From NCBI RefSeq assembly GCF_009905375.1, contig NC_133649.1:240110198-240174197 (forward strand): a stretch of 64,000 nt of DNA, given 5' to 3'. Positions within the stretch are counted from its first letter, which is position 1. Every line of letters starts with the position of its first letter. The notes under the pieces are model-generated. The model made no database searches. It worked only from the letters and a program-made list of their open reading frames with translations, and had not been told where the DNA came from. This document shows, in pieces, positions 1 to 64,000 of this stretch. Made by a program: the position numbers and the translations under genes. This DNA is from Apium graveolens (taxonomy: Eukaryota; Streptophyta; Magnoliopsida; Apiales; Apiaceae).

Positions 1-849
1 ATCGGGTCGTGGTAGTGTATAAGTATCATTGATAGACTAATTAAGTAGAGTATCTACCTATTGAATATTTATTCTTTCTTATCAATAGAGAGCCGTATTA
101 TTATACGAGGAAGGTTGCGGTGCAAGCATAGAATTCTAGTAATGATGATGTCTAGAATGAGATCCCAGGTTCGATTTTCGATATCGAGGGAGTTTCAGTG
201 GTGATTGTGTATAAGCTCGAGGAAGAGCATGGGTCCATAGAATGATGGACGGAATAGCAAAAAATATTTAAGCATGCAAAATGCGATGCGATAATACTTG
301 ATGTCGATATAAATACATATGTTTTGTTCTCCTATGACAAACCTCTATAGTTCAGAGGTAGGTTCCAAGCCAGATATTTTGTGGCAGTATATTTTTTTCA
401 TATATACAATTCTCTTCAATTCGTTCTTTTCTCTTCTTTTCATTTTATGTAAGCTGAGAAGAACAACCCTTCCAGAAAGGGGAGGTATTGCCGAATGACT
501 ATCTATCTGTGTGATAGAAGCCTAGTAGGATACCATCTATTGTTTAATTGCTTGTCAAGTACTAAAGGCTGGCCACCTTCTGTACTAACTATGCTATAAC
601 AAGTGTTCATGATCATAGTGATCTCTCAATAAATTCTTTTACTTCTATATGAAGGATTAAGCTTTCGAAGATAGAAGCAGCTGAAAAAGGATAATAAAAT
701 TGTGATAGTATTCGGGATGGAAACACATTCGTGATACTAAGGTTGACGTGGTTATTAAAAGGTTATAGAACGCTAGCGAGCAAAAGTATAACCCGTATAA
801 TATTAGGAACGGAAGGTAGTAGCGATTACGAACTGGAAAAGAATGGGTA
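1..849. other. Degraded sequence, probably interior of the first gypsy element
   Basis: No open frame of useful length and no motif that I recognise. It runs directly into the gypsy integrase tail at 850, so by position it is probably decayed pol sequence or an insertion within pol. Function not assigned. Confidence 0.3.
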
Positions 850-1376
850 TTGAGAAGCAAAAGTTCTAATGATAAAAGCTATAATGAGAGTCTGTGCAAT
901 AGACTTGAAAGAATTTGGAATGATCACTTAACGCGGATTAAGTTATCTTACGACAATAGATCATATGTCAGTATTGAGGTATCGCCTTATGAGATCCTTG
1001 AGGGAAGACAATGTCGATCTCCCTTATGTTATGATGAAGTTGTAGAGCGCAAGATGCTCGGACCCGCAGTAGTCCAAAGGACCAGGGATATAATAGATCT
1101 AATCAGAGGACGGCTGGTAGTAGTCCCAGATGGACATAAGAAGTATGTTGAATTGACACGAAAGGACAAAGAATAGGAAGTAGGGGACCTAGTGTTGTTA
1201 TAGGTATTCCCTTGGAAAGGAAGGATGAGGTTCGGAAAGAAATGAAAGCTAAGTCCACGAATTGTTGGACCCTTGGATATATTAAGACGTATTGGGAGGA
1301 TAGCATATGAGCTAGCCCTAACCCCGAACATGTAGTAGGCCGTAACGTGTTTCACGTATCAATGTTAAGGAAGTGT
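850..1376 (+). pseudogene. Ty3/gypsy integrase C-terminal part (remnant)
   Basis: The translation carries the signature that ends gypsy integrase cores: a PYEILEGRQCRSPL stretch, then DEVVERKMLGP, then IDLIRGRL and a KKYVELTRKDKE helix. After a stop at 1174-1176 the frame resumes with the PWKG...RFGKK...LSPR...GPLDILRRIG...AYELAL block, the GPY/F module between the catalytic core and the chromodomain. The DDE catalytic core is not recognisable upstream. Stops interrupt the frame several times, so this is a fossil. Integrase would join the cDNA copy to host DNA. It lies immediately 5' of the chromodomain and PPT, as expected for the end of pol. Family assignment is secure; clade (Tekay/Del-like chromovirus) is inference. 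Confidence 0.85.
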
Positions 1377-1394
1377 AATTCAGATGCCTGATAA

Positions 1395-1617
1395 ATAGGG
1401 GCATATGAGCGCATAGACATGCAACCCGACGTAACCTATATGGAGCAACCCGGAAGGGTATAGATTAAGAAGGAACGAGTGCTTAGGAGAAGGATTATCA
1501 AACTAGGCAGAGTTTGGTGGTAGAACCACAATGTGGGAAAATTGACTTGAGAGTTAGAAAGTGCAATACTAAGAAGGTATCCCTATTCATTTCTATCCGA
1601 TTCCGGGACGGAATCCT
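1395..1617 (+). pseudogene. Chromodomain remnant at end of gypsy pol
   Basis: Translated fragments read RIDMQPDVTYMEQP, then RVLRRRIIKLGRVWW, then NHNVG, the order seen in plant chromovirus integrase chromodomains, which steer integration towards modified chromatin. In-frame stops and a frameshift near 1540 break it. It sits between the integrase tail and the polypurine tract, the normal place. Assignment to the Tekay/Del type is from family knowledge and not tested. Confidence 0.7.
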
Positions 1618-1620
1618 TTT

Positions 1621-1633
1621 AAGGAGAGGAGAC
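1621..1633 (+). other. Polypurine tract (PPT) of first gypsy element
   Basis: The purine-rich run AAGGAGAGGAGAC directly precedes TGTAATAACC, the start of the LTR. PPTs prime plus-strand cDNA synthesis and always abut the 3' LTR. Confidence 0.75.
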
Positions 1634-3720
1634 TGTAATAACCCCAATTTTTGGGAAATTTTTGAAACCCTTATGAATAGTGTTTTTGCTGAATGAGAAA
1701 ACTTTTCATGCCACACTATGTAGGGGTTCTGTTATTGATCTTCTGGGATATTATTAGTACTCTATGTGGTATATAAGTGTATGTAAAGATCGTCAGAATC
1801 CAATTTCCGAACACTTTGATTTTTCCCGGAAATCCACTAGATACGGAAAGAATTGAGAAAAAGGTAACAGGATAAAAAGGATTTAAATTAAAGGATTATA
1901 AGAGAGGATCATATAAAGGAATATAATGTATTGAGATAGGTTAAGGGAACCTAAGTAATAAGATCCCGGGTATGATCCCTCAAACGATAAACGAAAACGA
2001 AAGTTAAGCGAACCGTATAATAGATCAGCGGTCATTAGGCAAACAATTAAAAGCTAATCAAAGGGATTAGTGGGGATGATGTCATCCAACCAATAGAAAG
2101 AGGACAAAGGAGGGGTGATGACATCATAGCATGACACAAGCATGACAGAGAAGGGAAGGAAGTGTGGTTGAATTATAACCACACAAATTCAAGGTTAATT
2201 AAGCCATTAACCAAAAACAACACAAAAATCAACCAACCAAGCAAACATTTCATTTTTTTCACCAAACAAAACACAAACTCCCCATTTTCTTCTTCATGCT
2301 CTCGGCCCATTTCTTAAAAATTGAAGATCCAAGCTCCACCACTTACTATTTAGCAAGGTAATTATCTAAGCTTCCCCATGGATAGTTACATACTTCCTAT
2401 AAGTTTAAGCTTCTAATTCCAAGCCAATCTTTTTCTATAAATCATGGAAGAAGATGGTGAATAGTGTTTTTCAAGAAATAAAATTTGTGTTTTTGAAGTT
2501 TTGTTTAGATTAAGCTTGGATAAGGACTTTAAGGGTGATTCCAAGCCATTCTCTTGATTCTCCACTCTGCAAGGAAGGTATAAACTACAAACCCTAGCTT
2601 TAGTTTTGAGTAATTAGGAATGAATATGTTTGATATAGTATATGTGAAGCATGATGCTTGATTGTTTGAAGTTTGGTTGAGTTTGTAGAGATTAGTTGGT
2701 TTTGTGGTATTATTGGAGTTGTAAATCTTGATAATTAGTTAAAGAACCTAAGTAAAGCTTTTAGTTCATGTGGGGAATAAGTATAAATGGTTAATGTGGA
2801 TTTGTTGGGGCTGTTATGATGTGGTTTGGATGGATGTTGGTTGTGTGTTTGATTTGAGGTTGAATTGTGGTTGGTTTTGAATGGTTTAAATTTGGGAAAT
2901 CACGTAAACATAGCCGTCGTAACGTCCGATTTTCTGTAGACTGTTTTTGTGCATAACATTAGGACCCGAGAACCCCCTGCTAGATTATGACCACTGCCAT
3001 GTTTAGATAGCTCATGTTACGAGCTTCGTTTTAATATGTAGTTCGTTCAATTCCGATGCACGGTTTAGGAGAAACGACCGTTTCAAGTAACGGCGTTTCG
3101 CGAACGAAACTTTTCCCCTCGCCTTACTTTGAAACATAGGTTAAAGACCAAAAAGGGTTAATTAATGTATGAAACATTTATGGTAAGTGTGTTAGGCGGT
3201 TGGTAAGACACTCGCGAAGGAATCGCCTTAGAACTCGTAAAGGTTAAATTACTAAAAATGGTGGAGCCGAGGGTACTCGAGTGACTTAAGAAAATCAGTA
3301 AGCGCAAAACAAGCGTTAGAGTCTAAGTTAGTTAAAGTATAGATTTACAAGTGACTTTGGTTTAATTCCAACTTACTTGTTGTTTATAGGTTACTAGACT
3401 CGTCCCGAGCCTTTTTTCACCCCAAGTTGCTCAGGCAAGTTTTCTACCCGTTATAACTGTTGTTGTGATGAATATATGTATTTGCATTATCTTGCGATAG
3501 ATGCATGTTGGTTAATTAGCAAATGTTGCAATATATTGAAGCATGCTGCTATGGTATATATATGCATGCCTGTTTCGCATTCTTTCCATATATATCTGTT
3601 GATTCAGTTGATAATACCTATGCTAGAGGATAGCGGTAATTTGCATATACCCTTAGTACAGGGACCCAAAGGTGAAAATATTTTCTAAAACCGGGAGTCG
3701 AGGATCCCGAGTAGATTTTG

Positions 3721-3772
3721 TATATATGGATATAAATATATATATATATATATATACTTATATATATATATG
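3721..3772. repeat. TA-rich microsatellite in LTR
   Basis: About 50 bases of TATA repeats with few interruptions, inside the first gypsy LTR. Confidence 0.9.
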
Positions 3773-3831
3773 GTCATAGTTTTCAAAACTATTAATCGAA
3801 TAAGGTTTATTCGATAACTTTAACTTTATTT

Positions 3832-4096
3832 TATTATTGAATATTATTTCGAATATTATTCGAAGGCGTATGACTCCTTTATATTAAATGAATATTATTT
3901 TGAATATTCATTCGAGGACTTATGACTCCTTTGATTTTATTATCTGAATATTATTTGAATATTCATTCGAGGGCTTATGACTCTTTTATATTATTTATTG
4001 AATATTATTTGAATATTCGTTCGAGGGCTTATGACTCAGTTTATATTATTTAATGAATATTATTTGAATATTCATTTGAGGATCTATGACTCCGAT
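3832..4096 (+). repeat. Tandem array, five units of roughly 45-65 bp
   Basis: The block GAATATTATTTGAATATTC, TTCGAGGGCTTATGACTC recurs five times with small changes. It is an AT-rich minisatellite inside the LTR. Each unit contains the inverted pair GAATATT/AATATTC, so single strands could fold. Confidence 0.85.
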
Positions 4097-4604
4097 TATT
4101 TGCTGAGATATATTCTTTATTTTATTAAAGAATAAGGTGTCAATAATCAAACTTATTTTCGATTATTCAAATAAAGATAGTACTTTCATATAAGTATATC
4201 TTTGGTTATTTAATACTCGTTTCAAGTATAAGTTTTAATACTTCTATTTCAATTATTTTTATAAAGATTATTCTTTATGGGAATATTATTTAAATAATAA
4301 TATTCAGTCATTTTCTAAATATTCTGGGGACTGATTTACTTCATTAAATCAGCTTTACTCCAAACACTCTTTAAAGTGTTTTCGAGTCTTCAAAATGATT
4401 TTTAAAAGTTAGAGCGGATCCCAAAACTCATTTTTATATTTAAGATCTTCCTTTTTAAGGGGATTTAAATACTCGCTCAAAACCTGAGGGATCCGGGTCT
4501 GTGGTGTATTTTATATTCGCAACACGGTTGCAGTTTTGGTAAATGAATTGATTACTTGCCCAACGTTCGGGAAGTAAGTCCATCTATTGAGTCGGCATAA
4601 GCAA

Positions 4605-4693
4605 CATGGGCTCAGTGGGCGTCCATGATAGTGTAAGTGGCTCAGTGGGAGTCCATCAAATGCATAAGTGGCTGAGTGGCAGTCCAGCATAAG
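4605..4693 (+). repeat. Short tandem array with GGCTCAGTGGGAGTCCA units
   Basis: Three diverged units of about 35 bp built on GGCTCAGTGGNNGTCCA and CATAAGTGG. Located within the first gypsy LTR. A functionally similar but unrelated-looking array occurs in the LTR at 7149-10584. Confidence 0.75.
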
Positions 4694-4901
4694 GTCCTAT
4701 TGAGACCAGGGTGATGACCAGTGGGGAATTCGTCCATCTACTAGTAGAAAAGGTTACTTATGGGTATCTTTGCCTGATCAGCAAGATATCTGGTTTATGC
4801 CAAATTCTTTTCCTTTCCAAATTTATTGGATATTGCAATTCTGTTCATACTTTACATGACAGAGGTTTTCAGGAAATTGTATAAAGAAGATGTATATGTG
4901 G

Positions 4902-4921
4902 ATATATATATATATATATAT
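4902..4921. repeat. (TA)n microsatellite
   Basis: Twenty bases of alternating TA in the first gypsy LTR. Confidence 0.9.
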
Positions 4922-5282
4922 CAGAACTTAATGAAGTATATCATAACTTCATTTCCTTTAATAATATTTCAAAGATTTAATCTATTCAAATCTTGTCTTG
5001 TAGTCTAATCTATGTGATGAACTTTTGAAACTGATTATAACTTGAACGGTGGTAGTTCAAGTAGTATTGGGAAAGATATAAGTATATTGGGGTATTTGGT
5101 AACTTCATCTTTTAAACTTATATCTAATTAATAATTGTCTTATGAATGACAAAGATTTTCAGAAAAACGTTGAGACAAGGTTAGATATATGAGATCACCT
5201 TGCAACGATATTTTTTATACAGTTATACACTGGGACTTTGTGTATATTATGCATGGAAGAGGACTTCCAATATTTTGAAAAG

Positions 5283-5310
5283 TATATATGTATATATATA
5301 TATATATATA
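5283..5310. repeat. (TA)n microsatellite
   Basis: Alternating TA run with one interruption, in the first gypsy LTR. Confidence 0.9.
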
Positions 5311-5886
5311 CTGAATAATTTGCGACTTCATCGCATTAAGTTATCAACTTGGTTCATTTCTTTTGACCAAGACTTTCATGAGTATTATGAGTAGGCTCAT
5401 ATATTGTTAATCATTATACATATTATTTTGGTGGGCTTGCTGCTCACCCTTGCTTTCTTCTTTCATCACACAACATCAGATAGATAAGATGAACAGGACC
5501 AAGCTCCCAATTCGCAAGCGGATAGGAAACGTTCCGCAGCTTTCTGGAAGCGTTGAGGCCGCTGTAGCTGAGGTAGAAATTACCAATAGGCTAAGTTTTC
5601 AACTAATAATGTACCAGACTTATGTATCTTTATCAATTGTAATAATGGCAAAGAAATGTAAATCTATTCAGAAACCTTTTTAAGGTGTATTGCCATATAA
5701 TTGTGGAATAAAACGACTTGTGATTATTTTTGGATATTCATCTCTGAGACTATAACTTGTGGTGTGTGTGTTTATTGTGGGGTCACAGTACAGAGTAGTT
5801 GATTGTGTATTAAGATTGGGTGTTATTAAGGGAAAAGAAAGACCGTGACGACCCGGATCCCCGACCCCGGATCTGGGGGTGTTACA

Positions 5887-5957
5887 TTTACCTTCCAATG
5901 ATGGTAATTATCTTTATCTAGAAAAGGAATCTTGACTCCAACGTCTTTCTTGTTCAT
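5887..5957 (-). pseudogene. Start of SIRE-type copia gag, cut by gypsy insertion
   Basis: On the minus strand an ATG at 5957 opens a 23-codon stretch beginning MNKKDVGVKIPFLDKDNYHH, the kind of N-terminus found in SIRE/Maximus gag just downstream of the PBS. The reading frame is cut at 5886 by the end of the 4.25 kb gypsy LTR. The remainder of the element must lie beyond the left edge of the window. Gag forms the virus-like particle. Start choice rests on position 47 bp after the PBS and on the motif. Confidence 0.8.
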
Positions 5958-6004
5958 CTTACTGAATTGTTTTGATCTTTAAACTCTTTGTAGATTAAGA
6001 GCTT

Positions 6005-6016
6005 GCTCTGATACCA
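6005..6016 (-). other. Primer binding site (tRNA-iMet type)
   Basis: The minus strand reads TGGTATCAGAGC, complementary to the 3' end of plant initiator methionine tRNA, two bases from the LTR end. This marks the neighbouring LTR as the 5' LTR of a minus-strand element. Confidence 0.95.
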
Positions 6017-6390
6017 ATTGTTAGTCCCTTAACAATATATAGAGAATTACAGAAGGGGGGTTGAATGGAATTCTTGAACCTTTTTCTCGAAATAAAAATG
6101 TTCAAACTTGAATATAGATATAAGTGTTTTGATTAGCACAATGCGGAATAGAAACTTAATTGAATCAAAACATAAGTAATTAAAAATAAGAGTCTTTAAA
6201 AACTTTCTGGTGGATTTAAACAATTCCACCAGAGATATATATTATATATATCGAGAGAACTCTGTGTGCAAGAATGCTCACAGCTGCTTACAAATTGAAC
6301 TACTGAAAATACAGGGAAATGCTAATGATTCTGCTTACAAAGATTTCTCTGTTTGTGTATCTCAGCTCACTTATTTCTATTTGCTACGTT

Positions 6391-6411
6391 CTTGGTTTAT
6401 ATATTACCAAG
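6391..6411 (-). promoter_or_regulatory. LTR TATA box inside a CTTGGT/ACCAAG inverted repeat
   Basis: The plus strand reads CTTGGTTTATATATTACCAAG; the complement has the TATA element between the same 6-7 bp arms. The same arrangement occurs at 23556-23576 and 41149-41169 in the other two LTRs of this family. It is the likely core promoter of the element. Confidence 0.7.
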
Positions 6412-6575
6412 ATTATAAAGTCAAAAAGACTGAATAAATATAAAAACTATCAGTCTTAAGCTTTGCTACTTTTCGTCCTCTATTACCCAGTTAATGGGTT
6501 TCCACAGTAGATTTGTATACATCTCGACGCCTGTGCCCTGTTGTCACTGTTCAACTGCTGTTTGAATTCTTTATA

Positions 6576-7003
6576 TGATCATCCGTTGGACTTTATGAAC
6601 ATCCGTTGGATATATGATCATCCGTTGACTTTATGAACATCCGTTGATGGCTTCATTGATCATCCGTCGACTGCTATATTAAACATCCGTTGATAGTCAT
6701 TTGATCATCCGTCGATGGCTTTGTTAATCATCCATCGGTAGCTATTTTGGCACTTGACTTCATTTCACTTATGCAGAATTACAAGACATCATTTATATAC
6801 AATTAATCAACCTATTCTGCATATCCAGTTAAAGTCAACATGACTTATATGTTACTACAGAATCTATACAAAGATGTATACATAAATGTGCTACAGACTC
6901 ATTATTACATAAGCTACTCACTCGATGGATAATAAGTCATCATCCGTCGGGACTATAATGAGTTATCTGTCGGGACTATAATTCTTATTCGTCGAGTGCT
7001 ACA
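6576..7003 (-). repeat. Two arrays of the ATCCGTCGA motif in the LTR
   Basis: Between 6576 and 6740 the string GATCATCCGTTG/GAACATCCGTTG recurs about eight times at 20-25 bp spacing. A second group at 6920-7003 has TCATCCGTCGGGACTATAAT repeats. Both arrays are also present in the LTRs of copies A and B. Confidence 0.85.
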
Positions 7004-7075
7004 TTATTTCACTAAGTAAAATCTACTTAGATGTTTTGTTTATGAAATCATCAAGTACACAACATATGCACAACA

Positions 7076-7148
7076 ACCTGGTCTCACCCCAGCTATTAGA
7101 AAATTCTTATAGGTTTTCTCAGAAGCTTTCCTTATCTTTGATACCTTC
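7076..7148. other. 73-bp spacer between two retrotransposon ends
   Basis: Lies between the outer end of the SIRE LTR and the outer end of the next gypsy LTR. Not recognised; it is presumably a scrap of the sequence both elements entered. Confidence 0.5.
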
Positions 7149-7710
7149 TGTGACAGCCTCAACCCCGGGGTCAGGAGTTGACGTCACCAACAACAATAAT
7201 AATAAACATAATATAATTTAAATAACTAATTATACATAACCACGACCCCTTTACCAAGACCTTTTCCAGGTTTAAGTATGACTTAAGTTATAACTATTAT
7301 AAGACTAACTTATAACCAACCATCCTGAAACTACTAACTTAGTACATCAACTTAATAGACCATCCTTGGTCCAACACAACTACCTCAGAGGAGCCTGGCA
7401 CGGAAGGAACTGGAACTCTGCCCTGACTACCGTGAAAGAATCTCCTAGGCATTTGTAATACATATATAAAACATTATGCAAGGGCAAGCAATTAATTGCT
7501 CAGCAGTACCACTATATGAATAACATATAAAGCAATTTATGATAAAACAGTGATAGGAACATAAATTATCACTCGTTTACAAAATCCAAAGTACACATTC
7601 ATAAATTGGATATTCAAAATTAGCATGCACTGTAAAATAAAATCAATAGTCGTGTGCTATGCATAAATACCAGAGTTAAGCTTTAGCATGCTATTTTCAT
7701 TTCCAAATCT

Positions 7711-7815
7711 TCCATTCCATTGCAGGAACTATAAAACCATTTGTCCCGTTACGGGGACCCAAACCCATTTATTCCGTTACTGGAACCTCAATCACTTGTT
7801 CAGTTACTGGAACCA
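7711..7815 (-). repeat. Tandem units with CCGTTACTGGAACC
   Basis: Four diverged units of about 30 bp, each holding a version of TTCCGTTACTGGAACC. Inside the second gypsy LTR. Confidence 0.75.
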
Positions 7816-7852
7816 CAAAATCACAATCAGATATGTATTGGATGTAATCTAG

Positions 7853-7962
7853 GGACGGCTGATCAGGCCTCCATACAAATTATCTAGGATAGTTGGCCGG
7901 GCTATCACACAAAATATCTAGGAAAGCTGATCGGGCTTTCACACAAAATAACCGGATCCACA
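7853..7962 (-). repeat. Tandem units with GCTGATCGGGCTTTCACACAAA
   Basis: Three diverged units of about 40 bp, each with ATCTAGGA-AG-TG-TCGGGCT and CACACAAAAT. Inside the second gypsy LTR. Confidence 0.75.
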
Positions 7963-10584
7963 AAGACTAGTTAGGTCTCTGATTAACTATGCTGGACTAA
8001 TCGGTTATGTAATGCGCGCAACCGAATTAGCCACTTACGCAAATTTATCCAATATCTGATTCTTTTTATCGAGTTTTTAAATCCACTTTTACCTATCTCT
8101 TGTTAAAATCAATTCTGTCACAACACACTATTCAAAACCTCTTTTCCATTTTTAATCAAATTTTAGAGATAGGTACTTTCAGAAGTTACTTTTCCCCGAA
8201 AACACATATTTAACAACATTTTCAAATACAAGGGATAAATAACTTAAAATGTTTCTGTTCCTGATCGAAAATAAAACATCATTTCATTTATATATACTGA
8301 ACCATAAGAGTATGGTCAGGGGTACTTGCCTTGCAGAGCTTTACAACTAATACCGATTGACCTTGAACTGACTTGGACGCTCGGCTTTATCGCCCCTACT
8401 AGTAGGCTATCCTGGATCCGACTTTAACACTCGGGTCCTTTGCTTGGAACCTCGCTGAGCTGGTCGACTGATCGCTAGGTTATCTTTGATCCGACGTTAA
8501 CTTTCGGGCCTTCCGCCTATAACCTACAGAGTCGAAATACTCTTTGTTAGACGTCTAGGTATGCTTGACATATCCTCGCTAACATCCTACCCATACGATA
8601 TCAAATCCCGACTCGTACTCATACATATTGATATACCACATGCAACAACTAGGGTTCACGTAATTAAAACTCGACTCGGTAACCAATTTTAAGAAAACAC
8701 ATATACTTGTCGCTTTAGAAAACAGGGTTGTCAGCTATAATTTATAAAATATATTATGACGACACGCAGGTACATTTCGTAAAATAGGGTTACTAACCAT
8801 ATACTACACTATGCAGGTAGGCTCACACAACATTTATTTATAAGTATATAACTTTGTACAATCAACTAATATTCCCGATATTTTACAGGGTACGCTTCTG
8901 AAATTTAGGCAGCGTCTCCTTTGTTTATCGGACTACCCGTCGAATAAAATCGACATCAATTACAATAATCACCAAATCAAACCAACAATCACTCTAACCT
9001 CACAATCCAATAATCCCGAAACGTATTATTTAATTACCATTTTTTTCGAAAATTACAAAATAAATTTATTAATTGTTATTTGGCTCAAGAATCATCAATG
9101 CCAATAATCCGTCGGCTCAACGAGATCATTGCCGACAGCGGCATAACCTCGACGGAGCCCGTACGGGTCTCCAGCTAGAGCTTCACCAACATTCACAAAC
9201 CGAATAATTTATTCGTTTACCAATCCATAAAACCACGAAAATTCATGTAACATCAATAGAGAATTCGAACCAAAGCTTCGAATTCTAGGAAAATACACAA
9301 AATCGGCCTGCCAGAAATCACTACCACCACAACTCAACTGAAACATACTCATACTTACGCGTGTGTATGCATATGTTAACACCCCGACTGAACCGAGGCG
9401 GCCGGAACAGAACAAGGCGCCAGAAAAGAAAGGTGGCGTCGGAACTTACCCAACCGGAAGTAAAATCGGGCAGGAATTAGAGAAGAAACGGGGAAAATGA
9501 AGAGAGGGAAGAGACTGACAGGGGAGCTCGAGACATCACAGAGCAATCGAGAGAGGTGAAGGAGTGTAACAGGGGTGAGGAAGAAGAGAACCGAGAGATT
9601 GTATAGGAGGGGCTGTGTATAATTGCGTTTGTTTCTTTTTTTTCATTTGGTTTTGTTATATTTTTTTTAACCTCCAACTTAGGCCACGAGTAAAACTGAT
9701 CTCGGAGAAATGAACACGTAGCAACAAAATTCCTGAAACTCAAACACGTATAAGAGAATTGATAGGAACTCCCCCTACAGCTTGGTTTCTGGTTCGAAAT
9801 TTCATTTTTAACGAACCAAAATGCGGATAAAAATAATCCCAAAAAATTCCAAATTAATTTTAAATTTTATTAAAATCCCGAAACTAATACAATAAAATTT
9901 TCATAATTTTTGAAGCATTTTTGAAACGCAACTCGTACCCGTATTTCACAATTAACGAACCAAGCTACACTTATAATAAATTTATTAAATTACGAAAATA
10001 GTATTAAAATATTATAAAAATATCCCGAAGTTTATAAAAATATAAATTTCGAAATTTTAAAATAATTTTTGAAACGCCATTTATACCCGCTTTTATTAAT
10101 TAAAAGAATCGACGCGTGGGTGAAAATAATCCCAAGAATTTACAAAATAATTTTAAAATTCTCAGAATATTCCAAACTTAAATAAATATGAGTTTCATAA
10201 TTTTTGAAGAATTATGGAATTAAATACGGATTTTACAAATAAATGAAAATAGAAAATCACACAGGAATAAATAATCAATAAAATATTGATTTCTAAATTT
10301 TATAAATCCCAAAAATAAATATTGTAATTATAAAACCATAAAAAACAATTTTAGATACATCCAAATATTCATGGAAAATAAAACTACAATAAAATCACTT
10401 TTAAAAGCGAAACAAAATCATACAACCCAATAATTACCCACACAATTCAATTCCATACACTAGTAATCACATGTACATAATAACAAAGCAATAACCCGCT
10501 GACAGAACCCATATACATATTTATTTATTTAATTATTCAATAATTACACATTTAAATAATACTAAAAATATACGAGTCTTTACA

Positions 10585-10597
10585 TCCTTCCCCCCTT
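10585..10597 (-). other. Polypurine tract of second gypsy element
   Basis: The minus strand reads AAGGGGGGAAGGA directly before the LTR start TGTAAAG. The same tract stands next to the LTR at 56751. Confidence 0.85.
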
Positions 10598-10883
10598 AAA
10601 AAGATTCTATCCTCAGAATCTGATCTAACTGAATAACAGAGGATATTTGTCAAGCATACCTGACTCTAACTCCCAAGTGGACTATTCTATTCGAGGATTT
10701 CTCCAAATACTTTATTTATATGAATAACTCATTCCTAAGGACTCGCTCTCAACGACTTAGGATTTGGATCGATCGTTCCACGCAGAACAAATTTGGATGA
10801 GAGTCCTTTGGCTCCTAATCGACGACTTGGTTTGAATCAAGAACATATCGCTTTAACATTGACACATAGAACACACTATAAGT

Positions 10884-11280
10884 TTACTGCAACTGCGGCG
10901 ACAATACTAACTCATGAGCAACCTTATCTATCTTCCTCGATACCTCGAACTGTTCCATATATTTAGGACTCAACTCACACGTTTCGATCAAACCTAACAA
11001 TCTCTTCCAAGGTGAAACTTTTGTCAATACCCACGATCCTATTTCTATATTCATACTCTTTTGATGCAAATCCTCCTTCTTTCTTTGTCTATCCCGAGCT
11101 GCTTCAACCCTTTTCCCAGTCATCCTCACTACGTCCATGGTTTGCTGAATTAGCTCAGGACCTAAAAACATCTCTATTCCTACTTTCTCTCATTAGTGTG
11201 GGGACCCACGTTTATGTCCATACAAGGCTTCGCAAGGTAGCATTCCCCTACTAGCATGGTAACTTATATTGTCTGAATCA
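10884..11280 (-). pseudogene. Gypsy integrase C-terminal remnant
   Basis: The minus-strand frame reads FLGPELIQQTMDVVRM, ARDRQRKKEDLH, then GSWVLTKVSPWKRLLGL and a DKVAHELVLSP end, the post-catalytic GPY/F region of gypsy integrase. Upstream pieces (to about 11280) match the CEALYG and WDE blocks after frameshifts. The catalytic triad is not recognisable. The 10598-10883 interval between this and the PPT would hold the chromodomain but I cannot read one. Non-functional. Confidence 0.8.
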
Positions 11281-11529
11281 TTCACTCGCTTTGACACTTC
11301 GTTTAAGGATGATAGGCGATACTCATATTCAACTTAATTTCCAAACATTCGAACACCTTTAATTTCTTTCCATCAGTTAAGGCTGGAAAATAATCTCGAA
11401 TATTCGCTTCTTATCATCTTCAGGTATTCGAGTTTTAACTTTCACTCTTTTCAATTCTTTTATTAATTTCTCAATGATCTTTCTACATTCAATCCTTTCC
11501 TTATGCACAAGGCATCTGTTACTACACCA

Positions 11530-12040
11530 GCTTTGCTTAGGTGGTTGTTAATGGAATAATCAGAATCTTTTGTTAATCCCAACAAAAATTCATACTTGGA
11601 AACTTAACATATAGCTTTCTCCCTTCTAATCTTCGTAGGGAAATCCTTGGGCGTTCTACACATATTATCATAATCTTTGAATAGCTGAGGATGTTATCAA
11701 TAAATACAATTTATTTATCTAAGTACTCCTTATACACCATGTTCCTTAAATCCTTATAGACAGCTGATACACTTGTTACTCCATATATTATCACCAGAAC
11801 TTGTAATGATCATAACTCATTCTAATCGCAATCTTTGATATGTCCTCAGGCTGGATCTTAAGTCACTCCTCGAGAAATAACACACTCCTTAAATTAGGTC
11901 ACATAAGTAATCAGTTCTTAATAGGGTTTTCTTATTCTTATTCGTTGTTTTATTAAACTCCCGATAACTAGTACACAATCTCATAATTTCATCCCTCTTC
12001 TCCAATAACATCACTGGTGCACCCCAAGGGACTATATCTG
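11530..12040 (-). pseudogene. Gypsy reverse transcriptase/RNase H remnant with altered catalytic motif
   Basis: On the minus strand, fragments of the RT palm can be followed: MRLCTSYRE near 11960-11985, then MVYKEYLDK and IVFIDNILSYSK near 11690-11750, then SKYEFLLGL near 11580. The catalytic motif, normally FIDD in gypsy RT, reads FIDN. A trace of the RNase H end follows near 11500. Stops and deletions are frequent and much of RT, RNase H and the integrase core is missing. Between 11281 and 11500 I see only unreadable decayed pol. Confidence 0.65.
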
Positions 12041-12239
12041 GTATGCTCACTTCCCTTTTCAATAACTTTTATAATTATCGAACTAACTATTTCATTCCAC
12101 TGGCCTCCAGAGAGACTCTAGGGCATTTATTTTATTATTCAAACTTCTTCCAGCTTAGGTACTTTCTTCTTTGTATCTTTACACGTGATGGATCTACCTT
12201 ATATCCTTACCTTATTACTCCCTGCCTTACTACAAGACA

Positions 12240-12416
12240 AATAACCCGTTCCTAAAATCATATCGAACTCTTCTAGCTTGAAGGGTGTCAGATCAACTGC
12301 AACTACGTCCAAATTCTAAATGCTCGATTTCTTGGTCCTTTTGAAAGTTTTGCCTCTAGCTGTGCTGGATGTTGGTCTTTGGGATGTAGTATCTTGAGTA
12401 ACCATTTTACAACTCC
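12240..12416 (-). pseudogene. Trace of gypsy protease C-terminal edge
   Basis: The minus strand encodes DVVAVDLTPFKLEEFDMILG, the end of retroviral-type aspartic protease in gypsy elements. The DSGA active-site part is deleted: the frame passes almost directly from the gag zinc knuckle into this block. Confidence 0.65.
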
Positions 12417-13454
12417 TTACAATATTCCCAACCTTTCCACAATTGTAGCACGTAACTCCTGGATTTTCTGGATTGCATTCCAATGCATAATGACCCTTAT
12501 GACCACACTTGAAATATTACACATTTTTTTTGCATGAACCACTGTGTCTTCTGTCACAGGACTTGCAATCCACTGCTGACTTGATTGACTGGGCTGGAGT
12601 GGAAGCAACTGAAGTAGCACTAGACCTAGCCTGAGAGAAACTCTGTCTCCGGAATCTCTTACTCCTGTTTCGGCCAAACCGATTCTATAACTCCTGACTA
12701 GGTTCTCCCTGGTCTGTCCCGTCTATATCACCTTCATACTTCCTTTTCTTATCACTCTCTTCCTTAACAGCCAACTTCTGGTCACTTTCCATTACCAGAG
12801 CGGCCTGAACCACAGAGGAGTATGTCTTGAGTTGCAATGCCACAACTCCTATGTGAATTTCAGGCTTCAACCCTTGTTGAAACCGCCTTGCTTTCTGAAT
12901 CTCTATACTTACATACTCAGGAACTAATCGGGCCAATTCTGTAAACTTGGCCTCATACTCCAACACACTTCTTTCACCTTGTTTCAGTTCTAGAAACTCG
13001 ACTTCCAACTAATTCCTTAGACAATCAGGAAAATACTTCTCCAAGAATAATTCTGTAAATCTCGTCAAAGAAACAAGCCTTCTCATTCCAACGCACGAGT
13101 GGATTCCCACCAATAATTTGCTTCATTCTTAAGAAAGTAGCTCGCATAATCGGTCTTAAGATCATCACTTACTTGCATGAGGGTAAATGCCTTTTCCATT
13201 TCCTTAAGCAAATTTCTGGCAACAACATGATCCACTTCTCCCTTGAACTCTAGGGGCTTAATAGAATGAAAGGATTTAAAACTAGTAGTTTGGTTTAGCT
13301 CTCCTTGTTGATGTTGTTGCTGCTAAATCTGTTGGATTAACTACAACTGTTGTTGTTGCTGCTGGCGTAAGAAGTCTAGAATTTCGTTTATAACTGGGCC
13401 CTCCACCAAACTACTACTATTTTCTTTCGACTGGGTGGCTTTTTTGGGTGGCAT
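12417..13454 (-). pseudogene. Gypsy gag with zinc knuckle
   Basis: A minus-strand ATG at 13454 opens MPPKKATQSKEN, a Gln-rich stretch near codons 25-45, and then the retrotransposon gag core (KPLEFKGEVDH, WWES; later FLELKQGERSVLEYEAKF and PEIHIGVVALQ). The C-terminal part (12417-12677) holds CysCysHisCys zinc-knuckle residues in shifted frames. Two or three frameshifts and stops break it. Gag builds the particle and binds genomic RNA. The start is chosen because the gag N-terminus is recognisable and lies downstream of the conserved leader block at 14219-14300. Confidence 0.8.
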
Positions 13455-14158
13455 TTTCCTGAAATATAATAGGAAATTTATTCAAAAACATAACGAGAAT
13501 GTATAATAAAAATATCACCATTCAAACTGTGCACCTGTGTCAGGAAAATGCTGCCCAATCAAAGCACCCATGTCTTTATTCTTAGGATCCATTTATAAAA
13601 GATATCTAGATTAGCAACACTAGCAACAATATAAATGGTAATAGTAGCAGAATCAACAACAGCGCAGAAAACTGGAATATAAAGGTACTAAACATTATAG
13701 CATGCCCTCTCAATATAACAATTGAGCAACCTTCCAGCATCATTAAAAATACAACATTAACAAATTCCATATACCGCAAAGCTAGACGGGATATACTAGG
13801 CACCACCCAAAAAGGGTAAACTGGTAAGTCAAGTTAAACTTAAGAATCACAGATTTGGCTAACGCACTAATCTGAGTTTCAATCAACCATCCCTCCCAAG
13901 ACGATTTCTTATCTTTTATAATTGACCCATCTTCCACGAAGTTAACTTTTCTAAAACTGCAACCTTTAATATCGAATTATGAATCCTCTCTACCATTTTC
14001 ATTTCGGAAGTAACAACCCGATATAAAACTTCTATTCCTCCAGACAGTCAACTTTTGTTTACTTTCAATAACCAGGACTGTCTAATTACAAAAGCTACTA
14101 AACAATTCATTGCCTCGGGACTTCAAATGAAATTTCAAAGTCAAGGAATTAATGATAC

Positions 14159-14170
14159 GGGGGGGGGGGG
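14159..14170. repeat. Homopolymer of 12 G
   Basis: Twelve consecutive G residues in the gypsy leader. Such runs are prone to sequencing error, and a G-quartet is possible. Confidence 0.95.
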
Positions 14171-14263
14171 ACAAGAGAAGAAGACATAGGTATGACAGAG
14201 AGCAACCATACAAGTACATAAGATGGCCAGTCTTAGTATCGCATAGCTCACAACACATACATC

Positions 14264-14277
14264 GGTGGCGTCCCACC
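14264..14277 (-). other. Conserved leader stem-loop GGTGG-loop-CCACC
   Basis: Perfect 5-bp inverted repeat around a 4-base loop, kept in the same place relative to the shared leader block in another gypsy element (60409-60422). Position in the leader upstream of gag would suit a dimerisation or packaging site, which is inference. Confidence 0.5.
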
Positions 14278-14350
14278 AGACTCTTTGTAATACAGACAAA
14301 TAGTTAAATTATATGCATTGTTTTCCCCAGTCAACCGATAGAATCACCGA

Positions 14351-15051
14351 GGAAAGAAGACTCGCTTCTGATAGAAATTATGATTTAAAACTATTTTTAA
14401 TGAAAACAGATCATTTTTCCGAGTCGAAGGGCTTTCATTTCGCCTAAATCGGATAAACGGTTCAATTATTATTTGATAAATAAGAATAAATAAATTTATT
14501 ATTCAATATAATGAATTAGTAGAAATAATTGAACCTCAAAAATATTTTTAAATAGTTATTTAGGAAAAATCAGAATTAAACATGATTTTTCCATAATTTT
14601 GGGAATTAAAATGAATTTTATTATGAATAATTAAAAATAATTTGATTAATTATCAAAATAATTATCATTTTTAAATATTTAATAAATAATAAATAAATAA
14701 TTTTGATTTTTAGAAAATATTTCAGAATTATTTATAATATAAATTAATTAAATAATTAATTAATCAATTTATACAATAAATAAAACTGATTTTTATAAAT
14801 AATGAAATTAAAATTAAAATTAAAAATCCAGAAACAGTTGTCAGAATTTTTTTTATGACAAAACGGATCAAAACCGGGTTGAAAACCGGGTTCTGAAAAC
14901 ACAATCGGGTCGCCATGAACAACCTGACCCGCCGGAAAATTTTCAAAATCCGGTGACCGACTGTAACTCCGGAGATCACGATTTAGGCCAGAATCAGTAC
15001 CGTTTGTACTTGTTTTTGCATGGTTTCAAACCTAAAAAAGCACCCCAAACT
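14351..15051. other. Unassigned AT-rich stretch, probable LTR debris
   Basis: Poly-A/T-rich sequence from 14450 to 14830, then a GC-richer part (14870-15000) with phrases such as AACCGGGTT repeated twice and CCGGTGACCGACTGTAACTC. It resembles gypsy LTR sequence in composition but I could not match it to another LTR in the window. It ends at the integrase fragment of SIRE copy A. Confidence 0.35.
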
Positions 15052-15953
15052 TAGATGATTTCTCAAAGTTCTCTTGGACATATTTCCTAAAGTCTAAAGA
15101 TGAGGCTAGTGAAATAATTATCAATCACATAAGGCAAGTCAATAATCATCCTGATTTCAAAGTGAGAAGAATTTGGAGTGACAATGGAACTGAGTTCAAG
15201 AATTCTGTCATGAGAGCATTTTGTGAAGAAAATGGAATTTTGCATGAGTTTTCAGCAGCAAGAACTCCATAACAGAAAGAAGTAGTGGAAATGAAGAACA
15301 TATCACTTATTGAAGCTACCAGGATAATGCTTGAAGAATCTAAATTACCAACATATTTATGGGCTGGAGCTGTAAATACTGCATGCTACACTCGGAATAT
15401 TTCTCTGATTAATCAAGCAAAATGCATGACTCCCTATCAATTGTTCAAGAACAAGAAGCCAACTCTAAATTTTCTTCATGTCTTTGGTTGCAAATGTTAT
15501 ATCTTGAGAAATCAAACTGATCAGAATGGAAAGTTTGATGCTAAAGCAGATGAAGGAATTTTTGTTGGATATGCTATTGGTAAAGCATATAGAGTCTACA
15601 ATCTAAGAACCAACATTGTTGTGGAATCAATACATGTTGTGTTTGATGATAAAAAGATTGAAGGACTACAAGATGGAGACTACCATGAGAGCCTCAAATT
15701 TGACAATGTGGAGATGGTTAGTGATGAAAGTGATGATGAAAGTGATCAAGAAACAGTATCAAAGGATAATGCAGAAAATCTATTACCAATGAAGCACAAA
15801 ATTCAATATCTGTCGAGTTGCATAATACTTCATCCGTCGGGAGACAATCTGCCTTATCCGTCGAAAGGCAACTTGCTTCATCCGTCAGTACTCAAAATTC
15901 ACCATCCTTCGGGTTATCAAAAGGAGCTGGGAGTCAGGATAGATCACTTATAG
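15052..15953 (+). pseudogene. SIRE copy A: integrase, 5'-truncated
   Basis: The frame starts abruptly at DDFSKFSWTYFLKSKDEAS, which is internal to the copia integrase core, so gag, protease, the integrase zinc finger and the first catalytic Asp are missing. The second Asp is present in RIWSDNGTEF. The third catalytic position, normally GVVERKN, reads EVVEMKN after an in-frame TAA near 15270. The rest follows the copia order: NLP-TYLWAGAV, FHVFGCKCYILR, DEGIFVGYA, YNLRT. A frameshift around 15790-15950 separates it from the RT frame. Integrase inserts cDNA. The left junction abuts unrelated sequence, so the copy lost its 5' half by deletion or recombination. Confidence 0.88.
15818..15912 (+). 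repeat. ATCCGTCGA motif cluster in integrase-RT linker
   Basis: Four copies of ATCCGTCGG/A or a close variant (for example CTTCATCCGTCGGGAGAC) at about 25-bp spacing, in the Ser-rich linker between integrase and RT. Two reading frames are open here; the one leading into RT reads SSV at the motif. Confidence 0.8.
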
Positions 15954-17332
15954 AAAGCTCCCCTCTCTCAAATCAAAGATCCATTAACTCAGGGAGAGTT
16001 TTTAACAATCAAAACTCAATCACACATCAAGACAACAATGATGCCTCTTCATCTAGAGCTAATCTACCTCAACAAAGAAAATGGACAAAGAATCACCCCT
16101 TTGAGCTCATCATTGGTGATATATCTTCCAGAGTTCAAACAAGGAGGGCAACTCAAGAAGAATGTCTATACATCAGCTTTCTTTCAAAGGAAGAACCAAA
16201 GAAGGTAGAAGAAGCTTTGTTGGATCCTGATTGGATTTTAGTTATGCAGGAGGAGCTAAACCAATTTGAGAGGAATAAGGTATGGAAGCTGGTGCCCAAG
16301 CCTAGAGGAAAGAATCCAATTGACACCAAATGGGTATTCAGAAACAAGATGGATGAAAATGGCATAGTAGTCAGGAACAAAGCTAGATTGGTTGCTAAGG
16401 GCTATTACCAACAAGAAGGAATAGATTTTGATGAAAAATTTGCTCCTGTTGCAAGACTTAAAGCCATTACAATCTTCTTAGCCTATGCAGCCCATGCCAA
16501 TTTCAAGGTCCATCAAATGGATGTCAAAAGTGCCTTTCTGAATGGAGACTTGGAGGAGGAAGTCTATGTTAGTCAGCCTCCTGGTTTTGAAGATCCAAAT
16601 TTTCCAGAATATGTCTACTATCTTTTGAAAGCACTTTATGGATTGAAGCAAGCACCTAGAGCCTGGTATGACACTTTATCAAAGTTCCTTTTCGAAAATC
16701 ACTGCACAAGAGGTACTGTAGATAAAACTTTATTCTTTAGAAATGTTAATGGTTCTAGTATACTTGTTCAAATTTATGTAGATGACATTATTTTTTACTC
16801 TATAGATGAAAAACTTTGCAAAAAGTTTTCCAAATTGATGTAGAGTAAGTATGAAATGAGTATGATGGGAGAACTGACTTACTTTCTTTGTTTGCAAGTT
16901 AAGCAAGTTAGTGATGGAATATTTATTAGTCAAACTAAATACATTTATGATCTTTTAAAGAAGTTTGATCTAATGGATTGCACATCTACAAAAACTCCCA
17001 TGGCCACTGCAACTAAGCTTGAATTAAACACTACTGAAAAGTCTGTGGATATTTCAAGTTATAGGGACATGGTTAGCTCACTTCTGTACTTAACAGCTAG
17101 TAGGCCAGATATAATGTTTGCTACATGTTTGTGTGCTAGATTTCAGGCTGATCCTAGAGAATCTCACTTAGTAGCAATTAAGAGAATTTTCAGATATCTC
17201 AAGGGAACACCAAAACTTGGCATTTGGTACCCTAGAGATTCTGTTTTTGATCTAACTGGTTATTCAAATGCAGATTATGCAGGGTGTAAAATTGATAGAA
17301 AAAGTACAACAGGAACCTGTCAATTTCTATGA
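15954..17332 (+). pseudogene. SIRE copy A: reverse transcriptase
   Basis: Copia-type [17 protein letters not shown] linker end, [50 protein letters not shown], the [19 protein letters not shown] block and the catalytic YVDD at 16775-16786. Downstream GELTYFLCLQVKQ, GMVxSLLYLTASRPDI and DYAGCKIDRKSTTGTCQF complete the domain. In-frame stops at 16841-16843 (TAG, one change from CAG) and about 17330 (TGA, one change from GGA) and the frameshift before it mark a recently lost gene. RT copies genomic RNA into DNA. The lineage call (SIRE/Maximus) rests on the large ORF following RNase H. Confidence 0.9.
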
Positions 17333-17719
17333 AACAAGCTTGTGTCCTGGTTCAGTAAAAAGCAAAATTCAGTTTCTACCTCTACAGCTGAAGCTGAATA
17401 TATTGCTGCTGGCAGTTGCTGTGCACAGATTTTATGGATGAAAAATCAATTTCTAGACTATGGTCTGCAAGTTGAAAGGATTCCTTTTTTATGTGATAAC
17501 ACAAGTGCAATTGCCATCACTGAAAATCCAGTACAATATTCAAGGACAAAGCACATAGACATCAAGTACCACTTCATAAGGGAACATGTAATGAATGGTA
17601 CTGTGGAACTACATTTTGTTCCAAGTGAAAAGCAGCTTGCAAATATTTTTACCAAGCCACTGGATGAATCCACCTTCTCAAGGTTCGTAAGTGAGTTAGG
17701 TATGCTTAATTGTTCTTAA
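17333..17719 (+). pseudogene. SIRE copy A: RNase H and end of pol
   Basis: Open from 17342 to a TAA at 17717-17719. Copia RNase H landmarks: SWFSKKQNSVSTSTAEAEY (catalytic Glu), ILWMKN, CDNTSAI (Asp), RTKHIDIKYHFIRE and [13 protein letters not shown] end read as LANIFTKPL. It is in the same frame as RT except for the TGA. It removes RNA from the RNA:DNA hybrid. Confidence 0.9.
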
Positions 17720-17814
17720 ATCTTTTCAGATAATTTGCAGGTTGTTATGCATCCAGAAATTTAATTGATTTTTCAGTCTAAGATGGAATTTTGGCTAAGT
17801 CAAGATTTACATCT

Positions 17815-17854
17815 CGACGGATGATCTTTATCCATCGAGTTTGATCATCCGTCG
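17815..17854 (+). repeat. Perfect 12-bp inverted repeat of the CGACGGATGATC motif
   Basis: Arms CGACGGATGATC and GATCATCCGTCG flank a 16-base loop that itself contains a third copy (ATCCATCGAG). Copy B keeps it with one mismatch at 35281-35320. Confidence 0.9.
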
Positions 17855-17904
17855 GAATATTGCTTGTAAATAAAATCAATTATTTTTCTAGAATATTTTA
17901 TAAC

Positions 17905-17936
17905 TCGACGGATAACAGTTTATCCTCATCCGTCGA
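17905..17936 (+). repeat. Inverted repeat TCGACGGAT / ATCCGTCGA
   Basis: Nine-base perfect arms, 14-base loop. It is present also in copy B at about 35371-35404. Confidence 0.88.
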
Positions 17937-18120
17937 ATTGTCTTAATCTTAGCCGTTAATTTCCTGAACATTATCCATCGAGTATACTCACAGTTTGTAA
18001 GCATAACACGACGGATAATTGATGGAATTTTTACAGTTTATTTTTAAATGGCTATTTTAGGCAATTTTCATTGGTTACTTTATTTTATTTTATTATTTTT
18101 GACAGTTATTTTTGAGATAG

Positions 18121-18128
18121 TATAAAAG
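18121..18128 (+). promoter_or_regulatory. TATA box before ORF3 (copy A)
   Basis: TATAAAAG, a good plant TATA element, 120 bp upstream of the ORF3 ATG and followed by a CT-rich untranslated stretch. Its expected start site would give a 5' UTR of roughly 85-90 bases. Confidence 0.55.
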
Positions 18129-18240
18129 CTTATTTCATTTCCATTGCTTTTCTTTTATCATTCTCAAATTATCTGCTCTAAACTCTCTCCTTCTCAAAAG
18201 CAATTAGCATCTCTATCTCTGCAATTTTCACTCTCTAACA

Positions 18241-21200
18241 ATGGCACCAGTAGTCAAGATCATGTCATAAAATGGATACATCTATGAGAAGAACAGCTTC
18301 ACGGCTCTAGTAAACAAGGGGATTCAACATTCAAGTGACTACCACAAAATGTTGGATTTTGTGAAGAACTGCAAACTCAGCTATGCCATGCTAGAATCAC
18401 CCACCATCTTATGTGAGGTTGTTGAAGAGATGTGGACTACTGCTTCATACAACTCAACAGATAAGACCATCACACTCACCATTAAAGGTAAAGAATTCTG
18501 TATTAATAGTGATGTAATCAAAACATGTTTCAAGATTCCTGATAATATTGTGACCTCACCACACACAGACACTGATATAGTTAATATGCTTAATTCCATG
18601 AACTATGCTCTCTCTACTTCTAAGTTAAGTGACATTAGGAGATTGGGTCTTAGGAAGGAATGTAGTTTCATGTATGATGTAGTGACCAAGGTCTTTTCTG
18701 GTAAAATCAGTAATTTTGATTCTGTCAATATTTCCATCCTTAACATGCTTTACATGCTAGTTACAGATAAGTTCTTTAATTTCAGTTATCTTGTTTTGTT
18801 TGAGTTGGGATTTCAATTAGGAGAGTTAAATAAGAGGGGAAAAAATGTTTATTATGCTAGATTTTTCATGATGTTAGCTAACCACCTCTCTGAGGAAATT
18901 GTACTTGAGAACCCAAACAAAAAATTAGATTGTTGGGTTCAAGAGAGAAGAATTATTGCAGATTTGAACAGGGCAAATCACCATAGAGAAGTGCCACTCT
19001 TCTATTTCCATGTAATGGGAGCACCTCAGGTAAGTGAGGTAAGTTCATCTGTCCCTACTATTCCAACCTCACAAATTTCTTTGAATTCTAGTATAGCAAT
19101 GGCAACTGTGTCAATGACCCAACAGTTGCCTACCCAAGCTACTAAATCATCAAAAGTTTCAAAATCCAAATCAAAGAAAGCCCCCTCCGGTATCTCTCAA
19201 AAGATGCCAGTTGCAAAATCTACCAAAACCAAAGAGGGGAGTGTGAAGGTGGGTAAGGTAGGTGAGGGACAGGGTGACCATAAAAGAAACCCTAAGAATA
19301 AGGATGGAGAGTTGAGTGGTTCCCAGCCTAGCCACACTGCAGTGATTAATAAGGATAAAAGCTCATTTCTAGTTGCATCCTCCCAAAAGGATGTGGCTAT
19401 TGAACAAAGCTCTCAGCCAAGAGCACAGGCCAAGAGGGTCAGGGACACTAGCTCACCCCAAACTTATGCCAGAAAGAAGAAATCCAAAACCTTTGAGGAA
19501 GCACAGGGTTTACACACTGTGCAAACTGGTGCTAAAGACACAGTCACTGCACCTTCACAAATTCAGCTTGATGTGGCTCCAATAAATGTGGAGTCACAAC
19601 CAAAATCATTAGTTATAGAAGCACCTTAAACACCAAATTCTCCCATAAACTCTCTGGATATGTACATGATCAACACATCAATTCCTGATTCCCATTCTTT
19701 AACTTTATTGGGGAAGCCAAAATCTATTGCAAGTGAGCATCATCTTTTGGATGATTTGTTGGCTCACATGCCAATTCTTTCAGGAACTATTAAAACATCG
19801 GTGCCCAAACTCTCATCAATCAGCACAGAGTCCACAATTGTTTCAATTCCAAGTTCATTCATTTCTACTCTCTCGATGGATATTGCTCATCCGTCGAGTA
19901 GTGATTGTATCCCGACGGATAAGCTTAACAGCATTTATCCGTCGGATAGTCTGCTAACCTGATGGATATTCCTCATCCATCAGGTGTCTCTGCACAACTT
20001 TAAATTCCATCTATTATCTCTAGTGCAGAAGACTTAGTGGTTGTACAGTCACTCTTAGGATTGAGGGAAGAGAGTGTTATGAGTGAGAGTCTGGGTTTCT
20101 CCCAGGAAAAAGGAGAGAAAAAGAGTGCAAATATGCAATCCATTTCTTCAGGATTGGAAAAAGAGAGTGAGAGGAGTCCCACCTTAAATGGTGAAGGTGA
20201 GGGTGTGAGGGTGGGAAGCCAGGGTGAGACCCTGATGCAACAAAAGAGAGAACAAGAGAGAAATGCAGGTACAACAGCTATAAGGATGAATGTCATTGCT
20301 AGCGAGTTAATGAATGTCCAGGATGCAGACAGGGAGGGACTATCTCAGAAATCTCAAGCATGTTATAGATCCCACCTCCCTTGATGCTGAGGCATTTACT
20401 CACCTAGTTCCAGCTTATCAACTTCTAGCTGAACAGGGCAATGACAATGCAGACTGGATGCTCAATTTGGTGCATACCATGCAGTCAATGCTAAGAGCTA
20501 AGGATGCCATCACAGCTTTTCCCTCTACAGCTGGTGATGTTGATTATGAGACTGATGGATCAGCAGATTTCATTGGAAATGAAGATAGAGATAGTGAAGA
20601 AGAGCCATTGGACATAGGGGAGAAGTAGGTTCCAGTTCAAGATCAGGCATGCCATCATTGGCATTTTCAAAATATTGTGATGAACACTACTTCAAGAAAA
20701 CCCTGATCCAACTCATAAATCAGACAAACTCTGCTCTTCAAACCACTACAAATGCCAACACCAAGAAACTCCTTCAAGCACATCTTGCTTCTCTGCAACT
20801 ACAACAGATTCAAGGCTTCCAACATGCTGGAGATGTCAACACCATCAAGGGTGATATTGATGAGATGAAAAAGGCTAATTCTGGCAAGATGGACTCTAAG
20901 CTTCCAGAAGCCACAATGCTTGAAATCAAGAGAAAACTCAGGAAAAATTCTAATCTGGCCACAAAGATAGATGCTTTAGATACAAGAATGTCAGCTATGG
21001 AAGCATCTCTAACAGCCATTCATCTTCATCAAGCTCAATAAACAGACTTGCTTCAGAAACTGGTGGCTGCACAAACCTCCTCCTCTACTCAACTTGATGA
21101 TAACAAAAAGGGGGAGAAAGGACCAAGTGAGGGGGAGAAGCTTCAAATTTAAATCAGTAATGTAATTGTTCATATAATTGCTTTCACCAAGCCACCAGTA

Positions 21201-22714
21201 ACAAAACAGTATTTATCTGATCAATGCAGCAACAGCCAATTTAAGAGAAGCTGAAAAAGAGCAGTTGGAGCCAATCAACTGGGAGAAAATTGATGAGGAC
21301 ATACAAAAGAAGTTTGGGCTAGTAAAGGAGTATGAACTATCTGGAAAGAGGACAGCCATCCTGCATCAAATCTCCAAAGGCTGAAATTATTCTGAAGCCA
21401 AGGGTGAACTATCCAAAATCATCATTAAAGAACCCTTTTTATACAGTATATGAGACACCTAAGCCTGATGAGAAGAAGCTTCTGTCAAGATCAATTACCT
21501 TCTACAAGGATCTAGCTGATTCAGCCTTAAAAAGGAAAATTGCTAAAGTTTTCAGGAATGGGAAAGAAATTTGTGTGGTGGCTGGACATCCTTAATTTTC
21601 TCAAGCAAAGAGAGAAGAAAAGGCAAGATTGAAGCAGGAAAAGAAGCAAGCTATTCTAAATGCCAAAAAGGCTAAGCAAAAGAAAGAGCAAGCTGATATC
21701 TTGGCCAAGCTACAAGCTGTGAAACCAACACAACAGATTCCTGCTCAGCCATCTGAAATCACTGAATCTCAAGATCTAAAGAAGCAAGTTGAATCATAAC
21801 AGAAGAAATATCAGAGATACAAGGAATTGGCCAAAAGAACCAAAAGGAAATTGAACTTTGTTGGTAAGGAATTAGAGGATCAGTTTCCCAAGGAATCCAC
21901 TCCAACTATAACTCAAGCATCAAAACCCTCTGTGGTATTTGAAAACATCAAGGTGGTGGATCTATACAGGAACATTCATGGTAAACCTATTGTGCCCAAG
22001 GATGGACCAATAGACTGGAAAGCCTACCAATTCCTGACTTCAATCTACCAATCCTTAACAAGCCAAAGAGAACAAAGTCAAGAGCAGTTAAGAAAGTGAA
22101 GTTATCACCTCTCAAATCTAAATCTCTAGTCAAAGCTCAATCTAAAGTCAACAAGGGAGATTACATGTACTTGTATGACATCAAGGAATTCTCTGATCTA
22201 AATCTCTATCTAGATGAACTAGAAGAAGTGAGAGGGATTGATGCATACAGAAATCTACCTAGTTTTCAAGTACAAGGGAGGAAAGGAGATTCAATGGCCA
22301 CTTCACAGGATCCTTCAAGAAAGCCAAGTTGTACTGATAAAGGTTTATTCATCTTTCAAGAAGAACTTTGGGTTCAATGTAACTGCAAGAAGATTGGTTC
22401 TAAAGAAGATTGAAGAACTGAGGAGTATTAGAGCTAAAGATGCACTCCCAAAGACTCTAATTATTCCTTACACAGGGAAAATAATGCATCTAAGGCCCTA
22501 CTGGCTGATGGAGTTCATGGATGACAAAGGAGTTAGAAGATTTTTCAGATTAGAAGACCAATTGAGCATCTCTAGCAATGAGACTCTCTTGGAGATGCAA
22601 GTAATGCTAAATCTCTCAGAATCTGATGAACTGGAATTCCACAGACAGCTCCAAAATCAGATAGAAAAAAACAACAGAAAGCTTGGAAAGAGATCTAGAC
22701 CTTCAGGGAACTAG
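18241..22714 (+). pseudogene. SIRE copy A: ORF3, large extra protein of unknown function
   Basis: Starts ATGGCACCAGT (context AACAATGGC) and ends at TAG 22712-22714, about 1490 codons in a repaired frame count. It is broken by a TAA at codon 10 (CAA in copy B), stops near 19627 and 19960, and later frameshifts. Order visible: a globular N-terminal part (about residues 37-260; VFSGKISNFDS, NKRGKNVYYARFF, CWVQERRII), a Lys/Ser-rich basic linker with KSKSKKAPS, a HPSSSD repeat zone, an acidic part, a coiled coil (residues KLLQAHLASLQLQQ to MSAMEASLTAIHLHQ), a Lys/Gln-rich helix, and a conserved C-terminal domain (DLNLYLDELEEVRGIDAY, WPLHRILQES, ARRLVLKKIEELR). SIRE elements carry an ORF at this place that has been called envelope-like; I see no signal peptide or membrane-length hydrophobic segment, so that name is not supported here. 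Confidence 0.75.
19872..19985 (+). repeat. CGACGGAT/ATCCGTCG motif cluster inside ORF3 (copy A)
   Basis: About six exact or near copies in alternating orientation. In the ORF3 frame the motif is read as HPS (CAT CCG TCG), giving IAHPSSSDCIP and IYPSD. Confidence 0.85.
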
Positions 22715-22891
22715 ATAAATCTGCTCAGGCTAGAGGAGCGCCTTGAAAATGACTGTGAGTTAAACTTTGTACATTTTGCTAAATGATGCACTTTACAGTT
22801 TTATCTACTTACTTGCAAAGCTGTACTTTTAGGGTGTTTTGTTATCATCAAGTTTCTCTTAATTTATGGCTACAATTCCAGTAGACATAAA
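22715..22891 (+). other. 3' untranslated stretch after ORF3 (copy A)
   Basis: 177 bp between the ORF3 stop and the PPT; no gene seen. Copy B has the same sequence type at 40306-40499, including TTTATGGCTACAATTCCAG. Confidence 0.7.
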
Positions 22892-22902
22892 TTGGGGGAG
22901 AT
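22892..22902 (+). other. Polypurine tract of SIRE copy A
   Basis: TTGGGGGAGAT directly before the LTR start TGTTGTG; identical in copy B. Confidence 0.93.
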
Positions 22903-23709
22903 TGTTGTGTATATGTTGTGTACTTGATGATTTCATTAACAAAACACCTTGGTAGAGTTTACTTAGTGAAAAATGTAGCACTCGACGGATAAGGATTATA
23001 GTCCCGACGGAAACTCAATATAGTCCCGACGGATGATGATTTATTATCCATCGAGTGAGTAGCTTATGTAACAATAAGTTTGTAGCACATTTCTGCATAC
23101 ACATTGTTTACATTCTGTAGTATTACTCAAGTCATGTTGACATTTTTACTAGATATACAGAATAGGTTGATTAATTGTACATAGATGATGTCTTGTAATT
23201 CTGCATAAATGAAATGAAGTCAAGTTCCAGATTGCTACCGATGGATAAACAACAATGCCATTTGACGGATGATCAACAAGACAACCCGACAGATGATCAT
23301 GAACTCAACGGATGATCATGAACCCGACGGATAAAAAATTCAAACATCTGTTGACAGTGACAACACAGTCACATGCGTCGAGTGTATGCAAATGGAATAT
23401 GGAAGTCTATTCAACTGGGTTTTATAGAACAAAGAAGCATTGCTATTTCCATGCTATTATGAAGATATTGAAAGATGCTAGAATAAAGTAATGAAGTAGC
23501 ATAGTATTAGACTTGATAGTTTTTGTTTTACTATCTTGTCTTATTGTTTTGTAATCTTGGTGATATATAAACCAAGAAGCAGCAAATAGAAAGTAACTAA
23601 GCAACCAAGAGAGAAACATTTGTAAGCTGTATTTTTAGCATTTCTCTACAATCTTAGTTGTTGACTATTTGTAAGCAGCTGTGAGCTAATTTCTATACAG
23701 AGTTCTCAG
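22903..23709 (+). repeat. 3' LTR of SIRE copy A, 3'-truncated
   Basis: Begins TGTTGTGTATATG after the PPT. It matches copy B's LTR until CAGAGTTCTCA (23699-23709), where it stops and minus-strand SIRE-2 ORF3 begins. About 240 bp of the LTR end are missing. Contains CGACGGAT arrays at 22981-23056 and 23237-23385. Confidence 0.9.
23556..23576 (+). promoter_or_regulatory. LTR TATA box in inverted repeat (copy A)
   Basis: CTTGGTGATATATAAACCAAG: TATATAA between CTTGGT and ACCAAG. Conserved in three LTRs of the family. Confidence 0.7.
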
Positions 23710-25710
23710 TAGGAACAAAACCAACCGTGTTCCATTCCTTAGTCCACTCCTTTCCTCTAGGAGTTTCACTCCAAGGTACTGGTGCATCCTCTCTAACAAA
23801 CTTTTTGATCAAATCAGCTTTGTTAACTGGTTGTTGAGGTGCATGTCCTGAAGGACCAGCTGGATCAGCATCTACATTTGTAGCAGCTTCACCAGTAATT
23901 TCAGCATTGTCAGCATCAGAACTTACAGAGCCTACAGTATCAGCATCCTCTGATAAAATAACAGTATGTGAGGCTATAGAGGCTTCAACATCATCCTCTA
24001 AATTCTGATCTCCAACTAAGTTCTGGTCAACATCCAAATTTTGATGCCCACCTAAAATCTGATCTTCATCATCTAGATTCAGAACTGGTGTTGGTGGAAT
24101 TTCTGCATTGAAATCAGCATCCAAAAGTGGTGTTGTTGGTGGAGTGAGTTGAGTTGGTGGAGCTTCCAAGTACAAAACCTCAGGCACAATCAAGTTATGT
24201 ATATCTATTTCAGCACTTGTACCTGGGTCTTCAACATGTACTAGATCAATTATAGGAGACACGGGAGGTGTAGGCACTTGCTCTGGAATATCCTCTTGCT
24301 CTTGAATAGGAGACTTTTGAGCTTGAGTAAAGTCTGATTCAGCTGTGGGAATTCAATGACTATAGGTTCTGTTGGGATCAGAGATTCCTGACCCCCTTCC
24401 TTAGCTGTTGCTTCCAGCGTTTCTTCAGAGTGTGATGATACACTTACAGCCCTCCTGGCTCTTTGCTTTTTAAGTCTCTTTGCTGAAGTTGAGACTTTGG
24501 AAGCTTCATCATCAGAATTTACCTTTCTAAGCCTTTTGAGGGGCCTAGAACTCCCAGTTTTAGTATCTTTCTGAGAAGAGATCTTCTCAGCTTCTACAAC
24601 AACAGGTTCTGATATTGGAACATGTTCCTCATTGTCTGACTCATCTCTTAGAACAATTTTCCTTCTCTTCAGTTGAGACTGAGGTACTATCTTAGTCCTC
24701 TTGGGTTTTGAAGATGAAGGCTTCACTGGATGTGCTGAACGTCGAGGTTGAGATGACTGTGTTGGTTTGTAATATGTCATGATGGAGGGTTGAGTAGGTT
24801 GAGGTTGAGAAGTTTGAGGTTGGTGAGAGATGGTATATTCTGATGGCTGTTGTGTTGGCTATGATGTGTTGGTGGGTTGGAAATCAGGGTAAACAAATGT
24901 GTATGTTTGTGGATCAGCATTTACCAAGATTTGTTTTACTGACTGAGGAATCTGTAAGGGTCTCTGCACTTGTTTCTTAATGTCAGCATTTAACAAATCA
25001 TTAAAAGCCCTTTTTGCAAGCTTAAAGGGTGGAATTAAATCAGTGGCAGGTTGGGGTTCATTAGCACAACAGAAAGTATATATAAGCTGACAGAATCTAG
25101 CAAAGTATACTATATTCTTATCCTCTGTCATCCTATCCCCTATGAAACCTAGCACAACACTTGTAAAATCAAAATGAGTTTGATGAATAAGGGCATACCC
25201 GATTTGCTGACTCATGATGGGAATAACATCAAAGTTGGAGCACTTACTGGTGAATGCCTTAGTGATACAATCAAAGAAAAAGCTCCATTCCTTTTTTATA
25301 TTTGATCTTTTCAGTTGACCCAGCTTTCCCAAACTTTTTTCATAGCCCAGACTGGCCATAAGCTGCTGTAATACAGGATCCTCCATTGTTGAGAATGTGC
25401 AACCTTCAAGTAAGTGGAGAGCTTTATGAACTGCTCCAGGAGTAACCACATGCTCGACATCTCCTGATGTGAAAACAATGCTTGGAGTACCAGTAGCATC
25501 ACCATCATCGAAAATCCAAGTTCGCCAAAATGTCAGCACTTGTTTGCTTGAAAAAGTTTGAGGTTGGGTCAAAGCATACCCAATCTCACTATTGGCTAAT
25601 AAATCTTGCACAAAGTGCAGATCTGATGGAGCTTCAGCCTTATTCAAGATTGCAGCATAGTTATTTGATACAAACTTGGCTCCATCAATAATTAAATCAT
25701 TGGGCGTCAT
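23710..25710 (-). pseudogene. SIRE-2: ORF3 (N-terminal two thirds), diverged relative of ORF3 in copies A and B
   Basis: The minus-strand ATG at 25710 (MTPNDLIIDGAKF) opens a frame to a stop at 24859-24861, resumed as a Lys/Arg/Ser-rich basic linker (KPSSSKPKRTKI, RLKKQRARRA) to about 24300, a frameshift, then a Pro/Thr and acidic part with DQNL-type short repeats. The N-terminal part has the same landmarks as copies A and B: KEWSFFFDCITKAF-SK-SNFD, YALIHQTHFDF, KNIVYFARFCQ. So ORF3 is old and shared by two SIRE families, with low identity. The coiled coil and C-terminal domain are lost at the 23709/23710 junction. No signal peptide or membrane segment is seen. Function unknown. Confidence 0.75.
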
Positions 25711-25890
25711 AAAAAACAAGTGAGAAATTAGTTTGCCTGAAAGGTGTTTGATGAAAAGTCTGTATAGAAAACCGTCAGAAAATGTGAGAGAGAATAAGAA
25801 AAGAGAGAGAGTGAGTAGAATAAAAATGAAAATAAAAGATTTGAAAATCTTTTATCTCTTTTACTTAGACACCCCACGTGACAACAGTTA
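25711..25890 (-). promoter_or_regulatory. Probable ORF3 promoter of SIRE-2 with G-box
   Basis: Read on the minus strand: TTGTCACGTGGGG (CACGTG at 25875-25880), then AGATAAAAG about 25 bp on, then a CT-rich stretch (CACTCTCTCTCTTTTC) up to the ATG at 25710. CACGTG is the core bound by bZIP and bHLH factors in plants. The layout parallels the TATA plus CT-rich leader before ORF3 in copies A and B. Confidence 0.5.
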
Positions 25891-27192
25891 ATGAGAAGTG
25901 GAACAGACCTTTACACCTGTCAGCCATGCAGCAGTTAAGGCAAAAGTTAATGGGCACGGTAAATAAGTAATAATTACATTGCACGTTCAGTTTTTTAAAA
26001 AAAATTGTTCCCACTAAACAAATGATTATTACTGCTTTATCTCATATAAACCAATATTTTGAGAAAATATGACCGTTCAAGTAATGACCAAAAATAAACC
26101 AAGTAAATAAATACTGTCACGTCAACATCAGAACTTGATTATTATCAAAATTTAAAAGTCATCAGAATATGGCTCCTTAACTCGAAAAGTGAATGTTTAT
26201 TTCTGTAGTTCTTCACAAAAATACTGATATGAGTACATCAGAACTTAATCATCAGAACTTCCATCAGAACTTGTCCTCAGAATTTATGCAACTGACACTT
26301 AGACTGTTCATCTAAAACAGCATTTATCACCACAGTAATTTTCATCATTCATATGGAGTGTATGTGTGTGCATTAAGCTAAATATCAAACAAAGAGTAAA
26401 GTATGATTCACTTCAGTACATCTTAGAAATAAGGCATAACTCAGAACTTTGCTCAAAATCTGTCATTATTCTGAAGTCTACTATAGAATGAGTTCATTCA
26501 TGAGTCCACCTCAACTGTTTTGTGCTTATTTTATGCATCTTTTGAAATTCCTTTTTACAGTGGCTTCTCAATGTAAGTGAGTCATGACTGCTTATCAGAA
26601 TTTATGTTGTTATCAGAGTATTTCTCCAGTAATCAGAGAATGTGAAAAGTCACCAAGAAAAAAATATTTTGCTTTTCTAATGCATATTACTTAATACCAG
26701 CAATGCACTTGGGTCTTTCCTTCCACATTTTTACTCTATATCTCAAAGGAGTACCTGATATTTATTTCTTTTCTTTTTCTTTTTCTTTTGATAAGTGAGG
26801 CTTATTAGCACTTAGTACATCCATCAGATTTACTAACATCAGAATTTAACAGATAAGAAGCACTATTCTAGTTTTTGACTTAGTAATAAGATACACAAAG
26901 TAAACTTTAACTAAGCTCAATATCAGAATTTGCTTGTTTTTAAAGAATTCCACATAAACAATTACTCCAAACATGGGATCTTTAGTATATTAAAGACTAC
27001 TAGGTCAGCATCTAGCATAGTTATCCTCATTGGATTGAATAGTCACAGAAACATTCATATCACTATCAGAGTTTAGAAATTCACATCAGACAACAATTAG
27101 CACTTAGGTAAATTTCAATTTAAGCACAGAATACACAAAGATAGTAATATTTGTAAATACTGATCATAAAATCTGATGTATCAGAACATATA
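25891..27192 (-). other. SIRE-2 spacer between RNase H and ORF3, rich in AGTTCTGAT motif
   Basis: No gene. On the plus strand ATCAGAACTT or a near variant (ATCAGAATTT, ATCAGAGTTT) occurs about twelve times, densest at 26236-26285 where four copies follow each other. The same motif appears in the integrase-RT linker and in gag of this element. Confidence 0.75.
26761..26789 (-). repeat. Pyrimidine tract (purine-rich on the SIRE-2 strand)
   Basis: Runs of TTTTC over 29 bases; the minus strand is pure A/G apart from one or two bases. It could be a simple repeat or serve as a second plus-strand primer site; the latter is inference. Confidence 0.6.
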
Positions 27193-27580
27193 CTAAGCAG
27201 ATTTAGAGAAAGAACCTGAAACCATTCCAAGTTCATTTACCAATCTTGTAAAGGTAGCTTCACATAGTGGTTTTGTGAAGATATCTGCTAGTTGTTGATC
27301 TGTTGGAACAAAATGCAATTCCACTGTACCTTTATCCACATGTTCCCTTATGAAGTGGTACCTTATGCTGATGTGCTTTATCATTGAGTGTTAAACTGGA
27401 TTACCTATCATAGCAATAACACTTTGATTATCACAGTAAATAGGGATTTTAGAATATGTTAACCCATAATCCAGTAACTAATTCTTCATCCAAAGAATCT
27501 GTGCACAAGAGCTTCCTGCAGTAATGTATTCTGCTTCTGTAGTTGATGTGGAAATTGACTTTTGTTTCTTGCTAAACTAA
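27193..27580 (-). pseudogene. SIRE-2: RNase H and end of pol
   Basis: Minus-strand frame with STSTTEAEYITAGSSCAQ (catalytic Glu), PIYCDNQSVIAM (Asp), [14 protein letters not shown] and LADIFTKPL. Pol ends SGSFSKSA at the TAA 27193-27195. Stops near 27578 (Trp codon to TAG), 27478 and 27395 interrupt an otherwise good frame. Copia type. Confidence 0.88.
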
Positions 27581-29142
27581 GAAACTAATCTGCCTCCAAG
27601 AAATTGGCAGCTTCCACTTGTGCTTTTCCTGTCAATTTTGCATCCTGCAAAATCTGCATCTGAGTAACCTATTAGCTTAAAGTCTGATTCTCTAGGATAC
27701 CACAATCCCAGATCAGTTGTACCCTTAAGGTACTTGAAAATTCTTTTTACAACTGTTAAGTTAGGTTCTCTTGGATCTTCTTGAAATCTTGCACAAAGAC
27801 AGGTTGCATACATGATATCAGGTCTACTTGCAGTTAGATAGAGTAGTGAGCCAATCATACCTCTGTAATTAGTAATATCTACTGATGTACCAGTATCTTT
27901 ATCCAATTTTGTTACAGTGGCCATAGGAGTGGATGCACTTGAACAGTCCTGCATTCCAAATTTCTTCAACAAATTTCTGGTGTACTTAGATTGACAAATA
28001 AAAGTTTTTTCTTCATTATGCTTGACTTGAAGGCCTAGAAAATAGCTAAGTTATCCTATCATACTCATTTGATATATTGACTGCATTAGCTTGGCAAACC
28101 TTTTACAAAGTCTGTCATTTGTAGAACCAAAAATGCTATCATCAACATATATCTGCAACAAAAGTAAGTCCTTTCCATGGTTGAGATAAAACAATGTTTT
28201 GTCACTAGTCCCTCTGTTAAATCCACTTTCCAGAAGAAACTGAGCTAATGTCTCATACCATGCTCTTGGAGCTTGCTTAAGGTCATAAAGTGCTTTATCA
28301 AGTCTGTAGACATGATTAGGAAATTTTGATTCTACAAAACCTGGAGGTTGTTCAACATATACTTCTTCTTCTAATTCTCCATTAATAAAAGCAGTTTTTA
28401 CATACATTTGAAAGACTGTAAACTTTTTGTGAGCTGCATAAGCCAAAAATATCCTTATGGCTTCCAATCTAGCAACTGGTGCAAATGTTTCATCATAATC
28501 AATTCCCTCATATTGAGAATATCCTTTTGCAACCAGCCTTGCTTTATTCCTTGTAATTATGCCATCACTATCAGTTTTGTTTCTGAACACCCACTTTGTA
28601 CCAACAACAAATCTGTTCTTTGGTCTTGGCACCAGGGTCCAGACTTTATTTCTTTTAAATTCATTTAACTCTTCCTGCATTGCTTGCACCCAATCAGCAT
28701 CTTGAAGAGCTTCTTCCACTTTCTTTGGGTCAGTCTGAGAAAGAAAAGAATGATAGAAACATTCATTTGATGTTGCTGTTCTAGTTCTAATACCTGCTTC
28801 AGGATCTCCAATAAACAAGTCAGGTGTATGTGCTTCAGTCCACTTCCTTGCAGATGGAAGGTTATCTCTAGAAATGGATGCTCCCCCATGATCCATGTTG
28901 TCTCCATCAAAATTTTCTAATGCTCCCCCTAAAATCATGCTCTCTGAGTTGGATCCTTCAGAATTTGAGTTTCCAAAATTATCAGTATTTGAGTTTCCAG
29001 AATTATCAGAACTTGACCCATCAGAACTTGATGAATCAGAACTTGAAGAGCCTGTTCTGGATTCTGATGCTTCTTGAGATGTGGTTGCATCTTCAATATG
29101 CTCCCCTTGCACATGTGCACTTTCCTTTGGCGTAGTTACCAC
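27581..29142 (-). pseudogene. SIRE-2: integrase-RT linker and reverse transcriptase
   Basis: A Ser/Asp/Asn-rich linker (28925-29142) leads to [15 protein letters not shown] and copia [83 protein letters not shown], catalytic YVDD at about 28137-28148 ([10 protein letters not shown]), and after two stops near 28050 the GMIGSLLYLTASRPDIMYAT and GYSDADFAGCKIDRKST blocks. It is the best preserved RT in the window: most of it is one 363-codon frame. It differs clearly from copies A and B, so it is a separate family. Confidence 0.92.
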
Positions 29143-29260
29143 AGTTTCAATAACATCAGAGTTTAACCCATCAGAGTTTGTAGTATCAGGATTTAGACTG
29201 TCAGGATTTACATAATCAGAATTTAAAACTTCATTCTCAAATCTCAGCTGATCATGATCA
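28925..29260 (-). repeat. AGTTCTGAT motif cluster in SIRE-2 linker
   Basis: On the plus strand ATCAGAACTTGA, ATCAGAGTTT and similar occur about ten times. In the pol frame the motif is read as SSD, producing the [15 protein letters not shown] region. Confidence 0.85.
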
Positions 29261-29286
29261 TTGAAATCTTCAAGTCCTGTAATCTT

Positions 29287-30075
29287 CTAATCATCAAAAG
29301 AGATATTGATAGATTCCATGACAACCCTTGTTCTTAAATTGTAGACTCTAAAGGCTTTTGTGGAAAGTGGATATCCAACAAAAATTCCTTCATCAGCTTT
29401 TAGATCAAATTTGGATAGCTGTTCAGGATGAGTCTTAAGAACAAAACACTTGCATCCAAATACATGAAAATACTTCATATTTGGCTTCTTTTTCTTCACC
29501 ATCTTATATGGTGTCTTTCCATGCTTGTTGATAAGTGTTGCATTCTGAGTAAAACAAGCAGTCTGCATAGCTTCAGCCCAAAAGTAGGTTGGTAAATTTG
29601 CTTCATCGAGCATAGTTCGTGCAGCTTCAATAAGAGTTCTATTCTTTCTTTCAACAACTCCATTTTGTTGTGGAGTTCCAGGAGCAGAAAATTCCTGCTT
29701 GATTCCTTGGTCTTTGCAGAACTCTTCTATAATCAAATTCTTGAATTCAGTGCCATTATCACTTCTTATGATTTTCAGAGAGTCTTTAACCAATTTATCC
29801 AGTTGTTTGACATGATCAAGCAAGATAGATGCAGTTTCACTTTTTGTGTGCAAGAAATACACCCATGTGTATCTGGTGAACTCATCCACTATGACCATAG
29901 CATATTTCTTCTTTGTAATAGACATGACATTCACTGGACCAAATAGATCAACATGTAGTAGGTGATAAGGCTCAAGAATTAAAGATTCAGTCTTGCTCTT
30001 GAATGAAGATTTTCTTTATTTTGCCTTTTGACATGAATCACAAAGGCCATCAGGAGCAAATACTATTTTTGGCAG
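29287..30075 (-). pseudogene. SIRE-2: integrase
   Basis: Minus-strand frame 29287-29934 contains the copia integrase core: MVIVDEFTRYTWVYFL (first Asp), IIRSDNGTEF (second Asp), PQQNGVVERKNRTLIEAART (third, Glu), AEAMQTACFTQNATLINKHG, FHVFGCKCFVLK, DEGIFVGYPL and YNLRTRVVMES. The full catalytic triad is present. The N-terminal zinc-binding part upstream (29935-30075) reads CDSCQKAK-like sequence with stops. A TAG at 29288-29290 separates it from the linker. Confidence 0.9.
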
Positions 30076-30567
30076 TCATCTCACAAGATCTTTCTTGACA
30101 AGTTCATTTATATTATTAAAATTTAAATGAGAGAGTTTCTTAAGCCAATCCCAGCTTTCTTCAATTGATGCTCTGCTTAACAGACAGATTGCAGAACCAT
30201 CAGTACTTGTTGAAAGCTTGGCTTCATAAATGTTAACATGCCTGTATCCTTTCAGAATAACTTTGCCCTTAGATTTTCTTACAACTTCACAGTGTTCTTC
30301 GAAGAAATCCACATGATAACCTCTGTCATAGATTTAACTAACACTCAGCATATTATGTTTAAGTCCTGAGACTAGAGCTACTTTTTCAATGATGACATTC
30401 CCAAGATTGATATTGCCATATCCCAGAGTTTTTCCAATATTGCCATCTCCATAAGAAACACCTGGGCCGGCTTTTTCCACAAAGTCTGATAGCAGGGCTT
30501 TACTTCCAGTCATATGTCCTGAACATCCACTGTCCAGAACTATGATATTTTTCCTGTTGCCCTGCAA
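30076..30567 (-). pseudogene. SIRE-2: protease and GAG-pre-integrase domain
   Basis: Protease active site IVLDSGCSGHMTG followed by SYGDGNIGKTLGYG and ALVSGLKHNMLSVS (30334-30567). After a stop near 30331 the frame continues with DFFEEHCEVV, CLLSRASIEESWDWLKKLSHLNFNNINELVK, the pre-integrase domain (His residues partly changed). The protease cleaves the gag-pol polyprotein. Confidence 0.87.
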
Positions 30568-30900
30568 TCACAAAGACCACTAATGATTAGTTTTAAGGAC
30601 CCAGACTTGCTTGGATCCTTTGGACTTATTAATTCTGTTAACATTTGCAGTGGATTTAACATCAGAGTTTATGTTAACATTTTTCTTATCAGATTTACAA
30701 TATCAGACTTTGCATCAGAACTTACACTAGAAGGAATAATGCTAACTTTCTTTAAAGAAGGTCTTATTTGATAATAATCATTGTACAAACTATGATCTTC
30801 CTTACAAGTATAAATGGAATGCCATAAACTACCACAATTAAAACAAGGATTTTGTGGCCTATATCTAATAGACTGGATTACATAGAGAGAGGTCCTCATG
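30568..30900 (-). pseudogene. SIRE-2: gag C-terminal fragment
   Basis: Minus strand reads YRPQNPCFNCGSLWHSIYTCK, one zinc knuckle with CX2CX4HX4C spacing, then a Ser-rich stretch with VSSDAKSD from the AGTTCTGAT motif. Gag ends with a stop about 50 bp before the protease; a splice-acceptor-like TGCAGGGCAAC lies in between. The rest of gag, the PBS and the LTR are missing at the 30900 junction with copy B. Confidence 0.75.
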
Positions 30901-33152
30901 TACCAATGAGAGCTGCAACTGGCAATGAACCATCTGTTCCCAAGCCTAGGCATGAATGATCAGATCCTGATATTAAGCAAGTCAGGAAAGACAAGAAGGC
31001 TATGAATATATTGTTCAATGGAGTTAATGGTGACATGTTTGATAACATCATTAACTGCAAAATAGCCAAGGAGAGTTGGGACACTATTCAGATTATTTGT
31101 GATGGTACTGAGCAAGTAAGGGAGAATAAGATGCAACTTCTAATTCAGCAATATGAGCAATTCTATTGTGAAGATTGTGAGTCTCTCACTGATATCTTTA
31201 GTAGGTTTAAAAAATACTAATGGCTCTGAAGTTTCATGGAAGAATCTATCAGACAAAAGACTTTAACCTCAAGTTCCTTAGATCTCTTCCAAAGGAGTGG
31301 AAACCAATGACAATCTCATTGAGAAATTCTCAGGATTACAAGGAGTTTACCTTGGAGAGACTATATGGCATTATGAGCTTGAAATAGAGCAAGATGAGAG
31401 GATGGAGAAAGGAAGAAAGAAAGGAGGGTGCATAGAAATGGTTGTTGAGTTAGAGAAAGAGAAAGAGATGAAGGTAGAAGTTGTTGAGTCTACTTCAAAG
31501 GTCTGTGAGAAAAAGGGCAAGGGGCTGGTAGCTGAAAATGAAGATCATTTGAGCCAAGATGACATGGATGATATTGATGAGCATTTACCATTCCTTTCTA
31601 GAAGATTTTCCAAGCTCAAGTTTAAAAAGAACTTTGGGGCAGCCAAGCCAAGTAGAAATATGGTGGATAAATCCAAATTCAAATGTTTCAAATGTGGCTT
31701 GGCAGGGCATTTAGCCAGTGAATGTAGAAAGTCAGATTCCAGCAAAAAGAAGTTTGAGCCTGTTGATACAAACATAAATATTTTGAGTTGCTCAAGCAAA
31801 AAGAAAGGGCTTTCATTACACAGGAAAATGACTGAGCAGCTGATGGATTGGATGAAGATGAGGATGTAAGCTATGCTAATCTAGCCCTGATGGCCAAGTC
31901 TGATGAAACAGAAACAAGTTCTTCAAGTAATCAGGTAATCACCACTAACCTAGCACATTTATCTAAAGCTGAGTGTAATGATGCAATCAATGATATGTCT
32001 ACAGAATTATATCACTTGCGTGTTACACTTAAGTCCCTCACTAAGGAAAATGCTAAAATTAATGAAAACAATTTGTTTTTAAGTGAGAGGAATAATTTGC
32101 TAGAGTCTCAGTTTATTGAATTTGAAAAATTGAGAATTGAGTGTAAGATTGCTAAGGATGAATTAATTGAGTACTTAAAGAAAGAAGAGATTTTAAAGAC
32201 GTAGCTTGAACGAGAACAGGAAGTGATTAAAGCATGGAAATCATCCAGAGATGTCCATGCTCAAATCACTAAAGTTCAAGGTATTGGGTCCTTTTGTGAT
32301 ACAGCCTGGAAAAAAGGTAAGGAGAAACTGGAATCCAATTTGGTTGAAGGATTGCTAACAGATGTGGACTCGACGGATGATGTGAATCATCCGTCGGATA
32401 ATCAAAAGGATTATCCGTCAATTGACAAAGATCAACATCCGTCGGCTGTGAGCAAACCTGTGAGCAAAGGCAAGCTTGCCAAGCTGAATGAAAAATATGG
32501 ATCAGTTTCCAAAAACTTTGTTTCGGGAGAATCAAGTCAAGTGAAGAAGGAGAAGAAAGTGAATGTTGGTCATCTGTCTATCAAGCAATTGATTGATAGA
32601 TTAGGAAAGATTAAGGTTAAAACAGAAACTAAAAAGAAAAACAATAGAAATGGAAAAGTAGGGATTAACAAACATAACAACTACACACCTGATAAGTATG
32701 CTCCAAGAAAAATCTATGTTAAGTGTGGTAGTGTTAATCATTTATCTGTTAATTACAAACTTGCCATGCCTACTCCTATATCTGTACCCTCTTCTTTTCC
32801 CAACATGAATGCCATGCCTTCTATGCCTATGAATGCTATGTCTGCTCAGAATATGAATGCATAATTTGTTAATATACCATTTGCACCTAATCCTTATTAT
32901 GCTGCATTTAGTATGCCATAAATACCATTTAGCATGCCTTACTGGAATAATGTGTTTGCAAATAGCATGCCTTTTCCTGCTAATCAAAATGTGCATGATA
33001 ATTATGTTTTGATGACTGGTTTCAAGGGTCCAACTCAAATGACTAAGGATGAATCAGAAATTCCCAGGTCAAATGAGATCAGACCTAAGAAACCAAAGAA
33101 GAAAGCTAACAAGGCAGGACCCAAGGAAACTTGTGTACCAAAATTAACTTGA
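30901..33152 (+). pseudogene. SIRE copy B: gag, 5'-truncated
   Basis: Starts inside gag (VPMRAATGNEPSVPKPRHE). Blocks in order: MNILFNGVNGDMFDNIINCK-AKESWD and LTDIFSRFKKY (gag core), frameshifts near 31220-31300, LEIEQDERMEKGRKKGG, a zinc knuckle KCFKCGLAGHLASEC (31681-31726), a long acidic/coiled helix (31848-32204), the HPSDN repeat zone, a second knuckle whose first and last Cys are now Tyr (YVKCGSVNHLSVNY, each one G-to-A change), Met/Asn/Pro/Ala short repeats (MNAMPSMPMNAMS), and a Lys-rich end KKPKKKANKAGP. Stop TGA at 33150-33152. It is far longer than most copia gag proteins. Confidence 0.85.
32366..32445 (+). repeat. CGACGGAT/ATCCGTCG cluster inside gag (copy B)
   Basis: Five copies in 80 bp: CTCGACGGATGATG, AATCATCCGTCGGAT, ATTATCCGTCA, CAACATCCGTCGG. 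The gag frame reads DDVNHPSDN, YPSI and QHPSA. Confidence 0.88.
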
Positions 33153-33170
33153 TTTAGTTTTGATGTGTGC
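33135..33170 (+). promoter_or_regulatory. Splice-acceptor-like site between gag and pol (copy B)
   Basis: After the gag stop comes TTTTGATGTGTGCAG|GGAAAC, a good plant 3' splice-site match. SIRE-2 has TGTGATTGCAG|GGCAAC at the same spot. Whether it is used is unknown. Confidence 0.35.
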
Positions 33171-33602
33171 AGGGAAACTGAAGGAATCTTTGGTACCTGG
33201 ATAGTGGTTGTTCAAGGCACATGGCTGGAGATTCTACCCTGCTCACAGAGTTCAAGAAGAGCCCAAGTATTACTTTTGGAGATGACAGCAAGGGTTATAC
33301 TGTGGGATATGTCTTGATTTCAAAAGACAGTGTCATCATTGAAGAGGTTGCCCTAGTGGATGGTCTCAAGAACAATTTGTTGAGTATCAGCCAGCTTTGT
33401 GATAACGGCAATTCAGTAACCTTCAATTCAGAAGCCTGTGTTGTGACAAACAAAAGAAACAACAAAGTGGTTCTCACTGGAGTGAGAAAAGGAAATGTGT
33501 ATCCAGCTGACTTCAACTCATCTAATATAGAATCTGTCACTTGTCTTCTCAGTAAAGCAACTCATGAGAGTATTTTTAATATTCATGATATACAGTTGAT
33601 GT
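33171..33602 (+). pseudogene. SIRE copy B: protease
   Basis: Active site reads LWYLDSGCSRHMAGD at 33188-33232, followed by SITFGDDSKGYTVGY, EEVALVDGLKNNLLSISQLCD and the start of the pre-integrase domain (VTCLLSKATHES). Open to the TGA at 33602-33604. The integrase that should follow is absent. Confidence 0.87.
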
Positions 33603-33699
33603 GATCAAGTTGTAAATATAATTTCTTTATTCTATGCTAGATGTCATGGCCATGTCTCTTGATCTCCATAATTTTGCTTTAGTTTCTGGTTAAAAAAAT
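33603..33699 (+). other. Unassigned filler at deletion junction
   Basis: About 100 bp with no recognisable domain, between copia protease and a gypsy RT fragment. Probably filler DNA or a short unrelated template joined during the rearrangement. Confidence 0.4.
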
Positions 33700-34018
33700 A
33701 AAATTAATGTCTCCCTGGGGCGCTCCTGTATTGTTTGTGAAGAAGAAGTATGGTTCTATGAGGTTGTGCATTGACTATAGGGAGTTGAATAAGGTGACTG
33801 TCAGAAACAGGTATCCTTTGCCACGCATTGATGACTTGTTTGATCAGTTGCAAGGGGCGAAGTAATTTTCGAAGATAGATTTGAGATCTGGTTACCATCA
33901 GTTACGAGTTAGGGAGGAAGACATTCTGAAGACTGCATTTCGCACTCGTTATGGTCATTATGAGTTTCTCGTGATGTCCTTTGGGTTGACGAATGCACCA
34001 TCGATATTTATGGATTTG
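33700..34018 (+). pseudogene. Gypsy reverse transcriptase fragment joined into copia element
   Basis: The translation is gypsy, not copia: [40 protein letters not shown], a stop where GAKYFSKID is usual (GAK*FSKID), [39 protein letters not shown], ending MDL. It covers the RT fingers and part of the palm and stops just before the catalytic FIDD. At 34013-34021 it runs in frame into copia [16 protein letters not shown]. The join falls on a shared GAYTTG (GATTTG here, GACTTG in copia copy A). It replaces all of copy B's integrase and the first third of its RT. Confidence 0.9.
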
Positions 34019-34797
34019 GAAGAGGAAGTCAATGTAAGTCAGCCTCCTGGTTTTGAAGATCCAAGTTTTCTAAATCATGTGTACTATCTTTTGAAAGCAT
34101 TTTATGGACTGAAGCAAGCACCTAGAGCCTGATATGATATTTTATCAAAGTTTCTTTTGGAAAACCACTTCACAAGAGGTACTGTTGATAAAACTTTATT
34201 CTTTAGAAATGTTAATGGCTCTAGTATACTTGTTAAAATTTATGTAGATGATAATATTTTTGGCTCTACAGATGAAAAAGTTTGCAAAAAGTTTGCCAAA
34301 TTGATGCAAAGTAAGTATGAAATGAGCATGGTGGGAGAACTAACTTACTTTCTTGGTTTACAAGTTAAGCAAGTTAGTGATGGAATATTCATTAGTCAAA
34401 CTAAATATATTCATGATCTTTTAAAGAAGTTTGATCTAATGGATTGCACATCTGCAAAAACTCACATGGCCACTGCAACTAAGCTTGAATTAAACACTAC
34501 TGAAAAATCTGTAGATATTTCAAGCTATAGGGGCATGGTTGGCTCACTTCTGTACTTAACAGCTAGTAGGCCAGATATAATGTTTTCTACTTGTCTTTGT
34601 GCTAGATTTCAAGCTGATCCTAGAGAATCTCACTTAGTAGCTATTAAGAGAATTTTCAGATATCTCAAGGGAACACCAAAACTTGGTATTTGGTACCCTA
34701 GAGATTCTGGTTTTGATCTAACTGGTTATTCATATGCAGATTATGCAGGTTGTAGCATAGACAGAGAAAGTACAATATGAACCTGTCAATTTTTAGG
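34019..34797 (+). pseudogene. SIRE copy B: reverse transcriptase, C-terminal two thirds
   Basis: Copia RT from [18 protein letters not shown] through GLKQAPRA, a TGA (Trp codon in copy A), [17 protein letters not shown], catalytic YVDD at 34241-34252, GELTYFLGLQVKQ, GMVGSLLYLTASRPDIMF and DYAGCSIDRES. A TGA near 34778 replaces Gly. It is very close to copy A in the shared part. Confidence 0.9.
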
Positions 34798-35185
34798 GAA
34801 CAAGCTTGTGTCCTGATTCAGTAAAAAGCAAAATTCAGTTTCTACTTCTACAGCTGAAGCAGAATATATTGTTGCTGGTAGTTGCTATGCACAGATTTTG
34901 TGGATGAAAAACCAATTATTGGACTATGGTCTACAAGTGGATAGAATTCCCATTTTTTGTGATAACACAAGTGCAATTTCTATTACTGAAAATCCAGTGC
35001 ATCATTCAAGAACAAAGCACATAGACATCAAGTACCACTTCATAAGGGAACATGTGATGAATGGTACTGTGGAACTTCATTTTGTTCCAAGTGAAAAGCA
35101 GCTTGCAAACATATTTACCAAGCCACTTGATGAATCCACATTTTCAAGGTTGGTAAGTGAGTTAGGTATGCTTAATTATTCTTGA
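34798..35185 (+). pseudogene. SIRE copy B: RNase H and end of pol
   Basis: Begins LGNKLVS, then a TGA (Trp in copy A), FSKKQNSVSTSTAEAEYIVA, ILWMKNQLLDYGLQ, FCDNTSAISI, TKHIDIKYHF, LANIFTKPL and stop at 35183-35185. Stops here are Trp TGG-to-TGA changes. Confidence 0.9.
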
Positions 35186-35707
35186 ATTATTTCAGATATT
35201 TTGCAAGTTGTAATGCAGCCATAAATTTAATCGATTTTTCTGCCTTGGATGAAATTTTGGCTAAGTCAAAATTTACATCCCGACGGATGCTCATTATCCA
35301 TCGAGTTTGATCATCCGTCGGTATATTAATTGTTAATAAAAATCAATTATTTTTCTGGAGTATTTTATAACTCGACGGATAACTGATTTATCCTCATCCG
35401 TCGAATTGTCTCAATCCTAGCCGTTAAATTTTGAACATTATCCATCGAGTATACTTACAGTTTGTAAGCATAAAATGACGGATAATTGAAGGAATTTTTA
35501 CAGTTTATTTATTTCTAGATGGCTATTTTGGGCAATTTTTATTGGTCACTTTATTTTACTTTATTATTTTTGACAGTTTATTTATGAGATAGTATAAAAG
35601 CAGAATTCATTTTTGTTCTACTCTTTTATCATTCTCAAGATTCAATTGCTCTAACTTCTTTCTTCCTCAAAAGCAATCATTCTCTCTGCAAATTTCAATC
35701 TCTAACA
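35186..35707 (+). promoter_or_regulatory. Spacer and probable ORF3 promoter (copy B)
   Basis: Aligned by eye with 17720-18240: CGACGGAT hairpins at 35281-35320 and 35371-35404, TATAAAAG at 35593-35600, CT-rich leader, and TCTCTAACAATGGC at the ORF3 start. Confidence 0.6.
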
Positions 35708-38700
35708 ATGGCACCAGTCGTCAAAATCATGTCTCAAACTGGGTACATCTATGGAAAGAACAACTTCATAGCTCTAGTGAACAAGAAGATTCAGCAGTCT
35801 GGAAATTACCACAAAATGATGGATTTTGTGAAAGGCTGTAAACTCAACTATGCTATGCTGGAATCTCCCACTATCTACTGTGAGGTTGTAGAGGAGATAT
35901 GCACAACAGCAGTGTACAGCTCAACTGACAAGACCATCACTTTCACTCTTAAAGGTAATCAGTTTTGCATTAATAGGGATATTGTCAAAGCATGCTTTAG
36001 GATTCCTGATAATACTGTTACTACTCTACACACATACACTGATATAATTAACATGCTAAATTCCATGGTCTATGCACTCACTACATCTAAATTAAGTGAA
36101 ATTAGAAGATTAGGTCTTATGAAAGAATGGAGTTATCTGTGTGATGTGGTAACTAAAGTATTTTCTGGTAAAATTAGTAACTTTGATTCTATTAACATAT
36201 CCATGCTTAACATGCTGTACATGCTAGTTACTGACAAGTACTTTAATTTCAGTGACTTGGTTTTGTTTGAGTTAGGCTTTAAGTTAGGAGAACTCAATAA
36301 AAGAGGTAAAAGTGTCTATTATGCTAGATTTTTCATGATGTTTGCTAACCATCTCATTGAGAACATTATGATTGAGAATCCAACCAACAAGCTGAATTGT
36401 TGGGTTCAAGAAAGAAGAATAATTGTAGATCTTAATAGAGCAGACCACCACAAAGAGGTGCCCCTCTTTTATTTTCCAGTAATGGAGGGACCTTAGGTAA
36501 GTGAGGTAATTTATATTAATCTCCACTCTTCCAACCTCACACATTTCTTTGCCTTCAAATGTAGCAATGGCATCTGTGTCAATGACCGGATAAATGCCTA
36601 ACCAAGCTACTAAATCACAAACTTCAAAATCCAAATCTAAGAAGGCCCCATCTAGTTTCTTTCAAAAGAAACCAGTTGTAAAATTCACTAAACAAAAAGA
36701 GGGAAGTGTGAAGGTGGGTGAGAAAGGTGAGGGACAGGGTGAAAATCAAAGAAACCCTAAGGATAAGGCTGGTGAGAAGAGAGTACCCAAACCTAGCCAC
36801 ACCACAGTTTCCCAACAAACTCTGGTTGTCAATAAGGAAATAAGCTCATTACTAGTTTCATCCTCCCAAAAGGATGTCACTATTGAAACAAGCTCCCAAC
36901 CAGGAGCACACACCAAAAGGGGTTGGGACACTCCCTCACCACAAACTTATGCTAGAAAGAAAAGATCAAAAACCCTTGGGGATGCATAGGGCACACACAG
37001 TGCAAACTGGTACTAAAGACCCAGTCACTGCACCATCTCAAAGTCAGATTGATGTGGCTCCAATAAATATGGACTCACACCCAAAATCTCTCATAATTGA
37101 AGCACCTGATACACCAAATTCTCCCACACACTCACTGGATGTTGACATGATAAATACATCACTTCCAAATTCTCCATCTTTAACTCTCTTGGAGAAGCCA
37201 AAAATCCAAGCAAGTGAGCATCATCTTTTAGATGATTTGTTGGCTCACTTGCCATTTTTTTTGGACTCTGTTGAGACATCTATGCCAAAATTTTCATCAA
37301 TCTGCACAGAGTCTACAATATTCTCCACTCCAAACTCATTTATTTCTTTTATCCCGATGGATATTCATCATCCGTCGAGTAGTGATTGTATCCCGATGGA
37401 TAAGCCTAACAACAGTCATCCGTCGGATAGCCAAACTACTATCCCGATGGATATTCCTCATCCGTCGGGTGTCTCTGCACAACTTCAAATTTCTTCAATT
37501 CTTAAGAGTGCAGAAGACTTAGTAGTAGTACAATCACTCTTGGGACTGAGGGAATGGAGTGAATTGAATGAGAGTCTGGGTTGCTCCCAGGAAAAAGAGA
37601 GAAAAAGAGTGAACAAATGTAGTCCATTTCTTCAGGACTGGAAAAAGTGAGTGAGAGGAGTCCCACCTTAGATGGTGAAGGTGAGGGTGTGAGGGTGGGA
37701 ATCCAAGGGGAGCCCTTGATGCAAGAAAAGAGAGATCATGAGAGAAAAGCAGGTACAGGAGAAATAAGGGTGGACATTATTGTTAGTGAGTTAATAAATG
37801 TCAATGAAGTAAATAGAGAGGATCTATCTCAGCAAAGTCAAGCTGTTATAGATTCCACCTCTTTGGATGCTGAGACATTTACTCATCCTGTTCCAGCATA
37901 TCAACTTTTGGCTGGACAGGGCAATGAAAATACAGAAAGGATGCTAAATTTGGTGCACACTACTCAATCCATGTAAAGGGCAAAGAATGCCATCACAGCT
38001 ATGCCTTCTACAGCTGGTGATGACATAAATTATGAAGCTAGTGGATCAGAAGAATTCTTTGGTGATGATAGTGAAGAGGGGTCACTGGACATAGGGGAGA
38101 AGTAGGCCCTAGTTCCAGATCTGGTATGCCATCTTGGGTATTTTCAAAGCAATATGATAAGCATTATTTCAAGACCATCCTCATTCAACTCATAAGTCAG
38201 ACACAATCTGCTCTTCAATCCACAACAAATGCCAGCACCAAGAAGCTCCTGCAAGCACACCTTGCTTCTCTTCAATTATAACAAATCCAAGGCTTTCAAC
38301 ATAATCAGGATGTTACTTCTATCAAAAGTGATATTGATCAAATAAAAAAGGACATTTCTAAAAGATTGGATGCTAAACTTCCAGAAGCAACTATGATTGA
38401 CATTAAGAGACAGCTAAGGAAGAACTCAGATCTTGCTAATCAAGTGAATTCCTTGGATAAAAGAATGACTGCTATGGAAGCTTCTTTAACAGCTATTCAT
38501 CTCCATCAAGCACATCAAACAAACTTGCTTGAAAAGCTAGTGGCAGCACAAACCTCTTCCTCTACTCAACTTGCTGATAACAAAAAGGGGAGAAAGAAAG
38601 TGCTATTGTCCCAATCAGTCAAGAGGGATCAAGGAGTGAGGGGGCAGAAAGTGCTCAACATCCAAGTCATCAAAGTGATTGTGCCAGCAATTGCTTTCCC

Positions 38701-40305
38701 AAAGCCACCAGTCATGGATAGCATTGACATCATAAATCTGGCAGCAGCAAAACTAAACATAGATGACAAACTGCTACAGATTGATGTAGTAGCAGCTGAG
38801 AAGGAGTTGAAAGAAAAATGAAAAAAGATAGATGCAAAAATTCAACAAAAGTTTGGACCAATTCAGAAGCCAGACAAAACATTCATTCATCACTCTCAAG
38901 TCAAGAACATTTTTGTGAATAAAATGAGTATGAATTATCTGAAAAAAGGCCAAACATCTTGCATCAAATCTCCAAAAGCAGATTTCATCATGAAGCCTAA
39001 AAGAAACTATTCAAAGTTTTTAGATAAGAATCCTATGGATACTGTGTATGAGACACCTAGGCCATATGAGAAGAAGCTGTTGGCTAGGTCAATTGCCTTC
39101 TACAAAGATCCAGCTGATTCAGCACTTAAAAGAAGATTAGCCAAGATTTACAGAAATGGTAAGGAAATTTGTGTGGTGGCTAGACACCCCATGTTTGTGG
39201 AAGCTAAGAAGGAAGAGAAAGAAAGAATCAGGCAATAAAAGAAGCAAGTTGCTCTGGATGCTAAAAAGCTTAAACAAAAGAAGAAGCAAGCTGCTATCTT
39301 GGCCAAGCTCCAAGCTGTAAAAACAACAACAGAAATTCCTATACAACCAACTGTAATTACTGAACCTAAGGATCAGAAAGTGCAAGAAGAACCACAGCAG
39401 AAAAGAAGATTTAGATACAAGCTCCATTCCAAGAGAAAATTGGACTTTAATGATGAAGAAATAGAAGAAAGTATTCCTAAAAAGTCCACAACTACAACTC
39501 AAACATCAAAACCCTCAGTGGTATTTGAAGAATTCAAGGTGGTGGATCCGACTAGGAATATACATGGTGGCCCATAATTCCAAAGGATGAGCCAGTGCAC
39601 TGGGATAGTTTGCCTATTCCTGAGCTTAACTTTCCTATCTTCAAGATAAAGAAGACAAAGATAAGAGCTAGTAAGAAAGTGAAACCAATGATTCTCAAAT
39701 CCAAGACCCTAGTCAAATCTAAATCCACAGTCAACAAAGGAGATATGTTATACATCTGTGACATCAAAGAGTTTTCTGATATTAACCTCTACTTAGATGA
39801 ACTGGAAGAAGTTAGAGGAATTGATGCTCACAGACATCTCCCTGAAAGACTGGTATTCAAATACAAGGGAGGAAAAGAGATTATATGGCCACTTCACAGG
39901 ATCCTTCTAGAAAGCCAATATGTTCTAATAAAGATCTACTCATCATTCAAAAAGAACTTTGGGTACCATGTTACTGCTAGAAGATTAGTTCTAAAGAAGA
40001 TTGAGGAGCTGAGGAGTAATAGAGCCAAAGATGCACTTCCAAAAACTCTATTTATTCCCTTCACATGAAAGAGAGTGCATTTGAGGCCCTATTGGTTGAT
40101 GGAATTCAGGGATGAAAAAGGAGTTAGAAGATTTTTTAGATTGGAGGACCAATTGAGTATCTCTAGCAATGAGACTCTATTGGAAATACAAGGAATGCTA
40201 GATCTCTCAGAAGCTGATGAACTTGAATTCCACAGACAACTCCAAAACTAGATAGAAGAGAACAACATGAGGCTTGGGAAGAAACCTAGACAATCAAGGA
40301 AATAG
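35708..40305 (+). pseudogene. SIRE copy B: ORF3, large extra protein of unknown function
   Basis: ATG at 35708 opens 262 codons (MAPVVKIMSQTGYIYGKNNF to PLFYFPVMEGP) before a TAG at 36494-36496 where copy A has CAG. The remainder continues in shifted frames: basic linker KSKSKKAPSSFF, HPSSSD/NSHPSDS/PHPSG repeats (37352-37465), acidic part, coiled coil (38366-38560, MDAKLPEATMIDIKRQL to AMEASLTAIHLHQ), Lys/Gln-rich helix, and the C-terminal domain (39740-40250: DINLYLDELEEVRGIDAH, KYKGGKEIIWPLHRIL, LVLKKIEELRS, FFRLEDQLSISSNETLLE). Final stop TAG 40303-40305. It is longer than copy A by about 120 bp because A has a deletion near 21150. Same conserved architecture; no signal peptide or membrane segment seen. 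The N-terminal domain may be related to the putative plant transposon protein domains of other retroelement ORFs; this is a guess to be tested. Confidence 0.75.
37352..37465 (+). repeat. Motif cluster inside ORF3 (copy B)
   Basis: Six copies: CCCGATGGATATTCATCATC, then CATCCGTCGAGT, CCCGATGGAT, CATCCGTCGGAT, CCCGATGGAT, CATCCGTCGGGT. They alternate in orientation so that each pair can form a hairpin. Coding frame gives IPMD...HPS units. Confidence 0.88.
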
Positions 40306-40499
40306 ACTTATCTTCTTAGACTAGAGGAGCACCTTGATAATGATTGTGAGCTATTCTTTGTATACTTTGTATTGTTCAATTTTCAGTAAATTTTGTAACA
40401 CTTATCAGTTTTATCTACTATTTTCAATTTGTATTTTTAGAGTGTTTTGTTATCATCAAGTTTCTCTTAATTTATGGCTACAATTCCAGTAGACATAAA

Positions 40500-40510
40500 T
40501 TGGGGGAGAT
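40500..40510 (+). other. Polypurine tract of SIRE copy B
   Basis: TTGGGGGAGAT directly before TGTTAGGAAT, as in copy A. Confidence 0.93.
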
Positions 40511-41552
40511 TGTTAGGAATATGTTGTGAACTTGATGATAAATCATACAAAACACCTTAGTAGATTTAACTTAGTGAATTTTGTAGCACTCAACGGATGA
40601 TCAAATATAGTCCCGACGGATGATTCAATATAGTTCGGACGGATGATGATTTGATATCCATCGAGTAAGTAGCTTATGTAATAATAAGTATTGTAACACA
40701 TTTTTGTAAACAACTTTGTGTAGATTCTATATGAGCTTATAAGTCATGTTGACTACTAGTAGATATGCAGAATAAGTTGATTAAATGTAAATATGAGATT
40801 TCTTGTAATTCTGCATAAATGAAATGGAGTCAAGTGTCAAATAGCTACCCGGTAGATGATTAACAAAGCTACCCGACGGATGATCAACAAGCTACCCGAC
40901 GGATAACAAGCATGTACCCGACAGATGATCAATTCAAATATCTGTTGACAGTGACAACACAGTCACATGCGTTGGGTGTTTATAAAAGGAATGTGGCAAC
41001 CTGTTTAGCAGGAAATTGAGAATAAAAAAGCATTACCATTTCCATGCTATTATGAAGATATTCAAAGATGCTGGAATAGAGTAATGAAGCAGCATGGAGT
41101 TAGACTTGATAGGTTTTGTTTTATTATCCTGTCTTATTACCATGTAAACTTGGTGATATATAAACCAAGTGTAGCTAGTAGAACAAAAAACTAAGCAAAC
41201 ACATTTAGAAGAGAAATAGAAAAAGCTGTACTTGTCAAGAATTTCTCTGTAGTTTGTTTGTTCAACTTGTAAAGCAGTTGTGAGCCAAATTGAGCTTCAC
41301 AGAGTTCTCAAATCGATATATATATATATATATATATATCCAGTGGATACATTTAAATCCACCAGAAAGTTTTAAAGACTTGTGTTTTTATTACTTTTTA
41401 TTTGATTTACTTAATTCTTTATTCCGCACTTTGCAAATCAAACACTTATATATATATATACTGAGTTAGAACATTTTTTTAATCTCAAAAAGAGGCCAGA
41501 ATTATATTCAATCCCCCTTCTATAATTCTTATTGTATTGTTAGGGAATAACC
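40511..41552 (+). repeat. 3' LTR of SIRE copy B
   Basis: Starts TGTTAGGAATATG and ends TAGGGAATAACC, a slightly mutated form of the family end GGGACTAACA. Length about 1042 bp. It carries CGACGGAT arrays at 40588-40665 and 40845-40980, a TATA box at 41149-41169 and a TA microsatellite at 41318-41339. Gypsy protease coding sequence follows immediately. Confidence 0.9.
41149..41169 (+). promoter_or_regulatory. LTR TATA box in inverted repeat (copy B)
   Basis: CTTGGTGATATATAAACCAAG, identical to copy A over the core. Confidence 0.7.
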
Positions 41553-41924
41553 TTATGGGATCCACCCCAACAATGAATGAGACTCTCGGAGCCAGAGTTT
41601 TTGACATGTCTGTGAAGGACGCTATCCACAATACTGATGTGGTAACAGGTACGCTTATTGTGAATTCCTTATGTGCCAAAGTGTTAGTAGATTCGGGAGC
41701 AACTCGATCGTTTATTTCTCAAGATTTTGTTAATAAGTTAAATTGTCCGGTTGAATGTTTAAATGGAATAATTACTGTGGAATTAGCAAATCAAGAACGT
41801 TTATCCGTTAATCAAGTATGTGTGAACTGTGACATTGAGATTTATGGTAAAAAGTTTTATGTGAATTTGATACCATTTAAGTTAGGAGAGTTTAACGTTA
41901 TTTTTGAAATGGACTGGTTAGCTG
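41553..41924 (+). pseudogene. Third gypsy element: protease, split by later insertions
   Basis: Open frame with GARVFDMSVKDAIHNTDVV, LCAKVLVDSGATRSFISQDF (aspartic protease active site DSGA) and IPFKLGEFNVIFEMDWL. The 5' side is cut by the LTR of SIRE copy B and the 3' side, within the DWL codons, by the copia element at 41925. The frame resumes at 50370 with SKHDAQIECRNKK. So one gypsy gene is interrupted on both sides. Confidence 0.9.
41920..41924 (+). repeat. Target-site duplication, left copy (AGCTG)
   Basis: Occupies the position matching ATCTA at 50365-50369 in the split protease codons (tggtt|a.cta). Two of five bases differ, most simply by later mutation of the left copy. Confidence 0.55.
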
Positions 41925-43653
41925 TGAAGGGTTTTAGCACATAAACGCAACGAAAACGTAAATTTAAATCTTAAAAAAAATGAAACCCTCCGCAGGATCC
42001 ATGCGAAAAATAATATTTAATTCGTAGCTCAGTATGTTTACCTTAAGAAGCTTTACGCTAATGGAAAGATGGAGGTCTTTAATAGCGATCCAAGAACGAT
42101 GAACGGAAATCCCTAGCAGCTGCTCCTCAAGTGTGAAGCACTCCACCGGTATCCACCAAGAGTACAATGTGATGGAGGAGGAAGAGGTTGAGAGAATTAG
42201 TTGCCTCCCTCTTGTTATACTTTAGAATTAGGGTTAATTATTTGGGTTGAGGCAAATAGGGTTTATAATAGTATATTTATAGGCAAAATTTTCAGCTAAA
42301 TTTTTTTTATAAAATATTATTATTATTAACCCTTTAATTGATTATTCTTATTAACCAGTTAACTAATAATTAAAAGACCTTTTAATCACTAATCCCTTTT
42401 CTAAACACTTTAGAAAAATAATTCTCTCACTTGATTTAATTTCCAAAATTAAATTCTTAATTAATAATATTAAGAATTAATTAAATCTCATTTAATCAAT
42501 TATTAAATCTGCTAATTAATTATTTGTTTCATAAATAAATAATTACCAGCCATTATTAATTAATTCCTCCACCATTAAATCATTCTCTTTTATGGTGTGA
42601 CCCTGTAGGTTCAATATTAAGCCGGTAGTAGAAATAAATAATAATAAAACTATTTTATCATTATTTATATAAATTCTCTAATTCATTAAATATGATTAAT
42701 TAATAAATTAATCATATTTATTATACATCGTGAGGGATACTTCTCAGCATATCGCGACTATCCGGATAATACGAATTCACTGCTTAGAATACCAAGAACA
42801 TATTCAGTGAGTAGATACCGTACAATCAATTCCTTCTACCCTGCAATGTCACGATTAAATACAAGGCATAGAACTTGTGTCAAGCCTATCTTATTTAATC
42901 ATTTGCTTTCTCATTCACTATGCTTAGTTCTATTTAATGTAAATTAGAAACTCCTTTCTAATTCCATTCACTCTGGCCAGAGATTCTTGAACTAGCATAA
43001 GTGGATCAGCATTAAACATTCTCTTCCTTCACTGGAAGGGGTAGATCCTTTATTGATCATACACTATCTTCGTGTACAAATTCCTATACCCAGTAGAGCC
43101 CTTATAATTGTCCCTGGAGACTAAGAACTAAACCAAAGCATAGTTTAGTGTACACAAGATGACTATAATGACCTCAACTCTAAGGATACTTGTACAACTA
43201 TCACTATGTGAACAACTGCTAACACGTGAGTGAACTCCATCAGTTGTTCAGCTGTGTGAGTCATGTTCAGTGAACTTATTCTATAATAAGCACCTACATA
43301 CTAGCTATAGTGTCACCACACAAATGTCTGTGAGAACAGACATCCTTCATAATGAAGCAAGCATAGTATGTACCGATCTTTGCGGATTACTAATTACCAG
43401 TTAGTAATCCTATGACCAGGAAATATTTAAGTTTAGAGTTATCATCTTTTAGGTCTCATTATTATGATCTCATCATAATCCATAAAAAGCTTTAATCTAA
43501 ACTATGGTATATCTTATTTAAACACTTAAATATATAAAGCCCGCAATAAAACCAAAACAAGTCTTTTATTAATATCAATGAAATCAAAACAGATTACATA
43601 AAAGTTATTCCTAAATCATCATACATGATTGGACTTAGGACACATCTCTTTCA
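41925..43653 (-). repeat. 3' LTR of the copia element
   Basis: On the minus strand starts TGAAAGAGATGTG next to the PPT and ends AAACCCTTCA. Paired with 48637-50364. Confidence 0.93.
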
Positions 43654-43664
43654 ATCTCCCACTT
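43654..43664 (-). other. Polypurine tract of the copia element
   Basis: Minus strand AAGTGGGAGAT abuts LTR start TGAAAGAG. Confidence 0.85.
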
Positions 43665-43797
43665 GTACTAAAGCCAATCACTCCGGTATCTAATACCCAT
43701 CTTGTCTTTATGATGATCAAAGTGACTTTGAGAAAGTGGCTTTATGAGTGGGTCTGCTACGTTGTTATGTGTGTCAACTCTCTTGACGTCTCCTCTT
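43665..43797 (-). pseudogene. Copia RNase H C-terminal stub
   Basis: Minus strand reads ERGDVKRVDTHNNVADPLIKPL and then HHKDKMGIRYRSDWL before a stop, the last codons of copia RNase H. It joins directly, out of frame, to the RT fragment at 43798. The catalytic Glu and Asp of RNase H are gone. Confidence 0.8.
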
Positions 43798-44469
43798 TCA
43801 ATATAATATAAGAAATGTTACCGCGCTCCCACTAACCTTTTTGTAGACACATGGTTCATCTATGTTTTTGATAAAACCGAACTCTTTGATTGTCTCATCA
43901 AAACGGATGTTCCATCTATGAGAAGCTTGCTTTAAACCATATATGGTTCGCAGCAGCTTACACACCAGGTGTTCATTTCCCTTGGAAAGAAAACCCTCTG
44001 GGTGTGTCATATACACTTCCTCTTCAAGTTTCCCATTGAGGAAGACCGTTTTCACGTCCATTTACCAGATCTCATAGTCGTAGTAAGCAGCAATCGCAAG
44101 CAAATTCCGAATTGATTTTAATAGGGCTACAGGCAAAAAAGTTTCATCAAAGTCAATCCCTTGCCTTTTTCTGAATCTTTTTGCCATGAGCCTGGCCTTA
44201 TAGGTCTCCACCTGCCCATCTGCTCCAATCTTTCTTTTGTATATCCACTTGCACCCAATAGGCTTAACAGCTTCAGGCGCCTCAACCAAAGTCCATACTT
44301 GGTTGGTATACATAGATTCCATTTCGGATTTCATGGCACTCTGCCATTTCTCTGAGTCAACACTACTCATAGCCTCATTATAGGTCATAGGGTCGTCATC
44401 ATCAATGATTGATAACTCATTGTCATTCTCAATGACAAGGCCATAATACCTCTCAGATTGGCGTGACAC
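43798..44469 (-). pseudogene. Copia reverse transcriptase, N-terminal half only
   Basis: Two frames: 44062-44469 (DPMTYNEAMSSVDSEKWQSA, VWTLVEAPEAVKPIGCKWIY, YKARLMAKRFRKRQGIDFDE) and 43798-44061 (MDVKTVFLNGKLEEEVYM, GLKQASHRWNIRFDE, VYKKVSGSAVTFLILY). The domain ends just before the catalytic YVDD, where the next sequence is the RNase H stub. About 1 kb of pol is therefore deleted. A stop at 44060-44062 splits the two frames. Confidence 0.88.
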
Positions 44470-45500
44470 TCTCCCTGACCTACGAATGGGCTATTCCACA
44501 GAAGGTTGTTCAGTCTGAACAGCTGTTTCCACTTGATCGGTAGTAGTTTGTGCTTCTTGAACTTCATCAAGTTCAATTTTGCTCCCACGGTTTCCTTCAA
44601 GGATAAACTGCTTTTCCAAGAAGGTAGCATGTCTGGAGACAAACACCCGATGATCGGTGTAAAAGTAATACCCTAAAGTCTCTTTAGGATATCCCACAAA
44701 ATTACATTTTACAGATCGAGATTCCATCTTATCTGGGTCAACTTTCTTGACATAAGCTGGACATCCCCAAATCTTAACGTGTTTAAGACTCGATTTCCTT
44801 TCTTTCCATATCTCATATGGAGTTTGAGGAACAGATTTAGAAGGCGCCTTATTCAGTAAATATGCTGAGGTTTCCAATGCATAACCCCACAGGAATACTG
44901 GAAGATTCGCATAGCTCATCATGGACCGAACCATGTCTAACAAAGTTCGATTTCTCCTTTCAGATACCCCATTCAACTGTGGATTATAGGGAGGAGTCCA
45001 CTAGGAAACTATACCATTTTCTTTGAGATAAGCTAGAAACTCTTCATTCAAGTATTCACCAGCTCGATCTGATCGAAGAGTTATAATACTATGTTTGGTT
45101 TGTTTCTCCACTTCATACTTATATTCTTTGAACTTTTCAAAGGCTTCAGACTTGTGTTTCATCAAATACAGATATCTGAATCTAGATCGATCATCTCTGA
45201 AAGCAATGAAGTATGAAAATCCACCCATGGCTTGCGTAGACATTGGTCCACATACATCTATATGTACCAATCCTAGCAAATCTGCAGCCCTCTCTCCATG
45301 TCCACTAAATGGAGATTTTGACATTTTACCCAATAGACAATACTCGCATGTAGGATATGATTCAAAATCAAAGGGGTCAAGTAACCCTTTCTTATGTAAT
45401 GTCTACAGTCTATTTTCACTAATATGACAAAGTCCGCAGTACCACAAGAAAGTGAGATTTTCATCATCCCTTTTTCTTTTATTAGTACGTTCAATTTGTA
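44470..45500 (-). pseudogene. Copia integrase
   Basis: From 45494 downward: pre-integrase and zinc-finger part (HISENRL, YPTCEYCLLGKMSKSPF), then LVHIDVCGPMSTQAMGGFSY (first Asp), TLRSDRAGEYLNEEF (second Asp), a TAG near 45001, then LNGVSERRNRTLLDMVRSMM (catalytic Glu), LPVFLWGYALETSAYLLN and SVKCNFVGYPKETLGYYFY. It is mostly open with two or three stops. All three catalytic residues are readable. Confidence 0.9.
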
Positions 45501-45539
45501 GTAAATTATGCTCTACGTCACATACATATAGACCATTGT

Positions 45540-46214
45540 TTAAAATACCACTTCCATAAAGAACGTTATCTCTAAGAATTGAACATTATTATTCTGAATA
45601 ACAAACGAAAATCCATCCAGAATAGAAATAATATTCCTCACAATCGAGGGAACAAAATAACAATTATTTAGAACAATAGTCTTGCCCGTAGGCATATGTA
45701 AATGAAATGATCCTACAGCTTCAGCGGCAACTCTTGCTCCATTTTCCATCCGTATAATCACCTCCTCTTCTTCAATAGTCCTACTTCTCCTTAGTCCCTG
45801 CAACAAATTGCAAATATGAGAACCACAGGCGGTATCTAATACCCAAGTACAAATTTGACTTAGTGACATATTAACTTCGATCATGAACATACCTGAATCA
45901 GAAGCAGTAGTCTCACTACCCTTCTTCTTCTTCAATTCTGCAAGGTAAACCTTGCAGTTCCTCTTCCAGCGCCCCACCTTATTACAGTGAAAGCAAACAG
46001 CTTTGCTCTTGGGGTCTTCAGCTTTTGGTGGAACCGGCTTTTTCTCACCTACTTTCTTCTTCTTGGAAGGGTTCTTCTTCCTTTTCTTAGGATTGGAACC
46101 TTCACCAATTAGAAGAACAGAACTCTTCTTAGGGGGAAAATTCGATTCCGCAGTCTTCAACATGTTGTAGAGTTCAGGCAGGCTGACATCCAGCTTATTC
46201 ATGTGAAAGTTCAC
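45540..46214 (-). pseudogene. Copia gag C-terminus (zinc knuckle) and protease
   Basis: A 224-codon open frame. LPELYNMLKTAESNF, a Lys-rich basic stretch (KKRKKNPSKKKKVGEKK), a zinc knuckle CFHCNKVGRWKRNC where the usual His position is Trp-Lys shifted, and protease TWVLDTACGSHICN. The protease active site reads DTACG, expected DTGCG/DSGAS, so one conserved Gly is Ala. The frame continues to the pre-integrase boundary, where it shifts. Confidence 0.85.
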
Positions 46215-46220
46215 AACAAA

Positions 46221-46727
46221 CTACGAGAACGAACTCGGAAGTGATTGCAAGACCAAATCTTGGCTCAGCTCCCCATCCATGACAAAACCAAGTTGTCCAA
46301 GACGTTCAATCAAATTGATCATCTTAAGTACATGGTCATTCACAGATGATCCCTCAGACATCCTACAACCGAACAGCTCCTTCGATATCTCATATCGAGC
46401 TGTCCTCCCTGCCACATCATACAACTCTTGTAGATGCATAAGGATAGTGTGAGCATCCATATGCTCATGTTGCTTCTATAGCTCAATGTTCATGGAAGCT
46501 AGCATGATGCATTGAGCAACATTTGCATCATCTATCCACTTACGATACACAACATGTTCATCATTATGTGCATCACTAGCAGGTTCAGTAGGCTTAGGTG
46601 AGTCAAACACATATTCCAGCTTCTCAACCCTGAGAACAATTCTAAAGTTTCGAAGCCAGTCAGCAAAATTAGGACCAGTCAACTTGTGAGCATCTAGTAT
46701 ACTCCGGAGTGATAGTGCAGAAGACAT
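46221..46727 (-). pseudogene. Copia gag N-terminal part
   Basis: ATG at 46727 (MSSALSLRSILDAHKLTGPN), FADWLRNFRIVLRVEKLEYV and VVYRKWIDDANVAQCIMLAS, then a TAG near 46473 and AHTILMHLQELYDVAGRTAR, MSEGSSVNDHVLKMINLIE. This is the standard plant copia gag. A second stop near 46218 separates it from the zinc-knuckle frame. The start is chosen because an upstream in-frame ATG (46760) adds only hydrophobic residues not typical of gag. Confidence 0.85.
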
Positions 46728-46832
46728 AACAAATATAGTAAATCTGTAAATGATGAACACATAACAACACTTAGCAAATATTCAATTTCATTTCAAGACA
46801 CTATACGAATCGGGTCTTTATTCATAAGTGGC

Positions 46833-46898
46833 TCCCACTAGTTTATCTAATTTATACAACCATTAAGTGAAAATTAAGCATTCATAATGCTAGTGGGA
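46833..46898 (-). other. Leader stem-loop with 9-bp perfect arms, no loop motif
   Basis: TCCCACTAG (46833-46841) pairs with CTAGTGGGA (46890-46898). It lies between the gag ATG and the four motif-bearing hairpins. Confidence 0.7.
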
Positions 46899-46915
46899 AT
46901 AGGGATCCTACATTC

Positions 46916-46956
46916 CATCACACAACCTCGGCTGTAGCACGAAATGTCATGTGATG
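46916..46956 (-). other. Leader stem-loop 1 presenting CGGCTGTAGCACG
   Basis: Arms CATCACA (46916-46922) and TGTGATG (46950-46956); loop holds CTCGGCTGTAGCACGAAA. Plus-strand spelling; the RNA would carry the complement. Confidence 0.75.
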
Positions 46957-47027
46957 TTCAATAGGCAGACAACTCTTGTCAATTACATCTTATGTTATTC
47001 CCTAATAAAACTTTAGCCTCTTGAATA

Positions 47028-47060
47028 ATTGAGTCACGGCTGTAGCACGACAAACTCAAT
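47028..47060 (-). other. Leader stem-loop 2 presenting CGGCTGTAGCACG
   Basis: Arms ATTGAGT (47028-47034) and ACTCAAT (47054-47060); loop CACGGCTGTAGCACGACAA. Confidence 0.75.
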
Positions 47061-47089
47061 ATTGTAAGTCAAGTCTAACCCAACATTTC

Positions 47090-47161
47090 GTACAATTGAA
47101 TCAGTCTCCAATGGCCCACGGTTGTAGCACGTAACGACCTTTAGATTCTAATTCAATGTAC
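47090..47161 (-). other. Leader stem-loop 3 presenting CGGTTGTAGCACG
   Basis: Arms GTAC-A-ATTGAAT (47090-47101) and ATTCAATGTAC (47151-47161), 11 pairs with one bulged A; the loop includes CCACGGTTGTAGCACGTAA. Confidence 0.75.
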
Positions 47162-47188
47162 ACATCTCTATGTAATAGACAAGTATTT

Positions 47189-47247
47189 CTTATTTCGAAA
47201 TCAAAGCCCTCGGCTGTAGCACGAAACGACAATGATTTAAAAATAAG
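47189..47247 (-). other. Leader stem-loop 4 presenting CGGCTGTAGCACG
   Basis: Arms CTTATTTCGAAATCA (47189-47203) and TGATTTAAAAATAAG (47233-47247), 13 pairs around a 2x2 mismatch; the loop includes CCTCGGCTGTAGCACGAAA. Confidence 0.78.
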
Positions 47248-48623
47248 AACCACTTTCTACCATGTTGGAAGGCTATGACTGACAAGCCCGTTGTGTCATT
47301 GGCCAATTACTACTTGATATTATTTAATTTTAGAGGGATTATATTATGTTACAATCATAATCATATTATAAAGAGATTCTTCCTTTTAAATTAAATATTT
47401 CAAATCAATAATCGATAATCAGATGATTCCCAGATCGGGGGGAGCATTGTCAAGAGGCGTCACTTAATACCCCTTTCTTACAGATAGAAATCTGCTTTTG
47501 GCAGAATCATCCTTTCTCTCAATATTGAAAATTCATATTTAATTACGTGTTTCATAAACACAAGAATCTCATGATTGTATTCATAATATTATTGTTAAGG
47601 TAAGAAATGATTCCTATTCTAGATTTTCTAGAGCACGCCTTATATTGATTTAAGTTCACCTAAATCTATCATCGCATGGTAAACATAGGCATATATCTCA
47701 TATATAAAATTAAATAAACAAGTAATTGTAAAGTGCAATAAAGTAAATGTGTTTGGTTATGGCCCCATCCTATGTGGTCTTTATCAAGCTCATGATAAAG
47801 ATCAAGGTCAATCTAATATGGTGATGGAAATAAATACAACTACTTATTACATAAGTCTTCTTCTTTGTTTAGACTTCTTGTATGCCTCATCTTCTTCTTT
47901 GTATCACCTCCATTGGATAGCCTTCTTGAGTCTTCAATTACATTACATAGATTGAAAGTAAAACTAATCTAATGAACTTACAAGAATAACTCGTGTTACA
48001 TTCGAGATTTATGATTACAAAGATTGACGACATGCAAGTCGTATTTAAAACCAAAACCAAAACCATTACACTAAGGTCTAAAGGCCATAACATCCACCAT
48101 GCTCATAAAACACATAAAAGCATGTTAAAACACATAATCTGATCTTAACATATCATATTATCCATGATCTAATCATAAAAGAAAATATGACAAAAATCAG
48201 AATCAAATCAGAAAAACAAGAATCACTGTTTACGGGCAGTAAACGACGTCAAACGCCTTACAGACGAGTCGTTGATAGCTTAACTATCAGTTTTGTTCAG
48301 ACACTCGTTACCTATGGAATAGGGTATTCATTTGCTGTAAATCGGACACCGGACCCAGATTTCAGCAAATCTGCAGCAGCCAATTCAGAATCCGTATCTT
48401 AATATGATTCTCATAATTAGAACAAACATAAATCATGTATATATCAGTATATATACAGATTACATAATCATCTTATGATTATACAACTCACATGAATATC
48501 ATATATTCAAAACCATACATATATAAGCATATTATATCAACATCAAATCATGGCGAATCACGTACATGCTACATATATCGAAAACAGTTAACACATAAAC
48601 GAATAAAAACTTTTCAGCAAGTA
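47248..48623 (-). other. Rest of copia 5' leader
   Basis: About 1.4 kb without coding sequence between the PBS and the hairpin region. One small palindrome, CAGATAGAAATCTG, near 47500. Nothing else recognised. The total leader of about 1.9 kb is long. Confidence 0.6.
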
Positions 48624-48635
48624 GCTCTGATGCCA
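48624..48635 (-). other. Primer binding site of the copia element
   Basis: Minus strand TGGCATCAGAGC, one base from the LTR end. One base differs from the common TGGTATCAGAGC complement of initiator Met tRNA. Confidence 0.9.
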
Positions 48636-48636
48636 T

Positions 48637-50364
48637 TGAAGGGTTTTAGCACATAAACGCAACGAAAACGTAAACTTAAATCTTAAAAAAAACGAAACCC
48701 TCCGCAGGATCCATGCGAAAAATAATATTTAATTCATAGTTCAGTATGTTTACCTTAAGAAGCTTTACGTTAATGGAAAGATGGAGGTTTTTAATAGCGA
48801 TCCAAGAACGATGAACGAAAATCCCTAGCAGCTGCTCCTCAAGTGTGAAGCACTCCACCGGTATCCATCAAGAGTAGAGTGTGATGTAGGAGGAAGAGGT
48901 TGAGAGAATTAGTTGCCTCCCTCTTGTTCTACTTTAGAATTAGGGTTAATTATTTGGGTCGAGGCAAATAGGGTTTATAATAGTATATTTATAGGCAAAA
49001 TTTTCAGCTGAAAATTTTCCATAAAATATTATTATCATTAACCCTTTAATTGATTATTCTTATTAACCAATTAACTAATAATTAAAACACCTTTTAATCA
49101 TTAATCCATTTTCTAAACACTTTAGAAAAATAATTCTCTCACTTGATTTAATTTCCAAAATTAAATTCTTAATTAATAATATTAAAAATTAATTAAATCT
49201 CATTTAATCAATTATTAAATCTGCTAATTAATTATTTATTTCATAAATAAATAATTACCCGCCATTATTAATTAATTCTTCCACCATTAAATCATTCTCT
49301 TTTTTGGTGTGACCCTGTAGGTTCAATATTAAGCCGGTAGTAGAAATAAATAATAATAAAACTATTTTATCATTATTTATATAAATTTTCTAATTCATTG
49401 AATATGATTAATTAATAAATCAATCATATTTATTCTACATCATGAGGGATACTTCTCAGCATATCGTGACTATCCGGATAATAGGAATTCACTGCTTAGA
49501 ATACCAAGAACCTATTCAGTGAGTAGTTACCGTACAATCAATTCCTTCTACCCTGCAATGTCATGATTAAATACAAGGCATGGAACTTGTGTCAAGCCTA
49601 TCTTATTATTCATTTTCTTTCCCATTCACTATGCTTAGTTCTATTTAATGTAAATTAGAAACTCCTTTCTAATTTCATTCACTCTGGCCAGAGATTCCTG
49701 AAATAGCATAAGTGGATCAGCATTTAACATTCTCTTCCTTCACTGGAAGGGGTAGATCCTTTATTGATCATACACTATCTTCGTGTACAAATTCCTATAC
49801 CCAGTAGAGCCCTTATAATTGTCCCTGGAGACTAAGAACTAAACCAAAGCATAGTTCAGTGTACACAAGATGACTATGATGACCTCAAGTCTAAGGATAC
49901 TTGTACAACTATCACTATATGAATAACTGCTGACACGTGAGTGAACTTCATCAGTTGTTCAGCTGTGTGAGTCATGTTCAGTCAACTTATTCTATAATAA
50001 GCACCTACATACTAGCTATAGTGTCACCACACAAATGTCTATGAGAACAGACATCCTTCATAATGAAGCAAGCATAGTATGTACCGATCTTTGCGGATTA
50101 CTAATTACCAGTTAGTAATCCTACGACCAGGAAATATTTAAGTTTAGAGTTATCATCTTTTAGGTCTCATTATTATGATCTCGTCATAATCCATAAAAAG
50201 CTTTACTCTAAACTATGGTATATCTTATATAAACACTTAAATAGATAAAGCCTACAATAAAACCAAAACAAGCCTTTTATTAATATCAATTAAATCAAAA
50301 CAGATTACATAAAAGTTATTCCTAAATCATCATACATGATTGGACTTAGGACACATCTCTTTCA
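48637..50364 (-). repeat. 5' LTR of the copia element
   Basis: 1728 bp; matches 41925-43653 along its whole length with scattered substitutions. Confidence 0.95.
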
Positions 50365-50369
50365 ATCTA
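50365..50369 (+). repeat. Target-site duplication, right copy (ATCTA)
   Basis: See the left copy at 41920-41924. ATCTA fits the gypsy reading frame (gg tta tct aag). Confidence 0.6.
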
Positions 50370-51420
50370 AGCACGATGCTCAGATAGAATGTCGTAATAA
50401 AAAGGTAATTTTGAAGACGCCAGACGAGAAAGTAGTAACGTTTAAAGGTCAGAGGAAAGAAAAGAAGTTCTTAACAATAATTCAAGCTAAGAAGCTACTA
50501 CAACAAGGATGCGAGCATTTCATTGCTTATGTGATTGATAGAAATCAGGAGCCAGCAAAACTTGAAGATATTCTAGTAGTAAATGAGTTTCCAGACGTAT
50601 TCCCCGATGAGTTACCAGGACTTCCTCCAGACAGAGAAATTGAGTTGGCAATCGACTTAGCACCCAGAACGGAACCAGTATCCAAGGCCCAGTATAGAAT
50701 GGCGCCCGTTGAAATGAAGGAGTTAGCAAAGCAGTTGCAAGAATTGTTAGAGAAATGAGTAATCAGATCCAGTGTGTCCCCATAGGCTGCACCGGTACTA
50801 TTTGTTAAGAAGAAGGACGGGAGCATGAGACTATGCATCGACTATTGAGAGCTCAGTAAGCTTATAATCAAGAATAAATACCCATTACCTCGAATTGATG
50901 ATTTGTTCGACCAGTTGAAGGGAGCCAAGTATTTCTCTAAGATTGATCTGAGATCGGGATATCACCAATTGAAAGTTAAACCTGAAGATATATCAAAGAC
51001 AGCTTTCAGAACAAGGTATGGTCATTATGAATTCTTAGTAATGTCTTTTGGATTAACCAATGCCCCAACAGCGTTTATGGACTTGATGAATAGAATTTTC
51101 AAGGAGTATTTAGATAAGTTTGTTATTGTATTTATAGATGATATTTTGATTTACTCAAAGTCAGCAGAAAACCATGCGGAGAATTTAAGGATATCTTTGG
51201 AAATTTTGAGGAAGGAAAAGTTGTATGCTAAATTCTCGAAATATGAGTTTTGGTTACAGGAAGTTCAGTTTTTAGGAAACATAGTCAGCAATGAAGGGAT
51301 CAAAGTGGACCCGGCAAAGATTGAAGCTATTACAAATTGGGAAAGGCCAAAATCACCAACAGAAGTGAGAAGTTTCTTGGGATTAACGGGATATTATCGA
51401 TAATTTGTTCAAGATTTCTC
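50365..51420 (+). pseudogene. Third gypsy element: protease-RT linker and reverse transcriptase
   Basis: Resumes the frame cut at 41924. Linker KHDAQIECRNKKVILKTPDE, VVNEFPDVFPDELPGLPPDR, then RT: stop (TGA, expected glycine-type codon) near 50757, [19 protein letters not shown], a TGA in [46 protein letters not shown], the catalytic FIDD at 51131-51142 ([16 protein letters not shown]) and FLGLTGYYR. Several stops are single-base changes from Trp, Arg or Gln codons. Chromovirus-type gypsy. Confidence 0.9.
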
Positions 51421-51911
51421 GAAAATTGCGATGCCTTTTACGAAGCTTACCCGGAAGAATGAAAAGTTTATATGGAATGATAAGTGTGAAGAAAGTTTTC
51501 AAGAATTGAAGAAAAGACTAATCACGACACATGTTTTGTCACTTCCAGATGATCAAGAGAATTTTGTAATATATAATGATGCTTCTCATAAGGGATTAGG
51601 TTGTGTTTTGATGCAGCACAACAAGGTTATTACATATGCATCGAGACAACTAAAACTTCATGAGCAGAAGTATCCTACTCATGACTTGGAGTTAGCGGTC
51701 ATAGTATTCGCTTTGAAGATTTAGAGACATTACCTATATGGAGAAAAATGTGAGATTTATACGGATCATAAAAGTTTGAAGTAAATATTCACGCAAAAGG
51801 AACTTAACATGAGGCAGAGAAGATGGTTGGAGTTGATCAAGGACTACGACTGTACGATTAACTATCACCCAGGTAAAATAAATGTTGTGGCAGACACATT
51901 AAGTCGAAAAT
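51421..51911 (+). pseudogene. Third gypsy element: RNase H
   Basis: Blocks [38 protein letters not shown] (first Asp), [20 protein letters not shown] (Glu), a TAG for Trp at 51722-51724, CEIYTDHKSLK (Asp), [17 protein letters not shown] (last Asp). All four catalytic residues are readable; three stops break the frame. Confidence 0.88.
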
Positions 51912-52639
51912 AGAAATTGAAAGTGTTAACAGTACCCGAGGAATTATACAAGGAATTTCAGAAATTGGAATTGGAAATTAGAGTTTGCAAATCTGATGAG
52001 GCAAAGATGTATAATATGACCTTTCAACCAAAATTGTTAGAGAAGATAAAGAAGTGTCAAGAGGAAATAATGGATCAGAACATCAATCATTTGGTAGGTG
52101 AAGAATTGTGTACTCAAAAAGATGATCAAGGTATTTTTAGGTTTTCTTCCAGAATTTGGATTCCACCAGTGACCAAATTGAAGAATGAAATTCTACAGGA
52201 AGCTCATAATTCCAGGTATTGAATCCATCCAGGAAGTACCAAGATGTACAGAGATTTAAAGGAAAATTATTGGTGGCCAGATATGAAGAAAGAAATTGCA
52301 GAATGGGTCAGGAAATATTATACATATCAGAGGGTCAAGGCAGAGAACCAGAGACCAAGTGGACTATTGCAATCTTTAGATATTCCATAATGGAAGGGGG
52401 AGCATATTGCCATGGATTTCATAGTTGGATTAACAAGAACTAAGGTGAACCACGATACCATTTGGGTTATTGTAGAAAGACTTACTAAGTCAGCTCATTT
52501 TCTGCCAATAAATGAAAGGTTTTCACTAGACAAGTTGATTCACATGTATCTGAATAAGATAGTAGTTCGTCATGGAGTCCCTGTGTCTATTGTATCCGAT
52601 CGAGATCCAAGATTTAATTCGAGATTTTGGAGAAGTTTT
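51912..52639 (+). pseudogene. Third gypsy element: integrase, cut by SIRE LTR
   Basis: Zinc-binding part ([34 protein letters not shown] where the two Cys of the HHCC finger are replaced by Tyr), IAMDFIVGLTRTKVNHDTIW (first Asp), TKSAHFLPINE, and IVSDRDPRFNSRFWRSF (second Asp), ending at 52639 where a SIRE LTR starts. The third catalytic residue and C-terminus are beyond. Stops near 52219 and 52388. Confidence 0.88.
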
Positions 52640-52878
52640 TGTTAGTCCCTTAACAATTCAACAAGAATTACAGAAGGGGGGGTTGAATGGAATTCTTGAA
52701 ACTTTTTCTTAAATAAAATTGTTCTAACTTATATATATATATATATATATATCAGCGTGAATTGATTTGCAGAGTGTGAAATAATAACTTCAAATGAATC
52801 AAAACATAAGTAATTAAGAACACAAGTCTTTAAAAACTTTCTGGTGGATTTGAATGTATCCACCAGAGATATATAATA
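52640..52878 (-). repeat. Terminal 239 bp of a minus-strand SIRE LTR
   Basis: Begins TGTTAGTCCCTTAACAATTC, as the LTR at 6019 does, and stays similar through TTCTGGTGGATTTGAATG and CCACCAGAGATATATA until a gypsy LTR starts at 52879. It carries a TA microsatellite at 52731-52752. No PBS is present on its outer side: gypsy integrase lies there, so this is the outer (3') end of a minus-strand insertion or a solo LTR. Confidence 0.85.
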
Positions 52879-55301
52879 TGTAACATCCGGAAAATATCGT
52901 GTAATTATTTGTATCAATATATGATTATTATGTGAATATTATATGAATTTTTGGTGAATTTTGATGATTGATAATAACATTTGGATGTTTGTATATAATA
53001 AAATGTGAGTATATTAATTTTAATATGTCCAGAATAAAATATAGATAATTAAGATATTTTTCTGGTAATTTTTGGAGTGTTATATGATTTTATAATGATT
53101 TATGAATTATTAATTATTTTCTGAATAATTACAAAATTATTTTATAAGCCGGGAATCATCCGACTTCAACCTTTTTTACGTTTTTACAACCCGAAACTCT
53201 TCCGAAAACTCCTTCCTAACCTGATCTGGTAATTCCAGACATTTTCCATGTTTTGACTTTTTCGATCCGGATAACGGTTTGACCCGTGCGCGGCCCGACG
53301 CAAGATTTTCGATACGATAATCATTTCGGTGAATCAACGAAACCCGTATTCTTGAAAGACGAGATATTATTACATTATTTTCGTATAGAGTGTTTTATAA
53401 AAAGCCCGGTTGGGATAATTATCCAAAACTGATATCAAATCGGATCGTTATTGCAGTTACTTAGCGGCTAAGCAACTAAATTAACGATCCAAAATGATCC
53501 AGAACGAACCAATATTTCGTAAATATAAATAGCATATTTCTTATTTCATTTTATTCGTTTATTCATTTACAACCAGTAAAAATATAGTAATTACAGAGAA
53601 AAACCCTAAAAATGATATGTTCTTGAGAATCAAACGCACGAACGAAGGCGATACCGAACTCCGATTCGAGCAGTGCGATATATCGAAACGAAGCTCTCAA
53701 AAAGTACTTTCTGAATCAATCAACCATTTTAGTGCATAAATCAAGGTATTTTTCTGATTTAATTATTTTATTTCGAATTTATTATGGATTCAATTATGGA
53801 TTTTTGTTCTTGATGTTTTTGATATAATTTGATGGCATAATCATGTAGATATTAATTTTCTGGTTAATTTGGTATATTATATGTCAAAAACTGAGTTCAA
53901 TAACATGGTTAAATTTGAGTTTGATTTTCGGGTTATGAAATTAGGGTTATGAACTTTGAATGTTCTAAAGTAGGAATTGGGGGTTTCGTTTGTGGTAATT
54001 CTGGGGTAAAATAAATTATACGAACAGATAGATCGTTCCATTTGCAATCTGTTTATGTAAACAACTCGGGTGTTGGTGTACGAAATCGGTTCGCCAGATT
54101 TTAAGAACACGCCGGCGGGGGGAGTTTTTAACTCGAATTTCTGGTCATATAAGGCTATTTCAGACGATTTTACAACCACGGAAGAGACCTAGGAGAGCTA
54201 TAGAAACAATCTGGAGTTTTTGGCGATGATTTAAGCGATGAGACGCCTCCGGCGACCTGGGCAGCGGCGACTGGCAAAATTGCCAATCAGCCCCCAGGGT
54301 TTTGGAGATGGTGAGTTTCAGTCCTCAAACTTTCCATTTTTACAAAATTGACCCTCCGCTATTAAGTTTCAAAATTTGCATTCGATATCCTACAGTTTTA
54401 AATGTTACAATTTGATCCCTGCTATTTAAATTATTTTTAAAAATGATTTGTTTATTATTTTTAAAAATCAAAAAAATGTTTATTTAATTATTTTAAATTC
54501 AGAAAATTATTTTAATTATTTATTTATTCAAAAATAAATCGAAATTATTTTATTAGTTAATTTTAATTAGTTTCTTAATTATTTTAATTAATCGATTAAT
54601 TTACAATTAATTGATTAATTAATTTAATAATTATTAATTAATTTTAATTGATTTAATAATTAGATTTAATTATTTAAAAATGATTTAAAAATTTAGAAAA
54701 ATAGTTTCGAGCTTTAAAATATCATTTTAAAATTATTTTGAAGATTCGATAATTAATATAAAATAATTTAAAGTCATATTTAGGTATTCGAACCCTATTA
54801 TTTAATTACAAAATAATAATTCGAAGACCCATTTTAATTCAGAAAAATATTCAAAAATTCATAATAAATCAACCGTTCGTCCGTTTAATACGAAACGAAC
54901 GCCTCTAGACTTAGAAAAATATTTTTCTTGTATTAAAAATATTTTCGAGACCTAAATCCCTTTGTATCTAATGGATGTGTGTTTTATGGATCATTCCGAG
55001 TCAATAATTGATCGATAAAATATTCTTTTTGACCCTATTTCAATTCTAAACGTATTAAGACCTATCTTTTGTTGATTTAACTTATGTGCTACATGAATTA
55101 CGTGATTATGTGTTATATGATTTCATGCCCTATTTGTACGTGTTATGTGGGTAAAGAGTCAGCGTGTCTTTTAAACATTATCTGATTGAGATGTGATCTT
55201 TATATGTTATTATTGGGCGGGTAGATAATAAGAATAAACATATAGACTAAACAATTATATATATTGTCAGTTCATTGAATAGTATTATTTATGATAGATG
55301 C
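52879..55301 (+). repeat. Gypsy LTR (plus strand), interrupted by the element at 55302
   Basis: Starts TGTAACATCCGGAAAATATCGTGTAATTATT, matching the minus-strand start of the 55302-63792 element's LTR. Similarity between the two also covers about 53150-53345, so they are sister families. A TATA box lies in AAATATAAATAGC near 53522. It is 2423 bp to the point of interruption and continues after 63797. It holds a poly-A/T-rich tract at 54420-54680. No gene. Confidence 0.8.
55297..55301 (+). repeat. Target-site duplication, left (GATGC)
   Basis: Perfect 5-bp copy; partner at 63793-63797. Confidence 0.95.
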
Positions 55302-56751
55302 TGTGGCGCCCTCCAAACCCGGGTCAGAAGTTTGGGGTCCACAACACATATTCAATATATAAACCTGTATATAAAATATTATTTGTAATGACCCTGCTTT
55401 ACATAACCACGGATCGCAACAGGTTAAAGTATGAAAACAAGCCATTAAACGTTCTGAATCAAACTGAAAACCAGAAATCCGATCACCAACAGAGATGCCG
55501 CCGGCGAGCTTAAAATAATCCGGTCAAAAAGACGATCTCCTTCAATCCTTATTCATAATTAACGAGCTACATACGAAAACGAAGCTTAGGACACATACAA
55601 TTTGTTTATGATATCATAATCGACCATCAAACCAAGAATAACCCAGAAAAATTAAAAATTCAAACGGTAAAAAGCTTGAACTTGTCTATACTATTTCGGA
55701 AATCAAACAACTTGATTCTACACTTGATTCGACTGTAAATCAACATATAAATATATTTATATCACCAAGACAAACAGATAATCACTGTATAAACAACCCC
55801 CAATTCTTGAATATAAACCCTAAGATTCGAGTTGGACGATTACCAATCGATTGATTGATTTGATGATGAAATCCGATAGAATAGGTTGAGGGCTTCAAAA
55901 TGGTTATTAGAGCATCAAAATCTGACATCCTCATCACCTTCAAATGTTGGTTTGACTGCGAAGAACGCGAAGAACACGAAGAATACGGTTCGTTTTCCCT
56001 GGATAATTACGGAATTTTACTGTATATTTGTGATTATTTGTACGAAATAAAGTACGGTAAGGGCTATTTATATTTACGAAAAATTAGTATCCCGTTGGAT
56101 CATTCCGGATACAAAACGGTACGTTTATTTATAAAAGCTGATCCAAACGGTACCGGTTTTCGAGATAATTATCCAAATCAGTACAATTTGTACTGCGGTC
56201 TTGGTCTCAGCGCCTGGTTACACGTATTACGAAGTGATAATTGTAATAGTTTAATAAAAAGCTCCGGTTTATCGAAAATACGAGTTTTATTGATTTACCG
56301 AAATGAATAATGTATCGAAAATGTTGCGCCGGGACCCGCGCAGGACAAACCGTACGCCGGATTGAAAAAGTCGAAACACGGAAAATGCTCGAAATATTGC
56401 AATTAGGTTAGGTAGGAGTTCTCAGAAAAGTTTTGGGTTCTAAAAACGTAACAACGGATGACATCGGTTGGTTCCCGTTTTTATAAAATAGGTTTTAAAT
56501 ACCCGGAAAAAGATTTTATAAAATTCATATGATTCCTATAAATTCATAAATCAACATAAAAATAATTAGGAAGATATGACAATTATCTATATTTTATTTT
56601 GGACATATAAAAATTAAAATACTCAATTAATAATATTTTTAAACATCCAACACATTTAACACTTAACAAAGAATTCACATAATAAATACTGAACACATAT
56701 AATAATTATTTAATAGCAAAAATAATTACACGATATATCCCGGATATTACA
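55302..56751 (-). repeat. 3' LTR of the 8.49-kb gypsy element
   Basis: Minus strand starts TGTAATATCCGGGATATATCG and ends GGAGGGCGCCACA. It has a TATA-rich palindrome ATATAAATATATTTATAT at about 55746-55763. Confidence 0.96.
55900..56310 (+). other. 136-codon ORF antisense to the LTR, copy 1
   Basis: MVIRASKSDILITFKCWFDC to LSKIRVLLIYRNE, open in both LTRs and antisense to the element. It has no family resemblance that I recognise. Between copies I count about six amino-acid-changing and four silent differences, which gives no sign of protein-level constraint. Probably a chance ORF. Confidence 0.3.
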
Positions 56752-56764
56752 TCCTTCCCCCCTT
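56752..56764 (-). other. Polypurine tract of the 8.49-kb gypsy element
   Basis: Minus strand AAGGGGGGAAGGA abuts TGTAATATCC. Confidence 0.92.
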
Positions 56765-56802
56765 AAAAGGATTCTGTTCTCAGAATCTCCTAAGAAAATA
56801 AA

Positions 56803-57017
56803 TGAGGGTACCTTTCTTTCATATCTTTTTCTAACTCCCAGGTTGACTCTTCAACCTTTGGGTTTTCCACAATACTCTTACTAACATTATTACTTTATTC
56901 CTCAATACTTTCTCTCTTTCCTCTAGAATCTCTATTGGACTTTTTACATATGACAAATCTGCCTGGAGCTTTATTGGCTCCTACTCTATTACATGCTTGG
57001 AGTCTGGATTATACCTC
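56803..57017 (-). pseudogene. Chromodomain remnant
   Basis: Minus strand reads LKRYNPDSKHVIE, LSYVKSPIEILEERESIEE, VENPKVEESTWELEKDMKER and YPHLFS, with two stops. The NPKVEESTWELE block is the aromatic-cage-containing end of plant chromovirus chromodomains. Confidence 0.8.
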
Positions 57018-58149
57018 TTAAGCATCAAGTATGTGAAAAACATTGTGAATTTGCTCCATGTGCGGAGGTAACGACAACTCGTAAACTACTTTACCAATGT
57101 GCTTTAAAATGTCAAAAGGTCCGTCATATCTTGGGCTCGGTTTTCCTTTCTTTCCAAACCTCGTTAATCCCTTCCACGGTGATACTTTTAGTAATATCAA
57201 ATTCCCTTCTTCGAATTCCATATCTTTCCTTGATTAATCTACATATTTCCTTTGCCGATCTTGTGCTGCTATCAATCTTTTTTTTTGGGATAACTTTAAT
57301 AGCTTCCTTTATCTGCTGCACCAATTTAGGTCCAAGTATTTTGCGTTCTCCCACTTCGTCCCAATACACTGGAGATCTGAATTTGCGTCTCTAAAGAGCT
57401 TCATAGGGTGGCATCCCAATACTGGCGTAATAACTGTTGCTGTAAGCAAATTCTACCAGAGGTAAATGCTCATCCAAATTTCCTTTAAAATCAATAGTAC
57501 ACACATGTAACATGTCCTCGATTGTCTGGATCGTTCCTTCACTCTGGTCGTCCGTCTGCGGGTGATAAGCTGTACTCTTATTCAGTCTCGTTTCCAAACA
57601 TTCTTGAAAACTCTCCCAAAAGCTTGAATTAAATCTTGGGTCTCGATCGGATATTATGGACACAGGAATTCCATGATGAACTACAATTTCTTTTAAGTAC
57701 ATATGAATTGACTTGTCCAATGAAAATCTTCCATTTATAGACAGAAAATGAGCTGACTTGGTAAATCTATCCATTATAATCCAAATGGTATCATGATTAG
57801 CTTTTGTGCTTGGTAACCCAACTATAAAATCCATGGTGATATGCTCCCACTTCCATTCTGGAACCTCCAATAGCTTTAGCAATCCACTTGGTCTCTGATG
57901 TTGTACTTTAACTCTTTGACATATATAACATCTGCTAATCCTTTTCGCAATTTCCCTCTTCATATCTGGCCACCAATAATTTTCCATTAAATCTCTATAC
58001 ATCTTGGTACTCCCTGAATGGATTGAATACCTTGAATTATGAGCTTTCTGTAAAATTTCATTTTTCAATTTCGTCACTGGTGGAATCCAAATTCTAGAAG
58101 AAAACCTAAGAATACCTTGATCGTCCTTTTTGCGTGCACAATTCTTCAC
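57018..58149 (-). pseudogene. Gypsy integrase, mostly open
   Basis: Frame 57391-58149 is 252 codons: [20 protein letters not shown]...CYICQRVKVQ (HHCC zinc finger intact), ITMDFIVGLPSTKANHDTIW (first Asp), IPVSIISDRDPRFNSSFW (second Asp), STAYHPQTDDQSEGTIQTIE (catalytic Glu in SEGTIQ), HLPLVEFAYSNSYYASIGMP. After a frameshift near 57390 come RSPVYWDEVGERKILGPKLV and the GPY/F module LILLKVSPWKGLTRFGKKGK, YDGPFDILKHIGKVVYELSL (57018-57221). It is the only near-complete enzyme in the element. Confidence 0.92.
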
Positions 58150-59571
58150 CTACTAAATGATTTATATCCTGATCCATTACCTCTTCCTAACACTTCTTTA
58201 TCTTCTCTAACAATTTCGACTGAAAAGTTATACTTATACATTCTTACTCCTTTTTGGATCATGAACCCTGACTTCCAATTCCAACTTCTAGAATTCCATA
58301 ACTAATTCTTCTAGTACAATCTCTATGTTCATTCTCTCTTCTTCTTACTCATCTCTTGCCACTACATTTGCTTTTCCTCGGGAGTTCATACTTCAAACTC
58401 TTATGGTCCGTATATATCTCACATCCTTCTCTATACTTATAATATTTCCCAATCTTTTAAAACAAATATTATTGTTGCTTTTAATTCCCAGTTATGAGTA
58501 GGGTACTTCTACTCATAAGGTTTCGGTTGTCTGGATGCATATGCAATAACTTTATTACTTTGCGTCAACACACATCCTACTCCCTTACGAGAAGTATCAC
58601 TATAAACTACCAAATCTCTCTGATACTTTCAAAGTGATAAAATAAGTGTTGTAATCATTCTTTCATTTAACTTCGCAAAACTTTCTTCACCCTTCTTCAT
58701 TTCATATAACCGTCTTGCTTTTCCTGGTTAGCTTTATCCAAAATATTGCAACTTTCAAGAAATCTTGCACAATTTCTGATAATAACTGGTCCACGATAAA
58801 ACTTCTTACTTTTGTTGGTGCTTCTGGTCTTTCTTCATTCATACTATCTTTAAATTTTTCTGCTGAATCCCCTTTTTGTCTCTTCCTTACTGAATGTCTA
58901 TACTAAGAATTATACTTCCTGCCATTAAAGTTTTCGCCTGATAAACTTTTTATACCGCTTCTTTCTTCTTTGACTCCTCAGCTATCATTGTATAGGTTGC
59001 ATGGTTCTTCTTAATTAACACAAGTATATCTTATCCAAATTCCTCCTTCAAGATTCTACTCATTAAATTTAAATATCACCAGTATCTCAGTTCGTCCAAC
59101 TAACATTTCTAGGATTTTATAACAATAGTATTGAGTTCTGAAAATTATCTTTGATATGTCCATAAGTTCAATCTTCACTTGGTAATATACCCAGTCTTAA
59201 ATCAATCTTATAAAAATACCTTGCTTCGTTCATTTAATTAAACAAATCATTGGTTCGAGGTAACAGATATCTGCTCTTGAGAGTAAACTTGTTGAGCTTT
59301 TGCTAACACATAATCTCACCCTTCCATCTTTCTTATTAACACGTCATGCCGGTGCACTTTAGGGGATACGCTAGATCCAGTTGCTTTTTCTTCTAATTAT
59401 CTCCTGCGTTTGCCCTGGTAACTCCTTTATTTTATCTGGAGCCATTATGTGCGAGGCTTTGGACATTGGCTTCATTTCAGGTGCTAACTCAATCATAAAT
59501 TCATCTTCTTTATCTAAAAGAAATATTAGTAACTCGTCTGGAAACATATCTTGAGACTGTAAAATCTTCAA
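58150..59571 (-). pseudogene. RNase H and RT remnants, catalytic RT core missing
   Basis: Readable pieces on the minus strand, in order of translation: FPDELLIFLLDKEDEFMIEL and MSKASHIMAPDKIKELPGQT (59371-59571, RT linker), RYLLPRTNDLFN and ARYFYKIDLRLG (59200-59290), KGVGCVLTQSNKVIAYASRQ (near 58540-58600, RNase H), CEIYTDHKSLKYE (near 58400). The FIDD palm motif is not found, and stops are numerous. Confidence 0.75.
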
Positions 59572-60066
59572 GTTCGGTTTGCTCCGGACTCTTAGTTATA
59601 ATCGCCATAGCACTTATATTTTGGCCACTGTAACCTTAAATCATTCTTAACAAGTTCTTTACTTTCCTTGGTCCTTTAAACTTCTTCATGTTCTCATTTG
59701 GCGTCTTCAGAACTATCTTCCGTCACGACGGTTTACCTGGGCATCACACTTGAATAGTTAATCCACTCCTTAGAATAATATCAAATCTTCTTATCTCAAA
59801 TGATATCAATTCTTCACAACTTAATGCTAGAAATATCGATTCCGCCATTGGTACTTACTTATTCAATAACTACACAATCTTGACTTGCTAGTCCTTTAGT
59901 CATAAACTTATTGATTCGACAAGATAAATTCATCTGATTAATAAAACCTTGAGAGATATACGATCAAGTTGCTCCAACATCTTTTAATACTTTAACGCAT
60001 AAGGTATCCGCAATAATCTTCCACATTATCACATTCATATTCTAAATAACATATTTCTCAGGAAAT
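59572..60066 (-). pseudogene. Gypsy protease remnant
   Basis: Around 59870-60040 the minus strand reads LCVKVLKDVGAT*SYISQGF, where DVGAT stands for the usual DSGAT, with one stop, followed by INQMNLSCRINKFMTKGL. The active-site Ser is replaced. No gag zinc knuckle precedes it. Confidence 0.65.
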
Positions 60067-62327
60067 TCACAAATTCTCGTTCTCGGAGACGTATTCCTTA
60101 TTGAAGTAGATTCCCTTGGCTCTTAATGCATCCCTGGCTAGGGCCAGTGATTTGAAATTCTCACCATATGCCCTTGTTTCCTTTCCATGCATGAGACTTT
60201 TCCCGTTGAGTGTATAATACGTTGACTTTTGTTTGAAAAGCTCTCGCAAAGAGCAACAGTACAACGAAACAACTAGAATGATTCACAATTTTAATAAACT
60301 TAGAGTTGAAAAGAAAGAAAAAGTAATGAGTTGAATATGAATGAGACAACGACATTGGTACTTAAGATGGCCAGTCTCTCATACCGTATGGCATACAGCA
60401 CATGATTAGGTGGCGTCCCACCCGACTCTTCGTCATTCCGATAAAGTGTCTTATCATAACACTGTTTGTCCCAATCAGAAAGCAAAACTTGAGGGGAACA
60501 ATTAAATCTGAAAGGAATGCGAAATCTTCCATTTTGATATCATCAGAAAGAATTTATTAAGAAAAGGAGTTCATACATTTTTAGGAATTAAAAAGGAATA
60601 TACGCTGTAATGTTGAGGACAAGAATGATACCATTGGTCACCATCCACATTTCACTTATATTCATCTTTCGAGTTTGATCGATCATATCCCAATTGAATC
60701 ATATAATAACTTTAGAAGTATGCTAAAATGCCTTCGTAACTAAGCATTATGGTAGATTCTTACTTGTTAAATCTCATGTCTGTAACGTCGTACCTACACG
60801 TATAATACATTAACAATTCAATCATAATGGCGTTCTTATCAGATAACCTTGAGTTTCCTCTTTTTAATTTGGAATAACCATGAATTATTCAACATAGCGA
60901 TCTAATAACATTCTTCTTTTAGAAAAGTCTGGAAATCTTCCCAATCTTCTTCGGTCGTGCTCAGGCTTCCATTAAATCCATGAATTCCTTGAACTCTGAT
61001 AATCCCAGTAATTGGATGAATAGTTACTCCATACGCTGGTTTTGTTGTTAATCTTATCAAACAATATTTGTACCCACTTCTTCATAATCGCAGGTTACCT
61101 CGTTTACCGAATTAACAAAGCTGAGTCTGAAACAACCTCCTTCGAGGTAATCTGGGTCTTTTAACAAACAAGAAACTCAAGTAATAACTTGACAACCAAG
61201 GTTTAAAACTTATTTAATTCCAAAAAGGCTTTTTAAAAATTTTGTGAGGAAAATCTTTTTCGAAAACTTGTTAAAAATTTTGAAAATTTTGAGAATCACA
61301 CCTCTGGTTGTCCTCACTATATGAGTTGGTTGTTGTCCTTCTTATGACCAAATACCAAGTTAAAGAACGATCACTCAAAGGTCCATTCACTTCCATTTAT
61401 CTCCTCTCCTTCATTGGGGTCTATTTCTTTCTGTAATCAATGAACACTTCCGCTGTCGTTGCACGTTATCTTATTCGTAGCTTCACATTAAGGCTCCCAT
61501 ACTGGTAGTACTCCCGTTAACCACTTTGCAATCATTAAGTGGAACAGACTATCCAATAGTCAACAAGTCAGCTAATGTCGCATCATCTTGTTAAAATATA
61601 TATCCCATCATTACAACACCATTTTCTAATTTCAAGAAATCTTCAGATCCCTAATCTCCTCTAACTCTTTCTCTTCAGTACTTATCTACTCCATTTCACA
61701 AGCTAGTCATAAGTGGCCTAATTACTAATAGCTTCTTGTAACCTGGTAACCGCCATCCTCCGGAACACTTGAATCTTCTTTCTAAATTCCTTCTCACCTT
61801 AATCTCAATACTCACCATTTACTGTAGCTATCGTGTCCCTTCTCGCAAATGCTGTTGTTTCATTGATAGAATATGCTGTATAGTAAACAGAAAAGATACA
61901 TTCATAGTTGAATGTTCAAAGGAACAAGAATAAGCAAATGAAGGTGTTTAAATAGGTAGTCTTATATCGAGAAATGATAGAATAGCGTTGAATAACTTGG
62001 AGAGGCACAACTGTCGTAATAGAAGGTAATACCATTAATACTGATGGAAGAACAAGGCGCAAATCAAATCTGGAAGAAGATGACGATCCTTAAACGGAAA
62101 GCTCCAAACGATCCGTTGATGCAGGGAAATCAGGATCTGCCATTGCCATTGCCTGGATATCACGTCGCTAGTTAAGAATCCCGAATCGCAACATAAACCG
62201 TGCTGGAGACTTACTATACAGTCGCACTCAACCTCGCGATGACCTATCTTTCTATTTCCTATTCCTAATCCTAACCCTCTACCCAATCCCGACAATCTAG
62301 GCTTGTTTCAGTGACTCATAACCTGTA
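60067..62327 (-). other. Leader and undefined interior of the 8.49-kb gypsy element
   Basis: No convincing gag frame. The piece 60363-60445 matches the leader of the second gypsy element (14219-14300) and has the same stem-loop. Because protease lies only about 300-400 bp beyond, gag appears deleted. The stretch 60500-62327 is noncoding to my reading. Confidence 0.55.
60409..60422 (-). other. Conserved leader stem-loop, second example
   Basis: GGTGG-CGTC-CCACC, identical to 14264-14277. Confidence 0.5.
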
Positions 62328-62339
62328 GCTCTGATACCA
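62328..62339 (-). other. Primer binding site of the 8.49-kb gypsy element
   Basis: Minus strand TGGTATCAGAGC, three bases from the LTR end. Confidence 0.95.
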
Positions 62340-62342
62340 ACC

Positions 62343-63792
62343 TGTGGCGCCCTCCAAACCCGGGTCAAAAGTTTGGGGTCCACAACACATATTCAATATA
62401 TAAACCTGTATATAAAATATTATTTGTAATGACCCTGCTTTACATAACCACGGATCGCAACAGGTTAAAGTATGAAAACAAGCCATTAAACGTTCTAAAT
62501 CAAACTGAAAACCAGAAATCCGATCACCAACAGAGATGCCGCCGGCGAGCTTAAAATAATCCGGTCAAAAAGACGATCTCCTTCAATCCTTATTCATAAT
62601 TAACGAGCTACATACGAAAACGAAGCTTAGGACACATACAATTTGTTTATGATATCATAATCGACCATCAAACCAAGAATAACCCAGAAAAATTAAAAAT
62701 TCAAACGGTAAAAAGCTTGAACTTGTCTATACTATTTCGGCAATCAAACAACTTGATTCTACACTTGATTCGACTGTAAATCAACATATAAATATATTTA
62801 TATCATCAAGACAAACAGATAATCACTGTATAAACAACCCCCAATTCTTGAATATAAACCCTAAGATTCGAGTTGGACGATTACCAATCGATTGATTGAT
62901 TTGATGATGAAATCCGATAGAACAGGTTGAGGGCTTCAAAATGGTTATTAGAGCATCAAAATCCGACATCCCCATCACCTTCAAATGTTGGTTTGATTGC
63001 GAAGAACGCGAAGAACACGAAGAATACGGTTCGTTTTCCCTGGATAATTACGGAATTTTACTGTATATTTATGATTATTTGTACGAAATAAAGTACGGTA
63101 AGGGCTTTTTATATTTACGGAAAATTAGTATCCCGTTGGATCATTCCGGATATAAAACGGTACGTTTATTTATAAAAGCTGATCCAAACGGTACCAGTTT
63201 TCGAGATAATTATCCAAATCAGTACAATTTGTACTGCGGTCTTGGTCTCAGCGCCTGGTTACACGTATTACGAATTGATAATTGTAATAGTTTAATAAAA
63301 AGCTCCTGTTTATCGAAAATACGAGTTTTATTGATTTACCGAAATGAATAATGTATCGAAAATGTTGCGCCGGGACCCGCGCAGGACAAACCATACGCCG
63401 GATTGAAAAAGTCGAAACACGGAAAATGCTCGAAATATTGCAATTATGTTAGGTAGGAGTTCTCAGAAGAGTTTCGGGTTCTAAAAACGTAACAACGGAT
63501 GACGTCGGTTGGTTCCCGTTTTTATAAAATAGGTTTTAAATACCCGGAAAAAGATTTTATAAAATTCATATGATTCCTATAAATTCATAAATCAACATAA
63601 AAATAATTAGGAAGATATGACAATTATCTATATTTTATTTTGGACATATAAAAATTAAAATACTCAATTAATAATATTTTTAAACATCCAACACATTCAA
63701 CACTTAACAAAGAATTCACAGAATAAATACTGGACACATATAATAATTATTTAATAGCAAAAATAATTACACGATATATCCCGGATATTACA
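62343..63792 (-). repeat. 5' LTR of the 8.49-kb gypsy element
   Basis: 1450 bp, same length as the 3' LTR; no indel seen between the two. Confidence 0.96.
62941..63351 (+). other. 136-codon ORF antisense to the LTR, copy 2
   Basis: Counterpart of 55900-56310, also intact from ATG to stop. Confidence 0.3.
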
Positions 63793-63797
63793 GATGC
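63793..63797 (+). repeat. Target-site duplication, right (GATGC)
   Basis: Perfect copy of 55297-55301. Confidence 0.95.
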
Positions 63798-64000
63798 ACT
63801 TAGTTAGAGGCATTCAAAGCCAGACAGAAATTGTAGAAGTAAAGCCTGATAGCGTGTAGTAATGAAACGAGTGGATTCAGAATAAAGATAAACCTGAGGG
63901 AGTAAATGATAAGAAAGGTCCAGTAGCCTGTCAAGAGGAATACAGGTGCAACAGAACTGAGTGATATGGCTGTTAGTTAAAGATCAGTAGATTATTAATT
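63798..64000 (+). other. Continuation of the interrupted gypsy LTR
   Basis: By the target-site duplication this resumes the sequence broken at 55301. No gene or boundary seen before the window ends. Confidence 0.6.

Follow-up and report, generated by a model that had tools for sequence, protein, structure and literature searches.

A repeated bulged-U hairpin module in the leader of a celery copia retrotransposon as a possible Gag-binding packaging signal

Four hairpins that present the same short motif on largely different stems, in the untranslated leader of a plant retrotransposon, raise the question of which molecule may read them and with what outcome. The window analysed here, a stretch of 64,000 nucleotides of celery (Apium graveolens), carries on its minus strand a Ty1/copia LTR retrotransposon (Table 1). 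An earlier note, made from the letters of the window, had proposed that the leader of this element contains a repeated protein-binding RNA structure between the primer-binding site (PBS) and gag, and that is indeed where the four hairpins lie. We describe below the element and its relatives, the structure of the hairpins and its evolution, and the functions that they may serve.

The paired LTRs of the element (1733 bp) are 96.2% identical, as expected of a Ty1/copia retrotransposon, and the 5' LTR contains a TATA box (TATAAATA) at about 48993. We take the PBS to be of the initiator-tRNA-Met type. The gag gene begins at 46727, about 1.9 kb past the 5' LTR, and the coding part of this copy is disrupted. 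Two of its pieces match the Pfam families Pol_BBD and SH3_retrovirus, PF14223 is present in relatives of the gag piece at 46224-46475, and the reverse-transcriptase pieces are 34-40% identical to the two RVT_2 ORFs of the window. These Gag-Pol domains are those of a copia-type element, presumably of the Angela/BARE-like lineage.

Table 1. Coordinates of the element and of its leader hairpins in the window.
Feature	Position	Strand	Remark
5' LTR	48637-50368	-	direct repeat with 41925-43657
3' LTR	41925-43657	-	direct repeat with 48637-50368
Primer-binding site TGGCATCAGAGC	48624-48635	-	immediately 3' of the 5' LTR
gag start	46224-46727	-	frame read piecewise; copy broken by stop codons
Hairpin A	47188-47248	-	folds; core 47211-47223
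Hairpin B	47089-47162	-	folds; core 47119-47131
Hairpin C	47028-47060	-	folds; core 47037-47049; weakest alone, stem nearly invariant
Hairpin D	46916-46956	-	folds; core 46929-46941
Core A	47211-47223	-	exact match
Core B	47119-47131	-	C-to-T copy
Core C	47037-47049	-	exact match
Core D	46929-46941	-	exact match
Predicted domain with hairpins A and B	47080-47268	-	closing stem 47262-47268/47080-47086 in alifold of main-only, second-only and all rows
Predicted domain with hairpin D	46880-47026	-	stem 47014-47026/46880-46892 in alifold of second family and all rows; absent from main-only fold
Double-change pairs, hairpin A	47243/47193, 47235/47201	-	between families
Double-change pairs, hairpin B	47158/47093, 47154/47098	-	between families
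Double-change pair, hairpin D	46948/46924	-	G-U/G-C in main, U-G/C-G in second family

On the transcript, which corresponds to the minus strand, the repeated core reads CGUGCUACARCCG and occurs once in each hairpin, with start-to-start spacings of 108, 82 and 92 bp. The number of copies, their spacing (82-108 bp) and the presence of one variant copy were correctly described before, whereas the distance to gag was not: the array spans the region from 520 to 190 nt before the gag start. These four and no others are the exact matches to the motif in the 64 kb; when up to three mismatches are allowed, 20 matches are observed against 5.1 expected. Inside the element, further sense-strand matches are limited to two, each with three mismatches and located in the LTRs (41929 and 48641). 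No sense-strand core within two mismatches was found elsewhere in the element, and the sites, unlike those of dispersed capsid packaging signals, are accordingly not spread along the element or its coding part. The two RVT_2 ORFs mentioned above (28051-29142, minus strand; 15818-16843, plus strand) belong to other copia elements, which we assume to be SIRE-like, and have no exact core nearby.

At the scale of the celery genome, the exact core was counted 20,039 times and the reversed pattern twice, a count that misses the common loop variant. Indeed, the loop is mostly UACA or CACA in 90 main-family rows, and hairpin B alone displays 36 UACA and 42 CACA. The first 30 core loci on contig C1 correspond to 15 elements, all of which (15/15) match the leader of the window at 92-97% and continue into gag. 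The hairpin array is a family trait and not a peculiarity of the window copy. A search for a two-core pattern elsewhere returned one viral-contig locus and five genome-contig loci; judged by eye from their flanks, all six look like bacterial or phage coding sequences or tandem repeats, with no copia leader among them, and they were discarded. The hairpin region had no match among plasmids, and no Rfam covariance model matched positions 46600-49950 at E up to 1.

The evolution of the array was followed in two families of one plant genome, celery. For the main family, 55 leaders were aligned: those of the 15 C1 elements, 11 from loci with the core flanked by C and G, and 29 of the 30 best gag matches, from which the copy of the window was left out. 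The latter two groups were picked and are not random. One leader without match and four with a partial match were set aside, and 50 were kept. The second family was reached with the gag query P0016: among the 150 matches scored, 47 copies have 76-100% identity, and identity then falls to about 72%, where the main family begins. Leaders were taken from 45 of these 47 copies, of which 39 were kept after removal of three that did not match and three that covered the array incompletely. Over the array, the 39 share 78-84% identity with the window, and the family retains all four hairpins. Besides the last kilobase before gag, the second family shares with the window a similar LTR promoter region (in two of the four copies read), while the PBS-proximal leader of copies L123-L126 has no BLAST similarity to that of the window (the PBS being found in two of the four). 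In another copy, L094, LTR-end-like sequence is apparently joined to the 3' arm of hairpin B, an arrangement that would lack hairpin A and the greater part of B. The LTR transcript of the window also contains a nine-codon uORF (MDTGGVLHT, 48868-48839), which the second-family copy L125 shares with another stop codon. A third celery family, sought with the gag queries P0003 and P0017, was not found among the 150 matches scored per query, a depth that a small family could escape. These matches (65-68% and 51-54% identity, from 16,872 and 17,043 candidates, respectively) are at the level of the main family. Twenty leaders were drawn from each list; 39 of them match the main leader fully and the remaining one matches it partly.

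In the predicted folds, the hairpins share a module that consists, from the tip outward, of a YACA tetraloop, two base pairs, a bulged U, about four base pairs and a two-nucleotide bulge on the 5' side, followed by the outer stem. Hairpin C differs by having 2-3 base pairs below the bulged U versus four in A, B and D. The arms around each copy are complementary, as the earlier note had described. Its shared loop motif is shared, yet it is no plain loop but a structured module; its unlike stems are unlike in the outer part, whereas the hairpins resemble one another, A and B most of all, in the few base pairs of the inner part. Across 90 main-family and 39 second-family leaders, the pairs -5/15 and -6/16 under the second bulge are present in 92-100% of rows, in every hairpin and in the same register, and the next pair (-7/17) in 64-100%, with the minimum in second-family hairpin A. 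The topmost core pair (4/9) is found in 81-92% of rows, but in 61% for second-family B and D. Hairpin C deviates in two places: pair -2/14 is rare there (1-5% of rows), and pair -1/13 reaches 27% among the main-family rows. As in dispersed capsid packaging signals, one recognition motif is common to several hairpins. The constancy of the bulged U (T in 359 of 360 main-family and 156 of 156 second-family places) was dropped as proof of selection, since other A/T positions vary little too. Two small additional hairpins (46985-46995 and 46968-46980) are predicted between C and D from both families.

The fold of the array is more stable than expected by chance. For the 451-nt region, the folding energy is -136.9 kcal/mol, whereas shuffled sequences average -106.6 (z -4.48), and none of 100 shuffles was as good. 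In a second test, the motif was fixed and its flanks were shuffled 500 times, and the pairs that enclose the four motif centres were counted, including those within the core. With 40-nt flanks, 122 enclosing pairs were obtained (shuffled mean 52.6, maximum 101), and with 25-nt flanks 88 (mean 52.1, maximum 80). When each hairpin was assessed on its own with 40-nt flanks, most of the signal came from A and B, which have strong z values of -5.0 and -3.5, respectively. D was moderate, at z -2.4 with an enclosing-pair P of 0.21. C by itself was weak: its z was -0.1 and its P 0.018, the latter rising to 0.068 when the flanks were cut to 25 nt. Relatives that carry the motif without paired arms had been named as evidence against a structure; instead, the core lies within at least eight outer pairs in most main-family leaders (A 48/50, B 50/50, C 48/50, D 40/50) and second-family leaders (A 36/39, B 37/39, C 34/39, D 37/39), counts that are not independent because the copies share kinship.

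The majority sequences of the two families differ at 63 of 391 leader columns, namely 2/52 in the cores, 27/134 at other paired positions, 18/67 at unpaired hairpin positions and 16/138 outside the hairpins. Divergence between the families is lower outside the hairpins than in the stems, which may mean that this region serves other functions as well. Among the 82 pairs of the window fold, 59 are unchanged, 13 are still paired after a one-sided change, five are still paired after a double change and five are broken. Another treatment of majorities and ties gives 60 unchanged and four broken pairs, and 18 of the 22-23 altered pairs are thus kept. When the changes were shuffled among paired columns (null 1), the scarcity of breaks (P = 5e-5), the number of pairs kept (P = 0.002) and the double changes (P = 0.003) all departed from expectation; when the changed sites were kept and their bases redrawn (null 2), pairs kept and double changes did so with P = 0.005 and P = 0.010, respectively. 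One-sided changes led to G-U in eight cases and to A-C in one, compared with 6.6 and 4.1 under null 1 and 6.6 and 0.6 under null 2. Since null 2 matches the observed rarity of A-C, this excess is weakened as proof of folding on the sense strand.

Some pairs also vary within the main family. In hairpin D, pair 46953/46919 is U-A in 55, C-G in 23, C-A in nine and U-G in three of the 90 main rows, and pair 46942/46928 is U-G in 46, U-A in 36 and C-G in eight. Other rows break the pairing: 47150/47102 has A opposite G in 51 of the 90 main rows, and in the second family 46953/46919 is mismatched (C-A) in 32 of 39 rows. At the level of the whole structure, a consensus fold recovers 79 of the 82 pairs from the 50 main rows alone and 68 from the 39 second-family rows alone. 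The structure of each family holds in the other in 87.1% and 90.1% of pair cells, versus 38-47% and 31-43% in strand-slid controls. Over the whole leader, changed pairs remain paired in 20 of 30 cases on the main-only structure and in 22 of 33 on the second-family structure, with 10 and 11 breaks, respectively. In the joint fold of 89 rows, 15 one-sided and five double changes keep pairing and none breaks, the structure being fitted to the same rows. Like the psi of retroelements, a structured RNA located between PBS and gag is predicted to be kept among relatives, here in two families.

A stricter, tree-aware G-test in the manner of R-scape (90 distinct rows, 60 simulated alignments) gave none of the 82 pairs an E below 0.05. 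The best pair was 47154/47098 (E 0.096), five pairs had E below 1, and no pair anywhere exceeded the null maximum. This negative outcome probably results from a tree with one deep split, which leaves little power at a mean of 2.5 substitutions per column. The covariation above background that the earlier note had expected was therefore not found, while its broader claim of selection on RNA structure retains the enclosure of the cores, the structure shared across families and the altered pairs that mostly stay paired. We consider covariation in these stems as suggestive and not as proven pair by pair.

What could such an array do? We give about an even chance to a cis-acting, multivalent packaging signal on the genomic RNA that is bound by Gag; this view involves three inferences: a protein reads the module, Gag is that protein, and its binding leads to packaging. 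The four hairpins would display the same module, their stems being free to drift as long as they remain paired, and the Gag protein of the element itself would most likely bind it. Four close sites could provide avidity, by which Gag would select the full-length RNA and start capsid assembly, and the array between PBS and gag would act in this way as a packaging signal. A conserved structured tip on drifting paired stems is what a protein reading the tip would select, and the number of sites and their location on the full-length RNA suggest the element's own Gag and packaging. Since the YACA loop is not self-complementary, reading by a protein is indicated over a loop-loop contact. Retention of the array region in the second family, next to a PBS-proximal leader that could not be aligned in the copies read, fits a cis-acting signal. 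A more elaborate version, which we regard as doubtful, is a multivalent platform whose four bulged-U/YACA modules are read cooperatively by Gag, possibly on unspliced genomic RNA only. The leader would then behave as an intron, and RNAs destined for packaging and translation would be told apart as in retroviruses.

A candidate leader intron can be delineated at 48753-46744, with AAG/GTAAAC in the LTR and TTTACAG/ ending 16 nt before the gag start (slashes mark the putative splice sites); its excision would remove 68 of the 69 AUGs upstream of gag together with the entire hairpin array. Among the rival explanations, an RNA export element ranks first, although we hold it to be unlikely. The module would recruit a host export or RNA-binding factor so that the unspliced full-length RNA leaves the nucleus. 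Paired identical loops act in some retroviral transport elements, and here an identical module is repeated on one RNA. Moreover, the plausible 3' splice site just 5' of gag retains its AG in 36 of the 40 distinct leader ends compared, 39 of which are from the main family, and a retained 3' splice site would imply a need for exporting unspliced RNA. However, four second-family pieces were inspected and the candidate 5' splice site of this element was found in none.

Control of translation appears still less probable. The array would permit a bypass of the leader, by shunt or internal entry, or would repress gag translation when bound by Gag. The 69 AUGs between the presumed start (48975) and gag, and the four hairpins that precede gag, are compatible with this proposal, but a translation element read at its loop need not occur four times, and the second-family copies that were read have not kept the PBS-proximal part of the leader.

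A small probability also goes to the absence of any RNA function, the copies being DNA-level repeats (sites of a regulatory protein or remnants of duplication) whose arms pair by chance or ancestry. The copies do share ancestry, the strict covariation test is negative (0/82), and this explanation gains somewhat from the weakened G-U argument, the excess over A-C (8 vs 1) being matched by one of the two nulls. It has difficulties, however, with stems that differ at 20% of their paired columns and yet keep 18 of 22 altered pairs (P 0.002 and 0.005), and with structures that hold across families at 87-90% versus 31-47% after sliding. A small-RNA precursor was thought unlikely, as the tip is conserved and not the stem. 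Finally, dimerisation by pairing of hairpins between two genomic RNAs is very improbable and a kissing-loop site was rejected: Ty1 has dimerisation and packaging signals near the 5' end of its RNA, as described in PMC4974528, but the UACA and CACA loops, read directly, are not self-complementary, so identical loops cannot kiss.

The proposed packaging signal has parallels in known systems. In the MS2 coat-protein operator, a tetraloop (ANYA) and two base pairs top a single bulged nucleotide (A) in the 5' arm. The predicted celery tip has the same topology, and no homology is claimed; the celery hairpins differ by their bulged U, YACA loop and second, two-nucleotide bulge. In STNV and MS2, the capsid protein recognises a short motif common to the loops of several stem-loops (PMC3662417), and repeated hairpins that have a motif in common contribute to capsid assembly in HBV (PMC7612645). 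The likeness lies in several hairpins with one shared motif. The difference is that the celery copies are all gathered in a single leader array of 330 nt, with a module that contains a bulged U.

LTR retrotransposons provide two further comparisons. BARE is, like the celery element, a copia retrotransposon with an untranslated leader before gag; its translated and packaged RNAs form separate pools, and conserved dimerisation and packaging signals are stated without detail for BARE2 of barley, no repeated hairpin array being described in the accessible text (PMC3735527). In Ty1, a cis-acting RNA near the 5' end is likewise required for packaging, but it involves a pseudoknot and kissing loops, its Gag sites are not precisely defined and the accessible text mentions no repeated module; the packaging sequences of Ty1 and Ty3 are described there as not clearly defined (PMC4974528). 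In the literature searched on retroelement leaders, packaging and hairpin signals (including accessible parts of PMC12786077 and PMC9324142, with most subscription papers and supplements outside its range), no such array is described for a plant copia leader.

To conclude, the element that carries the array is highly repeated in the genome of a crop, 46.43% of whose sequence is assigned to copia elements (PMC8051603). If the cooperative platform considered above is real, it would, as far as the literature searched shows, be the first Gag-binding array of countable modules to be defined in a plant LTR retrotransposon. How LTR retrotransposons choose their genomic RNA is poorly defined, and a short module with exact sites offers a direct experimental handle on this choice.
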